The notes below the pieces were generated by a model. The model was not told the origin of the DNA. It saw only the letters and a list, made by a program, of their open reading frames with translations, and searched no databases. This document shows positions 1 to 64,000 of a stretch of 64,000 nt of DNA, one piece after another. The stretch is taken from contig JARGXX010000068.1 of NCBI GenBank assembly GCA_030374765.1, positions 1,922,001 to 1,986,000 on the forward strand, read 5' to 3'. Position numbers and translations under genes: made by a program. Position 1 is the stretch's first letter; every line of letters begins with the position of its first letter. The DNA is from Agarophyton chilense. Lineage: Eukaryota > Rhodophyta > Florideophyceae > Gracilariales > Gracilariaceae.

Positions 1-1038
1 CTTAGCCCATATGGCATCGGCCTAGGAGATGCAGTGATCAGTGGAAGCATGAAAACAAATGATGGGATGTTCCGTATTGAAAGCGGCGTACCTATTGTCA
101 TGTTTCCACCAGGTGGGGAACTTCTTCATGCTAGCTATGTTAAGTTGCATGAAAGAAGGGGCAGGACAGTTGGCAGCGCCAAAATTCTGAGTTCGCTTCG
201 TCCAAGACCAGTTCCGATCTTCGGTTTGACAAAAGCAGGGCACGGTGCAGTCTTGGTCTATGGAGACACAAACTGCATCGACACAGCCTACGGTGGTACA
301 AAATGCTACACGTTTTTTGTGCAGGCAGTGCATCATGCCATTCTGAAGTGCGCTGGGCGCACACGATGCCAAAGACTGTTTGAACAGAGCATGAAATTAA
401 CCTCGGAGCTATCTCCTTCCCAAACTGGTTTGACACGATTAGCTCCTCCGCTACCTTCGCACATCATGCAGTTATTATTGCCTCACAGTAATGTGCTGGG
501 AAGAGTAAGCTCAGAGCTGAATTTGCTTTTCACAAAAGGAGAGTATGTTTCTCAGCAGTGTAGTAAGAGGTATGCTGAGCAAAGACAGCCACTGCTTCGA
601 ACAAGGCCTGGTAGCCAAGTTAGAATTCCGTCGTTCGATTATGCAGTCCCCGTGGGTTCTGAGAGAAACTACTATCAGGACGTTGGAGGGCTGGGATGGC
701 CCGTTTGGGAGAGGAACCATTGGAATGATGAAAATACCTTCTCTGTGCGCAAAATGTTCCACATGTTGGCTTCAAGTGGCAAGGTAATGAGGCCGCGCTC
801 TTTCGCGTGTGTTCTTCTTGGTGCATGCATCTTATGTTTGTCGATTTCCTTCCCAAGAGGTAAAAGAAAGCTTCGACGGGTTGGTCGTGTGTCATCTGTA
901 GGAGGAGGCTTCACTCAAAAGTCAAAACAGTCTCAGTCTTCTCGTTTTTCTGTTTCGTCGACTTTCGGTAGAGAGGGGTGCCCGTCTCTGCGTTCGTCAG
1001 GGGCAGGTTATTTGGGCAGTTATCATTCGAATGACTAA
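1..1038 (+). CDS. Site-1 protease (SKI-1/MBTPS1-like) C-terminal part, 5' truncated by window edge
   Basis: Frame 1 is open from the first base to the stop at 1036-1038 (345 visible residues), so the start lies outside the window. I recognise the C-terminal region of the Golgi subtilase S1P. The stretch PVPIFGL followed by VLVYGDTNCID and a KCYTFF segment matches the conserved region of S1P in which human has YGDSNCLDDSH. A later RNYYQDVGG matches the human RYNQEVG segment. A hydrophobic span near FACVLLGACILCLSI is followed at once by a basic tail (PRGKRKLRR), as expected for the single C-terminal membrane anchor with a short cytosolic tail. The catalytic subtilase domain is not visible. Family knowledge: S1P cleaves ER/Golgi membrane precursors such as SREBP and ATF6/bZIP28 types. 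An apparent start at 34 is a GTG inside the gene and not a true start. Confidence 0.8.
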   Translation, partial: LSPYGIGLGDAVISGSMKTNDGMFRIESGVPIVMFPPGGELLHASYVKLHERRGRTVGSAKILSSLRPRPVPIFGLTKAGHGAVLVYGDTNCIDTAYGGTKCYTFFVQAVHHAILKCAGRTRCQRLFEQSMKLTSELSPSQTGLTRLAPPLPSHIMQLLLPHSNVLGRVSSELNLLFTKGEYVSQQCSKRYAEQRQPLLRTRPGSQVRIPSFDYAVPVGSERNYYQDVGGLGWPVWERNHWNDENTFSVRKMFHMLASSGKVMRPRSFACVLLGACILCLSISFPRGKRKLRRVGRVSSVGGGFTQKSKQSQSSRFSVSSTFGREGCPSLRSSGAGYLGSYHSND

Positions 1039-2106
1039 TTACGACTAACAGAAATCTGAACTGATTAACTTTCGCAAATGTAAAGCAGCGCTCATTGTTC
1101 TCGTTCCCTTCTCTCGTCTTGTGACGGACTAAGATGAACAAACTGCTGCTGCTGGAATGATTCTTAGATCATGGAAAGAGTTTTCCGTCAAGAATTGTCG
1201 TCAGCAAAATAGTCCCGAGAATGCGAGAGATCCGAGATATAATGTTGCAAAACGGCAATTGCACGACCAAAGAAGCCATTCTTGCCATCAGAGAACGTCG
1301 CAAACAAAAATACTTCCTAGAACGTGGGAGATTTGAGGTACGATTGATTCAAGAGTCGCGGGAGAGATTGCCACCACCAGCAATGCAGCGCCGGCTGGAA
1401 GCTCTAACGCAAACATGCATTTTGAACGATTTGGAGCTACACCAAAGGCGACGCCATCTATCCCGCCAGATTTTAAGATGAGAAACTTGGTTCGTTGAAT
1501 GTGGTGGAAGTGTCCCGCGGGGGACATGGTCAACGAAGGTACATGTTCGACATATTGCACGAAAGGCAGGTCTCGAAGATTTTTGAGCTTCAACTCCCAT
1601 GCTGACTGTTCTTCGGAAGCCATCAAGTTGTAAGGCAATGAAATATTTCTTCAGAACGCGGCAGACAGTCCAGGGGGAGAGCTAATTTCGTAGACGGGAA
1701 CTGGGATCAGAGCTTGCAGCTGGGATTCTTCCCAGTGCAAGTTTGGACTCCCAAAACCGAATGTTGTGACTGGAGGAAGGCATATCTGTTCCCTCGCGCA
1801 GTCGTAGAGAGCTGTCCATAGCCTCAGACCTTATTGACGTGGACATGTGTACATTATCGCTGGCACCCCCTACTTGCACTTGCTCCGCCAATTACCAATT
1901 CACACGTTTCCACGTTCGTCGCGGCGGGCGTCGTCGGACGCTGAACCGAGGCGGATCGCGGACGGCGGCCTCTTTTGTGTTTGCAACTACGTTGGTAGCA
2001 CAATTCGGTGACTATCTATCGAAGCAGATCCAGGCTCTTCATCGTAAACGCGTAGCAATCGTCACTTTCGCGCTCAATTGATCTCTGAACAGAGTGAAGG
2101 CACAAG
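1039..2106. other. Spacer between S1P and eS4 genes
   Basis: About 1.07 kb. It should hold the S1P 3' UTR and the eS4 promoter. The only ATG-initiated frame of note is the 86-codon ORF at 1221-1481, listed separately. The minus-strand open frames here start at non-ATG codons and show no recognisable motif. Confidence 0.5.
1221..1481 (+). CDS. Small hypothetical ORF, charged and helical
   Basis: An 86-codon ATG ORF whose product is rich in Arg, Glu and Gln (for example AILAIRERRKQKYFLERGRF) and would be largely helical and basic. I recognise no family. It lies between the S1P stop and the eS4 gene on the same strand. The amino-acid make-up looks more protein-like than other frames in this spacer, but an unspliced short ORF of this length can arise by chance. 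It could also be one exon of a longer gene. Confidence 0.25.
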   Translation: MREIRDIMLQNGNCTTKEAILAIRERRKQKYFLERGRFEVRLIQESRERLPPPAMQRRLEALTQTCILNDLELHQRRRHLSRQILR

Positions 2107-2898
2107 ATGGCTCGCGGACCTAAGAAGCATTTGAAGCGCTTAAGCGCGCCGTCGCACTGGATGCTGGACAAAATGGGCGGAGTGTGGGCACCGCGCCCGT
2201 CTACTGGTCCGCATAAGTTGCGCGAATGTCTTCCTCTCAATCTCATTCTTCGCAATCGTCTCAAGTATGCGTTGAATGGACGTGAGGCTAATGCCATTGT
2301 CATGCAGCGCCTTATTAAGGTAGATGGTAAAGTGCGTACCGACAAGACCTTCCCGGCCGGATTTATGGATGTTATCACCATCGATCGCACCAATGAGATT
2401 TTCAGACTGCTCTACGATATCAAAGGGCGCTTTGTGCTTCATCTGATTACGAAAGCGGAAGGTGCGTACAAGCTGTGCAAGGTGAAGCGTCAGCAGACTG
2501 GGCAGAAGGGTGTGCCATACATTGCGACCCATGATGCACGTACCATACGTTACCCGGATCCGATTATCAAGGTGGATGATTCCGTGAGAATCGATATTGC
2601 AACAGGAAAGATTGAAGACATTCTCAAGTTTGAAGTTGGCAATCTTTGCATGATTACTGGTGGACATAATATTGGTCGTGTGGGTATCATTCAGCTTCGA
2701 GAGAAACATCCTGGGTCTCATGAAATTGTACGTGTTCGCGATGCTGCAGGCCACGACTTTGCCACAAGAAAGACGAATGTGTTTATCATTGGTAAGGGAA
2801 GTGAAGCTGCCATTTCGCTGCCGAAGAACAAGGGTCTGAGAAAGTCCATTATCGAAGAGCAGGATACGAGGATCAAATCCAAGCCGGTGGCGGTTTAA
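2107..2898 (+). CDS. RPS4: 40S ribosomal protein S4 (eS4)
   Basis: 263 residues with no intron, the same length as animal RPS4X. The N-terminus [12 protein letters not shown] is the family signature, followed by an S4-type RNA-binding segment (residues about 40-105, with [18 protein letters not shown]) and a KOW-like segment containing [11 protein letters not shown]. The protein belongs to the small cytosolic ribosomal subunit. The ATG at 2107 is preceded by AAG and gives the exact family N-terminus, so the start is secure. The coding sequence appears to be a strongly conserved housekeeping gene and nothing is odd about it. Confidence 0.98.
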
Positions 2899-4365
2899 GA
2901 TACAAGCACTTGTTAGTAAAGCAGAAGTGTCCTTTTATCAGACAGCAGATGGCAGATAGAGAAAGGCGTATAACTGGTATAGATTGACGTGATCTACTAG
3001 TAAAAGAAGCGCGGACGAGTGGTTGAGGGCTTTGCATGTGGGGGTTGTTACATCCGCCGTTGATGACGAAAGCACGAGAACAGATTTTGCGAAGAATTTG
3101 AACTGTGGTACTTGCGGATTGAGTGCTAGTACTAAGCGGTGCATGTGTGACGGTCATGCACTTTCTACAAGCTCTTGTCGGTAAAGGATGTCACTCATAT
3201 TGCTCTCGTACATATCGCGGTCGGTGCTACGATTTGTGGATGCACATGGTGCTGATAGATATTCGCAGCCCCCTGCGCAGCCTCGAGCGCAGCCTCGTGA
3301 GGGAAGCCCGTTAAACAATGTGTTGCTCATGTAGTGTGCTTTGTTTTGTCACAGCGATAGAAGGCGTGTAGGGTACGGTTGGTCACGGTGGATCTGCACG
3401 GGCGCACGCAAGAAGAGTTTGGCATATATGTTGTTGCAATGGGTGCGAACGCATGAGCACCGATTTTATTTTGTTTGCATGCGCATGCGTATGCATGAGC
3501 GATTCACTGTTTTGTCGAGTGCATGGAGCACTGGAGTGCTAGCTAGGTAGAAGATACTTGGCAAAGGGATTGGTTGTGAACGAAATGACAGCAGGTGGAG
3601 ATGACACGCACGCGGGGGTTCGTGCGGTGTATGTGTATGGGGTCGAATGGCAAGGAGAGTGGAGTGGGACGACGTAAAGTAGTATTCGGGGAAGATGTCG
3701 CATCGAAAGCAGGACGGTGGGACGGATACTAGTTGTTCTGGTATGCATTACCAAGATGCCATAACGATGAGAACAAGACGTTGTCTTACTACCTACTAGA
3801 GAAAGAGCGAGCGCGTCGAAGGCACACGACGTAAGCACAAGGCGGGAGCGCAGGGGGGGAGCCAGTGGAAGGTAAGCGAGCACAGCGGCGCGGCGTGTGA
3901 CCCGCCAGTGAACACACGCCGGCCGCGTGGCATTTCTGGTGTCGACGCGGTTCAACGATCAAAAAACGGCTTATTGTAAAGAACACGTGTCAGTCGCGTG
4001 CGCTCGGCACGCTGTTCGCACGCGTGTGCGCGTGGCTTGGCCCATACCAGAGCAACACGCGCCCTTCCAATCGTAACGCTACCTCCCACGCGCGAGACAT
4101 TCGCCGCCAGCTGCAAACACCGCCTTTTTCGCCCGCGCGCCCGCTCGCTCACACTACATCACGTCCGCTTCGTGCTTCTTTTTTTCCCTTAGTGTGCGAC
4201 TTGCTTCTAACCGACGCTTCACCTCAACCCATCCCGCCGTCGCACCCCCTTAACCCTTTCTCACCATCCCCCCCCCCCCCTCCCACATCCATCTACATCC
4301 ACCTCCTTGCTCCCTATTCCGCTCTTCCTCACCAAGCACGCGACACCTCCGCGCTCCGCATTCGC
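2899..4365. other. Spacer upstream of PP2C gene
   Basis: About 1.47 kb with no supported gene. The longest minus-strand open frame (3539-3955) begins at TTG and is low in recognisable motifs. The last 350 bases are C-rich with a run of C at about 4268-4280, typical of a 5' leader and promoter. Confidence 0.5.
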
Positions 4366-5787
4366 ATGGCGCCGCCGCCCGTGCTCGACAAGCTCATCGG
4401 CACCAAGTACTCTAGGAAGAAAAGCACTGCCACCGAGAATCGCAGTGATGAGCCTCAACCCCCCGCTAACAGCCACATAAAAGCCTCTATCCGTCGTGCG
4501 CTCGGCAACGCCGCAAACCGCACTTTCCTCACTTCAACGCCCAAGAACCATTCACCACCCGATGCGCTCAACGGCACGCAGGATAGCTCGCCAATAACCG
4601 TGCTGCCGCCCAACCCATCGTCAGTGGACCCCGCCCGATTGGACGCCGACGACGGCACGGAACGCCACTTTGATGTGAACACCGATCATGCTGTAGGCGC
4701 GTGCTCTTCCGCAGGCTGGCAATTAACACCCTCTGCAACCGCGGGCGCGCCGCCCGTTCGCTCGCGCAAAAGCAACCAGGATGCATATGGTGTGATCGCG
4801 CCGTTTCAACATGCGTTGTTTGTAGGCGTTTACGACGGCCATGGTGCATACGGTCGCGCTGTGAGCCAGTTGGTGCGCGACCAAGTGCCGCAAATAGTGC
4901 GCGACGAGCTGAGGCGCGCTGGCGAGTCTCGCAGCCGCAACGCGGACGACGGTCGGCGTAGCGTGGTGCACGCCTTCACCAAGGCGTTCAGCGATGCCGA
5001 GACAAGTCTGCGCGTGTGTAGCCCTCAAATTGACCACGCGTTCTCCGGCACGACCGCTACATGCATTCTAATGCACGCGGAGCAGCTGTATGTGGCGTGG
5101 GCGGGCGACTCGCGCGCTGTGGTGGCCACCACAGAAGGCAACACGCTGCGCGCAGTGGACGTGAGCTGGGATCAGAAACCGAACCGCGTGGACGAGAAAA
5201 AGAGGGTGCGTCTGGCTGGGGCGCGAGTGACGCGCTGGAAGAAGAACGTGGGACCGCAACGAGTATGGCTGCCCAACGAATGGTTGCCGGGTCTAGCCAT
5301 GACGCGAAGCATCGGCGACACAGTTCTGTCGCAGTACGGAGTGACTACAACGCCGGAGGTGACGGTGACACGACTGGGCGAGCGCGAACAGTTCGTCGTG
5401 GTGGCCTCGGACGGCGTGTGGGAGTTCATGTCCAGCGCAGACGTGGTGCAGCTGGTGGACTCAATGCGGCGCCGCGGCGCCAGCGCCGAAGACGCAGCGC
5501 GCGCGCTGGTGAAGGAGGCGGCTCGTCGCTGGAACGCGCACGAACACGTTGTGGACGACATCACCGCCGTGGTGGTGTTCCTTCGCGGCGGCGGCGGCGG
5601 CGGCACCAACAGCGGCGGCGCCAACGGTGGCTCTGGCGAACGACGCGAGCGCAGCATTCGTGACGTGCTTCGCGTGCGCCGCCGCTCAAGACTGGATGGC
5701 GTGCCCGGCGTACCGCTACTCGTCGCGCCCGACGGCCGCGTGCACGCGTTCGACCCGCAAAACAAGCCCGCCGACGACGACGATTGA
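4366..5787 (+). CDS. PP2C-type Ser/Thr protein phosphatase (PPM family)
   Basis: 473 residues from the ATG at 4366; the frame stays open upstream to a GTG, but this is the first convincing ATG. The first 130 residues are a low-complexity basic/proline/serine region, followed by the PPM catalytic domain. Metal-binding and family motifs are in order: SNQDAYGV (about 136-143), GVYDGHG (154-160), SGTTATCILM, AWAGDSRAVV, a LAMTRSIGDT segment, VVASDGVWE and DDITAVVVFL. All aspartates expected to bind Mn/Mg appear present. The C-terminus has a glycine run (GGGGGG) and a charged tail ending DDDD. Family role: metal-dependent removal of phosphate from Ser/Thr. The substrate cannot be told. The stop lies 404 bases before the RFT1 start on the same strand. 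Confidence 0.93.
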   Translation: MAPPPVLDKLIGTKYSRKKSTATENRSDEPQPPANSHIKASIRRALGNAANRTFLTSTPKNHSPPDALNGTQDSSPITVLPPNPSSVDPARLDADDGTERHFDVNTDHAVGACSSAGWQLTPSATAGAPPVRSRKSNQDAYGVIAPFQHALFVGVYDGHGAYGRAVSQLVRDQVPQIVRDELRRAGESRSRNADDGRRSVVHAFTKAFSDAETSLRVCSPQIDHAFSGTTATCILMHAEQLYVAWAGDSRAVVATTEGNTLRAVDVSWDQKPNRVDEKKRVRLAGARVTRWKKNVGPQRVWLPNEWLPGLAMTRSIGDTVLSQYGVTTTPEVTVTRLGEREQFVVVASDGVWEFMSSADVVQLVDSMRRRGASAEDAARALVKEAARRWNAHEHVVDDITAVVVFLRGGGGGGTNSGGANGGSGERRERSIRDVLRVRRRSRLDGVPGVPLLVAPDGRVHAFDPQNKPADDDD

Positions 5788-6191
5788 CCATGCCACCGTC
5801 CCTCCCCCCCCCCCCCAACGCTCACTGTCACTTTGTCAACGTGCCTCCTTCCTCCCTTCTGCCAGCTGTAAAGTACTGTAAGCACTGCGCCTTTTTTGTG
5901 AGCAACTTGCTTTGGTGGCGTGCCAGCGCGGCGAGCACCACAGCGCGTTGCTTTTGGATCGGTGCCTCGTCACGGCGGTCAAAGCTTTCGTTAGCGCCGC
6001 GTCGTCGTCATCGTCGTCCTTGTCGTCGCTCGTCGCCGCGCACGCGCGCTCCACCCGCGTCGAATGCGCCTGTGGCCCTCCTGCCGCGAGTTGCGGCGCG
6101 TCTTGCTCATTCTGTTCCCGTCCCCGTTGCACCCGCCGGGAACACCGCCGCCGCCGTCCGCTGCTTCTGCGTCGCTACGTCGCGCGCCCGT
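5788..6191. other. Short spacer between PP2C and RFT1
   Basis: 404 bases on the same strand. It contains a C run at about 5805-5816 and a repeated gtcgtcgtcatcgtcgtcc trinucleotide patch near 6002-6020. The RFT1 frame is open through it, but without an ATG before 6192, so it is best read as leader and promoter sequence. Confidence 0.5.
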
Positions 6192-7754
6192 ATGTCAGAC
6201 ACCAGAGATGTCGCGCGCGCCGCCGCAAACGGCGTGCAGTCCCACCTCGTCTACCAAGTGAGCGCGCGTGTGCTCTCGTTTCTCATCAAGGCGCTCGTTG
6301 TGCGCGCCCTAAAGCCCGCCCACTTCGCCTTTGTCGAGATTCGTCTCTACCTTTTCGTCGGTCTCACCCTTCTTCCAACCATCAGTGGCTTCCGCCCTGT
6401 CGCCCTGCGCGTCCCCTCTGACCGTGCTTGCGCCGCCCTGTGTTATGTGTGCTCGCTGCTCACCGTGGCGCTTGCCCTCGTGTTTGGCACCGCCATGATG
6501 TACGTGCAGCCGGAGCATTGGCGCGCCAGTCTCGTCGTTACTGCCAGTCTCATTGCGCGTGCCTTTGCAGAGCCTCCGCTTATTTTCGCCCGCCGCCGAC
6601 AGCGTTACTCCCAGTCTTCTCGCGCTCGCGCCGTCGCAACCGTCATCAGCGCCTTCAGCCAGACACTCGCCATCAGCATGCTTACCAGCTCAAAGTACGC
6701 GTCAACCGCGGGCGCCCTTGGTCACCTCACCTACTCGCTCACTTTGGCTATCACCATGTTTTTCGCATGCGGCCCGCAACGCGTCCCGCTTCTTTCGCCA
6801 TCCGCCTTTCGCGCTGCCTTAAGCTATGACCACCTTGTCATGGCCTTTGTCTCCACGGCTGAAGGCGCCATCAAATATCTTCTCGAGAACGGCGAGGGCA
6901 TAATTCTCGACCTCACTTGCCCCGCTCTTGCCAAAGCCGCCTACAAGCTCGTCGCCAATTTGGGCAGCGTCATGGCCAGGTTTTTCAGCGAGGCTTTGGA
7001 GGAACAGTCTTTCAACGTATTTCACCGACTCGCCCCGGCCTTTCGGAAAAAGGGAAACGAAAACGATGCTCACACCCGCAACGCCTGTCTGGACACCCTC
7101 TTCATTGCCCACAAATCCGCACTGATTGTTTCTTTTCTCTTTGCCACAGTAGGGCCGTGCTACTCCTACCCGTTATTGCGCTTTTTGTACGGACAAAAGT
7201 ATGCAGATCATACCCGCGCCCCCTACTTGCTCAATCTCTACTTTGTCTACTTGGTCTTCATGGCAGCCAATGGAGTCACGGAGGCTTTTGTGTCAGCGTC
7301 GGCTACCACGTCCGAACTCAAGTCGCGCACAAAGTTCAGTACCTGTCTCAGTGTCATGTACATGATTGCCATGTGGTATGCAGCCACTGCCTATGAAGCC
7401 GCTGGAATAATTGTAGTTAACTGCGCCAACATGGCCATACGCACATGCTATTCGACGTGGTTCTTTAGTAAGCTAACTTCACGATCGCCTTTCACCTTCC
7501 TCAACTCCAGGCCCAGTGTAGCCGTGTTGTCTATGCTCCTTGTCGCACGGCACATATCACAGCTCAGTGAGGCTCGCTTCTTTGGCCCGGCCGAAGCAAG
7601 AATACCAGTTGACAACGTGTATGACCTCATGACTCGGCTTCTTCAACACTCTCTCAGCGGGTTTCTCGCTGTAGGACTGTTTGTCATCAGCGTACTTGTA
7701 TTCGAACCAAAGTTCATATCAATGATTCGATCATTTAGGTCGCATCAGGACTAA
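6192..7754 (+). CDS. RFT1: RFT1-family lipid-linked oligosaccharide protein
   Basis: 520 residues from the ATG at 6192 (MSDTRDVARA), close to human RFT1 (541). The N-terminal motif LSFLIKALVVRAL followed by EIRLYLFVGLTLLPTISGFRPVALR matches the conserved first two helices of RFT1. About 12 hydrophobic segments span the protein. Further along, NGVTEAFVSASATTSELKSR matches the conserved loop of the family. RFT1 is an ER membrane protein required for N-glycosylation, long described as acting in translocation of Man5GlcNAc2-PP-dolichol; whether it is itself the flippase is debated. The long open frame upstream of 6192 overlaps the end of the PP2C gene and is not taken as coding. Confidence 0.9.
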   Translation: MSDTRDVARAAANGVQSHLVYQVSARVLSFLIKALVVRALKPAHFAFVEIRLYLFVGLTLLPTISGFRPVALRVPSDRACAALCYVCSLLTVALALVFGTAMMYVQPEHWRASLVVTASLIARAFAEPPLIFARRRQRYSQSSRARAVATVISAFSQTLAISMLTSSKYASTAGALGHLTYSLTLAITMFFACGPQRVPLLSPSAFRAALSYDHLVMAFVSTAEGAIKYLLENGEGIILDLTCPALAKAAYKLVANLGSVMARFFSEALEEQSFNVFHRLAPAFRKKGNENDAHTRNACLDTLFIAHKSALIVSFLFATVGPCYSYPLLRFLYGQKYADHTRAPYLLNLYFVYLVFMAANGVTEAFVSASATTSELKSRTKFSTCLSVMYMIAMWYAATAYEAAGIIVVNCANMAIRTCYSTWFFSKLTSRSPFTFLNSRPSVAVLSMLLVARHISQLSEARFFGPAEARIPVDNVYDLMTRLLQHSLSGFLAVGLFVISVLVFEPKFISMIRSFRSHQD

Positions 7755-8262
7755 GAACCGATTGCTAACTGATTATCATCATGTATTGAAAAAAGCACGA
7801 TTACGGCAAAGTGCCCTCAATGTAAAGTATCTCTTGCAACCTTTGCCAAGTAATCCTGAAAGAAGGTTACTCGTGCGCAGTGGGATTTCCGCTCAAATGC
7901 AGCAGAATTTGGCACCCTGCTCTTGATGACCATAAGGATGTGTTGCTTTCCGTACACTGGCCTTATCAGTGGCCTTATAGCGACTAAAACTAGAAACAAA
8001 AACGTTTAAACCAACAACTGTACGAGCTCTTTTGGGAATGCTAGCAAGAAACTGTGTCTTAGAGAATTTCAATTCTTCTTGAAATGACAACCTCGTTTCC
8101 TGCATTTCCCAACTGCTCAGGAGGCGGTCATTGTATCTACTCTTCGTACTGTATGCACCACATTCTTGACGGGGCCCCTTGCCTACGATTAGAAAATGTT
8201 TCAGTGCTGTGTGGTCGGGCTTGTAACTCCAAGGTGGAAATGGCTGACGCTCACACCAATGT
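7755..8262. other. Convergent spacer between RFT1 and SAL1-like gene
   Basis: 508 bases between two genes that point at each other, so it should hold two 3' UTRs. I see no gene, no RNA and no clear repeat. Confidence 0.5.
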
Positions 8263-9396
8263 TTACAGGTGCTGCAGAGAATATCTCACTTTAGAACACA
8301 AATTGAGATGATCTCTCCCTCGAGCTGATGCCACAATGGCTTTTGAACCTTGCTGCAGCCGCACAACACGGGGATCTTCGTCGCTGCCTACCGCAAAATC
8401 GTTTCCATATTCATCTGTTACTGCACCTCCTGAGGCCCAGACCGCAGCTATTCCCGCGGCGTGATCCCAACTATTGGCGAAACCGTGTGACAAAGTCTGG
8501 ACGAGCGCAAACGCCTTACCTTGGGCTACAGCTGCATACTTGACAAGACTACCGCAGCATAATGGTTTCCATGGACCCTGTCCTTCAAGTGAGAAATCGT
8601 TTCCGCCGGAAAAGTGCCAATCTTTTGTCCCCTGGTTGTGAGGGCTGGCAGTCGTGTCTTGTTCAGATTTTGCACAGCTCCTATCAAGGAGAACTTGTGA
8701 GGAACTGGCTAGTCCTAGGCTATCCAAAGGAATTATTTCAAGTTTTGAGGCGAGCACGTTGGCAAGAAGCAATACTCCCTGTCTTGGTAACATCAGGCTT
8801 CCCAGAACCGGATAGCCAACACGGTTCTTTGTATGATGTAATGCCAAGCCTACCGCGAAATCACCTCCCGATAAGAGTCCTTTTGTGCCGTCAATGGGAT
8901 CCAAGGTCCACCATCTTGTTCCTTTCTTTTGAGATCTATCCAAAGATAGATTTCCCAGTTTAAAGTCAACTAACTGGTCCACGGCGTCGAGAAAAGTGTC
9001 GTCAGTGATTAATTCAGCTATGTCTTCCTCGGCAATAAGCATATCATCTGAAAAGGCTTCTGATAACTTTCTGAACAGTGTCCCTTGAATAGCAACGTCG
9101 ACTGCAGTCACGGGGGACTGATCGCTTTTCATGTAAGCTTGAAGCTGTGGCACTTTGCCATAAATGGCTCTAACATGTTTTGCGGCCGCAAGACAGAAAG
9201 ACCGCTCCTTGCTCAAAGGGTACAACCTTGATGCTACGTATCCTTTGTTGTTCTTCCCATGATCATCCTTCGAACGTTGTAATAACGCACGCGAACGTTT
9301 AAACTCTAGTAAGCGCAAAGGACCCCTTATCGTTAAGCTTGAAACCCACGCCTGGCAATATTCATTCCAATTGGGGACTTCTGGTGCGGTGGTCAT
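8263..9396 (-). CDS. 3'(2'),5'-bisphosphate nucleotidase (SAL1/HAL2-like)
   Basis: 377 residues. The inositol-monophosphatase fold motifs are all visible: SPVTAVDVAIQ (94-104), the metal-binding AEED (122-125), DPIDGT in WWTLDPIDGTKG (162-173) and WDHAAG near 310-315. The sequence of the DPIDGTKG-FL-like block followed by FAVGLAL is typical of SAL1/HAL2 rather than inositol monophosphatase. The reaction is removal of the 3' phosphate from PAP/PAPS, which recycles the by-product of sulfotransferases and suits an alga making sulfated polysaccharides (inference). About 60 residues precede the catalytic core; they could be a targeting peptide but are not clearly one. The start is an ATG with no closer in-frame alternative. 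Confidence 0.88.
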   Translation of the reverse strand: MTTAPEVPNWNEYCQAWVSSLTIRGPLRLLEFKRSRALLQRSKDDHGKNNKGYVASRLYPLSKERSFCLAAAKHVRAIYGKVPQLQAYMKSDQSPVTAVDVAIQGTLFRKLSEAFSDDMLIAEEDIAELITDDTFLDAVDQLVDFKLGNLSLDRSQKKGTRWWTLDPIDGTKGLLSGGDFAVGLALHHTKNRVGYPVLGSLMLPRQGVLLLANVLASKLEIIPLDSLGLASSSQVLLDRSCAKSEQDTTASPHNQGTKDWHFSGGNDFSLEGQGPWKPLCCGSLVKYAAVAQGKAFALVQTLSHGFANSWDHAAGIAAVWASGGAVTDEYGNDFAVGSDEDPRVVRLQQGSKAIVASARGRDHLNLCSKVRYSLQHL

Positions 9397-9628
9397 TTCA
9401 GTAGAGACGGATTTTCAAGATTGCCAATGGGAAGTATTAATCTGGAGTAGAGCATGTATTTAGAGAGGTAAGGAGAATGTGCACAGGGGACAAGGGACAT
9501 TCGTGATGATTTCGAAATGAGATTATGTCTATGTTCTACCCTTCGTACGTGGAGCCTCCAAAACGCCGTCTGTCCGCGCCTAATATTGCCGATGGTCCCG
9601 CAGAAGAACCGCAGTTCGAAAACTTCAG

Positions 9629-11245
9629 TTAGTTCAATGCCCTTGAGTTTAGCAACCAATTGAAATTCCTAAAACAGAATCTCAATGGAGTCAAGAGAGC
9701 ATGAGCTGTTTGTTTATCAATTGCTGTGGTATAGGTAGTCACCAAAATATCGTTCACAATGATTCTCCCGTCCATAGTCTGCGGGTTATAAAGGCCTTTT
9801 TCGCGCACATGTGAAACATGAGTTACTTCTGCGAGCTGCCGAGAAGCTTTGACAATTGAGTCACCAACCCGTACTTCATGAGCAGGTCTCAGCACCCCGT
9901 TAATTGACAGCACGTGATCTAGAGACAGTAGCAACGGCTTCTTACACATTCGACATTCGATTCGAACGAACTTGAAGACCCCAGTGCGGCGTTTGTGTGT
10001 AAACATGAAGACTTCAGAGAACTCTTGAGGACCGACTCTTACTCGGTCTCCAACTTGCAAATCCATCATTAACCTGTCCCCGCCATTTTCAAGCGCAACG
10101 ACGGCGTTTGCAGGGAAACAAGCCGACCTTGGTTCTATAGTTAGATTGCTATCTACAACTCCGAACGCAGAGTTTATCTCCGCGCTTGGTGGTATGAAGT
10201 CCGATTCATGTTCAACTTCGTTCTCAGCGTTTGACTCAGGTTCTTCATGGTAACTCTTTTCAGGCTCATCAGCGGGGGTTTTAGTGGGGGGCTCGTTATG
10301 TCCGAATATGTTAATACCATCGGATGTGGTCTCAAAAACAGCCCCAGATTCGGACATCCACGATATATAGGAGGATATTCTTGTATATACGCCTGGTCTG
10401 AGAGGAGCAGCACATTCGTACCCAAACGATACAATGCCCACTTGAACCAAAACCAAATTTTTTCCTACTGTGAACAATGGGCCCCCGCTATCACCATAAC
10501 ATGAGTCACATCCACCCCTTTCGTAGCCAGCGCATATATGTGCCGTATCCTCGATGTTGACGTTAAGGTCTTCATACTGATCCTGACACAGTGAAGCAAC
10601 CTGAATCGGTACATCAACTTCACGTAGCACCCCACTGTTGGGAGTGGAAGTTCCATAGGTGTCTCCGTATCCACAGGTTCGAGCGAAGGAAGAAGTTGCG
10701 GGATAAGAAGGGTCTCGATTGATGTAAAAGAACTTCAAGTGCCTCGGGACAGGTTTCTTTAACTTGATCAGCTGCACGTCGTTTTCCTCTGTACCTCGGT
10801 CATTACGTAAGTACCTGGGGTGCGGAATAGCTTTTTCGATTTCGAAGTCAATTCCGTCTAGAATGGACGAGCCGCCAACTCTTAGAAAGACTCGTCGGGG
10901 GTCAATTTCGCAATGCGCAGCCGTTACAGCCCAGTATTTCGAGAGCAAGGAAGCTGAACAGAAAAATCCGAACCCTTCTGACACCAGAGCTGCCATGTAT
11001 AGCTTCATGTGCGGAGCACGATCACCGTTAACGATTCTATCAGGACCTCTTCTTGATTTTGACTGCAATTCTCCGGAGAAAATTGGAAGCACCTTCGGGC
11101 ACATCTCAACACCAGTCTTCGAAGGAGGTCCTGCTTGTGTGGTCTTTTCAGCATCCGAACCGTTGGCATTCAAAATTAGAAGCAGAATGACGATATGAAA
11201 GCCGTACCATTTACAGGACTGGGATTGTTTGGTCGAAAAGGGCAT
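9629..11245 (-). CDS. Secreted trypsin-like serine protease fused to a Hedgehog/intein (Hint) domain
   Basis: 538 residues. An N-terminal signal sequence (core FHIVILLLILNA, about 17-27) is followed by a short pro-region and a trypsin domain starting at R70-IVNG. The catalytic triad is visible: His111 in TAAHC, Asp156 in ENDVQLIKL and Ser253 in GDSGGP. Asp247, six residues before the serine, marks trypsin-like Arg/Lys specificity. An acidic Pro/Glu-rich linker (about 305-365) leads to a Hint domain from Cys376 (SACFPANAVVALENG). It holds a block resembling the Hedgehog TxxH motif (SLDHVLSI, Ser441 and His444) and a final IIVNDILVTTYT strand. In Hedgehog proteins this domain cleaves the chain just before its Cys and attaches a sterol to the released N-terminal part. 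By inference the protease could free or modify itself at Ala375/Cys376. The gene lies 232 bases upstream of the SAL1-like gene on the same strand. Confidence 0.9.
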   Translation of the reverse strand: MPFSTKQSQSCKWYGFHIVILLLILNANGSDAEKTTQAGPPSKTGVEMCPKVLPIFSGELQSKSRRGPDRIVNGDRAPHMKLYMAALVSEGFGFFCSASLLSKYWAVTAAHCEIDPRRVFLRVGGSSILDGIDFEIEKAIPHPRYLRNDRGTEENDVQLIKLKKPVPRHLKFFYINRDPSYPATSSFARTCGYGDTYGTSTPNSGVLREVDVPIQVASLCQDQYEDLNVNIEDTAHICAGYERGGCDSCYGDSGGPLFTVGKNLVLVQVGIVSFGYECAAPLRPGVYTRISSYISWMSESGAVFETTSDGINIFGHNEPPTKTPADEPEKSYHEEPESNAENEVEHESDFIPPSAEINSAFGVVDSNLTIEPRSACFPANAVVALENGGDRLMMDLQVGDRVRVGPQEFSEVFMFTHKRRTGVFKFVRIECRMCKKPLLLSLDHVLSINGVLRPAHEVRVGDSIVKASRQLAEVTHVSHVREKGLYNPQTMDGRIIVNDILVTTYTTAIDKQTAHALLTPLRFCFRNFNWLLNSRALN

Positions 11246-13588
11246 GTTTCTGAACAGTGATTGTGAGCGAGACTGATGAAGTCGTTATCGAGAACAGGTG
11301 TTACCCCACAGTTGTCAGAACGGGAATCTGGATTAGAATAAGCGGTGCTGACCTTGGGATACAATTAACATCCGAAAGATAATATCAACGATGGTATCAT
11401 TGCGCCATTACAAGAATCTCCCACTAACTCCGAACGTTACAACAGAATCACTAGACGTGCTCGTAGGGCATGTCTTGTGATGCTGTTGAAATTGCCGCCA
11501 TTCCACACGCAGAGTAAGGTGCAAGGCATAAGTGGTATTATTCGGTTTTCGTGCGGGCCAGTTATTCGTTGTGTTGTAGGGACCGAAGCAAAGACAGATG
11601 AGGTGTGTGCTAGAGGGGGGAAAGGCATGAGACCATGTTGCAATGAGCCGGGCATATTATGAGTGTAATCCTTATTCCGAGCCTGCAAGAATGTACAGTC
11701 TGTACAATGAAATGGCACTACACTTCAAGAAATGAATCGCTTGAAGGCCCGATAAAAATATTGCTAGTTCAATTCGTTTCATACAAGGATGTCTGACATG
11801 TGAACACCAGTATCCAGGTGAAATATATCATTACGGTTCGCAGAGACGTTTCTGAAGGAGCTCAACTTTTTGCGATTGTGTCAAACCTTGACCTCGACTT
11901 GCGTTGCCTCATTCTATGAATCGAAATACGAGTGAGATTTCTTCTGCAATAACAAACCGCACACCGCAAGGCTTTCCTGATGGCTCGATAACAATATCGT
12001 TATCGTTTGTGATTTCATCTGAAGGTTTCCACTTCATAATTACCTTTTTCTCGTGACTTGTGCCCACGATGAGATAACTCTGAGCTTTCTGACGAAGAAG
12101 CAAAGTCTCATTGGGAGTAGCAAATGAAGGACCACGGCTTCATCATGATAGACAGAGTCTGGTATTCCGTTTTTGCTTGGGACTATTCGAGTTTGAAAGG
12201 TCTTCGAACTTGTGGTCCGAGCAGTGCAATCAGTTCTTGCTTGATACAAAGTAACGACAGAGACGTGAGCTTTCTTTTCGTAGTAAAACGCTGTGGCTGT
12301 CGATGTTGCTTCACAACAAGAAGCTGGACACTTGGCGATCGAAAGCCGACTGCACAGCGCCACCAAAGAGGGCACGTTGAACAAAGTGCACAAGAATGTA
12401 TGTGAAGATGCTGCACGAGCACGTGTGTCATAAATAGAGTGGTCTAATTTCGCCAACGTCTTGCAACAGCTCACGAGCGCGGCCTGGACAAGCGCAAGCA
12501 TGGGAATCATCGACTGATACTGAATGGCGAGGGTGGATGATTTGCACGAAACACTGAGTGGGATTCAAAGCCTCATTGGGCCATTGGGATGTTGGAGCGA
12601 GGCGGTGATTGCTGCAATTCAGAGACTAGTAGGATTTGACACCAAACTGTTTTGCAATCAGACAACAAAAACACTTGCTGGTCAAATTCAGCGTTCTGTA
12701 GTAGAACATTACGTTGGGGGTGCTACGAAGGGGAAATTAAACAAATTCATGAATGGACAATGGCATCGACACAGCACTCAAAAAAGCTGTACACCGTGGA
12801 GTGAAAAAGGGGGGATTATTTTGCCTCACAACGAAAGCAAAGCCCAGAAGAAAAGACAGAGCACAAGAGCGTAGGCACCTGTCTCTGATGACCTGTCATA
12901 TTCTAAACTCTTATGCTGCCACACAAGAAGAGATGGACTTCTCTTCCGGTATGACAGATGAGCAATTGTCGAGTGCTCTCCAGTGTTTCTGTGAGCTTAT
13001 CGAAACCCAAACCCATTTGCGGCTTGCGCGGCTCACGTTCAGTGCAACAGAGCCAAGATGTCTTGGGTCAAACTTGAGCATCAATGGAACGCCGAAGGAC
13101 GTGTGATTTGATATCATCATGTGCACAACAGGACGACGATTGTATGACGGCTTCACATGGCTGTGTCAACGTTTAAAAACGTTGCCCCCACTTCGAAGAA
13201 ACGCGCTGTCGCACGATTTTCGTCAATGACGCAAAAAGTACTCCACAAGGCGTGCCTTTTACCAGCGAGTTGGACAATTCAATTTCATACGCGCTGGCTT
13301 GCCGTGGGGCTTTAACAAACGTATCAGCTCTGCTTGGGCCCGGTCCATGGTGACCCACAGGGTACAAGACGATGGCAACGTCGACAGCGCCCAACCGCAA
13401 CAATTACATGTCGCCCTTCTTAATTCACCGTGAATCGCTTCACATTCCCAAGCGTCAAACGCGTCTTGGGCCCGCTCGTGAATCTTCCGCCAGGAAGTCG
13501 GCAACTCCATCTGCAGGTGAAAGGTTTGCTCACCGGCGTCGCTCTTGAGTTGCGTGAAACAACACCGTATGCGTCATGGACACGCCTC
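11246..13588. other. Spacer with no confident gene
   Basis: About 2.3 kb between divergent genes. Several open frames (for example minus-strand 12040-12510 and 11909-12103, and plus-strand 12524-12874 and 12753-13106) overlap in different frames and none carries a motif I know. A short inverted repeat with 8-base arms (caacgttt/aaacgttg) sits at 13167-13184. The region may hold a spliced or decayed gene; I cannot resolve it. Confidence 0.4.
12524..12874 (+). CDS. Hypothetical ORF, unknown
   Basis: A 116-codon ATG frame. The first 90 residues have a normal protein-like make-up (for example GPLGCWSEAVIAAIQRLVGF), then it turns basic. No family is recognised. A second plus-strand frame (12753-13106, 117 codons) overlaps its end in another register, so one of them could be a chance frame or the two could be parts of a frameshifted or spliced gene. 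Confidence 0.2.
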   Translation: MARVDDLHETLSGIQSLIGPLGCWSEAVIAAIQRLVGFDTKLFCNQTTKTLAGQIQRSVVEHYVGGATKGKLNKFMNGQWHRHSTQKSCTPWSEKGGIILPHNESKAQKKRQSTRA

Positions 13589-15292
13589 ATGTCGCCCATG
13601 TTCATGGCTCCAAGCTCCTCCCTGCTACGCTTCCAGACTGACACCCCCATTGAAATGGCATCACTTGTTGCCAGCCTTGTCCTTGTAAATCTCCTGCTCA
13701 TAGTCCAACGCGCCACATGCAGCACCGTCGACAACACACAGCCCGAATCTATCGCTCATCCCGATCCAAACGCATTCGCAACTTTATTATGCGACCCTGA
13801 GACGCTTCCAGCCGTCGAGGCGCTCGCACACTCGATTCGACTCGCCAATCACGAAGAGCCGTTTCTCATCATTGTGCCGTCTTCTGTGCCGGACTTTGTC
13901 ATCGGTCGCATCAATGACTTGCCGAATACCCATGCGTTTGAGGCAGATTCTTTGCCGTACCCATTCAATTCTACCGCTGATCGAATGAACATACACAAAC
14001 CATGCCGCTTTCTCAAACTGCAACTGTGGGGACTCACCAGATGGACAAAGATTCTGTTCTTGGACGCCGATACAATTGTGCGCCAAAACGTTGCGGAACT
14101 GTTTGATGCGCCAGGGTTCAGTGCCGTCAAGGACCCTGTCGGCATGAACTACAACACCGGCGTCATCGTAATTGAACCATCGTCTTATGTGTACTCGCTA
14201 ATCATCAACAACTACGTACACGCAGGGAGCTACAACGTTGGCGATCAAGGTGCACTGAACGCTCTCATCGATTTTGACGCTTGGAATGCACTGCCAATGA
14301 GATACAACACGTTCCACACAGCGCCGAAGCAGTCGTTTGAGAAGGCAAAGATTGTGCATTACTCCGGAGACGCAAAACCATGGAACTTTTGGAAGGCAAG
14401 AGGACATGGCAGAATTCCAGTTCGTGCGTTTGTGGAATGGTGTAACATGGCAGAAAACACACCCACTGCAGCGTGCCACATGCGCGGTAAGATCGACCAT
14501 CGAGAGAAAGACTCTGCTCTGATGAAACGCTACAGGGATTCTGTGGAGGACAAGTACATGAGCGTGCTTCTTTCCACGTTCAATCGCGATTCGTGGAGAG
14601 ATTTGGCTGTGTTCTACGGGGAGCTGGACTTTGTGAAGGAAGTGTGGGTGGTTTGGCAGAACATGAACAAGACGAGAGAGGCTGCCCCTCACGACAAGGT
14701 AAAGTTTGTGTACCCGGACTCTGACTCGCTCAATAACCGGTATCTTGCGGCGGATGTATCGGAAGACTGCGTGTACATATGTGACGATGACATCTTTGTG
14801 CCGGCACACAGCCTGCGGTCCGGGTTTGAGGTGTGGAAGCAGAATGCGGCGCGACTGGTGGGGTTTTATCCGCGCATGTGGTACCCAGTACCCGGATCTT
14901 ACACGGTGAACATTGCCTCTGGGTATAACATCGTGCTGACAAAGGGCATGTTTGCTCATCGGTCGTTCTTGACGGCGTATTCGTTGTTCTTGCCGAAACG
15001 TCTGACGCGAGTGGTTGACGAGGTGATGAATTGTGAAGATATTCTGCTGAATATGTTGGCGGTGGGCATGACTGGGTTGCCTCCATTGGCTGTGATGTCG
15101 AACGAAACAATTCGTGATATCGGTAAAGATAAAGGCATTTCGGGGCCGAAGGGCTCTGGTCATCTGCACACTCGAGACCATTGTGTGCAGAGATTTATGC
15201 GACTCGGGATGGACCAAACGACACTTGCCAGTCGTGGAAGCATTCTACCGCTGGCGAGAAGGAATCATGTGATTGGGGCGGGTGACGATTAA
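13589..15292 (+). CDS. Two-domain glycosyltransferase: GT8 (glycogenin-like) plus GT64 (exostosin-like)
   Basis: 567 residues from the ATG at 13589; an alternative ATG at 13655 gives 545. A hydrophobic stretch (MASLVASLVLVNLLLIVQ, residues 23-40) fits a signal anchor or signal peptide. Residues about 60-290 form a GT8 domain with the DxD metal motif in KILFLDAD (159-161), NTGVIVIEPS and HYSGDAKPW. Residues about 322-545 form a GT64 domain: STFNRDS, the VWVVWQNMN strand, SLNNRY (380-385), ICDDDIFVP with DDD at 399-401, VGFYPRMW and the NCEDILLNML block. GT64 enzymes add GlcNAc or related sugars in glycan or glycolipid synthesis, and GT8 members transfer Glc, Gal, Xyl or GlcA. Both active-site motifs look intact, so it may be bifunctional and act in the Golgi lumen (inference). 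Confidence 0.9.
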   Translation: MSPMFMAPSSSLLRFQTDTPIEMASLVASLVLVNLLLIVQRATCSTVDNTQPESIAHPDPNAFATLLCDPETLPAVEALAHSIRLANHEEPFLIIVPSSVPDFVIGRINDLPNTHAFEADSLPYPFNSTADRMNIHKPCRFLKLQLWGLTRWTKILFLDADTIVRQNVAELFDAPGFSAVKDPVGMNYNTGVIVIEPSSYVYSLIINNYVHAGSYNVGDQGALNALIDFDAWNALPMRYNTFHTAPKQSFEKAKIVHYSGDAKPWNFWKARGHGRIPVRAFVEWCNMAENTPTAACHMRGKIDHREKDSALMKRYRDSVEDKYMSVLLSTFNRDSWRDLAVFYGELDFVKEVWVVWQNMNKTREAAPHDKVKFVYPDSDSLNNRYLAADVSEDCVYICDDDIFVPAHSLRSGFEVWKQNAARLVGFYPRMWYPVPGSYTVNIASGYNIVLTKGMFAHRSFLTAYSLFLPKRLTRVVDEVMNCEDILLNMLAVGMTGLPPLAVMSNETIRDIGKDKGISGPKGSGHLHTRDHCVQRFMRLGMDQTTLASRGSILPLARRNHVIGAGDD

Positions 15293-15493
15293 GGCAGGCA
15301 GAGGGCAATACAAGCTAATAGGAGGGTGATGGAGCAAGCGGACGAGAGGGGGGTGTCTTTTTTTTTTTTTGTTTGGTTTTCTTGTTATGTTTTTGTATAT
15401 TTGACGAAAGGCAGAATATGTGTGTTAGGTTGTGCGTTGCGGTATGAAATGGTGGTGACGACGACGACGAGGGAGGCGGCGGGTGGCAGCCGA

Positions 15494-15891
15494 TTAACCA
15501 CCGTGCAGGGTAGAAATAAAGGAGATTTGATCTCCGTCTTTGAGAATGTATCGATGAGAGTCCAACAACTCCCAGTCGACGTCGTTGACCAAGACGAGAA
15601 TGCCAGGGCGCAATGAACCCTGACTGATAAACATGTGGTGACGGTCGCGAATCAAATCGGTGCGGATGTATTCGATGAGATCGCGAATGGTGCGAACGGA
15701 CGGTTTGGCAACTTTGACATGCAGGTGCTTGTTTTCGGCGAAGAGCGACTCGAGACCACCCCTACGACACGCATCGCAACCACATGAAGCCGCACGGCAG
15801 TTTTAGTAGACCAGCCAACGTAAACGCACACGCAGATTGCAACGAGCGAGAGACGACAAACGTACCCGAATTGCAGTTGAAGCGACGTCAT
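15494..15891 (-). CDS. URM1: Ubiquitin-related modifier 1, two exons
   Basis: The gene is split. Exon 1 is 15891-15866 (26 nt) and exon 2 is 15761-15494 (268 nt), with a 104-nt GT-AG intron (15865-15762, GTACGT...GTCGTAG). Joining them gives 97 residues with the URM1 N-terminal FGGG segment created exactly at the splice. The body carries SLRPGILVLVNDVDWELLD, and the protein ends ISTLHGG. The length and C-terminal Gly-Gly match the family (human about 101 residues). URM1 is a sulfur carrier activated at its C-terminus by Uba4/MOCS3 for thiolation of U34 in tRNAs, and it can also be conjugated to proteins. Exon 1 alone reads into a stop in the intron. The gene converges on the GT8-GT64 gene with 201 bases between stops. 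Confidence 0.95.
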
Positions 15892-16102
15892 AACCTCAGT
15901 ACACGGTCAGCGAGAAGCAATGCGTGCGTTCTCGGTCGAAACGCACCAATGCCTGTCGCAAACAAAACAAACCGACGTCGCCCGCCCGGCCCCCACTATC
16001 ATGGACCAAGCGGGTGGCGCTTGTGCGCGCGACGGTAAAAGACGGGGAGTGATGATAATGGTTAAAATGCGCGCGCGCTTCAAAACCAACAAAATCAGTA
16101 GT

Positions 16103-16134
<32 letters not shown>
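16103..16134. repeat. Poly-G run of 32 bases
   Basis: An uninterrupted run of 32 G on the plus strand. It could form G-quadruplex structures and may be partly a sequencing or assembly artefact, since long G homopolymers are hard to read. It lies about 210 bases upstream of the URM1 start. Confidence 0.9.
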
Positions 16135-16194
16135 CGCATTATACGCGTGTCGAAGCCCTGTCGCTGACACGATTGCAGCGAGACGCGCGCCTAA

Positions 16195-16450
16195 CGAGCC
16201 ATGTGCCGCGCACGTGTGGTCGCACGTGTTGTCCCGCCCCGCCCGCCCCCCCCCATCACACACGCCCCAAAGGCGCCCGCTGCCAGTCCCCCACCCACCG
16301 AGCCATGTGCCGCGCACGTGTGGTCGCACGTGTTGCCCCGCCCCGCCCGCCCCCCCCCCCATCACACACGCCCCAAAGGCGCCCGCTGCCAGCCGCCCAC
16401 CCACCGAGCCATGTGCCGCGCACGTGTTGCCCTGCCCCGCCCCAAAGGCT
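16195..16450. repeat. Tandem repeat, unit about 104-106 bp, 2.4 copies
   Basis: Each copy starts cgagccatgtgccgcgcacg, at 16195, 16299 and 16405. Each continues with a C-rich stretch and the block cacacgccccaaaggcgccc. The third copy is cut short: it joins directly to a late part of the unit near 16435 and ends around 16450. Frames read through it in several registers and none is likely coding. Confidence 0.85.
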
Positions 16451-16945
16451 CCCTCCACTGGCTGCCGTCGGCCAACGGCTGTCAAACGAAGCGCGCGCAC
16501 GAGAGTGCCACTGCGCTCTCGCAACGTTTTGTACGCAAAATTGGAGCGTATGCTTTTAATGCATTTTTGTTTTTGTAGTGTGTCATCATTTCATTGAAAA
16601 ATAGTGACCAAATATACAGACGTGTGTGTGCCGCGTGGCGACCGCAGCCCACAAGCGGGTGTGCGTCGTTGTGCACACGCGCGTCGGTTTAAAAGGCGAC
16701 GCTGTTGTGCGCGCCGCTCTTTTCGTGTCTCTCTGCAACTCGGTTTCTTTCGCCGCACTCACTCACACACGCTTTTTCACTGTGTTGCTTTGTTCGAGTT
16801 TTTTTCTTTTTTTGACTTTTACCTTTGTCGCTTCTTGCTCTTCATACTCTTTCTTTCTCTATCGTTCTCTATCGTTCTCCTTTCCGCCGTCGTTGACTTT
16901 TGTTTGTTATTCGCCGCTTGTCTTCGTGGTCAATGTCATACCAAC

Positions 16946-17344
16946 ATGTGCGCACACCATACAAACCTACCGCCGCCCATCCCGAGCGCATGTGTTGCCA
17001 TCGCACCAGTTGTGTCAGAAAACGGCACGCCCCATGGATGCCCGCCATCACATAGTGCGAAAGCGTCGTCGCCCACACTGTCTTCCCTCAGCATTCCGTC
17101 TTGCACGCGCACCGCCCTGCCAACCAAGCTAGGCGCCTTCAAGTCAATTGTTAAACCGCCGCCGCAGTCGCGCTCCCCCACGCGTCTGGCTCTCACGCCG
17201 GACATTTGGGAAGCGCTGAGCGCCATTGATGACGAATCGGACTGCGAACTGCTCCTCGATCACTCGCCGCCCGACGTCGGGCTCGTATCATGGACTACAA
17301 TGGAAACGCTCATGAATAGCTTCGAGTACGGCGCGCGTCGCTGA
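16946..17344 (+). CDS. Hypothetical small protein
   Basis: 132 residues from the ATG at 16946. The upstream frame is a hydrophobic translation of a pyrimidine-rich leader and is not taken as coding. The N-terminal half is Pro/Ser/Cys-rich; the C-terminal part, SRSPTRLALTPDIWEALSAI followed by DDESDCELLLDH, is acidic and looks like a conserved short segment. No family is recognised. A TATA-like element at about 16686 and the clear drop in complexity after the stop support a real gene. It may be a regulatory protein, but that is a guess. Confidence 0.45.
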   Translation: MCAHHTNLPPPIPSACVAIAPVVSENGTPHGCPPSHSAKASSPTLSSLSIPSCTRTALPTKLGAFKSIVKPPPQSRSPTRLALTPDIWEALSAIDDESDCELLLDHSPPDVGLVSWTTMETLMNSFEYGARR

Positions 17345-17390
17345 TGCGCATGTGTACGCCAAGACTGTGTTTGCGTGCCAATCACACGAG

Positions 17391-17423
<33 letters not shown>

Positions 17424-18553
17424 TTGAGGTGACATCTCAAAAAGAAGCGTGGCCACATTTTGCCCCGTTTTGTAAAAATACCCTTATGCATGTCGCTTAC
17501 ACACGTACGTTCCCCTATCTATGCACACATCACCCCTTCCCCCCCATCCCCCAAGCGTTCCAATCAGCAGACCACCGTTCCTGTGCTCCGTCGCATTCAA
17601 CTTCCGTGCCAATGCTGTCTACTTTACTGTCTGCGCGCGCGTGAAAACGCGTCCCATCTTTTCAGTCGCCACAGTCTTCAGTCATGTGTGTCAAACCGTC
17701 CATGAACCGCGTCGCGAGCCGCGGCACGCAAGAATCTCCAAACAGCGCGCCACCGCGCAGCACACAAAAAAGCAACCTCCACGTCCGCTTCCACGTTCCA
17801 ACCATCGCCAACACACACGCGCCCTTCCCGTCTTCCACCCCCCACCGTCCCTTTCAACGCTCCATGCAAATAAACACACACACACACCTCACTCACTCAC
17901 TCACCACCGACTTTGAGCACGCACTTAGGGCTACCTTCTTGTGAGTCCACAAAACACGCGTGCCACGCGCATGCGCATTGTGGCGTAGCTTGTTCCGCGT
18001 GGAATCTCGCCGGTTGCGCGCCCCGCGGGCGAATGCACATTAGGCGTGCATCGTGCCGCGTGCCGCGTGCGTGTGCGCTGGGCATGTCTGTTCCACACGT
18101 GCACACTGCACACGTCCTTTCGTTTGCCACGTGGACAGATGATTTGGTGTGCGACGTGGACACGTGCGCTGGCTGTGGGAAACACGCCACAGTGCAACCA
18201 AATAACACTTACCGCGCAACACGTCTGTGCGAGTAAATATAAATTTATATCTCAAGTAGTTGCAAGTCAATTTTGTTAGTTGCGCACAAAATGTTGCCAG
18301 ATGGGTCGTCTTCATCCAATGCCAAAAAGGCTGCCTTACTATACACGCTGCAATCTCATGCCGCTCTCAACATAAAATAAATATATAAGTGTACAAACAT
18401 AAAAAAAACAACGTGCTACCCGGACAGAGCTGCCTTGAGCCGTTGTGTTGTGCCCAGATGCCATCCACTCGACGCATTCAACGGTTAATGAGTCAACATT
18501 GCCCACGTACACGAATTTGCATAGCTTTCCGTTGCACATTCCGAACAGCAGCG
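17345..18553. other. Low-complexity convergent spacer
   Basis: About 1.2 kb. It holds a (CT)n run at 17391-17417, a CA-rich run near 17872-17887 and several short overlapping open frames of biased composition. One ATG frame (17684-17944, 86 codons) is possible but has no motif. No gene is called. Confidence 0.5.
17391..17417. repeat. (CT)n microsatellite
   Basis: About 13 CT units in a row just after the stop of the small ORF at 16946-17344. Confidence 0.9.
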
Positions 18554-19594
18554 TTAGGTAGCACCCGTTGGCTGCGGCGCCGCAGCGTGCTGTTGCGGCG
18601 CGGCAGCATTTGCAGCAGAAGAGGCGGATCGAGAGGAAATGCTGCTGAGGTGATGTTGTGCGACTGGTTGCGCCGGAGCACGTGGTCCTACAGTGCGTTC
18701 AACAGACGCAGAGAGTGGTGCCGAATCATTCTGACGCGAGTAACATCCACACGAGTGCTCATTATTGCACATGGCGGGGTGAATGAGGTCCCTGGTGAGC
18801 GCCAGATTACAGAGCGGACATTTGTAGTTTCCCCTCTGTAACCACGTGATGATACAGCGTCGATGAAAACAATGCCCGCACGGCAGCTGCGCATTGATTT
18901 TGATTTCGTCCTCCAGGCAGATGGCACAGACATCAACCGACGCAGAATTGGCAAAGGAGGCAGTTTTGCACAAAAGGTTGATTTCAGTCTCCGACAGACT
19001 GTCCACGATGGGAGAGGGAGCGTTTGGCAGATTTATTGTACCGAGAGAAGAGTCAAGATGCGGACTGAGACACATGACAGCGCAGAGAAGAATGAGAAGA
19101 AACGCAGCAGTGATGCCGGTGAAAACAGTGGAGACAATGGCGGTTTGTCTTTGAGATTTGGTTGGAGCGTTGTGCACCGGTGTCATGCTGACGGTGTACG
19201 CCAGTTGGGCTGGATATGGAGGACTCATGAATGCCACACTCCACGGAAAAATCCAACAGGGCGCGATGCGCGGCGCAGTCAACGTGCGCTGAAAAGCGCT
19301 TGCCTGAGCCAGAGTTTGGTTGTAAACCGGCGTGCCGTATCGATATGCTATGGTAGGCGGTATAGGATCGGGCCAGTTGGCCATGGTGAAGTTGGTGACC
19401 TCGAACTCATTGCGGTAGAGTTGGTTTCTGAACGAGAGTTGAGCGCTTCGAATGATGCAACGTTGACGGGTCCAGTGCGGTAGGTTTTCAACGTGATGAA
19501 GCTGCTGCCACGAAGTGGCGGTCCAATACACGGCAACGATGAGAAGAAAGATGTTTATGGAAACCAAAGCGAGGGAGGCGTGTGCAAAGCTCAT
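18554..19594 (-). CDS. Membrane RING-H2 zinc-finger protein, probable E3 ubiquitin ligase
   Basis: 346 residues from the ATG at 19594; the open frame extends further upstream without support. A first membrane segment covers residues 6-26 (ASLALVSINIFLLIVAVYW) and a second 151-176 (TAIVSTVFTGITAAFLLILL). The roughly 120-residue loop between them would face the lumen. The RING-H2 finger is at 223-262: CAIC, then PCGHCFHRRC, then CPLC, a complete C3H2C3 set. The tail is Ser/Ala/Gln-rich. RING-H2 proteins of this layout usually recruit E2 enzymes at endomembranes, for example in ER or vacuolar protein degradation. The substrate is unknown. Confidence 0.85.
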   Translation of the reverse strand: MSFAHASLALVSINIFLLIVAVYWTATSWQQLHHVENLPHWTRQRCIIRSAQLSFRNQLYRNEFEVTNFTMANWPDPIPPTIAYRYGTPVYNQTLAQASAFQRTLTAPRIAPCWIFPWSVAFMSPPYPAQLAYTVSMTPVHNAPTKSQRQTAIVSTVFTGITAAFLLILLCAVMCLSPHLDSSLGTINLPNAPSPIVDSLSETEINLLCKTASFANSASVDVCAICLEDEIKINAQLPCGHCFHRRCIITWLQRGNYKCPLCNLALTRDLIHPAMCNNEHSCGCYSRQNDSAPLSASVERTVGPRAPAQPVAQHHLSSISSRSASSAANAAAPQQHAAAPQPTGAT

Positions 19595-20465
19595 TGTTGA
19601 GCGGCAGGATATGAAAAGAGCTGCGACGACGATGGACAAGTGATGATGACATGCGACATCACAGCGGTACGTACGACAGGGACGGTGGCGGGATGAGGCA
19701 GCAAGTGGTGAACACAGACGGGGGACGAAGCGTGTGGCTCGCGAGTTTGAATTCGGGAATGTCAAGGCGCACGATGCAGTGCAGATGGGCAGTGTATGGT
19801 ATGCAAGCAAGCTATGAACACTACTACAGTACTACCCTTCGTGACCTTACCTACGTGTACCAACGGTACCACTGTATGCACGCTCCCGCGGCGGGCAGCA
19901 ACGAGCGCAGCGCCATGTGCAATTGCGCGATCGATTCAAGCGTGCAGCGTAAGAAAACGCGTTGGTATCTACAGCTCTACAGCCTCGTCCACGCGTCCAC
20001 GCGTCCACGCGTCCACGCGTCCACGCGTCCACGCGTCCACGCGTCCACGCGTCCACGCGTCAGTATTGCGCACACGGAAATTACAAGAATTCTGCCAAGT
20101 TCATCAAAAATAATGGCGAATCGACGTTTACACTGCCTTGACGACACATGCCTGCCCAAGGGTAAATAAATCTTTACGCAATTTCTTCATCGGACGCTTA
20201 CCAAACAGAACTACGTAGATACTGCTTGGATTGTGGCAGGGCGAAGAAAACAAATCAGGCGTGTGGAGCGAATTTCTACCAATTAACAGTTAACAGCGAG
20301 TGTGTCCACGTTCCGAACATATATGTGACGTTTACCCGTCACACTTCTTTTTCATACATACGGCTTCATTGAAGCTGGGATGATATGATACAAAACACCC
20401 AAACAACCGGCGGGTGTACACAGAATGACATACTGTATTGGGGTCCACGTTGTTCAAGCACTTTG
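19595..20465. other. Spacer with 8-bp minisatellite
   Basis: About 870 bases between two minus-strand genes. It holds the promoter of the RING-H2 gene and the 3' UTR of the allantoate amidohydrolase gene, plus the tandem repeat at 19986-20060. Open frames across the repeat are products of the repeat itself. Confidence 0.5.
19986..20060. repeat. 8-bp minisatellite (CGTCCACG), about 9.4 copies
   Basis: The unit cgtccacg is repeated without change from 19986 to 20060. All frames stay open across it, which explains several chance ORFs on both strands. Confidence 0.95.
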
Positions 20466-21857
20466 TCAGTGAGCTTCTTTCTCCGCAACCCGCAGCACAG
20501 CCGCCTCCAAGGCTACTATGCCGTGATAAACGTCCTCGTCACTCACATGTTCTTCGGGACTGTGACTGATACCATGTTTACATCGAACGAAAAGCATGCC
20601 AACATCGGTAACCTTTGCCATAAACTGAGCGTCGTGGCCAGCACCGCTGGTGAGTGTGTGACCTCCAGCAACGCCATTCAAAATATTTACCAGCCATTCG
20701 CTCATGTGCACAGCATCGACATTATGTACAACATCCACCTGAACTGCAATGCGACGTTTCTTGCCAACAATCTCAACAGCATCCACAATACGTTGAACAA
20801 CATCCTTTCTAACAGCGTCCGTCCTAGATCTCACATCCACGGTAAAAGAAACCTCACCCGGCACCACATTGGTAGCACCAGGCGCAACTTGCAACCGACC
20901 GACAGTCGCGACAAGATGGTCATGTGTGTGGGCAAGCCCGAGCGACTCAATCTCCAAAACGAGCTGCGCAGCGGCGGTAAGCGCATCCCGCCTCTGCGTC
21001 ATGGGGACTGTTCCAGCATGCGCAGCATGACCGTCCAGACGAATCGCCATGCGCGTCTGCCCTGCAATGGCACTGACGGCAGCAAGCGGACGATTCAGTC
21101 GCTCGAGCACGGGCCCTTGCTCAATATGCAGCTCTATGTAGCCCAGCAAATCGTCCATCTCAGCTGCAGTGAGTGCTGCAGCACGCACCGACGCATCCAC
21201 ATCAGCCGTCGGGAACATGGATTTGTACGCGGTTTGAAATGATGACGTGGCTGTGAGATGTGACAAATCCTGGCCAATAAAAGCGCGTGCTCCAAAATTT
21301 GTGATGGAGAACGCATTGTTACCTTCCTCATCGTCAAAGGCAATCACTGCGAGATCAAAGGGAAGATAACATATGGAAGACTGGTACAAACGAGTGAGAG
21401 CGATAGCCGAGAGCACACCCAAAACGCCATCGAACTTGCCGCCGTTGGTGACAGTGTCGTGGTGACTGCCCATTAACAAGGTGCGGCGCGGAGCTAGGGA
21501 ACCCACACACGAAAGGGTGCCCCGAACATTGCCCGCGCCATCTATGAAAGCGTCAAGACCTGCATCACTCATAAGGCCAAGCAGCTCACGCTGAGAGCGA
21601 GCCGATGCCTCTGAAAGAAAAGGGCGATTGAGAAAAACTTGCGAGTCACTCAGTTTAGAAAGCACATGCAATTGGCCAACGACCTGAGAAGCAACGCGCT
21701 GCACAGCATCCTCCGTACGATTAGCGACGACAATGGGCGCGCGCGATGGGGAGTGAGCACGAGGCACAGGGCGGTGAGAAGCGAAAAGGAAGGCGCAAAA
21801 AAGTAGAGGCGGCAGCAAAGTAGAGGCTGCTGAAGACGGAAGGGAAGCGGCGGTCAT
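20466..21857 (-). CDS. AAH: Allantoate amidohydrolase (M20 peptidase family)
   Basis: 463 residues from the ATG at 21857; the longer frame starts at a GTG. A hydrophobic N-terminus (LLPPLLFCAFLFASH, about 14-28) is a probable ER signal, as in plant AAH. Family motifs are in order: GSHHDTV and GGKFDGVLGV (metal ligands His and Asp), FDDEEGNNAF (catalytic Glu pair), ELHIEQGPVLE, GHAAHAGTVPMTQRRDAL, SGAGHDAQF and CKHGISHSPEEH. These separate the allantoate/ureidoglycolate/N-carbamoyl amidohydrolases from other M20 enzymes. The expected reaction is Mn-dependent hydrolysis of allantoate to ureidoglycine, CO2 and ammonia in purine nitrogen recycling. Ureidoglycolate amidohydrolase is the main alternative. 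Confidence 0.85.
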   Translation of the reverse strand: MTAASLPSSAASTLLPPLLFCAFLFASHRPVPRAHSPSRAPIVVANRTEDAVQRVASQVVGQLHVLSKLSDSQVFLNRPFLSEASARSQRELLGLMSDAGLDAFIDGAGNVRGTLSCVGSLAPRRTLLMGSHHDTVTNGGKFDGVLGVLSAIALTRLYQSSICYLPFDLAVIAFDDEEGNNAFSITNFGARAFIGQDLSHLTATSSFQTAYKSMFPTADVDASVRAAALTAAEMDDLLGYIELHIEQGPVLERLNRPLAAVSAIAGQTRMAIRLDGHAAHAGTVPMTQRRDALTAAAQLVLEIESLGLAHTHDHLVATVGRLQVAPGATNVVPGEVSFTVDVRSRTDAVRKDVVQRIVDAVEIVGKKRRIAVQVDVVHNVDAVHMSEWLVNILNGVAGGHTLTSGAGHDAQFMAKVTDVGMLFVRCKHGISHSPEEHVSDEDVYHGIVALEAAVLRVAEKEAH

Positions 21858-22665
21858 GGTGGGGAACGGATGTGAACACGAAGACGGTGAGGTGGAAACA
21901 TGGTGAAGACTGCACAGACCGGAAAAGGTAAAGCATGAGCGTGAGCCAAGTACGAGGTGACAGTGCTCCGCTGGCACGCGTCGCAGAGCGCATTAGATCA
22001 GAATGGAATGAAATGGGCGGTGGCGTAACTTGTAAGGTTATGGTGGCGGGGAAGCGACATTGGTCCGGCGCCTCACACGTTTCCGCGTGGCGCGTTGTGG
22101 TTGGCTGTGGAACGGCTGTTGGTGGCTTTTCTTCTCTGGTAAGCGCACTGGCGCCTTCCGGCAACGGGCGTCCATGAGGCACTTTGTGATTTTGTGTTCT
22201 GTTCCTTTTGTCAAGGGATGCGTGCAAGGTGTGTTTGTACCAAGCGCAAGACTGCGGTGGTGAAGGCAGCTTTGCCTACGATGACGGCGAACGGAGTCGC
22301 GAACGGAGTCGCCGTCGCACAAAGGGAAGAGACGCTTGCCTGTACTTGAGCTCTGTTAGCAAAATTCTTCACCATGTCAGTCGGTCTCAAGTTGTCATGT
22401 TGAGGAGAATAATTACGCGCCAGTTTTCACGGGCAAGCCCCGCGCGTCCACATCACCACTCGTGAAACACCGATGGAACTTGCTGCTTTGGTCTGAGAAG
22501 CAGCCTGCGCCCATTGCTCCAGCTTTGCGCGCCATTTCCGTCTCTTTGTCGTTGCTCAAGTGCGCAGCTGCCGTCAACCATGTGAGCCTGTGCCCGTTCA
22601 CACATTCCATCATTCCAACACAGACAACCACGCTGTTCATCAACCCCTTGGGAAGCCTTCAAGGT
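21858..22665. other. Spacer between AAH and cystinosin-like gene
   Basis: About 0.8 kb with both neighbours on the minus strand. A short direct repeat (gaacggagtcgc twice, near 22289-22312) is present. No gene is supported. Confidence 0.45.
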
Positions 22666-23529
22666 TCATTGCTCCGTGTCATCCAGCAGTCTCTCCAATT
22701 CATGCCCCTCTCGCGTGTCCTCAAAGCCATCACCGCCTGCATGCACCGTGACTTGCCCCTCCATCGTCGTGTGCTCAACCTGTCGTTTCATGCCAAGCAC
22801 GTCCACGTCCGTATGATCTGGATAGAAGCACACATGCTGCACTATAAAGTAAATGTCAAACAACAGCGCTTCGCCAGCGAGCGTGGTCTTGGCCAGATTA
22901 CCTGTGAACGGGGTGAGGTTGCCCTCCATCACGCAGAGCAGAGCTTGTTGCGCAAGGCTGAAAACACTCCCGATTACATCTAGTATAACCAGCGTAATGC
23001 TGAATCCAACCGTGCTTGAACGGTGATAATTTGAGTACACTTGAGGGATGTGCTTGATAATGCTGGAAATCACCTTGACGGCGCCGTTAAATCGCAGATA
23101 CGTGTACCACTGAAGCGCACCAGTGATGGAGCCAAACAATCCAAGAATAATGAGGTTTAGGGTGATTATGACCGAAACAGTGGTATAGCGGTGCGGAGGT
23201 AAATGTGGTGGGTACGTAAAGCTTTGTAGCGCGAGCACGGAGCATATAAACACGCCATGTGCCGCAAAAAAGGCGTCGTTGATCTCAACTTGTGGAGCAT
23301 AGCCCGCGTTGTTTTCGTATGATTGTTTGACTTTGGTGTCAAACAAAGAAGCAAAAGTGAATATGGCATATGCTACGAAACCTAGTATGTTGAGCGCAAC
23401 AAAGTCGGGCGACAGCCCCGATGTCGTGCGACGACGATGATTTAGAAGCACCTGCGGCCAGAAGCATGCAGACCAAGCGAAAAAGTAAACCCACCCGAAC
23501 AGAGAGTGGAAAACGGTTAAAACTGTCAT
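22666..23529 (-). CDS. Cystinosin-like PQ-loop lysosomal transporter, copy 1
   Basis: 287 residues with seven predicted membrane spans and two PQ-loops: SACFWPQVLLNHRRRTTSGL (about 20-39) and KHIPQVYSNYHRSSTVG, each with the Pro-Gln pair. The strand ending CFYPDHTDVDVLG matches the family end of the last helix. Compared with animal cystinosin (about 367 residues) the glycosylated lumenal N-terminal domain is missing; the protein starts at the first helix. The tail is hydrophilic and acidic, ending DTEQ. The family exports cystine from lysosomes or vacuoles with protons. A close paralogue lies head to head at 24024. Start is ATG. Confidence 0.9.
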   Translation of the reverse strand: MTVLTVFHSLFGWVYFFAWSACFWPQVLLNHRRRTTSGLSPDFVALNILGFVAYAIFTFASLFDTKVKQSYENNAGYAPQVEINDAFFAAHGVFICSVLALQSFTYPPHLPPHRYTTVSVIITLNLIILGLFGSITGALQWYTYLRFNGAVKVISSIIKHIPQVYSNYHRSSTVGFSITLVILDVIGSVFSLAQQALLCVMEGNLTPFTGNLAKTTLAGEALLFDIYFIVQHVCFYPDHTDVDVLGMKRQVEHTTMEGQVTVHAGGDGFEDTREGHELERLLDDTEQ

Positions 23530-23835
23530 GACGCGATGGAGTTAGAATGTGGTTTGTCAAACGCGCAACGTGTGTGAGCAGAGAAGGCGTGCAACAGAGA
23601 TGCACAGGGATTTTTGCTGCGAGACTGTACAAGCAGACCGGTGGGCGACTCATGGAGCATAGCTCTCGGCGATGACGGAAGCAAAGATTCTGCGTCTGAG
23701 AGGGGTTTTGCGTGCCGTGCGGCCGTCGAATTTGGGGGTGGCAGTGGTGTCGCTTATGGGCTTTGGCAGCTGCGGTGATGTGGTTTGACGGGACCATCCA
23801 TGAGAGGAGACGGGGCTTGATATTTTGCTGCCAGG

Positions 23836-23861
23836 GCCGAAAACACACGTGTGTTTTCGGC
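23836..23861. repeat. Perfect 26-bp palindrome
   Basis: The half-site gccgaaaacacac is followed directly by its exact reverse complement. The centre is CACGTG-like (acacgtgt), the core bound by bHLH and bZIP factors. It lies 307 bases upstream of copy 1 and 163 bases upstream of copy 2. Confidence 0.9.
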
Positions 23862-23917
23862 TGCTGCCGTATTTTGCTATTTTCCAGCAATGGATTCCAC
23901 ACCAAGCACGCTCCTCC

Positions 23918-23951
23918 CCTCTCTAGCTAGCTACGAAGGCAGCTAGAGAGG
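23918..23951. repeat. Inverted repeat, 11-base arms, 12-base loop
   Basis: Arms cctctctagct and agctagagagg are exact reverse complements. It sits 73 bases before the ATG of the plus-strand cystinosin-like gene, so it may fall in that gene's 5' UTR or core promoter. Confidence 0.85.
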
Positions 23952-24023
23952 TTCGGTGTACACAACGGTGAAGTAACATTCTCGGGCGCGTTAAGCCGAA
24001 AGAGGGCTTTTTGCGGCGTCACG

Positions 24024-24926
24024 ATGGGCGCTCTCTCGTTTTTACATTCGTTGTTCGGATGGATTTACTTTTTCGCATGGTCAGCCAGCTTTTGGCCGCA
24101 AGTGCTCTTGAACCAGCGGCGAAAGACAACAGCAGGATTGTCACCTGACTTTGTAACGATCAACATAGTGGGGTTCATTTCGTACGCCATCTACACATTT
24201 TCTTCATTCTTCGACGCGCGTGTGGGCGAGTCATACAACAAAGCCACAGGATTTCCACCGCAGGTCGAGGTGAACGACGTACTATTCGCAGTTCACGGCG
24301 CTGTGATGTGCTGCGCGCTAATCGTGCAACTGTTTTTATATCCTCCGCGCACGGCGCCCAAACGGTACACGGCGGTGCCGGCGTTGATGGTGCAGATGGC
24401 GGTTTTGTGCGGTTTAGCGGCGAGCATTTCGGGCGCTTTGGATTGGTACAAGTACCTGCGTGTAGCGGGCGGTGTGAAAGTGGTAGCAAGCGTGATTAAA
24501 CATTTTCCACAACTGTACTTGAACTATCATCGTAGCAGCACGGTGGGGTGGAGCTACACTATGATCTTGCTTGACGTGGTGGGAGGGGTGTTCAGCATGG
24601 GGCAGCAGGTGGTACGTTGCATGATGATGGGAAATTTGAAAGCGTTCAGCAGCAACATGGCCAAGACGACACTTGCGGCGGAGTCTCTGTTATTTGACTT
24701 TTACTTCATCGCGCAGCACGTGTGGTTCTATCCGGACCACACCGACGTGGACGTGATTGGCATCAAGGTGGGGGCGCACGAAGACTTGGAGAAAGGGCAC
24801 AAACGAAACGGTGAGGATGATGACGTGCCACTAATGAATGCTACGGATTTGCTAGCATCTAACAATGTTACATCACAATCTGGTACACACATGCAGTACC
24901 AAGGTAGATACACAGCAGCGTTCTGA
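24024..24926 (+). CDS. Cystinosin-like PQ-loop lysosomal transporter, copy 2
   Basis: 300 residues, seven membrane spans, clearly a paralogue of the minus-strand gene at 22666-23529. Shared blocks include WSASFWPQVLLNQRRKTTAG and NYHRSSTVGWSYTM near the two PQ-loops, and WFYPDHTDVDVIG at the end of the last helix. Like its partner it lacks the lumenal N-terminal domain of animal cystinosin. The hydrophilic tail differs (ends YTAAF), which suggests separate sorting signals or partners. The expected role is proton-linked cystine export from a vacuole or lysosome-like compartment. Confidence 0.9.
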   Translation: MGALSFLHSLFGWIYFFAWSASFWPQVLLNQRRKTTAGLSPDFVTINIVGFISYAIYTFSSFFDARVGESYNKATGFPPQVEVNDVLFAVHGAVMCCALIVQLFLYPPRTAPKRYTAVPALMVQMAVLCGLAASISGALDWYKYLRVAGGVKVVASVIKHFPQLYLNYHRSSTVGWSYTMILLDVVGGVFSMGQQVVRCMMMGNLKAFSSNMAKTTLAAESLLFDFYFIAQHVWFYPDHTDVDVIGIKVGAHEDLEKGHKRNGEDDDVPLMNATDLLASNNVTSQSGTHMQYQGRYTAAF

Positions 24927-25510
24927 CCGTTTTTCGTTGCTGGTTTGTTGTTGATGTTTGTGCAGACAGGAAGTATACATGGAGACGAATTTGGAATTTG
25001 CATCGCGCCGATTAAGGGAACACACGGCAAGCAAGTTGCAATAAAAGCGCACACAGCGGCAAGTACAGTTGGACACGGCTCACACGTGCCGCAGGATAAT
25101 GTACGCAGTTCGTAGCCCCGTGTACAGCATTTTGTATCGACAGCAGCGCCGCGGCACGGCGCGCCCAGCGACTGACGTAACACTCCTACAGTAAGTTACT
25201 GCGCCTTCCGCCCGTTGCGTTGCCCCCCTCCCCCCATCCACACCCACTTTGTCACGCGCCATCCACCTCCCTCAAACCCCCCCCCCCTCTCCCCCGCCTT
25301 CGCCCGCCATGCGTCGCGCGCCATCGTCCACCTCAACCGCCAGCTCACAGCGCACTTCCCCGTCCATCTAACCGCCGCTACCTTACACCTACACCTCCGC
25401 GTCCTCCCGTGCCCCCCCCCCCCCCCCAACTTTTGCTTGCCTCCTCCTCCATGCAGTCCATTCGTTGCTTCACTACACATTTAGCAATTTGTGCCAGTTA
25501 CGCGCTTGCA

Positions 25511-25551
<41 letters not shown>

Positions 25552-25629
25552 ACCTTTGTATATCTCTCTTCTTTCTCGTTTTGTTTACACCTTTCCGCAA
25601 CCTCCCTCCCGGCACGTACGCGGCAGCAA
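24927..25629. other. C-rich convergent spacer
   Basis: About 0.7 kb between two converging genes. It holds several runs of C (near 25279-25287 and 25413-25427) and a (CT)n run at 25514-25540. No gene is seen. Confidence 0.5.
25514..25540. repeat. (CT)n microsatellite
   Basis: About 13 CT units on the plus strand, continuing as an imperfect CT-rich tract to about 25575, just beyond the stop of the haloperoxidase-like gene. Confidence 0.9.
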
Positions 25630-27312
25630 TTACCGCCCCAAAATGCCTTCCGATGCACAGCGAGTACAGTTATTCGGCACACGTCCTTCGCCCAGCAGCT
25701 TGATGTGCTCAAACACAGTGCGTCCTACGCCGCGTCCGATTCTCTCGCCTGCCGGGATCGCTGGCGGGAAGTGCACACCCGCCCACAGTCGACTCTGTGC
25801 GCAATTGGACGCCGCCTGCAGCGGACTTCCAAAAGCCACCGTTGTGTCCTGCGCAAGGAAGAACGGTAAGCTACCCACCTTGTAGCGGATCTTGATGCTG
25901 GGTACGAACCCAAGCTTGTAGCGCACGTAGTGTTCAATATGCTCCATAGCCGCCGTACATATGGCAGCACTGCCAGACGGAAACTCCGAATGCGGTTGCG
26001 CACTCACCAGCGGTCTCCAGTCCTCGGCGCGAACGTTGCCAAAGCCCACTTCCTCACTGATGAACGCCCTGAAGCGTTGGTTGCGGCGCAGAATTTGCAC
26101 CAGAATGGAAGGGCGCACCAGATCGTGCCTGCGCTTTTCGCGCCACGTCAACACGAGCGCATCGTGTTGACTCAGCATTTCGCCTAAAAACTGTTGTGCC
26201 ACTTCAAACGGCGTCAGTTGCGCCGCAGTTTCGTAGAAGGCCGAAATGCCGCCCGTTGACAACAACTTGTTGTCCCACCATCTTGCGTAAAAGCGCTGTT
26301 GCGGGGTGAGATTGGCCGATGCGTGCAACACTCGATTGACAAGCGTGTCGGCCGTGCGGCGATCAATTTGGCTGATTTCACTCGCATTGGGCTTTTGGAA
26401 CGGGGCGTCAACTCGACGGGTGGCAGCCTCGGACTCGGGCACGACAAGCAGATTGACGGCCTTGGACAGCTGCGGCACGACGTGGATCTGGTGCGCCAGG
26501 CGCCCATTGCCCAGGTCGAGAGGACTCGGCACCCACCTCAACGGGCGCTCAAGGTTGTACGGCTGGTTATACGGGTTGTTGGCCGGGCGGTACGACGTGA
26601 AGTCTTCAAATGGGACGCGGCCCGTCTGGCGGGTGCGGTCGCCCAGCGAATTCCAGCCGTCTTTCTGGAAGAAATCGGCGAGGCGGTCGCCGGCGAGATT
26701 GGCCCATCCGTTGAGCGTGGAAGGATCTAGCGAAGGCGACGCGGGCTCCAACGACAATTCGCGAAGGAATTGAGCATACAGCTCGGTCTCGACGGGAAAT
26801 TCGCGACGCAAGGCGCGGTACGTGGTGTACGAAGCCAAAATGGCGTTGTTGTCCGGTTGGCAAAACGCCGACGGCACCGAGTCGTTGGTACCAAAGAAGG
26901 AGAGAGCGCGCGGTTGGCAGGCGGCGCGGGCGTCGTAGATGGCGGCGCCTCCAATGAGAGTGAAGCGCACAACGACGGGCGTCTCGCCTAGAAGAATGCG
27001 CGGCGGGGTGAGGGCGCCGGCGGCTCGATTGATGGGCAGAAAGTTTAGAAAAAGCTGGTCGGCGAGCGATTCGGTGCGCGCGCTGTTGACGGGGCGCGGC
27101 ACGAGCAGCGCGGACAGCAGTGGGAGCAAGAGCAACAGCGGCATGACGAGAAAAAAAGCGACGCGAGTCGAATAACAAGAGCGGCTCACGCGGAGACGGA
27201 ACGGCGGGGACGGAGGGGACGAGGACGACGGGGACGACGGTGCCAACGGCGACGACGAGGACAAGGGCGTCGCCAAGTACTGAGCCGAAGTGCTGTGATG
27301 CGACGGCGGCAT
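25630..27312 (-). CDS. Vanadium-dependent haloperoxidase-like protein (PAP2 superfamily), secreted
   Basis: 560 residues from the ATG at 27312; a second ATG at 27144 would start directly at a signal-like segment (MPLLLLLPLLSALLVP). The C-terminal half carries the vanadate-binding pattern. Lys393 and Arg400 in REKRRHDLVRP have the same spacing of seven as Lys353/Arg360 of the fungal chloroperoxidase. SEFPSGSA (443-449) stands at the Ser-Gly-His site, and Arg508 with His514 in SRLWAGVH match the Arg490/His496 pair. The acid-base histidine (His404 in the fungal enzyme) is replaced by Ser448. The vanadate-linking histidine is kept, so cofactor binding is plausible while haloperoxidase activity is uncertain; a phosphatase or changed peroxidase is possible. 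Red algae use such enzymes to make halogenated compounds. Confidence 0.8.
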   Translation of the reverse strand: MPPSHHSTSAQYLATPLSSSSPLAPSSPSSSSPPSPPFRLRVSRSCYSTRVAFFLVMPLLLLLPLLSALLVPRPVNSARTESLADQLFLNFLPINRAAGALTPPRILLGETPVVVRFTLIGGAAIYDARAACQPRALSFFGTNDSVPSAFCQPDNNAILASYTTYRALRREFPVETELYAQFLRELSLEPASPSLDPSTLNGWANLAGDRLADFFQKDGWNSLGDRTRQTGRVPFEDFTSYRPANNPYNQPYNLERPLRWVPSPLDLGNGRLAHQIHVVPQLSKAVNLLVVPESEAATRRVDAPFQKPNASEISQIDRRTADTLVNRVLHASANLTPQQRFYARWWDNKLLSTGGISAFYETAAQLTPFEVAQQFLGEMLSQHDALVLTWREKRRHDLVRPSILVQILRRNQRFRAFISEEVGFGNVRAEDWRPLVSAQPHSEFPSGSAAICTAAMEHIEHYVRYKLGFVPSIKIRYKVGSLPFFLAQDTTVAFGSPLQAASNCAQSRLWAGVHFPPAIPAGERIGRGVGRTVFEHIKLLGEGRVPNNCTRCASEGILGR

Positions 27313-28179
27313 GACGACAATGTACTAAAGTGCGACAGACACTGGTGTTGTGCGCACAAGGCGAAACGCCAAACGCACGACGGCGAATAATAATACACCG
27401 CGCGCAGCAGCAGAAGCGGGCAGCCGACAGCAACAACAGCAGCGGGCAACGACGCTAACGACGAGCGCCACCGCGCGTGTGCTCAAGCGCGCATGAGGCG
27501 ACGGTGCATGTTACGCCGCAGCGTCCTGTCGCGCGTGTTCGAGAGCGCGCCGGCGTGAGCGTGAGCGTGACGAACGCACGGCGCAGTTTACCGTTGACGC
27601 GCGTGCGACGCGCGTGCGACTCGCGTGTGACTCGCGTGTGACTCCTTTACCAAACGCTATACTCTACCTGCCAAGCGCCAATGGCCACACACGCTGCACC
27701 CACCATAAGTTATAATACGTCGTGCCCTCCCCCGCAGCGTCACCATTCCCGCAACTCGTCGTGACTGCGTTCGTCTCACACGTGCAATTCAGCGCGCGTG
27801 TGTGGCGCGTGTGGCGTGCGCGTGTGGCGCAGCCTTCGACGCACTCCGTCAGTGCTGTAATCTCGCGCAGCATTTTTACACGTTTCCACGACTCCAGCGA
27901 TGCCACGCGTGCTCACGTCCTGACCCCCATTCGCGTCTGTCCCACCGTACTGTACGATGTGCCCGCCCCGTCTCTCTGCGCCCCGCTGCGCTGCTGTCGT
28001 GGCGCGTCACGCCAGTGAACGCAAGCGCAAACGCACGAGACGCACGAAGCGCAAGCTGTACGGCACACGCCGTCGAAGCGTAAGTGACGCGGCCCGCACC
28101 CCGAAGCGCAAGCTACACGCCACCCCCGTCGAAGCGCAAGCAACGCGGCACGCCGCCCGAAGCGCAAGTCAAGCGCGCC
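27313..28179. other. Divergent spacer, repeat-rich
   Basis: About 0.87 kb between the haloperoxidase-like and AIF-like starts. It has short repeats of cgcgtgcgac/cgcgtgtgac type near 27598-27645 and a 28-29-bp repeat at 28045-28170. Likely promoters of both genes. Confidence 0.5.
28045..28170. repeat. Imperfect tandem repeat, period 28-29 bp, about 5 copies
   Basis: The core gaagcgcaag (or gaagcgtaag) recurs at about 28045, 28074, 28102, 28131 and 28159, with variable bases between. It ends just before the ATG of the AIF-like gene at 28180, so it is probably transcribed leader or core promoter. Confidence 0.75.
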
Positions 28180-29928
28180 ATGCGTCTTCTCGCGTCGCGC
28201 CGCGCGCTCGGCGCGCTGCTCATCGCCGCTTCGCCGCCCGCGCTCGCGCTCTCGGAGCCGTCTGCTGCCGCCCCATCGCCGCCCGCTGCCGCCCCATCGC
28301 CGCCCGCCGCCGCCCCATCGTTGTCGCCCGCCGCGCCGCCCTCGTCTCCGGCCCAACTGCGCGCCGCCAGAAAGCTCTTGCAGCGCTACTACGCCCTGTC
28401 CGCCGAGGCGCTGCAGCACGCCGCCGCCTCGGATCGCCGCCCCGCCGCTGCCCCGCCTTCTTCTTCCTCTTCGCCGTCGCCGCTGCGAAAGCAGCGCACG
28501 CCCGCCGAGCGCGTGTTTCGCCTGCTGCCCGCCGACGCCCTCGCCGCGCCGGCCTGCATCAAGTACCTCATCGTTGGCGGCGGCACCGCCGCCTGGGCCG
28601 CCATCGATTCCATTCTGCATCATGATCCGCGCGCCGCCAACCAAATCTTGCTCGTCTCCGATGAGTCCTACCTCCCGTACAACCGCACCATGCTGTCAAA
28701 GGAGCTTTTCGATCCCAATCACTTGCACGCCGTCGTTTCGCCCTCCGAGTTGCAGTACGCATACAAACATTTCCACCGGACAGCTCCCAACGCCGCCGTG
28801 TCCGTCGCCAACGACACCGCCGTGCTCTTGGACCCGGATCTCAAGCTTGTGCAACTGGCGTCCGGCCGCCGCCTCACCTACGACAAGCTACTGCTCGCCA
28901 CCGGTGGTGCACCGCGCCCTGCCCTCTCTGTCACGCACGCCTTGCAAGCCCCACACATCAAACAACATGTCTCTACGTTTCGTACGCTGCAACACTACCA
29001 GACGTTGCGAGCAACGCTGCAACAGCCCAATCAATCCGTTGCCGTCGTGGGCGGAGGCTTTTTGGGCACCGAGCTTGCCCTCGCCCTCACTGCTCTGTCG
29101 GACAACGTTTCGCTCGTGATCACCGAGCCGGGTGTCCTCTTCCGCGTTCTTCCTCGCTACTTGTGCCAATTCCTCGCCACAAAGCTCCATCACGCTGGCG
29201 TCAACGTCGTCAAGAGCGCTGTCATAACCACTGCCACCCCGTCTGCAGAGAACCATCAAAACGTCACCTTGCACATCGATGCCGCCGAACCAACCCAACT
29301 TGACGTCAACCACATTGTTGTCGCCGTCGGCATTGAGCCTTCCACACAGCTTGCCACTACCGCGGGCTTGGAAATCGATCCCGACAACTCTGGCATCCGA
29401 GTTAATGATTTCATGATGGTGGAACCAGACATCTTTGCTGCCGGCGACGTCGCCTCCTTTCATGACCGCACTTTGGGTCGTCGTCGCGTCGAACACTGGG
29501 ATCATGCTGTAGTCAGTGGCAGCATTGCAGGCGCCAACATGACTGGTGCCCGCGAACGATATCAGTTACAGTCTATGTTCTGGAGCGACTTGTCAGCAAT
29601 TGACGTCCATTTTACTGCCGTTGGACTTGTGGACTCTGCGCTGCAAACACTTTCCGTATGGAACCTGGCCACTGAGGCCAATCATGACCTCCCGTCGCTC
29701 AACCAATACCAATCTGGTGTCGTGTATTACCTCAACGATAGAAGCGAAATCGTTGGTGTCGTGCTTTGGAATCCAACCAAAGGCTCTGGCGCTTTGCGAC
29801 GCGCGAGGGCCTTGGTCGACGCCAAGACCAATGTTCAGCGTCTTAACGAACATACCTTGGCCGCACTGGTCAATCTTGAAACCGGCCAATATCGCCACAC
29901 CATACGAACAAAATCCGCCACTGGGTGA
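28180..29928 (+). CDS. Apoptosis-inducing-factor-type FAD/NAD oxidoreductase
   Basis: 582 residues from the ATG at 28180. The N-terminus MRLLASRRALGALLIAAS is basic then hydrophobic, as for mitochondrial import, followed by an Ala/Pro/Ser repeat (three AAPSPPA-like units, about 29-46). The FAD fold begins at YLIVGGGTAAWAA (129-141), with LPYNRTMLSKELFD matching the LPY-R-PLSKELW block of AIF. The NAD-binding VAVVGGGFLGTELA follows, and the second FAD site IFAAGDVASF, RRRVEHWDHA and GSIAGANMTG lie further on. This pattern points to AIFM1 rather than the FSP1/AIFM2 branch. AIF sits in the mitochondrial intermembrane space and supports respiratory-chain assembly; its role in cell death in algae is unproven. 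Confidence 0.88.
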   Translation: MRLLASRRALGALLIAASPPALALSEPSAAAPSPPAAAPSPPAAAPSLSPAAPPSSPAQLRAARKLLQRYYALSAEALQHAAASDRRPAAAPPSSSSSPSPLRKQRTPAERVFRLLPADALAAPACIKYLIVGGGTAAWAAIDSILHHDPRAANQILLVSDESYLPYNRTMLSKELFDPNHLHAVVSPSELQYAYKHFHRTAPNAAVSVANDTAVLLDPDLKLVQLASGRRLTYDKLLLATGGAPRPALSVTHALQAPHIKQHVSTFRTLQHYQTLRATLQQPNQSVAVVGGGFLGTELALALTALSDNVSLVITEPGVLFRVLPRYLCQFLATKLHHAGVNVVKSAVITTATPSAENHQNVTLHIDAAEPTQLDVNHIVVAVGIEPSTQLATTAGLEIDPDNSGIRVNDFMMVEPDIFAAGDVASFHDRTLGRRRVEHWDHAVVSGSIAGANMTGARERYQLQSMFWSDLSAIDVHFTAVGLVDSALQTLSVWNLATEANHDLPSLNQYQSGVVYYLNDRSEIVGVVLWNPTKGSGALRRARALVDAKTNVQRLNEHTLAALVNLETGQYRHTIRTKSATG

Positions 29929-30128
29929 CCATAAAAACCTTCACTCCTCACTCTTTCCCCTCGCACAGCGCTGATGCCCGCCCAAATTGCAAGCACCAGA
30001 GTCGTGGACTCTTTCATCTCAGACGCTTCGATCGCTCAAACACTCGCAAATTTTGCCACACCTTGGTCGCGAGTGTATTTTTTGGGGTGCTGCGCTACGT
30101 CTTTCAAGAGCGTGTGATCGTATCTCAG

Positions 30129-30486
30129 ATGGAAATCAAAACTACTTTGTGTGCAAAGGTAAGGGTTAGATTGCTACCCGTGCCAACCTCGAAATGATGG
30201 GCACAGTTTGCTTTAATGCCTATCTATTCTGTAGGGATTTGTTGCCGATATAGTTTTTATGAAGAGGAGCGATGACCACACTCGTCTGTTCGATCCACAG
30301 TCCAACTACCGCTTACCTGAAGGGCTCCAGCTTCGAAGAAGAAGGTTCTTTATTGTAGACTTCAGTTTTGGTCGAAAACTAAAAGCAGGGCGCCCTTATC
30401 CAAGTTTTCCTCTTTCTCCGCAGAAACCCCAAGCGTTTTCCTTGCTTTTCGATTTTCTTCTCTCGTCAGCCTCATTTCAGCCATAA
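30129..30486 (+). CDS. Hypothetical two-exon small protein
   Basis: An ATG at 30129 opens a 30-nt exon ending GCAAAG at 30158. A 76-nt intron with GTAAGG donor and TTCTGTAG acceptor (30159-30234) follows. Exon 2 (30235-30486) continues in frame and gives 93 residues, with a basic central block (LQLRRRRFFIVDFSFGRKLK). The intron length equals that of the TFIIIC gene intron and both ends are canonical, which is the main support. More exons upstream are possible, since the frame before the ATG is open to about 29.9 kb. No family is recognised. Confidence 0.35.
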
Positions 30487-31155
30487 GAATAAGTTGGCGA
30501 TTTCTTCTGAATGACAACTTCTCTGAAAACGTGACGTGATAAGGGCACCGATTCGCTAGATACAGGTTCTTGTCATCATTGTCATCTTAAAACCCCTAGC
30601 ATCTCTACACCATATAATGGTCGACATCATTCTTTAAACGGTGCTCGAGCGGATTATTGAGATTACTGAGTTGCGCAGAGAAAGTCTGTTCTTAGTACAG
30701 GCCGGCCTCTAGTTGGCTTCGGGTTGCAAGAAACAGTTTATTTCTTTCCCAATTGGCTGCCTACTAAAAGACTTGAGGTATGATTGAAACGCTCACCGCC
30801 CCTTGGCCTACAGATATTTAGCGGGGCCAGATGTGACACTGTAAAAAGCCGATGCAACACTGGCTCGAATGTTCCTTTGTCACACTCTTTACGCTGCATC
30901 CAATTGTTTTCCACCAGAAAAAAGAGCATGACGGTGTGACAAGCGTCTTCGTTGTTGTGGTGTTTCTGCCTGTGATTCTGAAAAGACTGCAAAGCTAATT
31001 CTACTTTATGTAGCCTATTAAAGAACGCATGAAAGGAAAGTTTGACAATTTCTGCTTCGTCGACACTACCCAAGTTTGCTTTCCTTTTTCTTTTCTTTTT
31101 GATAATTATCCCGGCGTGTGACTCGTAAGGGGGCAATCTGACAGCAACGATGGCA

Positions 31156-31881
31156 TCAAATCTCGCCGAAAACCTTGTGGAGCAATGCCGCCCCGAAAAA
31201 AATGAAAGAATTTGTTTCCCACAACTGACTGGACCCCAACTTCGAAAACTCTCGGTCTTGTCGAGCGAGAGGACGATATACAGCGGGTAGGACTCTGCCG
31301 TCTTTGGTAATTAGAACGAGATATCCATCAATGAATACAACAATGAGCACAAAAGATTCGCTTCATTCGAACATAAGCCCTCTCTAATGTACACGGAAAA
31401 GGTACGAAGTCCTCATTTATCAGTTTCCCATCAATGGAAATGCAATTGACAGCAATCTCAGATACAACATTCAAAGACATCCTCCATCTCAGTGGGATTG
31501 AAATGTGATAGAGCGTTCTTGAGCGATCACCCACACCCATGGGAACCATTTCTACCACCTACAATCCTTTTTTCTGTCTTGAGAGTTCTTCCAGCATGTT
31601 GTCATTTCAGCGTTTTTGGGACGAGTATACCGCTCAAAAAACGCTTGGGCTCCGTGAGAAGGTGATGCTGTAGAAAGGAGTTCAGACCGAAACGGTACGA
31701 TGAATCGTTGGTTCTGCAACTCTTTATCGAAAAAGTACGGTTTCAAATATACATGTTGCTGGGCAATGAGTTCATGATCCGATATTGTATTTGGATTGCG
31801 GTTTGGTCCATGATTCACATTGAGATGGTGAACTTGAGCAGAGTTTCCAATCTGTGGCAGATTGCGCCGAAAATAGTTCAT
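31156..31881 (-). pseudogene. Possible decayed gene of unknown family
   Basis: Three consecutive minus-strand frames (31881-31552, 31558-31328, 31350-31156) overlap end to start and each has normal protein-like composition. Examples are YLKPYFFDKELQNQRFIVPF, then CISIDGKLINEDFVPF, then VVFIDGYLVLITKDGRVLP. They would read as one chain if joined by small frameshifts. A further protein-like piece lies just upstream in yet another register (around 31985-31875). I do not recognise the family. It could instead be a gene with very short introns, but I find no good GT-AG pairs at the junctions. Confidence 0.35.
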
Positions 31882-34800
31882 GGCATGTACATTGCATGGA
31901 ACTCATCCCTGAAACTCATCTCTGGGAAGCACCAAATTAACACTCCATTCTTCCCCACGAATGTGCCAATGTTGTTTATTGCTAAACTTCGTCTCGATTT
32001 CAACCGTATGTTATCAGTTCAATCCGTGTCAAAGACGTTGTGCCACTTTCCAGAGGTCTCAAAAGCACAATTGATGATTTGCTCCTTGCTACAGAGTTGC
32101 GAGAGGATTCCTCAGAGCGCCATTGTACGGCAAACGAATTCTAAGAGTACATAATGCAAATCCCCTGGCTCTCGAATCCTTTGACTTTGATTAGGCTGTC
32201 GCACAGTGAAGTGCCTTCGGTCAACGTGATATGACGATGACCTCGAAAAAGAGAAGCGACTAGCAACGGTCTTGGGTTGATCTTCGTCTTCGTGTTGCTT
32301 GCTGATACTCTAAGCCTTAGAATGCAATTTCATCCCTACGGCATCAAGGCTCGCAACTGAGGTAAAACTGTTTCGACTGTACAATCCACATTCGTCATTT
32401 TGCGGAGGTTACCGTGATTGAGGACCACATAAAAGATTGTGTAGATTCTTGGCCCCCATTCTAACCTTCAGAAAAGGGGAACGTGCCGCGGTTTTTTTGC
32501 AGTTCTGAGGCCTTTATTTAATACGAAACCATTCGAAAAGGAAGATGTTCCCATACCGCCTATTGGAAAGGGCTAGTTCCCATTTTGTTCCCTCAACACA
32601 GAAAGTATGGAATTTACCTGGAATTCTTCGCAGAGAGAAATGTTTTTGATTTCCGTATTGCCTAAGTTCTTTCCACAAAACTGCTCTGAAATCGTTGATG
32701 TGCTCGCAATATTTACATTTGTAAATGTATTAGGACGTTACACTTTTTTTCTTTCCAAGCTAGCAGGTAGATACGATCCTTATTGTGGTGTCGTGGAAAG
32801 TAGAGTCCCCTTTTTAGAGCATTGTAAAAGAGGGAAAGCAGCACGTATTCCCGAATCTGGTTGATGTTGTAAACGAGTTGAATTTCCATGCTCATGCGCG
32901 CAGTTTGTGTCTATACTCGAGACTACCGAAAGCTGTGGATTTTTCACGCTCGTTTGATGGTTTCCGCTTACATCAGATTTAGTGAAAGCCGCTGCGATTG
33001 GGAAAAAAGCTGCTCCATTGTTCAGATAGCACCCCTCCATGATTTCAACATATTCATGAGGCTCTTCGTGCAAAACACAAGCAGCACAACATACTTTTCT
33101 ACATCATGATTTTTCGTACCCAGGAATATACTTCTGCGTATTATTTTTACGCATATGTGCATTAATTAACCCAGAATGCATCAGATTCCAATAAAAAGGT
33201 GGAACAAGCTGCTACAAGTTATTTATGTTTTCTTCGGGACTACCTACCATCCAGCTTGAGCTTCATACGTTTTTTTCCAAAAAAGATTGGGAAGAAAACG
33301 ATAGGAATCAGAAAACACCGATTGTTCTATACGTTTACTTGTTACTCAAGCTGCAATTGTATGCTCACGAACTCAAGACAATATCATCAGTTGAGCACGC
33401 CTTCCAACAAAAGTGCGTACGATATCGTACATGATTATAAAAGGGAATAGAGTTTGTAAGGATATGAGCTTGGCACAAGACTGAAGTGTCGTCTCGAGAG
33501 ATGGACGATGTGATTAAAAGGACGAAAAATATTTTTGTCACCATGCTTTCTCCACCTACAACTTGAAACCCACTGCGTGAAGAAACAAGTGCAACGCAAA
33601 ATGTATGCACTACTCAGCTCGATGATGCGGATAGTGACCCCGAGCTTCGGTATTTCGATTATTGTTCCACGCGGAAGCCCTCTCGACACAAGGAAATGGA
33701 CAGACAGCAAATTTTGTTTGGATTTCGAACTCGCTTTTTATGAAGCTCTTGAAGTACGCTGAGGAGAGATATGAGTAGACTTTATCGATATCTTTTTGTG
33801 GTGGCATCAACCTTGAAAAAAGCTTTTCGAAAGAAGAACTGCTATTTGTAATATTTCACTTGTTTTGCAACCAATCCTGTGATTTGCGTTGACAGAAGCG
33901 AGATTGGATAGAGCTTTCCCGGCAATTGAAAGAGTCTACAATTAATTTCTCATCTCCCGTTCCCCTGTGCCCTTCGTTGCGGACTTGGGGGTCCCACTTT
34001 GCAAAGTTTGCAAGTCGTGCATCACTTTCGAAAATAAACTTCAAAATGTTTTTGTTTTGTCTCAGAATGGAAAAGAATTTCGAAACCACAATTGGAGCTC
34101 GATTACACGGTGTCACCCGTGGGGAACGTGGACAGCACACCCAACCATGTCCAGTTTTAGTTGCTGTGGCTCGTTTGATGGACACCTCGATTTGTGATCC
34201 GTGTGTGTTGCAGCGGCCGTTCCATTGCGTCCTGGCGGCCGACGCTCACCATATCTACTTTTGTCGAGAAAGAATTCTTACTCTCGTCTACATGTAGATC
34301 CGCTGTCGAATCACTTCAACGCGTCATGATGGTATCGTTGGCAGGTACTTGAAAGGTTTGATTTCTGCCCGGGCCATCGTTATTCGAAAGCACTCCGAGT
34401 GGTACCCCGATGAGACTGCCAGTCAGCTCAGCTGAAGCAAGGTATGTCGTCAAGTTGTAGTTATGCTTCTCTGGCTCTCAAGGATGTTAAACCACAGCCA
34501 ACCCTTCGACAACACAACGTGGGAATCTTTACTTTTCCATTACTCTAATTTTTTGCTGAGGGAGCTGAAAGCTTGTGCTTTGTTTCGTTTCGCATTCACT
34601 GACTGGGTTGGGTGTTTCAAATGTCGTCTTTCTTCGTCGTTCAGTATCTACACACATTCTTCACTACAGGTTTGAAGATGACTGTTATGGGCGGAAAGGT
34701 AAGTTTTCTACTTGTCTTCCAATCATGCGCACTGATGAGCACAGTGTTAAACAGTCGTTTGATCCTAATGAAAACAATCATTCACTCATACTCTGATGCG

Positions 34801-34960
34801 CCAATTTGGGTTTCGGTTCAAGGGAGATCTCAAAGTACTAAAAATTCTCGATCCATTGCTTCTTCAAGACTTTCTACAGACAACGCTAGCGATTGTTCAA
34901 GCAGTTAGATTTATACGTCGGCATTGAATCTAGCTAGAAATTCGTTGATTAGTAAGCAGT

Positions 34961-36486
34961 CTAACTCAAAAACCTCCAAACTCGAACTGTCCTCATGAGT
35001 CCAGGCACACCCGTATCTTCAAATTGCACATCAGGAACAGACCCATCCGGCAATTCTTTCTGCACCTCATCATAGTTACAGCAGGCGCAACTGACCACAG
35101 CCACGCGTTGTCGAAAAGAGCGTTCTCTCAGATCCGCTTCCAGAAAACGTAAACAAGAAACAGAATCAAGTATAGACGTATGACAATGCCACATGACGAT
35201 GACAACGCGTGAATTACATTCAACGTCGATGGTAACGTCCTGCACGCGGGCGGCTATGGTGCGAAGGTTTTTCACGTTATCCCACTCGCCCTTTCGCATC
35301 ATGGGGTCGATAGAAATGCATTTCCAGGACGTGCGAAAAGCGAACATGGCGGCAGTCCTCGGGGTTACGCCATCACCTACTGCGACAAGCGTGACGGAGC
35401 GGGCTGAGAACGAGAGCACTCCGGCTTGTTCTTGATGAGTTGGGCCGTGTTTGACGAGAAACTGTCTCACTGCTGCGTACGCGCTCATTGATTCAGCAAG
35501 TTCCTGCGTGGTTAAAAACGATTTGACACATGTCAGACTCTTGGGTGTGGTCCTTGTCTGTTGGAGCATCACTTTTTTCCAACAATCGGGGACTTACCTT
35601 GCCGTTAGGGAAAACCTGTGACACGGGATAGTGAACGACATACGGTAATTGACGATGTTAGAAGCTCCCCACATGGAACGGCGGTAGACAGGTGGGTCCG
35701 GTGCAGTGTACCAAAAGCACATATAAAAACAATTTGCAAAGCAAAAAAGAGGAAGTATGAAATGCGAACCTTTAGTCTGGTGAGATCCTCGGCGCAGTTT
35801 AGCGCAAGAAATTCATCAACATATCTGAAGCTAAGAGGCTGGGGTGGGTTGTGTTGCTGCTGCTCAGTGCGTTGCTCCTTTCTCATGTGTCTAATTGTCC
35901 TCAACTGAGCGACATGCTCGCTATGCTTGGCGCGTTCAATGCGTGTCAAGGCGTTGTCTCTCTTGAGCTGTCTGACGGTATGTTTCATATCAATGGAGGC
36001 GCAACGCGGGGAGACAAGCGAGATGTACTGCCTCCATCTTGTGACATTTGCCTTGTATGATAGGGCGTACTGGCCCGCACTGTGCGGCGGATGCAGCACT
36101 CTGCCCAGCGCGGAGCGGAAGCGCTCGTGTTGCTGGGCGGAATGTGTTTGTGTGGTGTGCCGAAGATAAAGCTGGTATATGTCTTCGACGAGGGTGTAGT
36201 GGGTGGCACTGGGCTTGAATGCGTTGTCGTACAGAATGCGGCGCACGTCGTCGCGAATGGACGGTCGCTCGCTGTGTTCCGGCACAGGCCATGGCGAGTA
36301 CATGGTGCTAGTGCCAGTTTTTTCGTTCATGACTGGGGGTAGGATCGAGGCAGAAACAATTGCGACGAGAGCGACGGGTAGAGATGGAGACAAGTACTTC
36401 CACAAGTCGCGGAGGAAGAAGAATGTGTGCAGAGTTGGCGAGGAGCCGCCCGGCGATGGCACATGCAACGTGGCGCAACGTGGCAT
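34961..36486 (-). CDS. Unknown protein, three exons including an 18-nt exon; membrane anchor plus Rossmann-like C-terminus
   Basis: Proposed structure: exon 1 36486-35770 (239 codons), intron of 154 nt, exon 2 35615-35598 (18 nt, VFPNGK), intron of 94 nt with a perfect GTAAGT donor and ACGCAG acceptor, exon 3 35503-34961. All junctions are phase 0 and the product is 425 residues. The micro-exon is forced: its frame has a stop just upstream and only one AG before GTTTTC. Residues about 20-50 are hydrophobic (SLPVALVAIVSASILPP). The C-terminal part has a strand-loop pattern TLVAVGDGVTPRTAAMF followed by WKCISIDP, resembling the start of a Rossmann methyltransferase, but I do not recognise the family. 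The first donor (AAG|GTTCGC) is weak, so exon 1 could end elsewhere. Confidence 0.55.
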
Positions 36487-36704
36487 AGTTGTGGCGGCGC
36501 ATCGCCGCGAGCGCAGAATACAGTAGCGACAGTCATGAGGAACGAACACAGCAAATAACAAGAGGCGCGCCTGTGGCCGCGCTAAATGAAAGATAGGCAG
36601 ATTCACTTTGAACAAACAGCAAAAACATATAGGCAATTGAAGATATAAGCAAATGCAAAGAGGGAGGGATGGAACATGGCACACCCAAAAAGGTTGCTCA
36701 ACGG

Positions 36705-37823
36705 CTACGTTGCGCTGTCATCGCCGGCGGCATCGCCACCGTCTTGCTCGTCTTCATCGCCTTCATCGCTGTTCAGTCGATGGATACGGCTGCCCATGTA
36801 ACTGACGCCGCGCGGCATTTGCTCGCGAGGGGCAATATCATCAATTCTGGTGCGTCCATACGCATCCCTCTCCAGGTAGTCGTCGCCCTCAAGCCCCTCG
36901 CCCGGGCGACCCCACGTAAAGCCCGTGGCTCGCAGACAGAACACGCTGCTGACGCCGCCCCGTCGGGTAGTAAGCCCCATCTTGGCCATCTCCAACGTGA
37001 CGTGTGCCTGCTTCATGGTGGAGCCCGGCACAGGTACCATGTACAGCTTGCCGCCCGGCTTGGCGTACTTGAAGGCGGAGGCCGATGTCTGCACAAAGCC
37101 TAACGGAATATGTGGGCCTGACGAATTGTAGTGGAACATCTCGAAGCGGAGGCCGCGATTCTCGTCCATTCCGTACAGATGCTCTGCGCGAATAGAGGCG
37201 CCCTCGAACATGATGTCGTCGTTGGGGCGGTCATATGGGTCCAGAATCTCGGATCGGTACACAGGGGTCCAATCTTCGTCGGCGACGCCGTTGATGATGG
37301 CACGATATATGACGTAGAAACAGCGCTTTGCCTTTCTTCCCGTGTGCGGCCCCCAAGCGGCGCTTTGCTTCGAAAAACCAAACTGAATGGAGTACATGTG
37401 TTTAAGAGGCGAGGGCGTGACCTTCTCGCCACAAATGACGACGCTCCCCCTTTTACGGTCAGACTTACCGGACTTGCTCCTCAAGATGCGCTCGATGACG
37501 CCGTCCTGCTTGGACAAGACGCGCTGCAGCGAAAAGTCTGCGTAACCCAGCAAGGTGTTCTTCCTGAGCTCATCGGAGCGACTGCTCTTGGAGTACAAGA
37601 GCAGGCGAAAGTCGCAATCCGGGAGGTCGTTGTTGACGAGTGGCACCTCAAAGGAAGTGACGAACGCGGGGTTACAGTCGCACCACACGGTCTCGGTGCG
37701 CGCAATCTCGTCGTTGGCATTGGCAGAGGCGCGGGCAAGGACGACAAACGGGTCTATACGCCTGCCGCGAAGGTTAGCGGCGGCCACCTTGAGCTCGACA
37801 TATGACTGGGGATGATGCTGCAT
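36705..37823 (-). CDS. Copine-like protein with two C2 domains
   Basis: 372 residues from the ATG at 37823. The first C2 domain (about 5-135) begins YVELKVAAANL and includes DPFVVLA and WCDCNPAFVTSFEVPL, matching the copine C2A pattern DPF-V followed by NP-F. The second (about 150-300) includes TPVYRSEILDPYDRP and LGFVQTSASAF. The vWA-like domain of copines is absent; the chain ends in an acidic Asp/Glu/Gly tail (SDEGDEDEQDGGDAAGDD). C2 domains bind membranes, often with calcium. Some Asp ligands are present (RRIDPF) but I cannot say whether binding is calcium dependent. The gene sits 218 bases upstream of the preceding gene's start, same strand. Confidence 0.7.
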   Translation of the reverse strand: MQHHPQSYVELKVAAANLRGRRIDPFVVLARASANANDEIARTETVWCDCNPAFVTSFEVPLVNNDLPDCDFRLLLYSKSSRSDELRKNTLLGYADFSLQRVLSKQDGVIERILRSKSGKSDRKRGSVVICGEKVTPSPLKHMYSIQFGFSKQSAAWGPHTGRKAKRCFYVIYRAIINGVADEDWTPVYRSEILDPYDRPNDDIMFEGASIRAEHLYGMDENRGLRFEMFHYNSSGPHIPLGFVQTSASAFKYAKPGGKLYMVPVPGSTMKQAHVTLEMAKMGLTTRRGGVSSVFCLRATGFTWGRPGEGLEGDDYLERDAYGRTRIDDIAPREQMPRGVSYMGSRIHRLNSDEGDEDEQDGGDAAGDDSAT

Positions 37824-38274
37824 AGTTTGTGAGTGTGCACACGCAGAGGAGCATCGACGCACGCAATAGCGCGTGTGCAATAACGCCGCGCGCTGATCGA
37901 CGCGCCGAAAAGCGTGTGCCAAACAACGCTGCTGCGCATACGCGCCATGGCGCGCCCCGCGCTAGTGTCCGCCACGTGGCGCATGCTTGTGGCCGGCACG
38001 ACAGTGCACGGCACGACAGGGCACGGCACGACAGGGCACGGCACGACAGGGCACGGCACGCGAGAATGGCAGCGGCCCTCGACGCCACCACTCTTACAGC
38101 ACGTCGCTAATCGGCGTACTGTCAGCATAGCAAGCATAAGCACTCGCCCGCCACGTGGCGCGATAGCAGTCATGCAAAGTATGCATAACTATGCAAGCAA
38201 GCATGCATAGCCATGCAATAGCAAAACCAAGCGTACCAAGTACGTACCGACGTATGATATGTGTGGCGTCACGC
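37824..38274. other. Spacer with 15-bp tandem repeat and ATGCA-rich patch
   Basis: 451 bases between two minus-strand genes, holding the copine-like promoter and the BASS 3' UTR. Besides the repeat at 37995-38060, the patch 38172-38218 has at least six ATGCA motifs on the two strands (as in catgcaaagtatgcataac). Confidence 0.55.
37995..38060. repeat. 15-bp tandem repeat, about 4.4 copies
   Basis: The unit ggcacgacagggcac is repeated from 37995; the first copy has t for g at one place (ggcacgacagtgcac). It lies 172-237 bases upstream of the copine-like start. Confidence 0.9.
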
Positions 38275-39681
38275 TTACTGCTTCTCATCGCCGTCGCGGC
38301 CACCGTCGCCGGGCGGATGCTGCCCGAGACGCCACACCGACACGCGGCGCGCGCTGCGACGCGCGCGCGCAATCTCGCTGCGCAGACCAGCGAACGGCAC
38401 CGTCTTGGTGCGACCGCCCTCCACGCGCACGCAGAACAAGTCGTGCTCCCTTGTCACCAACTCATGCTCCGCCGTCGCCCACGTCGCCCTATACGCATTG
38501 GCGGCACCTGCCGCGCCCTTCGCGCCCACGTCCGCACCGGCGCCGGAGTGAGAGGTGACAGCGCGCAGTAACACGGCGCACGCCGCCGCCACGGGCGCAA
38601 GCAGCACGATGGACACCACGCTGGGCACGGCCACCAGCGCGTCGCCAAAGTGGCGCTGCGCCAGCACGAACGACAGCGCCGGGCTCTTGAACCCTGTTTC
38701 GAACGCCACCGTCACTGCCTCCTTGCGTCCGCCCTTGAGCGCCACCGTTGCCAACAAGCCCAAAGCGCCGCCGAGCACGTGCAGCGCAGTCACCGCCAGC
38801 GCCAAACGCCCCAACCCCACTTCAGTCACCACGCTTGCGCTCTTGGACACTGGACCGAGGATCAGAACCAACACCGCCCCGATGCCCACCAAGGGTAACA
38901 ACCCTTTCACCTTGGCCACAGCGTCCTTAAACGTCGCAGCCACCGTGGCGCCGAGCAACACAGGAATCAGTACCAGTGTCGCCACACTTTTCGCCATCGC
39001 CCACGCCTCTACGTACAAAACCTGCTTTAGAAGTAACGCAGACAGCGACGGAAGAGCCACTGCAGAAAGAACAGTGCTGGCCGTCGTCATTGCCACCGAC
39101 AAAGCGACATCCCCCCCGGCTATCAACGTGCACAGGTTGCTTGCCTGTCCACCAGATATTATCCCAAGCAGCACCAATCCCACATGCAGCGGCGGCGGCA
39201 GCGAAAACAGGCGCGACAGCAGCACAGCCAGAGCAGGCATGAGCACGTAGCACCCAATCAACGACAGTGCGATCAGCCGCGTCCGTCCCGAAGCCATACG
39301 CATCTGCTCAGGCGTCAACGTCATGCCAGTAGACAGCATCAGCACAGACAAAGCCGTCTGCACACTAGTGGCCGATGTGAGTGACACAAACGCGGTCGGA
39401 TACTTGAGCGCAAGCCATGAACACACCACAGTCCATACCGGAAACAAGGACGTCGCAGCACCGGCGATTTTACTAAGCGACATGCTACTCCTCCTGACGC
39501 CTCCTCCCAATGGCGCACTCTCAACCAACGCACATTTGCGAAGCACATTCCCCACAAGCGACGAAACTCGCAATGAGCGCAACACGCCCCGCCGCGCGCA
39601 GTGCACCGACGCACACTTCGACGCATATGGTACCCGTGCCACTGCACAAGAAAAAGCCAAGCCGCCGCGCGACATGGCCAT
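38275..39681 (-). CDS. BASS-family sodium/organic acid symporter, probably plastid-targeted
   Basis: 468 residues from the ATG at 39681. The first 73 or so residues (MAMSRGGLAFSCAVARV onward) are rich in Ala, Ser, Arg and Val with no acid cluster, consistent with a plastid transit peptide. The rest has about nine or ten hydrophobic spans. Family motifs include STGMTLTPEQM, PALAVLLSRLF, GLVLLGIISGGQASNLCTLI (the crossover helix region), STVLSAVALPS and FETGFKSPALSFVLAQRHF. This is the bile acid:sodium symporter fold; plant plastid members carry pyruvate, 2-keto acids or glycolate. Which of these is carried cannot be read from sequence. The charged Arg-rich C-terminus is unusual. Confidence 0.88.
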   Translation of the reverse strand: MAMSRGGLAFSCAVARVPYASKCASVHCARRGVLRSLRVSSLVGNVLRKCALVESAPLGGGVRRSSMSLSKIAGAATSLFPVWTVVCSWLALKYPTAFVSLTSATSVQTALSVLMLSTGMTLTPEQMRMASGRTRLIALSLIGCYVLMPALAVLLSRLFSLPPPLHVGLVLLGIISGGQASNLCTLIAGGDVALSVAMTTASTVLSAVALPSLSALLLKQVLYVEAWAMAKSVATLVLIPVLLGATVAATFKDAVAKVKGLLPLVGIGAVLVLILGPVSKSASVVTEVGLGRLALAVTALHVLGGALGLLATVALKGGRKEAVTVAFETGFKSPALSFVLAQRHFGDALVAVPSVVSIVLLAPVAAACAVLLRAVTSHSGAGADVGAKGAAGAANAYRATWATAEHELVTREHDLFCVRVEGGRTKTVPFAGLRSEIARARRSARRVSVWRLGQHPPGDGGRDGDEKQ

Positions 39682-40060
39682 GTGTAAAGATCCAAGCACC
39701 ACGGCACTTGCGGTCGTTCCGGAGAACCGCCGGAAACGATGCCGACCGCGAAGGAATCGTCGTGGCCTCTCTCTCTATCTCTCTCTAGTAGATAATGTAA
39801 AGTTTCATGGACATTGCCGCTCAATGCTTCGCAGCAGCTCGCCCCACGCGACTTGTCGCAGCGCTCACCATGACACGCGCACACGTGTACCTATTCCCGT
39901 GCAATCCAGACTCTGCGTCTGTTTTCCCATCTGCCACCGCTTTCCCGCCTCCGGGCGATGCCGCATCGATCACGGGAAGGCCTTCGGAATGCATCGTCGC
40001 GGGCATCGCAGCCCCGCATCGTCCGCCATCACTCCTCGCGTACCGCCCAGTACATCAGCG
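39682..40060. other. Divergent spacer
   Basis: 379 bases between the BASS start (minus) and the small membrane protein start (plus). A short CT tract (ctctctctatctctctct) is at about 39770-39787. It probably contains both promoters. Confidence 0.45.
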
Positions 40061-40438
40061 ATGCAGAAGCCGTCCGGGCCTCAAGACGCGAACGCCCGAA
40101 TTGCCGCCGTATTTCTCCTCGTCTTCTCCCTCTCCCTTGCGCTCATTTCGCTTGCCTCACATTTCTTCTCACCCTCCCATGCTACGCGTGAGCTTAACAT
40201 TCCGACCCTCACATACAGGCGTCCGCAGCCGTTCGTTTCTCCAAAACCTCCGTCACGACGTTTTCATCGGACCAGTGCGGACGTGCTCAATGCCCCGTTT
40301 GAATTCTGTTCCGCATTGTCACCACCGTTCCCACGACATTGCTCTTACATGTATGGCGACCCGCCTGAAAACTCGTTGCAACGTCAAGTCGCCCACTATC
40401 CGTGGGACACTGCCAAAGCTCGTGTTATTTATACATGA
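40061..40438 (+). CDS. Small single-span membrane protein, unknown
   Basis: 125 residues from the ATG at 40061; an in-frame ATG at 39989 would add 24. After a 12-residue polar start comes a strong hydrophobic segment (IAAVFLLVFSLSLALISLAS, about 13-32), then a Pro/Arg-rich lumenal-type part and a conserved-looking end (FEFCSALSPPFPRHCSYMYG, then HYPWDTAKARVIYT). It resembles a type II anchor with a short globular end holding Cys pairs. No family is recognised. It converges on the PPR gene with 55 bases between stops. Confidence 0.5.
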   Translation: MQKPSGPQDANARIAAVFLLVFSLSLALISLASHFFSPSHATRELNIPTLTYRRPQPFVSPKPPSRRFHRTSADVLNAPFEFCSALSPPFPRHCSYMYGDPPENSLQRQVAHYPWDTAKARVIYT

Positions 40439-40493
40439 AACTCAGATACACAGATCCGCTGACTCGGCAGCCGCAGTGAAAAAGGCCAGCGAT

Positions 40494-42896
40494 CTATGAC
40501 CACCTCAGCGCCAGGAGCTTTTGTCTCAACCTCACGCGCTTCTTACAGACACTCTCCGGCAATATAGGAACCTTGTCCAGAACATGCAGCAGCTTTTGCA
40601 ACCGTTCGGTCTTCATGTCGCCCTCCTGCAGAGCCACATCTGCCAATAAACTCAAAGTGGCCCCATTCGGCTCGGCGGCACGATCGGCCAACATTAAGTC
40701 AAACGCTTCAAACGAAAAAGAAGGCAATCCGCATTTCCATGCCGCAAACATCATCGAGTTGTAAGTGCCCACCGTCGCAGCCGGGAATTCCGTCTCTCTA
40801 CCAAACACAACGCCTTCCTTTGCATTGGTTTTGTCACGGACAAGGTAGACCAAACTACGATTGTTCCTTGCCGTCATTTTGTTGAAGATCTGCAGCGAAA
40901 GATCAAAGTTGCCCGCGGCGGCAGCGGCTGCAAGCACGGTATTGTACACGTAGGCCGCTTGACGGCTCACTCTTGCCACACCAGTGGCATGCATCTCTCC
41001 AATAAGATGCACTATCAGATCAATCCACTCGCTCGAATGTGGAACATCCGCAGATTCCATCACAGTGCCATCAACAGCCCCAACTGTCTGCATCGCGTTT
41101 CCTCGTTCCTCCTCGCCGTCGCAATGTTCTTGTTCCATCATGGTTTCACGCGAGGCTGTCTTCCTTACATGAGACGCTAGTCCATAGATCAGACTCTCGT
41201 ACACCTCAAAGTTGGGCTTCAGCCCAGCCTGTTTTAACGACTCGAACACCTCAAGTGCGCGTCCATGCTCACCGCACATGAAACACACTTGCATAAGCAC
41301 GGTGGAGACATAAAGCGGCGCCAATTGTCCACGGCTGTCCCCCCCTAGTTGAAGGCGCAGGGCATCAAAGGCCGCATCCAACTGGCGCACGTTTCCACAA
41401 GCGCTGATCAACGCCATGCGAATAGCTTCGGCACTGCCGACGTCGCCAAACACGACGACGTTGCCAAAACGCTGTGCAAGCCGTTTGGTCTCCTCAAAGG
41501 CAGCGCGAATTCCCTGGGTTTGGGCAACTATCTCCAAGTACGACTTGATAAAACTATAGTTGGGGCGCTCGTTCACCTTCTCCAGGTGACGCAACAAAGC
41601 ATCGGCCAGATCTGTATCGTGCGTATTGGCAGCTGCCTGCATCATATGGCTGAATGTTATTCGATTTGGATTGGGCATGGAGCGGTACAGATTGAGCGCT
41701 TCGTGGGTGTGATTTCGAAACACAAATGCCCTTATGAGCGTATTGTAGGTGACAGTGGTGGGCTGAATGTTTTGTTGTTGCATCTGGTTGACAACCAAAA
41801 GAGCGCGATCAGCGGCAACGTGGCGATCCTCCACGCCGGTGCCGGCGGACAGACCTCGCAGAAGTAGATTGTATGTACGTGCATTTGGAGGGGGAAAGCG
41901 GGTGGTGGAGGAGCTGGCCATGCGATTGACAAAGGCAAAGGCGGTGTCTTGCAGACGGAGCTGGGCACACTGCTTGACAAAGGCGTTACAGCTCTGGACA
42001 TTGAGAAAAGTAGCGCCGAACATGGCAATGAGGGACTCGGCCTTGGAGATGGCACAGGAGGCAACGTAGGCGCGGAAAAGGGCGCTGAGTACACGATCAT
42101 TGGTGCGGTGGTGCGCAAGGTGAGGGCTAAAGTACAGCTGCTCGGCCTCCTGCGCTTTATGACACATTCCAAGACACAGAATGAAGGCGGCGGTGGCGAG
42201 CTCACTCGACGACGGGTGCGATGGTGCGGAGCGCGCGCTGCCAAGAGCAGCGGCAAAAGCAGGGTCTTGCGTTTGGTTGCGAATTCGGCGCGCGAGCGAC
42301 AGATGATTGCAATGGCCGCAGATTCTGTACATGAGGGCGGTGGAGCGCGGATGAACGTGCGAGCTAAGGCGGCGCAGTTGAGTCCACATGCGACAGGCAA
42401 TGTGCAACACATAAGCGTTTGCCGGCGAGTTATGCGTGAGTCGCGCCGCCTCTCGTGCGCACGCCGTGAGCACGACGTTGTACGCAGCGGCGCGCAAATC
42501 GGCGCGCGCATCATGCAACACGTCCATCATGGCGGCGAGGCGCTCACGCGGCGCCGTGAAGCGTTCGGCGTCCAACAAGGCAAGCAAACACTCCACAACG
42601 TCGCGCTCATCGCGACTGAAGCGCAGTCCAGCACTGCCCGCCACACGCAAGGCGTGCTCCACATGACCACGCCTTCTGAGTTGTCTGGCGCGCGCGCGCG
42701 GCGCAACGTCGGCGACGGCAATTGGTACGGCGGCCACCCACGACGGCCCGTCCACCAGTGTGAGCGCGCGCCACGCCGTTGTCGGCGGTGGTTGCGACGC
42801 GTCTGCCTGCGAGCAGCGCAATCGTTGCACCGTGCGCGCGCGCAACGCCACGGTGATGGCGCTGCGCGAGGCGCGGTTCAGCGGCGTGCGCAGCAT
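40494..42896 (-). CDS. Pentatricopeptide repeat (PPR) protein, organelle-targeted
   Basis: 800 residues from the ATG at 42896. The N-terminus (MLRTPLNRASRSAITVALRA) is Arg/Ser-rich without acids, typical of mitochondrial or plastid import. PPR-type helical repeats are clear in the middle: ARTYNLLLRGLSAG, VTYNTLIRAFVFRNHTHEAL, ITFSHMMQAAANTHDTDLAD, a copy ending NFEVYESLIYGLASH, and AYVYNTVLAAAAAAGNFDLS. They fit P-class 35-residue repeats and I see no E or DYW extension. Such proteins bind organelle RNA one base per repeat and control its processing, stability or translation. An in-frame open stretch upstream starts at GTG and runs into repeat DNA. Confidence 0.88.
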   Translation of the reverse strand: MLRTPLNRASRSAITVALRARTVQRLRCSQADASQPPPTTAWRALTLVDGPSWVAAVPIAVADVAPRARARQLRRRGHVEHALRVAGSAGLRFSRDERDVVECLLALLDAERFTAPRERLAAMMDVLHDARADLRAAAYNVVLTACAREAARLTHNSPANAYVLHIACRMWTQLRRLSSHVHPRSTALMYRICGHCNHLSLARRIRNQTQDPAFAAALGSARSAPSHPSSSELATAAFILCLGMCHKAQEAEQLYFSPHLAHHRTNDRVLSALFRAYVASCAISKAESLIAMFGATFLNVQSCNAFVKQCAQLRLQDTAFAFVNRMASSSTTRFPPPNARTYNLLLRGLSAGTGVEDRHVAADRALLVVNQMQQQNIQPTTVTYNTLIRAFVFRNHTHEALNLYRSMPNPNRITFSHMMQAAANTHDTDLADALLRHLEKVNERPNYSFIKSYLEIVAQTQGIRAAFEETKRLAQRFGNVVVFGDVGSAEAIRMALISACGNVRQLDAAFDALRLQLGGDSRGQLAPLYVSTVLMQVCFMCGEHGRALEVFESLKQAGLKPNFEVYESLIYGLASHVRKTASRETMMEQEHCDGEEERGNAMQTVGAVDGTVMESADVPHSSEWIDLIVHLIGEMHATGVARVSRQAAYVYNTVLAAAAAAGNFDLSLQIFNKMTARNNRSLVYLVRDKTNAKEGVVFGRETEFPAATVGTYNSMMFAAWKCGLPSFSFEAFDLMLADRAAEPNGATLSLLADVALQEGDMKTERLQKLLHVLDKVPILPESVCKKRVRLRQKLLALRWS

Positions 42897-43063
42897 GTAC
42901 CAGAGGTACCACAAGTGTGTGTGTGTGTCGCAGGATTTCCGTTGGAGTAGAGAACGCTGAGCGCTCTCCGGGTGGCGCACCCTGTGCCGTTCCAAGAGAA
43001 CGCAAACGTACAGTGCCACGCAAACGTACAGTGCCACGTTTCAAGCTGCTTTCCACGCACGTG

Positions 43064-43183
43064 GCCACCGGTACAATCGTCCACGCAGCCACTGGTACAA
43101 CTGTCCACGCGGCCACCGGTACAATCGTCCACGCAGCCACTGTTACAACTGTCCACGCGGCCACTGGTACAACTGTCCACGCG
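43064..43183. repeat. 24-bp tandem repeat, 5 copies
   Basis: The unit gccac(c/t)g(g/t)tacaa(t/c) followed by (c/t)gtccacgc(a/g) occurs five times with few changes. Units alternate between two variants, so a 48-bp higher-order unit is visible. The period is a multiple of three, which keeps frames open on both strands and creates chance ORFs. Confidence 0.9.
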
Positions 43184-43475
43184 ATGTTTGTGTACTCCCC
43201 CCTCGGCAACTGGCGCGTGGCTGCGGCGTGCACGCACGGCGCGCGCACGTGTGACCACATTAAAATTTTAACTTACAACAGCCCCCGTTTTCATGTAGGC
43301 AAGGCTGGTTGTGCCACGACCGCTTCGCCGCGTTTCACTTCCCCCCCGCGCGTTTGCCGCCGCCGCCGTCATGTGCTCCCAAATGTAATCTTCACCAGCA
43401 GAGCGCTCCCCCTCCCCCATCCCTTTCTTTCTGTTTTTTCCCGCTGCCGCAGCGTCATACCGCGCTGTCCTGTCG

Positions 43476-43526
43476 GTCCTGTCCTGTCCTGTCCTGTCCT
43501 GTCCTGTCCTGTCCTGTCCTATCCTG
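43476..43526. repeat. (GTCCT)n pentanucleotide repeat
   Basis: About ten units of gtcct end 14 bases before the ATG at 43540, so the tract should lie in the 5' UTR of the CHY/RING gene. Confidence 0.9.
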
Positions 43527-43539
43527 TCATCCTCCCAAT

Positions 43540-44886
43540 ATGTACCCCCTTTCTCCTCCCCACGACGACGCTCGCTCATCTTCCAGTTCGTCGTTCCCCG
43601 CCATCACCCCCCCCAATTCACCGCCGTCGCCTACACCTCAACAACAACAATGGCAACTCCCCGCCGACTGCACATCCTTCGAACACATCCAAGCGCTTAT
43701 CCGCCAAATCTCGCGCGACCCCTCTCTTTCTGAAGCAGAAAAGAGTCGCCGCCGTCAAACCATCTTCACCCACCGTTTCCGACAGAGTCAGTCACAGCAG
43801 GCTCAGAGCTATTCGCATCAGCTCCAGGCAAACACCCATCACATTTCCTACTCTCGCGTGCTTGACCCCGTCACAGGCGAGCCCAAGCCCGGTTGCGAGC
43901 ACTACCCGCGCAACTGCAAGCTGCGCGCCGCGTGCTGTGGCTTGTGGGTTGTCTGTCGTCTCTGTCATGATCACAACATGGACCACGAAATGGTGCGCTT
44001 CCACACCACTCAGGTGCGCTGCATGCTGTGCGATCGAGAGCAGCCCGTCTCAAACAAATGCGTCCAATGTAATGTGCACTTTGCCAGATACTTTTGTGCA
44101 ATATGCAAGTTCTACGACGACACCCCAGACAAGGATATTTACCATTGCCACAAATGCAAGATCTGTCGCGTTGGAAAAGGAATTGGCCACGATAACTTTC
44201 ATTGTGACCGCTGCGATGCCTGTATATCAATCGAACTTTCCAAGGGGCACCACTGTTTGAAAAAGTCGCTGGACGCCAACTGTCCTATATGCGGTGCCTA
44301 CTTGTTCACATCTACGCGCCCGGTGGTGTTCATGCGATGTGGCCACACTATGCATGCGCACTGCTTTGATGACTACACGGTTGAAAACTTTCGCTGCCCG
44401 CTGTGCCAAAAGGCGCTCACCAACATGTCATCGTACTACTCCCGAATTGATGAAATGCTCAAGCGTGAAGTGATGCCGCCTGAACACCGCAATCAATTTT
44501 CCGAGATTCTGTGTCATGATTGTGACAAGCGCTCCACAACTACCTTTCATTTTGAGCATCACAAGTGTCAGCATCCCCCGTGTGGCAGCTACAACACGCG
44601 CGTGCTGCGCACTTTTCGCCGCGACGGCGCAAAGGACAGTGAGGCGGCGTCTAGTTCGTTGTGGCAGGGCGACGGCATGCGACTTTTGGAGAGGGAGGCG
44701 GCGTGCGCCGGCGCCGCCTCCGGTAGCGCTAGCGGAGGTGGTATTGGTGGCAGCGCCAGCGCCAGCTCTGCGGCGGCGTCTCGTTTGGATTGCGAGTCAC
44801 GCGCGTGCGAAGACGGCGAAAGTCGCATGGAGGACGGGCAGAACAGCAGTGGCGAGAACATGCGCACGGACGATGTTCACGGATAG
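43540..44886 (+). CDS. CHY-CTCHY-RING zinc-finger E3 ligase (RCHY1/PIRH2-like)
   Basis: 448 residues from the ATG at 43540. After about 115 residues of Ser/Pro/Gln-rich lead come, in order, a CHY zinc finger (about 119-186: GCEHYPRNCKLRAACCG through YFCAIC), a CTCHY finger (about 187-247: YHCHKCKICRVGKG, HCDRCDACIS, HHCL), a RING-H2 (248-289: CPICGAYLF, RCGHTMHAHC, CPLC) and a zinc ribbon (LCHDCDKRSTTTFHFEHHKC). This exact order defines the RCHY1/PIRH2 and plant MIEL1/BTS-like E3 ligases. The Ser/Ala/Gly-rich tail after about 370 and the long N-terminal lead make it larger than human RCHY1 (261 residues). No hemerythrin domains are present, so it is not a BRUTUS-type iron sensor. Confidence 0.93.
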   Translation: MYPLSPPHDDARSSSSSSFPAITPPNSPPSPTPQQQQWQLPADCTSFEHIQALIRQISRDPSLSEAEKSRRRQTIFTHRFRQSQSQQAQSYSHQLQANTHHISYSRVLDPVTGEPKPGCEHYPRNCKLRAACCGLWVVCRLCHDHNMDHEMVRFHTTQVRCMLCDREQPVSNKCVQCNVHFARYFCAICKFYDDTPDKDIYHCHKCKICRVGKGIGHDNFHCDRCDACISIELSKGHHCLKKSLDANCPICGAYLFTSTRPVVFMRCGHTMHAHCFDDYTVENFRCPLCQKALTNMSSYYSRIDEMLKREVMPPEHRNQFSEILCHDCDKRSTTTFHFEHHKCQHPPCGSYNTRVLRTFRRDGAKDSEAASSSLWQGDGMRLLEREAACAGAASGSASGGGIGGSASASSAAASRLDCESRACEDGESRMEDGQNSSGENMRTDDVHG

Positions 44887-46190
44887 CTGCCCCAACCAAC
44901 ACTTTGGCGCCGCTTGTCGCGTTTGCGTCGTTGTGCACATAGCGTCACTGTATATCTACGCGCTACTGTAAAAGCGAAATTGCGCTGAAGAGAAGATGTG
45001 TTCGGTGTTGCGGGTGGCTTTGAGCCACTTGTCGCTCGCAGGGGGGCGGCAGTGGCGAGGGTATCGGGAGATGGCGCTGAGTGGCGGCGGTGGTGACGGC
45101 GGCGACGACGACGAAGATCAGCGTGCTGACGCTGAACAGTGAGAGCACTGACGGCTGCGGCGTCGTAATTGTACTCGTAGATAGACCGACCGCGCTGTCG
45201 ACGAGTGGCGCAGCAATTTGCTGAGCTCAACACGCGCCACGGTGCACTGCGCGTACGCGCCGTACAACAGCTCGATCACGTGATGTACTGTTGTCGCGCT
45301 CCCTACAACGCCGCACCCTCCTGCCCGGTGTGCGCCTTGCGAGACTGTCGTAAGGTTGGAATCGAGGGAACTGCGCAGGTTTCATCTCTTGTCGGTCGTA
45401 GAGATGGATCTCAGTGCGCATCATCCGTCGACAACAGATTTGCAGATTTGCACCGGGTGGATACCGGTGGGATAAAATTGTCTGAGTATGAAAGGGGAAA
45501 CAACTGCACGCAGCTCGCGTACCTCCGTTCATCAGCATTCTACGTCGTAAACCTACAACTATTCATCCGTGCCCAGCACAACACAGGACAGTGCTGTTGA
45601 ATAATATCCCTTCGTTCTGTTGTGTTATCGATACACTGTATTGCTCGGTCGACGCTGACATTATGATCTTGTGGTGATGCGCAGCTTAACGATTGTTTCA
45701 TAATTGCTTCAGAAACGTCTTGGCCGATACATCGTGCCTCCAGTAAGATCTGCAAGAGACCGGTAGGCGATGCGACTGGATGGAGCGGGCACCGGTGTCT
45801 TACTTGGACCTTTTCACACACCACAAGGGGTCCTCATGGCGACAACACGTTGCAATCATATCAGCTGTCCTCCTACAGTTGGAAACTGCCTCGTGTCTCC
45901 AACCACTTCATGTATCGGAGCTGTTTCAGCAGCAGCTTATTGCATAACAGCTCTCTCGCCTTTCTCACCTCGCATAGCTTTCTAGTATTGCATTGCATTG
46001 ACGAAGGTACGAAGATTAAAACGTAATTGCACACCGGGTTTTTGTCCTCTCTGATTCCTCGCCCAAATCGCGATTAGTGCAACGATCTGATTCGCGGAAC
46101 ACAAAAGGATACGCATTGTAGAAGTATAGCGCCCACTTCGGTTGAATCCTTCTCCAACTCTGCAAAAAATGCCAAAAAAGGATGGCACAA
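44887..46190. other. Spacer without a confident gene
   Basis: About 1.3 kb. On the minus strand a frame at 44963-45225 encodes a strong hydrophobic segment (VLSLFSVSTLIFVVVAAVTT) but has no fitting ATG; it could be the last exon of a small membrane protein with exons around 45250-45540. I could not find a consistent set of splice sites, so no gene is called. Confidence 0.4.
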
Positions 46191-46275
46191 GCCACATGCG
46201 AGGCTTGAACTCGCGACCTCAGGATTGCTGATTGTGATTATGAGACCTGCGCTCTGCCGACTGAGCTAATGTGAC
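46191..46275 (-). tRNA. tRNA-Met (CAT anticodon), elongator type, with 13-nt intron
   Basis: The minus strand folds as a full cloverleaf: acceptor GTCACAT/ATGTGGC (7 pairs with one G-T), D stem GCTC/GAGC, anticodon stem CAGGT/TCCTG with the T31-T39 mismatch typical of elongator tRNA-Met, loop CTCATAA, T stem GCGAG/CTCGC with loop TTCAAGC. A 13-nt intron (ATCACAATCAGCA) sits after base 37, the standard eukaryotic place, and removing it leaves 72 nt. No CCA is encoded, as expected for a nuclear gene. Base 73 is T rather than the usual A, which is odd and could affect charging. Confidence 0.85.
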
Positions 46276-46390
46276 TTTGTTCTGTTGAAAGTTAGTGCGT
46301 CTACAATAAATATAAACATAATTGTAGACAAGCAATCACCTCCCCTCCTCCGTCGCGACACAATGACCAGACTCGAGCGCCGCCTGCCAA

Positions 46391-46597
46391 TCACTGAATG
46401 AATGTGTACTGGTTTTCCTCGTAAAGCCGGTCAAGCTCGCTCTTGATCATATCCTGAGCACTTTCTTTTACTAGCACATGAGTCTCGTCCAAATCGCTTA
46501 TGATGAACTTGTGCATTTGTTTCTCGTCCAAGTGCAGTAGAAATTGCTTCACCGGTATGTCGCACGATATTAACAGCCCCACCGTCGCGTTCACCAT
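46391..46597 (-). CDS. GTF2H5: TFIIH subunit TFB5 / GTF2H5 (TTDA)
   Basis: 68 residues from the ATG at 46597 (human 71). The start MVNATVGLLISCDIPVKQFL matches the family pattern MVN-KGVLI-CDP-KQFL, followed by FIISDLDETHVLV, which corresponds to the human FIIQDIDDTHVFV. It is the smallest TFIIH core subunit; it binds p52/Tfb2 and stimulates XPB in nucleotide excision repair and transcription start. The open frame starts upstream at GTG, eight codons before the true ATG. The gene lies head to head with the MED1-like gene (276 bases apart) and ends 115 bases from the tRNA 5' end. Confidence 0.93.
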   Translation of the reverse strand: MVNATVGLLISCDIPVKQFLLHLDEKQMHKFIISDLDETHVLVKESAQDMIKSELDRLYEENQYTFIQ

Positions 46598-46873
46598 TTT
46601 TGACGCAACTTTGTCCGTCACAAAAGTCCACAGGATGTCGATATGCTCTCACTTCCACACTGGCCCTCGGTCTTGCGGCAGCACGCGGCGCGGTGGCTTG
46701 GGCAAATCGTCGCCCCACTGACCCCCTCGCAAGCCCGAAATCATACCGCCTCCAATTTTTTTTTCAGTTTGATTCGAGTCACCACCCAGAGCATCGAGGC
46801 TCCTTTGCAACAAAACTATGTCGCTCCTCCTCTCGTGGTGAGCTAAACCCCGTCATTCATTAACATCGCGCAA

Positions 46874-48727
46874 ATGACAGATGCTCTTGCCCGCCAGGCA
46901 GACCAAGCGGAACGAATCCATTCCACGCAACAACCACAGACTGCCCGCGAAGCTCTCTACCGAATAACCGCCCTTCTTAGAGCCGTTGCCGCTCCGCATG
47001 CTTTCAATCTTTCCCAACCCCATTTGCCAACTCCATCCACAACCGTGCCTGCCACACAAACGTCATCACGTTCGCCAGCGGCGCTGCACATCGCTGCGGC
47101 CGGAACACCTGCAGTCTCGGAACCATCACCACCTGATAATCAGCCAGACCTACACCCGCTCTCCACGGTATGTTTACCGTATGTTCGAAGGGCGCTCTAT
47201 TCCTCTCTAGAGGTCCTCAAGCAGGCGGCTGAGGCGCGCGAAACATGGGCAAAAGATGCTACGCATCATCTTCGTCGCATTCGTTATGATTCCCTTCTTC
47301 GTCAGAATGCCACTCTTGATGCCCGTCTTTCCTATTCCATTTGTCGTCATCTTGCCCAAACCAATGATCCCTTTGCACCGCCTTACTTCCGCACCCTTAA
47401 TCGTTTGCGGCATCTCGGCGAACATTTGCAAGCAATCACTACCCATGAGGTCACCGACAACAACACAAAGACCCGTCTCACCGTATGCAGCGCTTCGTTT
47501 CTTGCTGATTTTCATTTCAAACACTCTTCCAGATCTCCACCTGAAGTATCAGCAAAGCTCCGTATATTGCTTTCAAACGATCAACAAGTCATTGACGAGA
47601 ATGCCGATTTACATCTTTCTCGATTGGTCACTGCTTCTCGCTTCGATATCCTACAACGTGTATTTGCAAACCTCATGAGAATGGAAAAGCTCAGCGCCCT
47701 TGCAGAGCTTCCTCTTGTCGACGCGCTTCGATGTTTCGAAGAGGACTTGCTTCAAGTGGCATCTATGGAATGTGTAACCGATCCTTTTATGCATCACGGT
47801 CATATTGTGCGCACCGCTCTTGGTTTGCGAATACAGTTTTCTGCATCACATGCCGCTTTTCTCGGCATGGAGCACGTTTTGTCCAAATGCGAAATATCAG
47901 TAACTCGTGGTCAAGTCATCCGGACAGATCCAAATGCGCAATGCAAGTTCATGCATGGGAAGAAAGCGCCTGTATCTGCTCAATATGTTCTGACCCTTAC
48001 CTCTCCGATTCCAGCATTTCTGTCTGTGCTGCACACGCTTCACAGGGTTTCGCTCGATCCAATGCATCTCCATACAAAAGGCCCCAGTTTGGTTTCCGTG
48101 CCTACAGCATCGAATGATGCGTACTGGAAGGGAGACAGCGAGGGTTCTGGGAGACTCTCGTGGCCATCTCTATCTCATCTTGTTATCGCACGCGCCGTCA
48201 AAGAGCAGAAGCTTTCTTCGGCTAAACCAAGTTCATCTAACAATAAGGCTGATCGCATGCTGTCGCCTGCTTTACCTGACGGTAGTTTTCTTCATTTCCA
48301 GCAATATGGCACGAATCCTGCGCCTGCAATGAGGATAAAACGCATTCCACTGCGAACAATGAGCGACATTTTCCCAGTGCTTCAGCTTTTGCGCCAACAA
48401 CTCGTATATAACGAGTTGTTATTAAGTTGTGTTGATGTCAATGCCTCTGTGGAGCAGTCGAAAAAAGATGCCAAAGTGCGAACAGTTGAAATGGTGCCTG
48501 AAGGTTCTCCAGGCTTTATGCATTTCAGCGTCTATGACGAGTCTATCAACAACGTGCTCAGCCTCGTCGTGCATATTACGCGTGGAGGAGCTATTTCGGT
48601 TGCACTCAAGACCGCAAATAGCGGTCCAGCGTGGTGCTCAGACGCAAAAGCTACTAAAATACTGCGAACTTGTAGAAGCATACCTCTCACTTTATACACG
48701 CTGATTTCGATGTCCAAGCGAGGCTGA
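46874..48727 (+). CDS. Probable Mediator complex subunit 1 (MED1-like)
   Basis: 617 residues. No simple enzyme motif is present. A helical block (residues about 255-330) with SRFDILQRVFANLMRMEKLS, then VDALRCFEEDLLQVASME, resembles the MED1 N-terminal domain pattern of a short helix pair with FE-DL. Near residue 505 RIKRIPLRTMSDIFPVLQLL is followed by RQQLVYNELLLSCV, which fits the MED1 motif of a basic-Ile-Pro strand then LR-Q--YN-L--SC. A beta-rich end (NNVLSLVVHITRGGAISVAL) also fits. MED1 is in the Mediator middle module. The call rests on remembered pattern and not on a search; another helical nuclear protein is possible. It is divergent to TFB5, another Pol II factor. Confidence 0.6.
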   Translation: MTDALARQADQAERIHSTQQPQTAREALYRITALLRAVAAPHAFNLSQPHLPTPSTTVPATQTSSRSPAALHIAAAGTPAVSEPSPPDNQPDLHPLSTVCLPYVRRALYSSLEVLKQAAEARETWAKDATHHLRRIRYDSLLRQNATLDARLSYSICRHLAQTNDPFAPPYFRTLNRLRHLGEHLQAITTHEVTDNNTKTRLTVCSASFLADFHFKHSSRSPPEVSAKLRILLSNDQQVIDENADLHLSRLVTASRFDILQRVFANLMRMEKLSALAELPLVDALRCFEEDLLQVASMECVTDPFMHHGHIVRTALGLRIQFSASHAAFLGMEHVLSKCEISVTRGQVIRTDPNAQCKFMHGKKAPVSAQYVLTLTSPIPAFLSVLHTLHRVSLDPMHLHTKGPSLVSVPTASNDAYWKGDSEGSGRLSWPSLSHLVIARAVKEQKLSSAKPSSSNNKADRMLSPALPDGSFLHFQQYGTNPAPAMRIKRIPLRTMSDIFPVLQLLRQQLVYNELLLSCVDVNASVEQSKKDAKVRTVEMVPEGSPGFMHFSVYDESINNVLSLVVHITRGGAISVALKTANSGPAWCSDAKATKILRTCRSIPLTLYTLISMSKRG

Positions 48728-48917
48728 ACGAGGAGATACCCACTTGCACCAGGTGCGGTAGACTTCGCTGAGTGATGCAGTTGGTGAAGAGAGTGGTGTT
48801 TGGTGAAAGAGTATCTCGCAATAAACGCATCCAGAAGCTGTCGAAATCGATCCACTTCATCTCGAGAGAGACTACTCTAACATACAAGTTTATTAACTAG
48901 CTATTTGTCTGCCACAT

Positions 48918-50879
48918 TCATCTTGCTGCTTCCTCCAATTTGAATAGTAGCTCGGTTATTTGCTCCTTGTACATTTGCTTCACATCGGCCAAGTCAGCAT
49001 CGAGCTCTGCTATTCGCTCTTCTCGTTCCCCCAGCAACTCTAGAAGAGCTGAATGTCGCTTTTGCAATTCCGCTAGCTCCTGCTTTAAGCCGGGTGTGTC
49101 GCTGCAATCCTTCTTTAACCGTTCAACTTCAGCTGTGAGCTTCACAACATCTTCGGCAAGTGCCTCAGTAGCAGCCTCTTTCCGCTTTAGTCGTGATTGT
49201 AATGAGACAGCTTCTCCATCCCTTTTTCGAAGCGAGAGCTTCAACTTGTCCATTGCGTACAAGACACCCGGAGAATGTGGCTCTGAAAGGAAATCTGTTG
49301 ATTCTGATTCATCGAAATTGAAGTTCGGCGCTGGTAAATCATCTAGGCTGTTAGATACTTGTATTGGTACGAAACCGTTCATACTTCCAGTGCTATGCCT
49401 AGCATTAGATGTTTGGGAGTCAGACATGCGTTTTGAAGTATTCTGCACCTGAGATTCTAGGTTGCTCAGTTGATCTCTCAGGCTCTCTTCTCGTTTGCTC
49501 ATCGATTCTAAGGCAGTAATATGTGCCACACGATCTCGTGATAGGTCATGCTCTGCAGCCTCTTTCGCTTTGGTCAGTCTTCGTAGTTGCTTCTTGTTTT
49601 CGCCCATTTCACGCTTGTGGTCATCTTGCAGTTTATCAAACTTCTCACTAAGACTGTTCAACTCGGCCACCACCTGCGCTCGTTCTATTTTCGCAGTTCT
49701 CGTGTCGCTCTCAAGGGTAGCTATGCGGCTTTGAAGTTCGCGAACCTGATCGTTTGCAACACGTTCTTGCTTCTTGGATATTTCAAGAGCAGCTTCTGCT
49801 GCTCGAAGTTGTTCAGATTGCGATCGTTCTATTGTTGATATTGTCCGACTTCTCTCAAGGGCTGCTGCTTGTAGTGCCTCAACCTGCTTTACTAGAGGTC
49901 TCGTTGCATTTGGAATGGCGGCCACTAATTCTTCGTTTCTCGCCTTCAACTCTTCAGTCAAATTTCGACTTTCCTCTACTTCGTACCGAAGTTGATCTTC
50001 CCTCTGTCCTGATTCTTGGATAACTTTCCTCAGATGAGTTTGAAGTTCAATCATTGCCTTGTTCATCGTGTCCTCCGTCGCCTTCGCCTTTGCACTTAAA
50101 GCTCCAATCGCTGCCTCATGCTTTTCCTTCAGCTCACTGGCCTGCGCTTGGATCGCAGTGGCATGGTTCCTTCTCAATGCTTCCAGCTCAGCTCTCATGG
50201 CATCAAGCGCAGCAGAATTCGAAGTGCTTGTACGAGCATCATTTTCCACCCGAGCTCGGAGTTTCGCTTCGTTCGCCGCTACGGAGGCCCTCAGCTCCTC
50301 GATGTGCGCATCTTTTTCTTTAACATCCCTCTTTAGAGCCCGCGCTGCTGCTTCTTTTTCCGCCACTCGAATCGACAGTTTTTCGCCTTCAGCAAGTATG
50401 GCTTTTATCTGGAGTTCTTTGGCCTGAAGCTCATTTCCATGTGACTCTTTCTGATCAGCTGACCGACGCATGTTGTCGCGTTCTCGTGTGACAACATATA
50501 ACTTCCTCTCAGCAGCTGCAGCTCTTTGCAGAGCTTCAGAGAGCTGGTTGCGTAAATCTTCAACGGCTTTGGATTCTTTTCCAGAATGTTCTTCCGTTGA
50601 AACGTTTGTTTCGTCTCTTCCAATTTCGTCCGCATCTTCTGACAGCAGTGTTTTGTTTTCTTCTGGTTGCGCTTGGTCTATTACTCCTTTGGAAACTACA
50701 GTTCGGGGATCATTTTGCACCCGAGACGGCAAGATATCGGCAACATCTTCCCATGAATCTTCTTCACCGGCCCATGATGTCCAGCCCACCCCCCCTCGCT
50801 CATTCGTTTTCGAACTGTCATCGACGTCAAGCTTCTTCATTGTTTCGGACGCCCCTTTCAGAAAAGAAGAAAGATCCAT
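48918..50879 (-). CDS. TMF-family golgin (TATA element modulatory factor / ARA160-like)
   Basis: 653 residues from the ATG at 50879 (MDLSSFLKGASETMKKLD). Short WTSWAGEEDSWEDV motifs follow near 40-55. Residues about 115-470 are a long coiled coil rich in Glu, Lys, Ala and Leu. The C-terminal 120 residues carry the TMF domain: LYAMDKLKLSLRKRDGEAVS, LAEDVVKLTAEVERLKKD, ALLELLGEREERIAELDADL and DVKQMYKEQITELLFKLEE. In animals and plants (TMF, AtTMF/GC5) this domain binds Rab6/RabH at the Golgi and tethers vesicles. It converges on the MED1-like gene with 190 bases between stops. Confidence 0.88.
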   Translation of the reverse strand: MDLSSFLKGASETMKKLDVDDSSKTNERGGVGWTSWAGEEDSWEDVADILPSRVQNDPRTVVSKGVIDQAQPEENKTLLSEDADEIGRDETNVSTEEHSGKESKAVEDLRNQLSEALQRAAAAERKLYVVTRERDNMRRSADQKESHGNELQAKELQIKAILAEGEKLSIRVAEKEAAARALKRDVKEKDAHIEELRASVAANEAKLRARVENDARTSTSNSAALDAMRAELEALRRNHATAIQAQASELKEKHEAAIGALSAKAKATEDTMNKAMIELQTHLRKVIQESGQREDQLRYEVEESRNLTEELKARNEELVAAIPNATRPLVKQVEALQAAALERSRTISTIERSQSEQLRAAEAALEISKKQERVANDQVRELQSRIATLESDTRTAKIERAQVVAELNSLSEKFDKLQDDHKREMGENKKQLRRLTKAKEAAEHDLSRDRVAHITALESMSKREESLRDQLSNLESQVQNTSKRMSDSQTSNARHSTGSMNGFVPIQVSNSLDDLPAPNFNFDESESTDFLSEPHSPGVLYAMDKLKLSLRKRDGEAVSLQSRLKRKEAATEALAEDVVKLTAEVERLKKDCSDTPGLKQELAELQKRHSALLELLGEREERIAELDADLADVKQMYKEQITELLFKLEEAAR

Positions 50880-51376
50880 TTTGATAAGCTGGAGGGGGGC
50901 CACGCATGACAAGCCACCAAGATACTACTTGCTTTTCAAGTCCAAAGTAGGGGCTCACGTGAAAGCATCAATAAAGCATATGTGGAAAAGACGGTCAGCA
51001 AAAACTTGGCGTTGGGGACTCTCCGAACTGAAAATGAATTAGTGCCCAGTATGAGTGTCAGGCATGTCATGGTTTTTTTTAAAGCCCCAGTCCAAAATAC
51101 AAAAATGCAAATACAGAGGACGTATGCAATCTGTGCAACTGGGCACACGCGACTGGTGTTGAGGAAGTCCGGTGTGCGTCATGTCTGGAAGACCAGTGTT
51201 GCGAAAAGCTTTATAAACACTTCTTCTCGAAACGACTGGAAGAGTCCTTCAGTCTTTCGGTGTGCGTCATGTCTGGAAGACCAGTGTTGCGAAAAGCTTT
51301 ATAAACACTTCTTCTCGAAACGACTGGAAGAGTCCTTCAGTCTTTCTCGACAGCATCTGAACTGTATCGACGGAAT
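50880..51376. promoter_or_regulatory. Divergent promoter region of TMF and TFIIIC genes
   Basis: 497 bases between opposing starts. It holds the 88-bp duplication (51171-51346). Each copy has a TATAAA, at 51212-51217 and 51300-51305, the second 72 bases before the TFIIIC ATG. An open frame through this DNA (50982-51449) reads the duplication as a protein repeat and is judged a chance ORF. Confidence 0.6.
51171..51346. repeat. Perfect 88-bp tandem duplication
   Basis: Copy 1 (51171-51258) and copy 2 (51259-51346) both begin ggtgtgcgtcatgtctgg and end agtcctt...ctttc, with no difference that I can see. Exact identity suggests a recent event or gene conversion. Confidence 0.93.
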
Positions 51377-51731
51377 ATGGTGTCCAGACGAAAGAGCGGA
51401 GCTACGAAAAGGAAAGTTCGTGTTTTGCTTCAGGTCCCTGAAAATATAGCAAAGCTGCTCAATGATTCAGATGGAACGACGAAGATTCAGGTAAGTCAAG
51501 AGTGTTATACAAACCATGGAAGCTTCGATATTCTAATTCACTTTCTATAAAACTCTCTTTTACTAGTTTGAAAGCATTGACCCACCAATTCTCACGGTGG
51601 GGGACAAACGTCTCATAGGTCGTTACGAAGACGTAATTGGCACTGATATGGTTTTCGACCCGTCAAAGAGTGAAAATGCTGGATATATTGGCGCATGTAC
51701 AAAGAGACTGATTTGTACGGAGAAGAAGTGA
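51377..51731 (+). CDS. TFIIIC triple-barrel subunit (GTF3C6 / Sfc7-like), two exons
   Basis: Exon 1 is 51377-51490 (38 codons), then a 76-nt intron (51491-51566, GTAAGT donor, TTTTACTAG acceptor) and exon 2 51567-51731. The spliced product has 92 residues. The line across and after the junction, PPILTVGDKRLIGRYEDVIG, then TDMVFD, matches the TFIIIC subunit 6 domain (human ERPILQV---FAGEYEDTLGTCVIFEE), and it ends LICTEKK as human ends LLTEKK-like. The subunit belongs to the tau-A part of TFIIIC that binds the A box of tRNA genes. Neither exon alone makes a sensible protein. Confidence 0.82.
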
Positions 51732-52539
51732 AACAATATCAGTTTAAATTTCACAAATGAAGAGCCTGAAAGACCACGGAAATTGGCCACACCGCGCAAA
51801 TGATGAAGACTTGTTGTTGTTGCTGCACAACATATCCATTGGGTATCATCCGAGTTGAATATTAATGATTGTTTTTACGAAACCTCCATATGGTCTGGAA
51901 GCAGGTGCGTGCTCTTGTTTTCGTATCGTTTGATCAAAGGGTTGACGACGCTCGGTATCGTTTCGGACGTTTCATCACAAATATCATTAACGCCAGCCAA
52001 TAGACATCACATCAATACCGTTCAAGAAAACCCGGGAAGTGGGACATCACAATCACATCCAAATCACATCCAAATCACATCCAAATCACATGCGCCTTAT
52101 CTTTCCAGCAGAGCGTCATCATTGAAGGGGTGTGATTGATATAGATGTGCAATTCTGGAATCTCCAATATCGAATATCGCCTTGAGAAATCATTCGCAGG
52201 TTGGTCACGGACTGTCACTTCGTCGTAATCCTGTAGCAGCGCTCGAGTCCCCATCGGTTTCAGAAGTTCTAGGTGAGTTGCTATGCGTACATACTTTGAG
52301 AAGCTCAACAAGAGAACTTCTCAGAACGTTGATAGGCAGCCTTTGACTTTTCAATCTATCTGTTGTTTAATGAGCCTATTTAAAGAAATACGGCCAGGTG
52401 TGAGAGGCGCATCTTGCTATGGTACACCGAAAGTTAAGGAAGCTGCAATCCTTCAGTTCGCTGTTTCGCTCTGAGCAATCGCGAGCTATCTTGTGTGCCA
52501 AAGGGTGACTGACAGCTTCGCTCCAAAATCTTATGCTTC
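51732..52539. other. Spacer between TFIIIC and Aurora kinase genes
   Basis: About 0.8 kb between converging genes. The only structure seen is the 11-bp tandem repeat at 52051-52091. No gene is supported. Confidence 0.5.
52051..52091. repeat. 11-bp tandem repeat, about 3.7 copies
   Basis: The unit aatcacatcca repeats exactly at 52051, 52062 and 52073, with a partial fourth copy. Confidence 0.9.
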
Positions 52540-53580
52540 TCAAGATGAGAGTCTCTGAAGGCGCGCAAGAGTATCTGCAGCATTTGTCACAATCCAAGGA
52601 TGCTGTAAAACATGCTTTAGCGGAAGTCTCCTACCAGGTTCTCTAACTAGCAAACGACCGATGAGATCCTGCGCCATATCGCTCATGGCGTGAGCGGGGA
52701 TTTTGTAATCAATCTTGACGATGCGGCGTTGAGTCTCTTCCTTATCACCTGCATCGAATGGGGCCCTGCCAAGAATAAACTCATAAACGAGCACCCCCAA
52801 GGCCCATTGGTCAACCGCATGGTCATGCGAGCGACTCAGAATCATCTCAGGTGGTATGTAGTCCAGGGTTCCGCACATGGTGACTCGGCGATCACTCGGG
52901 GCGTGCACGCTCCATCCGAAGTCCGCAATCTTGATCTCACCATTTATGCCGAGCAAGATGTTCTCCGGTTTGATGTCACGGTGAATGACATGTTTCGAGT
53001 GGCAGTAATCTAGCGCATGTGCAACACATGCTGCGTATGAGGCAGCTCGTCGCTCGTCGAAGTTTCGGTACCGCAGATGCTTGTAGAGTTCTCCTTTAGC
53101 GGCATACTCGAGGATCAGGAAGACTCGGTTATCATCGTAAAAGTAACCGAACAAACGGAGGATGTTAGGGTGTCGCAAATGGGACTGAATTTCTATCTCT
53201 CTCCGCAACTGATGCTCGACTTTGCTTTTGAGCAATTGCTCCTTAAAGAGGACCTTGAGAGCAACGATGTACTTGGAGCGCTTCTCGCGAGCGAGGTACA
53301 CACTGCCGTACTTGCCCTTTCCTAGTGGCTTTCCTATCTGGAAGTCACTGAGCTGCCAAGCGCGGGGCGGGTCTGCATATGAGGGACCGCCACCCATGGG
53401 GTAGCCATGCAAAGAGGAGCGCGGTATGGAGGAGTTTTCCAAAGGGAGAAAGTTAGATGTGGACACTGAGTTGTTGAAGGGCTTGGTGGAGACGTAGATG
53501 GGAGCGGCGCGGGGATAGTTAGGAAGAGCGTTCTCTTTCCCTGGGGCGGGGGGGTCGCGGGCAGTAAGTTGAAGCGGCAT
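52540..53580 (-). CDS. Aurora-type Ser/Thr protein kinase
   Basis: 346 residues from the ATG at 53580. An unstructured N-terminus of 75 residues includes PGKENALP, a KEN-type destruction motif at 15-17. The kinase domain has [15 protein letters not shown] (glycine loop), Lys109 in [22 protein letters not shown] (200-210), [10 protein letters not shown] (220-229) and the Aurora activation loop [16 protein letters not shown] with Thr234 as the phosphorylation site. [10 protein letters not shown] and [11 protein letters not shown] single out the Aurora family from Plk or AGC kinases. Auroras run spindle assembly, chromosome attachment and cytokinesis. As with plants, assignment to A or B type is not possible here. 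Confidence 0.96.
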
Positions 53581-53969
53581 GGTAGGGAGATCTCGCCACT
53601 GGAAGCTGATGGGGATGGGGTTTGGGAATGGGATCGCCAGAAGGTTGTGTAGATGCGATGGCACCCGCAGGCGAGTCGGCTGCGGTACATAAATGGGCTA
53701 AATGAGATGCGAAGAAGACGCGTGGGCAATAGTCGAGCAACACGAGCATGAACGGATACGAGCGTGGCGGATGTGGGCGCGCGTAACGGTAGCGTGGCGC
53801 GCACGCGCCGTAACGGCGCGTCAACGCTTGCCAATCGCACCGTTTCGTTTGAAACGGATGTCCCAAATTCCAAGCACCCATTTAAATCGCGGTCACTTGT
53901 CACTGACCGGTCGTCTGCTTCCCCACTCGCGACCATCCGCGACCATCCGCATCGCTTTGCTCAGCCCTA
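53581..53969. other. Spacer between Aurora and EXO84 genes
   Basis: 389 bases, both neighbours on the minus strand. An open frame overlaps the Aurora N-terminus in another register, with no motif. Expected content is the Aurora promoter and 5' UTR plus the EXO84 3' UTR. Confidence 0.45.
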
Positions 53970-56021
53970 CTAGCGATCTGCGCGTGCCCGTTGTTGAGCT
54001 AGGAAGACCTTTGCCTGTAGCTTTAGCGTACGTTCATCTTCGTCTTCGTCGAGGTCGTCCTCGTCCTTCTTATCTTCATCCACGGCCGCGTACCTCGCCG
54101 GGGTTGTCCTATCCCGACGAGGACCTTTTCCCCTCCTAGCCTCGCCCTGTTCCCCAGTCTCCCTTCGAGCAGCAGCAGCCCGCTCTGAGCTTGCCCGTTT
54201 CAATTCCCTGCTTAGCGTGTCAATGGCCCCCATGTCGCGAGACTGCAGAGCGTGTGCTGCGCGTTCGATCACTTCCAACCGAGCCTCTCTGGGCCCCATT
54301 CGCAATAGCGCTTTTCCAACCATGTTCATCGTCTCGATCAGCCCCTCCTGTGCATCACGCATGCTAAGGCTTGTCTCTTCCTTCACACTCTTTGCGCACA
54401 TTTCCACTAGTGTCGCGCAATAAGTCACTGCAGGTCGCACAAGCATGCGCCCTACAACTGCCTCTTTGTTGCTCTCGATATTTAGCACGCCGCCAAGGCA
54501 TCGACTTATCATACTCAGCTCGTCGCACATCGCTGTCCCAGACTGATACGGTCCCTCTCGCCAATTGGATGGAATCGCGCACGCGAGTGTCTTCGCTCTC
54601 TCCAAGAGCTGACGTTCCGCTTCCTTCATTGGTACGTGCAAGTCTCTGCGCAACAATGTATTAACCCGAGTTTGATACACCGACAGCAAACTAGTTTCAC
54701 TCGTTTTCAGCGAATGGTTTGTCAATTCGCGTCCCCCTTGCGCTGCTTCAATTGCGCTCAGAATCGTAATTGGCTCCACCTTGGACACCTTGGCCACAAC
54801 TGATCTTACAAATTCCTCATACACCTTATCGGACTGCTCCATGAGCCAGAGCAAGAACGCAGATGAGTCGTGATCGTCGGCAAATGACAATGCAGCATAC
54901 GTCTTGTGCGCCCGTCGGAACAAAGTCAAAGTCCTGTTGAGGATACCGTTCAAGTAGCGCGATGCTGCTTCATGTGAGTGCATCGAAGCGTGTCGTAATT
55001 CCGTGAAAAGCTCTCGCTTCATATCCTCCAGCACAATACATCTCGCCTGATGCCCCGCGTCAAGAGTCCTCAACAGCTTTCCATAAGCTTCCGCCGCTTG
55101 GAGCGAGCTAGAGCAAAGCGACGCTAATTCTGATACAAGCTGATGCCGTAGGTAGAGAAATTTTGTACGAGCGCGAGATGACATCCTTGACTTGACTTCA
55201 CTCAGTCCTTCAATTGCAATCACGCAGTCTTCGTACCTCTTTTCGATCATACACCCCTCCAGGTCCCATAGTCGTTCTGTGAGTTGCATCTCTGCCAAAC
55301 AGCGATCCCCTTCTTTGTCGACATCATCATCAATCTTGTAGTCTAACAAGCCCTCAAAGCATGCATGTCGCGCATGCAGAAGCGTGTCTGCAAACTTCGT
55401 CGCATCTTGAACCTCATCTTGCACTTCTTTTAGAACGTTGCTAAGTTGCCCAATCTGCGCGGTGACAATAAGGGCAAGCTGTTGAGCTGCCCTGACATCA
55501 TCATTCTTGACAGCCGCCTCTGACAAGCTGACCGCTTTCAGGATATCTCGCTCGTGAATGCTTTGAAAGTCCGCGTCTGGATCATATGAGCGCTTCCACA
55601 ACGAGCTGCGCTTTCTTAGAGTACTTGCAGAGCTGTACGAAGCTGGCTGACTAGTTATCTCAACATTGGACTTTGTGCTTCCATCCTCTTTGCGTGGGCG
55701 ATCGTCAATATCGCTTCGTGAAAGAGCAACAGGAACGTCATCGTTGAGAAATGGGTCGCGCGATGCATGGGTAGAAGGAAGTGATGAGAACGAGTCGTCG
55801 TTTTGCTTGATAGGTGGTGATGGCAACGGAAGTCGGTGTGGAGTTTCATCCTCTTTGGATTTCCGGCGTGGAAAAATGTGGAATGGTTTCTGTAGAAGAT
55901 CAATTGAAAGATTGCGAAATACGCCAGCTTGATGGTGCTCATTTGTGGGTTCTTCGAGAAGGACCCGTCGTCTCCGACGAGACCAAATGCGGTCGCGTAC
56001 ACCCCGAAGAACTGAAGGCAT
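53970..56021 (-). CDS. Exocyst subunit EXO84-like
   Basis: 683 residues. The first 150 are polar with Arg-rich and Ser/Pro-rich stretches. A helical Vps51/EXO84-type segment follows (about 150-240, with SIHERDILKAVSLSEAA and LSNVLKEVQDEVQDATKF). The cullin-repeat-like body starts near 245: ERLWDLEGCMIEKRYEDCVI, AIEGLSEVKS, TKFLYLRHQLVSELASLC, as in plant EXO84 where a helix pair carries 'leading to wall-type' E-A-R contacts. An acidic/basic charged tail (DEDKKDEDDLDEDEDERTLK) closes it. EXO84 is part of the octameric exocyst that tethers secretory vesicles to the plasma membrane. I see no clear PH domain. Family assignment is by pattern; another CATCHR tether subunit is the alternative. Confidence 0.65.
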   Translation of the reverse strand: MPSVLRGVRDRIWSRRRRRVLLEEPTNEHHQAGVFRNLSIDLLQKPFHIFPRRKSKEDETPHRLPLPSPPIKQNDDSFSSLPSTHASRDPFLNDDVPVALSRSDIDDRPRKEDGSTKSNVEITSQPASYSSASTLRKRSSLWKRSYDPDADFQSIHERDILKAVSLSEAAVKNDDVRAAQQLALIVTAQIGQLSNVLKEVQDEVQDATKFADTLLHARHACFEGLLDYKIDDDVDKEGDRCLAEMQLTERLWDLEGCMIEKRYEDCVIAIEGLSEVKSRMSSRARTKFLYLRHQLVSELASLCSSSLQAAEAYGKLLRTLDAGHQARCIVLEDMKRELFTELRHASMHSHEAASRYLNGILNRTLTLFRRAHKTYAALSFADDHDSSAFLLWLMEQSDKVYEEFVRSVVAKVSKVEPITILSAIEAAQGGRELTNHSLKTSETSLLSVYQTRVNTLLRRDLHVPMKEAERQLLERAKTLACAIPSNWREGPYQSGTAMCDELSMISRCLGGVLNIESNKEAVVGRMLVRPAVTYCATLVEMCAKSVKEETSLSMRDAQEGLIETMNMVGKALLRMGPREARLEVIERAAHALQSRDMGAIDTLSRELKRASSERAAAARRETGEQGEARRGKGPRRDRTTPARYAAVDEDKKDEDDLDEDEDERTLKLQAKVFLAQQRARADR

Positions 56022-56766
56022 GATGAAGTAGAATTGTGAAGACGTCGCACAAACTAAGTAGCGATTTCGCCCGCAAGATATGAAATTCTAGTTGTACAGT
56101 ATACAACATGTAAGCATCCGCACAACGACTGTTCCTTGTGAGACCAGCGTCGCAAACGCGTTCGCACCGAGTTCGATTAGGCACCAGCGGGCGTGTGCGC
56201 AGGCACGGTGAATACCTGGTTTGGTACGAGAGCGAATGGGATCCCATGCAAAAGCAGATTGCGATATGGATGCACCTTGATGTTCATGCGCGCCAATTTT
56301 TTGCCAAGATATGCAGTGTGCCATACACATGACACACGTTTGAAAGTTTTGGTTTCCCAGCCTATTTTTGGCTCATACAACCGTTGCCGGCCATCGGTGC
56401 ATGTTGTTATTCTTGGCGGAGCTCGACAGCTTCCTTGCACAGACATCGTAGCCCTTCCGAGCTGCCCTTCACTGCTGCCCCTGTCAGGAGGGCGATCTGG
56501 CACAATCCAAAGGGACAACGATGTAACCTTCGGATTACTTCATGGCACCTTTCCTATTCAGAAATCTGGCTGATGATTCAGATCCCAGAAACAGGTTCGT
56601 CTAGTTGGCGATATGATGTGTCCATCACACCGGTACACACGGCCAAATTGTTCACTAGCGGAAAGAGAATATGATCTCGGATGGTTTACGTAGTCTGTAT
56701 ACCATGGGCAGCGCCCATGTCAGGTAATTCCTCTTCCCTTTCATAGCCCAATCAGTGGGTTAGTTT
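56022..56766. other. Spacer between EXO84 and DHAD genes
   Basis: 745 bases, both neighbours on the minus strand. A minus ATG frame at 56177-56446 (89 codons, with LGKKLARMNIKVHPYRNLLL) has fair composition but no known motif. No confident gene. Confidence 0.4.
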
Positions 56767-58635
56767 CTAGTGAGTTACTGCGCCTTCACTCGCAGACGAA
56801 ACCAGCTTGGCGTACTTCGACAGAACTCCTCTTGTACGTTCCTTCGGATAGGGCTTCCATGCTTTTCTTCTTTGTTCCATTTCTGCATCATCAATCTCCA
56901 CTGTCAGCAGTTTCTTTCTCGGTTCAAGCCGGATGATATCACCCTCTTTGAGTAGACCGATTGGGCCACCGACAGCAGCCTCGGGAGATATATGCCCCAC
57001 CATGATACCATGAGTGCCGCCAGAGAAACGGCCATCCGTGAGAAGCGCAACCGTTTTTCCGAGCCCAGCTCCCATAATTGCTGCAGATGGAGAAAGCATT
57101 TCCCGCATACCAGGTCCCCCTCGCGGCCCCTCCTGCCGAATAACCAATACATCGTTGTCAACAATCTTGCCGGCCAGAACAGCGTTTAAGGCATCTTCTT
57201 CGCTTTCAAATACCCGAGCTGGCCCGCGGTGTAGCTCTAGTTCTTTTCCAGAAAGTTTTATGACCGCCCCCTCTGGAGCCAAATTACCTCTCATGACAAT
57301 AATGTGACTACCAGGAGGAGCGTAAGGGTCATCTAACCTTCTAATGATATCCTGGGTTGTGGGCAAGCTGGGAACATCAGCCAAGTTTTCCGCCACCGTC
57401 TTTCCGGTTACAGTCATGCAATCGCCGTGCAAAAGACCGTTGTCGAGTAGATATTTCATGACCAGAGGAACCCCGCCGATCTTTTCCAGGTCCGACATTG
57501 TGTATCTTCCAAATGGTTTAAAGTCTCCAATCAGAGGAACTCGTTCTCCGATAACGTTAAAATCATCAATTGTGAGCTCAACTTCTGCTTCATGCGCGAG
57601 TGCTAGACAGTGTAGCACAGCATTTGTGCTCCCACCAAGCGCCATACAGACCGTTATCCCGTTTTCAAACGCCTTCCTCGTGCAGATCTGCCTGCTCGTA
57701 ATGCCACGTTCCATACACGTGAATAAGGCCTCAACACTACGGACGCAGTCATTTACCTTATTTTTGCTGATATTGTTCTGACGATCCACGGCCGTGTGAG
57801 CGGCCGAATAGGGGACACTCATTCCCATAGCTTCGATGATGCTGGACATGGTATTGGCGGTGAACATTCCACCGCAACTACCACTTCCTGGACACGAGTT
57901 ACGTTCAACGCGCCCCAACTGAACATCGTCGATCTTTCCTGCCGAATGCGCCCCAATAGCTTCGAATGCAGAAATAACGGTAGTATCTGCGCCGTCCAGA
58001 TGACCTGGAAGAATGCTTCCACCATAGAGCATAACACCAATAGAATCATTCCTGAGGATTGGCATCAGCGCCCCGGGAATGCTCTTGTCACAACCACCCA
58101 GTGTCACCATTCCGTCAGCTAGATATCCTTCATGCATAGTCTCAATACAGTCGGCGATAAGATCTCGGGAAACAAGCGAATAGCGCATCCCAGTGGTGCC
58201 CATTGTCTCTCCGTCAGAGATGACAGGAGTACCAAACACGAATGCCTTCCCACCAGTTTTCTCGACTTCGCGCTGAAGAGCTTCGCCAAGCACGTCAATA
58301 TGGGCGTTGCAAGGGGTTGCGTTAGTGTGGGTACATGCAATCGTAATGATTGGCTTTCCAAAGTCTTCATCGTTGAAATCAACGGCTCGTAGCATTGCAC
58401 GAGCGGCAGTGCGCTTATTCCACTCAGGTGTGCCAGGCTCAGTGCCTACCAACGAAGATGAGCGAGAGCGCAGACTAGGGGAGTTTGCTACAGTCATGCG
58501 GAGAGCGTTGTACCGACGCGAGACAGAGGTTTTAAAGAAGACATAGGGAATATGCGAGGAGATGGCTGATTCGGAGGGCGCAGTAAAGGACGAAGTAGAA
58601 ATGGGCGCCGATGTAATGAAAGCGTGGGAGATCAT
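56767..58635 (-). CDS. ILVD: Dihydroxy-acid dehydratase (DHAD), probably organelle-targeted
   Basis: 622 residues. The first 50-60 (Ser/Thr/Ala/Phe-rich, [18 protein letters not shown]) look like a plastid or mitochondrial transit peptide. The mature enzyme begins near [19 protein letters not shown]. Cluster and metal ligands are visible in [22 protein letters not shown] and [17 protein letters not shown]. The family end motif [20 protein letters not shown] is intact. DHAD removes water from 2,3-dihydroxy acids to make the 2-keto acids for valine, isoleucine, leucine and pantothenate. The cysteine set fits a 2Fe-2S plant-type enzyme. The start is an ATG at 58635, 314 bases from the divergent methyltransferase gene. 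Confidence 0.96.
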
Positions 58636-58949
58636 GTTGGTGCGATTCTATGGACGCGCCGAGGTTGTGCTCTGAACTTTCTCCTTTGATGATCAATGGA
58701 CGGAGAGAAGGCGGGCCGACTCGACACAACTCGCCGATCAACGGGATCGATGGAGCTTGTGGTACTTGAACTGGGAGTCGGGCGGAGTTGGGTTTGGGCG
58801 GCCGAGGAATGGTGGCGATCATGATGAGGATGCCCACAGAGCATCGCGACTTGGAAGGGAGATAACGTTGAGCGTGACAGCAGTGCGCACGCGTGCACGC
58901 TGGCTGACAGCGGCCAAATCGGGCAACTTTTTGAGTCAAACGGATTGAG
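58636..58949. promoter_or_regulatory. Divergent promoter region, DHAD and SPOUT methyltransferase
   Basis: 314 bases between opposing ATGs. No TATA box or repeat stands out. Expected to hold both promoters. Confidence 0.45.
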
Positions 58950-60122
58950 ATGAGAGCTCTCACGGCCACTTTACAGCTGAGCCAGATGACGACGGCGGAT
59001 GAACTAAGCGCAGACAGTTGCCTTCAACGTGCCTGCAAAACTGTAGAGAGCTGTTCGGCAGCGATCTCAATGGCAGCGAGCCCAATATCGGCATTCGTAA
59101 GCGGCGGAGTGGCGTGCTTGCAAAGGCGTGCGCGCCCAACGTCGACCGGGTGTCATCGGCGACTGCTATGTGCAACGTGGTCGCTGCGCGAAGACGACAG
59201 CGACGGCGGCGCGCGGCGCGCTCGCGAGCGCAGAGCGGGGCGCGTGCGCGACGAAGCGCGGAAATACGACTGGAGACGACACGAAGGGCGACGAGAGCCG
59301 CGGCGCGCAGAGGGGACAACGGAAGCGGAGGGGGAGACAAGCGTGGTGCGCGAGGTGCGTGACAGCGGCGATGACGTTCTATACGGTGTAAACCCAGTGC
59401 TGAACGCGGTGGAGGCGGGGCGGCGCGAGATCCGGCGCGTGTTCCTGCAGCGCGGGTCGGAGGGGTCGGGACGGAAGCGCGATAACTTGGCGGCGCTGGA
59501 GCGCATACGCGGGGCGGCGCAAGCGTTGGGCGCAACGGTGGCGGAAGTGGACAAGGGAATGCTCAACGTACTGGTGGGACACCGCAAGCATCAGGGCGTA
59601 GCAGCGCAGGCCAGCACGCTGGACTATGTGCCGGAGCGCGAGCTGCACGCACGCGACGGCGTGCTGGTGGCGCTGGACGGCGTGTCGGACCCGCACAACG
59701 TAGGCGCCGTGCTGCGATCGGCGCACTTTCTGGGCGCGGAGGGGGTGGTGGTGTCGGCTCGCAATTGCGCGCGACTGGGCGCGGCCACAAGCAAGGCATC
59801 GGCGGGCGCGGCAGAGACGGTGACGGCGTTCGCCACGCCGTCGCTGCCGCGGCTGCTGCGACGATTGCGCGAGCAGGGCTGGCGCGTGGTGGGGCTGGCG
59901 GCCGATGGCACGCGGCCGTTGCGCGACGTCGAGCGCGTATCGCGCACGGTGCTGGTGGTGGGCGGCGAGGGCGACGGGCTGCGCGCGCTGGTGCGGCGTG
60001 AGTGTGACGTGCTGGCCGCCATCGACGGCGGCGGTCGCGGCGCCGTCGACTCGCTCAACCTCAGCGTTGCCGCCGCCATCGCGCTGCACCATCTTTTGCC
60101 CACCCCAACCGACGAATGCTAA
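58950..60122 (+). CDS. SPOUT rRNA 2'-O-methyltransferase (TrmH/RlmB, MRM1-like)
   Basis: 390 residues. The first 130 are basic and Arg-rich, a probable organelle targeting sequence with linker. A substrate-binding domain starts VLYGVNPVLNAVEAGRREIR (about 142-161), as in RlmB/MRM1. The SPOUT knot follows: LVALDGVSDPHNVGAVLRSA (motif 1), VLVVGGEGDGLRALVRREC (motif 2) and SLNLSVAAAIALHHLL (motif 3), with Asn and Arg of motif 1 and the SLN-SVA block intact. The expected reaction is methylation of the ribose of a guanosine in the peptidyl-transferase loop of mitochondrial or plastid large rRNA. The gene is markedly GC-rich with long Arg/Gly codon runs. Confidence 0.88.
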   Translation: MRALTATLQLSQMTTADELSADSCLQRACKTVESCSAAISMAASPISAFVSGGVACLQRRARPTSTGCHRRLLCATWSLREDDSDGGARRARERRAGRVRDEARKYDWRRHEGRREPRRAEGTTEAEGETSVVREVRDSGDDVLYGVNPVLNAVEAGRREIRRVFLQRGSEGSGRKRDNLAALERIRGAAQALGATVAEVDKGMLNVLVGHRKHQGVAAQASTLDYVPERELHARDGVLVALDGVSDPHNVGAVLRSAHFLGAEGVVVSARNCARLGAATSKASAGAAETVTAFATPSLPRLLRRLREQGWRVVGLAADGTRPLRDVERVSRTVLVVGGEGDGLRALVRRECDVLAAIDGGGRGAVDSLNLSVAAAIALHHLLPTPTDEC

Positions 60123-60138
60123 GCGGCAGCCATGCTTG

Positions 60139-60215
60139 GGCGGCGCTTCGCTTCGGGCGGCGCTTCGCTTCGGGCGACGCTTCATTTCGTCGACGCTTCG
60201 CTTCGCGCTGCTCTT
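60139..60215. repeat. Short imperfect repeat after methyltransferase stop
   Basis: Repeats of cgcttcgcttcgggcg-like units (period about 18) lie in the spacer between the methyltransferase and BCS1-like genes. They keep chance frames open. Confidence 0.7.
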
Positions 60216-60415
60216 TGCGCTCCGCGCCGTTCCACATGCTTTGCTGCCACGTGCATCACGTGCACCGCTCTGCACCGCTCTGCACCGAATGCATGCAGTA
60301 CGCTTGCGCTTTCGCTCCCTGATCGCGTGAGGTTTTCACTTCACATATCTTTGACATCTCAAGAGCCAAAGCGCCACCGCATCAGACTTTCCCTCCGCCA
60401 TTGTCACCCATCGTC

Positions 60416-62044
60416 ATGCCCCCACACTACGCAGTCGTGCCTGCGCCCGCGCCCGCGCCCGCGCCCGCTCCTGATCAGAAGAGCAACGACGCGCGCCCCC
60501 CCATCGCCGCACCTAATCCGGGCGCACCGCCGCACCCCGAGGCTTACGTTTTCGACCGTGACATGCTGATGCCGCTGCACCTCATCGAGGCCCATGGACT
60601 CCCCCGCAATTCCGCCCTGCTTGAGGTTCCCTACAGCTCCGTCGCCCTCTATGCCTCCATTCTGCGCTACGCCGCCGAGTTTGCCGTTGATCTTTCACAG
60701 CACATCACCCCGCAGCACGATTTCCCCCACCTCACCCCCTCGCCCTCCCCGCGTGCTGAGAAGCTCTTTGACAGCGTCCCGGTGCCCGTGAGGCACGGCC
60801 CCGGTCGTCTCTCCTCGCTTTGGAATTCTCCGGAAGATGCACAGCCTCGCATTGATTTTTCTGCCTTCGACTCAGAATCGGGATCTGACTCTGACTCTGA
60901 CACTGAACCTAACATTGTCCACGATCACGGCTCACGCTTTGAGTTCCTGCACAAGCTTTCTGTCCGCGCTTTGAAGAAAATGCAGGAACCACTGGTGAGA
61001 CGCTATCAACTTGGACTCGGCTATGCAAAACTCTACGTTCGCCAAAAGCTCGTCATCATCCGTCACTTGGCCTACGGTATGCCAGTGTCCGATACTTGTA
61101 CCACACATATGTACCGCTTTGTTGTGCTTGCTGCGGAAGACCCCACCGTTCTAAAGGAGTTGTGCGCCGTGGCCATGAAATGGCGCTCAGCAAATGATCT
61201 CAGCAACATTCACGCGAAACCGGGTAAGTTTATCCTCTTTCGCTTTCGAACCAATGGAAGCGGTTCCGGTGATTGGGAAAGTCAGGGCTTCAAAAAAGCT
61301 CGTCCGGTGAACAGTGTCATCTTGCAAAAGGGTCAGATGGACTCAATTATTGCCGACATCGAAGACTTTCTCTCGCGAAATACCAAAACCTGGTACCAAC
61401 ACCACGGCCTACCTCATCGTAGGAGCTATCTATTCTACGGGCCTCCAGGCGTGGGAAAGACGAGCACCATTCGTGTCATTGCCGGAATATTTCGACTAAA
61501 TGCATGTTTCCTTAGCCTGACAGCTGCAGATTTCAGCAATCAGGTGTTGCATGATGCGCTCACCTCCCTTCCGCGCTGTGCGCTCCTGGTGTTAGAGGAC
61601 GTTGACGTGCTCTTTGGTTCGGATCGTAAGAGCGAGGGAACACCGACGCTTACCTTTTCTGGAATGCTTAATGCTTTGGACGGCTTAATTTCTGTGGATG
61701 GTATTATCACAATCTTCACCACTAACTTTATTGAAAAGCTTGATCCGGCGTTGATTCGGGCGGGCCGTGTTGACAGACGCTTTGAATTTGTTCACCCAAA
61801 GATTGACCAAATATGTTCGTTGTTCAAAAGCTTTTATGAGGATTCCTCAAATGAAACGGCGAAGAAGTTTGCGAAATCAGTGTTTGATAGACCAGAAGAA
61901 GAAGCAAGAAGCATTGCTACGTTGCAGCAGCATTTCATCTTTACTAGAAAGAAAAGTGCCGAAGAGTGTGTCAAGCTGATTCCGCAGTTTTTCAAAGAGT
62001 TTTATCCCAATAGCAGTCACGGAAAGACCTCTATCTACACATAG
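60416..62044 (+). CDS. BCS1-like AAA ATPase
   Basis: 542 residues from the ATG at 60416; a TTG five codons upstream is not used. An Ala/Pro repeat (PAPAPAPAPAP, about 10-19) and an acidic Ser/Asp patch (DSESGSDSDSDTEP, 152-165) are in the first third. A BCS1-type N-domain precedes the AAA core: Walker A YGPPGVGKTS (341-350), Walker B LLVLEDVDVLF, sensor TTNFIEKLDPALIRAGRVD with the arginine finger region. ALIRAGRVDRRFEF is the BCS1 subfamily signature. BCS1 inserts the Rieske protein into complex III in mitochondria; plant relatives (AATP1/OM66) sit in other membranes. I see no clear membrane segment before the N-domain, unlike true BCS1, so the location is open. Confidence 0.82.
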   Translation: MPPHYAVVPAPAPAPAPAPDQKSNDARPPIAAPNPGAPPHPEAYVFDRDMLMPLHLIEAHGLPRNSALLEVPYSSVALYASILRYAAEFAVDLSQHITPQHDFPHLTPSPSPRAEKLFDSVPVPVRHGPGRLSSLWNSPEDAQPRIDFSAFDSESGSDSDSDTEPNIVHDHGSRFEFLHKLSVRALKKMQEPLVRRYQLGLGYAKLYVRQKLVIIRHLAYGMPVSDTCTTHMYRFVVLAAEDPTVLKELCAVAMKWRSANDLSNIHAKPGKFILFRFRTNGSGSGDWESQGFKKARPVNSVILQKGQMDSIIADIEDFLSRNTKTWYQHHGLPHRRSYLFYGPPGVGKTSTIRVIAGIFRLNACFLSLTAADFSNQVLHDALTSLPRCALLVLEDVDVLFGSDRKSEGTPTLTFSGMLNALDGLISVDGIITIFTTNFIEKLDPALIRAGRVDRRFEFVHPKIDQICSLFKSFYEDSSNETAKKFAKSVFDRPEEEARSIATLQQHFIFTRKKSAEECVKLIPQFFKEFYPNSSHGKTSIYT

Positions 62045-62851
62045 AATTTTATTTGGTTTTTTTTTTTTTTGCTTGTGTTCGCTGATACTCCACGTGTCAT
62101 GCTTCAAACGAGAAAGATCTCAACTTCATGACTGCAGTTAGAACATCTTCGTAACAATAGCTATGTGACCGGTAACCGGTTGGTTTCTTTTTTCTCGGTC
62201 TGTGTCTGTCTCTCTGTGTCTGTCTCCGTGTCTGTCTCCGTGTCTATCTCTGTGTCTGTCTCTGTCAGTCTTTTTTCCCCTTTTCTTTGTTGGAATTGTT
62301 GCAGCTTGCCCTGCGCTAGTTTTTCTGTCCAATAATCAATCCTTCGACGACAAAAGCAAAACATCCGGTGGCAACTGAAAGCTATTTGATTCATAGCTTA
62401 TCATTTAGGAAAAACACGGATCTTTACATCCCTGCAACGAAACTCATGTTTACACTGTTCAGGCAGTGTCCCATAACGCAGCCACCAATTTCACGGCGCA
62501 TCGAGCCTTCGATCGGCTGCACATACATACAACCTGACCATACTGCTTTCTCAATGGCCAGCCGCCTCTTTTCTGGCTGAGGCGCGCTCTGCTCAGTGCC
62601 AACAAATGATCGCCATTCTTCTATCAGGATGCCAGTACCCTTCACTGAATCATTCATAGTCTGTATCTCTAAATATTCAATTCCGGGGCTTCCTTGTCGC
62701 TAAAGTGTACATGTGTAAGTCGCTTGTTTCTCTTATAAGCTAATGCACAACACCTGCTCTTTTCTTCTCCATGCTTCCCATTCTTCTCTATCTTGCCTTA
62801 CCTGCCATTGCACACGTCTCCATTATTTCCGATCCCCCTTAAGTCATACAC
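62045..62851. other. Spacer with GT/CT microsatellite
   Basis: About 0.8 kb on the plus strand between two plus-strand genes. The tract 62202-62266 is an imperfect 12-bp repeat (gtgtctgtctcc). The remaining DNA shows no supported gene. Confidence 0.5.
62202..62266. repeat. Imperfect 12-bp repeat (gtgtctgtctcc)
   Basis: About five variant units. Both strands give open, low-complexity frames (minus strand: repeats of Asp-Thr-Glu and similar) that should not be annotated as genes. Confidence 0.8.
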
Positions 62852-64000
62852 ATGAGAAAGCCAAGACCCCATATAGGCGTGAAGTACCTCTTGCCTGTAT
62901 TTTTCATCCCATCCCTGATTGTACCTCTTTTGAACCTTCCTCCTCCCACCTTACCCCCTCCTTTGGCACCCCTAACATCCCAGTTTATCGCAACATATCC
63001 GCCACACCTAAATGATTGGAAACGTCCGCTCACCATCGCCGCTTACGCTAGAAGATCCAACTCCAAGTACGAGCTTTCGTTGTTCACGACCGGTACGAAT
63101 GCCCGTTCCTTTGGTCGGACCTTCAAAGTCTTTGGCTGTCTTATTGGGGATGTGCCCATAAACACAAGCCAAACGTTTCCGGAACTTACTGTATGTGAAG
63201 TGGACCCAGGCCTTTTGGCCGATGATATTCCGATTTCTGTCTTGCTTTATCATGACGAGAATCTTCATGAAGCAATGAAATCAAGCTTCATCAGTAAGCA
63301 TGAAAATTTTTCCATCTTTCCCGGCGATGTTGTTCCCTTTCACCCTGGGGATTCCTACAAAATCCAAGCTAAACTGGCTTATATTCGCACTTCAGTAAGA
63401 TGGCATAAAAATCTCTTAGAAAACGAAAATGGTCTGAGATATGAATTATGTATTATGACGGCAATGCGTCAAGAGCCTCATCTGCTTGATGAATGGATCG
63501 AATATTACAGAAGAATGGGCGTCGACTACTTCTACATATATGAGAACAACGCAGAAACCCCAATCCATCTAAAAAAATTTGCTCATTTTGTTGAGATAGT
63601 GGCCTGGCCTTGGTCTCGTTCGCAAATGCAGAGCAACAATCATTTCTTGAAAGCATCTGCGGCTCGATGCAAGTATGTTGCATTCTTTGATGCCGATGAG
63701 TATGTAATGGTTGGTGATGTCCGACCTGGCGCCCTTAAATATTATGTGTTTCAGAAGACTTTCATTGAAGGGTTCCAACAACTTTCGTTCCCATTCTTGA
63801 ACATGATCAACAATGGGTACGTTCACCGCCCAAGAGGATATTTACCAGAACTTTATACAACCAGAGAAAGAAATCAGACTTCGCGGCTCGGAAAGATGCT
63901 CATAGACACAGACAACAAGTGGGTCTGGCACAGCGTGCACAAAGTCGACGCTTTGAAAGACTACCCACTCCGAACCTATTGGAATAATACTCGGGAATAT
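62852..64000 (+). CDS. GT92-family (DUF23) glycosyltransferase, 3' truncated by window edge
   Basis: The frame starts at the ATG at 62852 (MRKPRPHIGVKYLLPV) and stays open for 383 codons to the last base. A basic start and hydrophobic segment (YLLPVFFIPSLIVPLLN) fit a type II Golgi anchor. The catalytic region has CIMTAMRQEPHLLDEWIEYY, GVDYFYIYENN and AARCKYVAFFDADEYVM with the DxD-type metal motif, then the conserved WVWHSVHKVDAL. This layout (EP-LLEW--Y then Y-YDN then D-DEF) is that of GT92/DUF23 proteins, some of which are galactosyltransferases. The C-terminus is missing only because the window ends. Several shorter ORFs that overlap it are shadows. Confidence 0.85.
   Translation, partial: MRKPRPHIGVKYLLPVFFIPSLIVPLLNLPPPTLPPPLAPLTSQFIATYPPHLNDWKRPLTIAAYARRSNSKYELSLFTTGTNARSFGRTFKVFGCLIGDVPINTSQTFPELTVCEVDPGLLADDIPISVLLYHDENLHEAMKSSFISKHENFSIFPGDVVPFHPGDSYKIQAKLAYIRTSVRWHKNLLENENGLRYELCIMTAMRQEPHLLDEWIEYYRRMGVDYFYIYENNAETPIHLKKFAHFVEIVAWPWSRSQMQSNNHFLKASAARCKYVAFFDADEYVMVGDVRPGALKYYVFQKTFIEGFQQLSFPFLNMINNGYVHRPRGYLPELYTTRERNQTSRLGKMLIDTDNKWVWHSVHKVDALKDYPLRTYWNNTREY

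Follow-up and report, generated by a model that had tools for sequence, protein, structure and literature searches.

A predicted secreted trypsin joined to a Hedgehog-type Hint domain in Agarophyton chilense, one cargo among many of a genome-wide Hint family

The window analysed here is a 64,000-nucleotide stretch of the Agarophyton chilense assembly GCA_030374765.1 (contig JARGXX010000068.1, positions 1,922,001 to 1,986,000). An unbroken open reading frame of 538 codons was found on its minus strand between 9629 and 11245, exactly the interval given in the original prediction, with the ATG at 11245 and the TAA at 9631–9629; the displayed frame of the plus strand contained many stops. The frame encodes a putative trypsin-linker-Hint precursor of 538 amino acids, referred to below as P0001. 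A hydrophobic, signal-peptide-like leader, judged from hydropathy alone, occupies residues 1 to approximately 32 (11150–11245, end approximate) and corresponds to the N-terminal signal proposed earlier. It is followed by a propeptide of residues ~33–70 (11036–11149), which contains Cys49 and the activation site Arg70 (residues placed by script), and by the trypsin domain of residues 71–298 (10352–11035), delimited by Pfam and script. An acidic linker of residues 299–375 (10121–10351), recognised by composition, alignment and codon score, leads to the Hint fold of residues 376 to ~506 (9728–10120), delimited by Pfam and alignment. Cys376 (10118–10120) is the expected nucleophile by alignment and family conservation, with the predicted cut at Ala375/Cys376. 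A short sterol-region-like tail of residues ~507–538 (9632–9727), placed by alignment, contains the motif AHALLTPLR.

The Pfam search suggested with the original prediction returned Trypsin at residues 71–297 (2e-38) and Hint, PF01079, at residues 374–531 (1.1e-22; 81.1 bits against a cut-off of 29.7), both above their cut-offs. Down to an E-value of 1, Pfam matched nothing in P0001 beyond Trypsin, Hint and a sub-threshold Hint_2, and no Hedge signalling domain was found. Hint_2, Vint, Hom_end_hint and PT-HINT fell under their Pfam cut-offs wherever they were seen in P0001 and its paralogues. The downstream neighbour of P0001 (8263–9396, minus strand) matched inositol monophosphatase. Elsewhere in the window, a single frame of 620 amino acids on the plus strand (13430–15292) contained a GT8 stretch (179–321) and a GT64 stretch (390–592), to our knowledge an unusual pairing.

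The linker of P0001 comprises 77 residues, of which 18 are D/E and 3 are K/R, so the acidic linker noted earlier before the Hint domain was recovered as residues 299–375. GT and AG dinucleotides occur within it, and it resembles the acidic linkers of the remaining Hint family members. A codon score trained on the paralogue frames, with P0001 itself left out, was computed separately for the complete ORF, trypsin, linker and Hint domain; for each of these it was above 0 in the P0001 frame (+11.2 for the linker) and below 0 in the five other frames. The last 32 codons scored -7.4, yet this was the top score of the six frames. As the codon score favours its own frame in every part, P0001 is not a chance frame.

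Script placement located a complete set of S1A features: the H111–D156–S253 triad, D247 in the S1 position and an R70/I71VNG start. The full triad and trypsin-type S1 Asp247 claimed in the original prediction were thereby recovered, and P0001 is, by its triad, its IVNG start after Arg and its S1 Asp, a predicted S1A trypsin. Two further cysteines were observed, Cys49 (11099–11101) in the propeptide and an extra Cys246 (10508–10510) beside the S1 loop. In an alignment read by eye this pair co-occurred in several sister trypsins, and L021 had the second cysteine alone. Since the two occur together in these sisters, the propeptide of P0001-like trypsins may remain disulphide-linked after activation.

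The searched assembly (79.8 Mb, 135 contigs) contained at least 40 places matching PF01079 and at least 20 matching PF00089, both lower bounds given that the profile searches ignore introns. The P0001 locus was the sole overlap of the two lists. Thirty-six of the 40 Hint places were retained for alignment; those left out were L048, a fragment of 105 residues, and three copies broken by internal stops at C29:2818–3132, C103:456070–456384 and C105:14880–15251. The first two of these broken copies score identically and may be one duplicated stretch. Phycobilisome-linker profiles matched the assembly 13 times, six times on six separate large contigs and seven times on C39, where an 892-aa frame with three matches occurred twice (C39:39186–226579), 185,684 bases apart; the two occurrences score the same, which looks like a double placement of the plastid genome within one contig. 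The phycobilisome genes, like the Hog family, are consistent with a red alga. A signal-like leader was present in 32 of the 36 Hint proteins under a crude hydropathy rule that accepted any Met.

The Hint alignment and profile were built from the 36 unbroken copies of this one genome, P0001 included, and had a mean column identity of 33%. Against known structures the profile matched Drosophila Hh best (6td6, 3.5e-25; 6tyy, 2.4e-23; 1at0, 3.4e-21) and then Sonic hedgehog (7e2i, 2.1e-20), whereas inteins were weaker (best 2.3e-5). On this comparison the Hint domain of P0001 is classed as Hedgehog/Hog type and not as an intein; together with the PF01079 match, this upheld the earlier call of a Hedgehog-type Hint domain from Cys376. 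Alignment of P0001 with Drosophila Hh paired Cys376 with Cys258, His417 with Asp303 (D46), Ser441-x-x-His444 with T326-x-x-H329 and Thr504 with C400 (C143). Five columns were invariant across the 36 Hint domains: Cys1, the His at the D46 position, the TxxH His and two Gly. The original prediction had counted loss of the Cys and His in orthologues against a Hint domain; among the paralogues in this genome, the Cys1 nucleophile, the TxxH His and the D46-position His were kept in 36 of 36. The first TxxH residue was Thr in 19 and Ser in 17. The C143 position held Thr in 23, Ser in 5, Ala in 4 and Cys in 4, and the residue at -1, Ala375 in P0001, was Ala in 10, Val in 10, Ser in 6 and another residue in the other 10.

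The SLDH block in place of the Hedgehog T-x-x-H motif (residues 441–444) and the TTYT aligned to Hedgehog SCYA in the final strand were therefore both present as described, but neither is special to P0001: with Ser in 17 of 36 and the Cys replaced in 32 of 36, they are ordinary for the family. Since 17 of the 36 Hint domains carry it, Ser in the TxxH position was treated as probably tolerated and not as excluding P0001 from the Hog-type Hint domains. The earlier view that splicing is unlikely also held, because the frame stops approximately 32 residues past the Hint fold and provides no C-terminal extein with a +1 nucleophile.

In Drosophila Hh, the D303A mutant is reported to retain DTT cleavage without completing cholesterol transfer, and according to the same review D303H retains structure and activity, with a >200-fold gain on coprostanol and a wider choice of sterols; its crystal structure is 6TYY (PMC9163320). 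A preprint describes the D46 residue as thought to restrain wasteful hydrolysis (PMC13060885). Because the position matters mainly for transfer and its base is strictly conserved as His in these 36 Hint domains, the alignment suggests that they still keep a transfer step of some kind.

The sterol region of P0001 was more equivocal. In SHH, helix 1 of this region bears a His-Pro-Arg motif (H374, P379, R381) on which cholesterol transfer in cells is reported to depend critically and which simulations place at the membrane (PMC7906309). The AHALLTPLR segment of P0001, aligned with Drosophila Hh, provides His515, Pro520 and Arg522, so that the helix 1 motif is complete; across the 36 Hint domains the His was present in 25, the Pro in 33 and the Arg in 34. 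SHH constructs without helix 1 or without helix 2 are reported to give zero cell-associated product, a 32-residue stretch of the SHH loop to be dispensable, and Hh mutants without the sterol region to cleave while attaching no cholesterol (PMC7242414). SHH helix 1 ends nine residues past the motif Arg and helix 2 has 16 residues (PMC7242414, PMC7906309). P0001 has 16 residues past this Arg, the third shortest tail of the 36, among which seven had <25, 13 had 25–32 and 16 had at least 33. With 16 residues left where SHH needs nine plus 16, the predicted P0001 tail has no room for helix 2, although many paralogues do. No helix 2 hidden 3′ of the stop was recognised by eye in the three downstream frames. 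By comparison with SHH, it is above all this short tail that speaks against P0001 in particular transferring a sterol.

An N-terminal Pfam domain scored above its cut-off in six of the 35 P0001 paralogues, and in none of the other 29. These domains were Temptin_C (L016), Cu2_monoox_C (L017), Pentapeptide_3 (L034) and Fasciclin, the last in two genes of L032 and in L038, where it lay just 0.4 bits above the cut-off. Since paralogues carry these other domains, the trypsin is one predicted cargo among many of the genome's Hint family. The temptin gene (L016:938–2356, minus strand; Temptin_C 1.6e-30, Hint 9.4e-22) was the single temptin place found in the genome; temptin is a mollusc pheromone protein. 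Two pairs of Hint genes lay close together on one strand, L005 and L006 in L012 (C95:1164769–1168681) and the two fasciclin-Hint genes in L032 (C123:67583–71028).

In the Hint tree P0001 clustered with L006, L018 and L027 (96/95). The N-terminus of L006 is like those of L005 and L035 and is not a trypsin, so the nearest relatives of the P0001 trypsin and those of its Hint domain appear to be separate. L018 (926–1558, minus strand) and L027 (917–1696, minus strand) were short open frames in which the leader was not found, and for this reason they perhaps have upstream exons. Module swapping at the level of the Hint domain was considered because some paralogues sharing N-termini lie apart in the Hint tree, yet AU tests of five shared-N-terminus pairs as clades rejected none (p 0.35–0.65) and three pairs were even better together; no swapping is therefore claimed. 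Pattern searches for Hog relatives in viral contigs and prokaryote genomes gave 1, 30 and 44 matches, none of which was confirmed by tblastn.

The best trypsin matches to P0001 were L002, L003, L004 and L008. Of the 19 other trypsin places, 14 were scanned for a hydrophobic 19-residue stretch with a mean hydropathy of at least 1.9 after the trypsin domain, the profile having missed L062, L063, L065, L066 and L068. A predicted transmembrane segment was found 19–194 residues past the domain in eight of the 14 (L002, L003, L004, L008, L014, L021, L030 and L067). At least two Lys/Arg followed within 15 residues of the segment in seven of these eight; L030 had one, in a 4-residue tail. L056 showed no hydrophobic 19-residue segment after its trypsin domain, and fewer than 19 residues remained in L057, L059, L060, L061 and L064, of which L061 and L064 look split over two frames. 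P0001 had no such segment after the trypsin (maximum 0.93). Its matches to L002, L003 and L004 extended to residues 330, 317 and 329, approximately 20–30 residues beyond the domain end at 297; past this shared stretch the sequences diverge into a predicted transmembrane segment in the three sisters and into linker and Hint in P0001.

The Hint domain may thus replace the anchor in P0001, as a device for anchoring or for releasing the enzyme. Against this replacement stands the poorly resolved placement of P0001: a trypsin tree of 13 rows (L061 and L064 omitted as too short) had few supported branches and placed P0001 in a fork with the eight segment-bearing trypsins and two without a segment, the branching order lacking support. 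Naming one trypsin as the sister of P0001 was rejected, as this tree gave no resolution around it. A general exchange of anchor for Hint was likewise rejected, as two of the three Hint-free fasciclin places were read and neither showed a transmembrane segment (maximum hydropathy 1.52 and 1.39), the third scoring the same as one of them. The genome held no Hint-free temptin place for such an anchor comparison.

Self-cleavage at Ala375–Cys376 probably yields a lipid-anchored or a free protease. The reading we favour, tentatively and at a little under even likelihood, is that a secreted trypsin zymogen is made as a Hog-type precursor and becomes lipid-anchored by sterol transfer. In the secretory pathway, the Hint domain would turn the Ala375–Cys376 peptide bond into a thioester, with Cys376 assisted by His444 and Ser441. 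With His417 activating it, an alcohol would then attack the thioester and receive the trypsin; the likeliest candidate is a membrane sterol reached via the short sterol-region helix. The trypsin would end up esterified through Ala375 to a lipid that keeps it at the membrane and stands in for its sisters' predicted transmembrane anchor, and zymogen activation would be a separate cut at Arg70–Ile71. The cleavage itself, the sterol as acceptor and the membrane location of the product are the parts of this route that we infer. As weak context, two Patched-family places were found in the genome; the Patched family includes general sterol transporters.

Sterol transfer is favoured by the invariance of Cys1, the D46-position His and the TxxH His at 33% identity, by the need for D46/D303 in the sterol step and not in DTT cleavage together with the activity of D303H (PMC9163320), and by the retained helix 1 motif. 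The predicted segments of L002, L003, L004 and L008, which P0001 lacks, favour membrane anchoring, and a preprint account of the SHH cargo as a replaceable bystander (PMC13060885) is consistent with a trypsin as Hint cargo. Sterol transfer is opposed by the 16 residues past the Arg, given that SHH without helix 2 is reported to yield no cell-associated product (PMC7242414), and by Ala in place of the Hedgehog Gly at -1, Ser for the TxxH Thr and Thr for Cys143.

The lack of room for helix 2 makes hydrolytic release a serious rival, possible though distinctly less than evenly likely: the thioester would be hydrolysed by water, a soluble trypsin would be freed, and the Hint domain would replace the anchor with a timer or release switch. 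The helix reported as needed by SHH for cholesterol transfer in cells does not fit, mutants without the sterol region reportedly cleave without attaching cholesterol (PMC7242414), and the Cys143 residue is lost. However, P0001 retains His417 and the His-Pro-Arg motif, both tied to the sterol step, and if D46 limits wasteful hydrolysis, as is thought (PMC13060885), a base at this position would be needless for plain release. Improbable by comparison is a Hint domain that does not cleave and stays bound, for example as an inhibitor or fold support of the trypsin. The Ser for the TxxH Thr, the Thr for Cys143 and the short tail would suit it, but Ser is about as frequent as Thr in the family and Cys1, His417 and His444 are kept. 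Self-cleavage onto another acceptor, such as a cell-wall glycan or protein, which would fix the trypsin to the extracellular matrix, has a low probability; the family includes matrix-type cargoes (Fasciclin, pentapeptide) and variable tails, and the term 'adduct recognition region' was coined for unsettled acceptors (PMC2362128), but no acceptor-binding feature was found in P0001 and its His-Pro-Arg motif is common to the sterol-binding helix. An artefact, with trypsin and Hint on separate transcripts or joined by assembly error, is extremely improbable given a single open frame, a linker that scores as coding in this frame alone and resembles those of other family members, and a contig of 5.0 Mb.

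A wider reading of the preferred sterol transfer would take Hog as a general, self-executing sterol-anchoring cassette with a native His for Asp, present in at least 36 genes and replacing the transmembrane anchor of the trypsin. Taken whole we consider this unlikely, though not negligibly so. If it is true, the attachment of sterol to proteins is old in eukaryotes and extends beyond the animal Hedgehogs. P0001 makes Hog function testable, having an enzyme as cargo, sisters with ordinary predicted anchors and a native His swap.

Hog proteins whose N-termini differ have already been published from red algae. Those of Chondrus, Gracilaria, Porphyra and Griffithsia (Burglin 2008, PMC2362128) resemble P0001 in that the motif J Cys is replaced and motif K is kept; in contrast to P0001, no protease was noted among their cargoes in that account, and its main text does not use the word 'histidine'. 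The same paper put forward the attachment of a sterol, or of a comparable group, as the activity of an ancestral Hog protein. The Kelch-Hint (K+H) proteins of Cyanidiales are, like P0001, red algal domain-Hint fusions in a multigene family, but they have a Kelch cargo instead of a protease and are largely subtelomeric (PMC9812998, PMC13353863); in 2026 Kelch-Hint and non-Hedgehog Hog proteins were still termed 'of unknown function' (PMC13353863). The diatom Pleurosigma pacificum is reported to have over 290 Hint-domain genes (PMC12803021). Animal Hedgehog shares with P0001 the Hint fold, Cys1, the TxxH His and sterol-region helix 1, whereas P0001 carries a trypsin where Hedgehog has the Hedge domain, lacks helix 2 and has D46 replaced by His, C143 by Thr and the Gly at -1 by Ala. 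The choanoflagellate Hoglet is reportedly released by autoprocessing. In it, Hog is joined to a domain that is not Hedge and resembles cellulose-binding domains, a cargo other than that of P0001 (PMC2362128). No trypsin-Hint fusion was found in the titles and abstract starts of the open-licence PubMed Central papers retrieved, in line with the original statement that no characterised protein of this form was known. Drosophila Hh D303H (D46H; 6TYY) has His at the sterol-activating position as P0001 does, engineered there and native here, and the sister trypsins belong to one trypsin family with P0001 but carry a predicted transmembrane segment instead of the Hint domain. Set against these published accounts, two features are apparently new: a whole family, as seen in this genome, in which position 46 is natively His, and a Hint domain standing where sister proteins have a predicted transmembrane segment.
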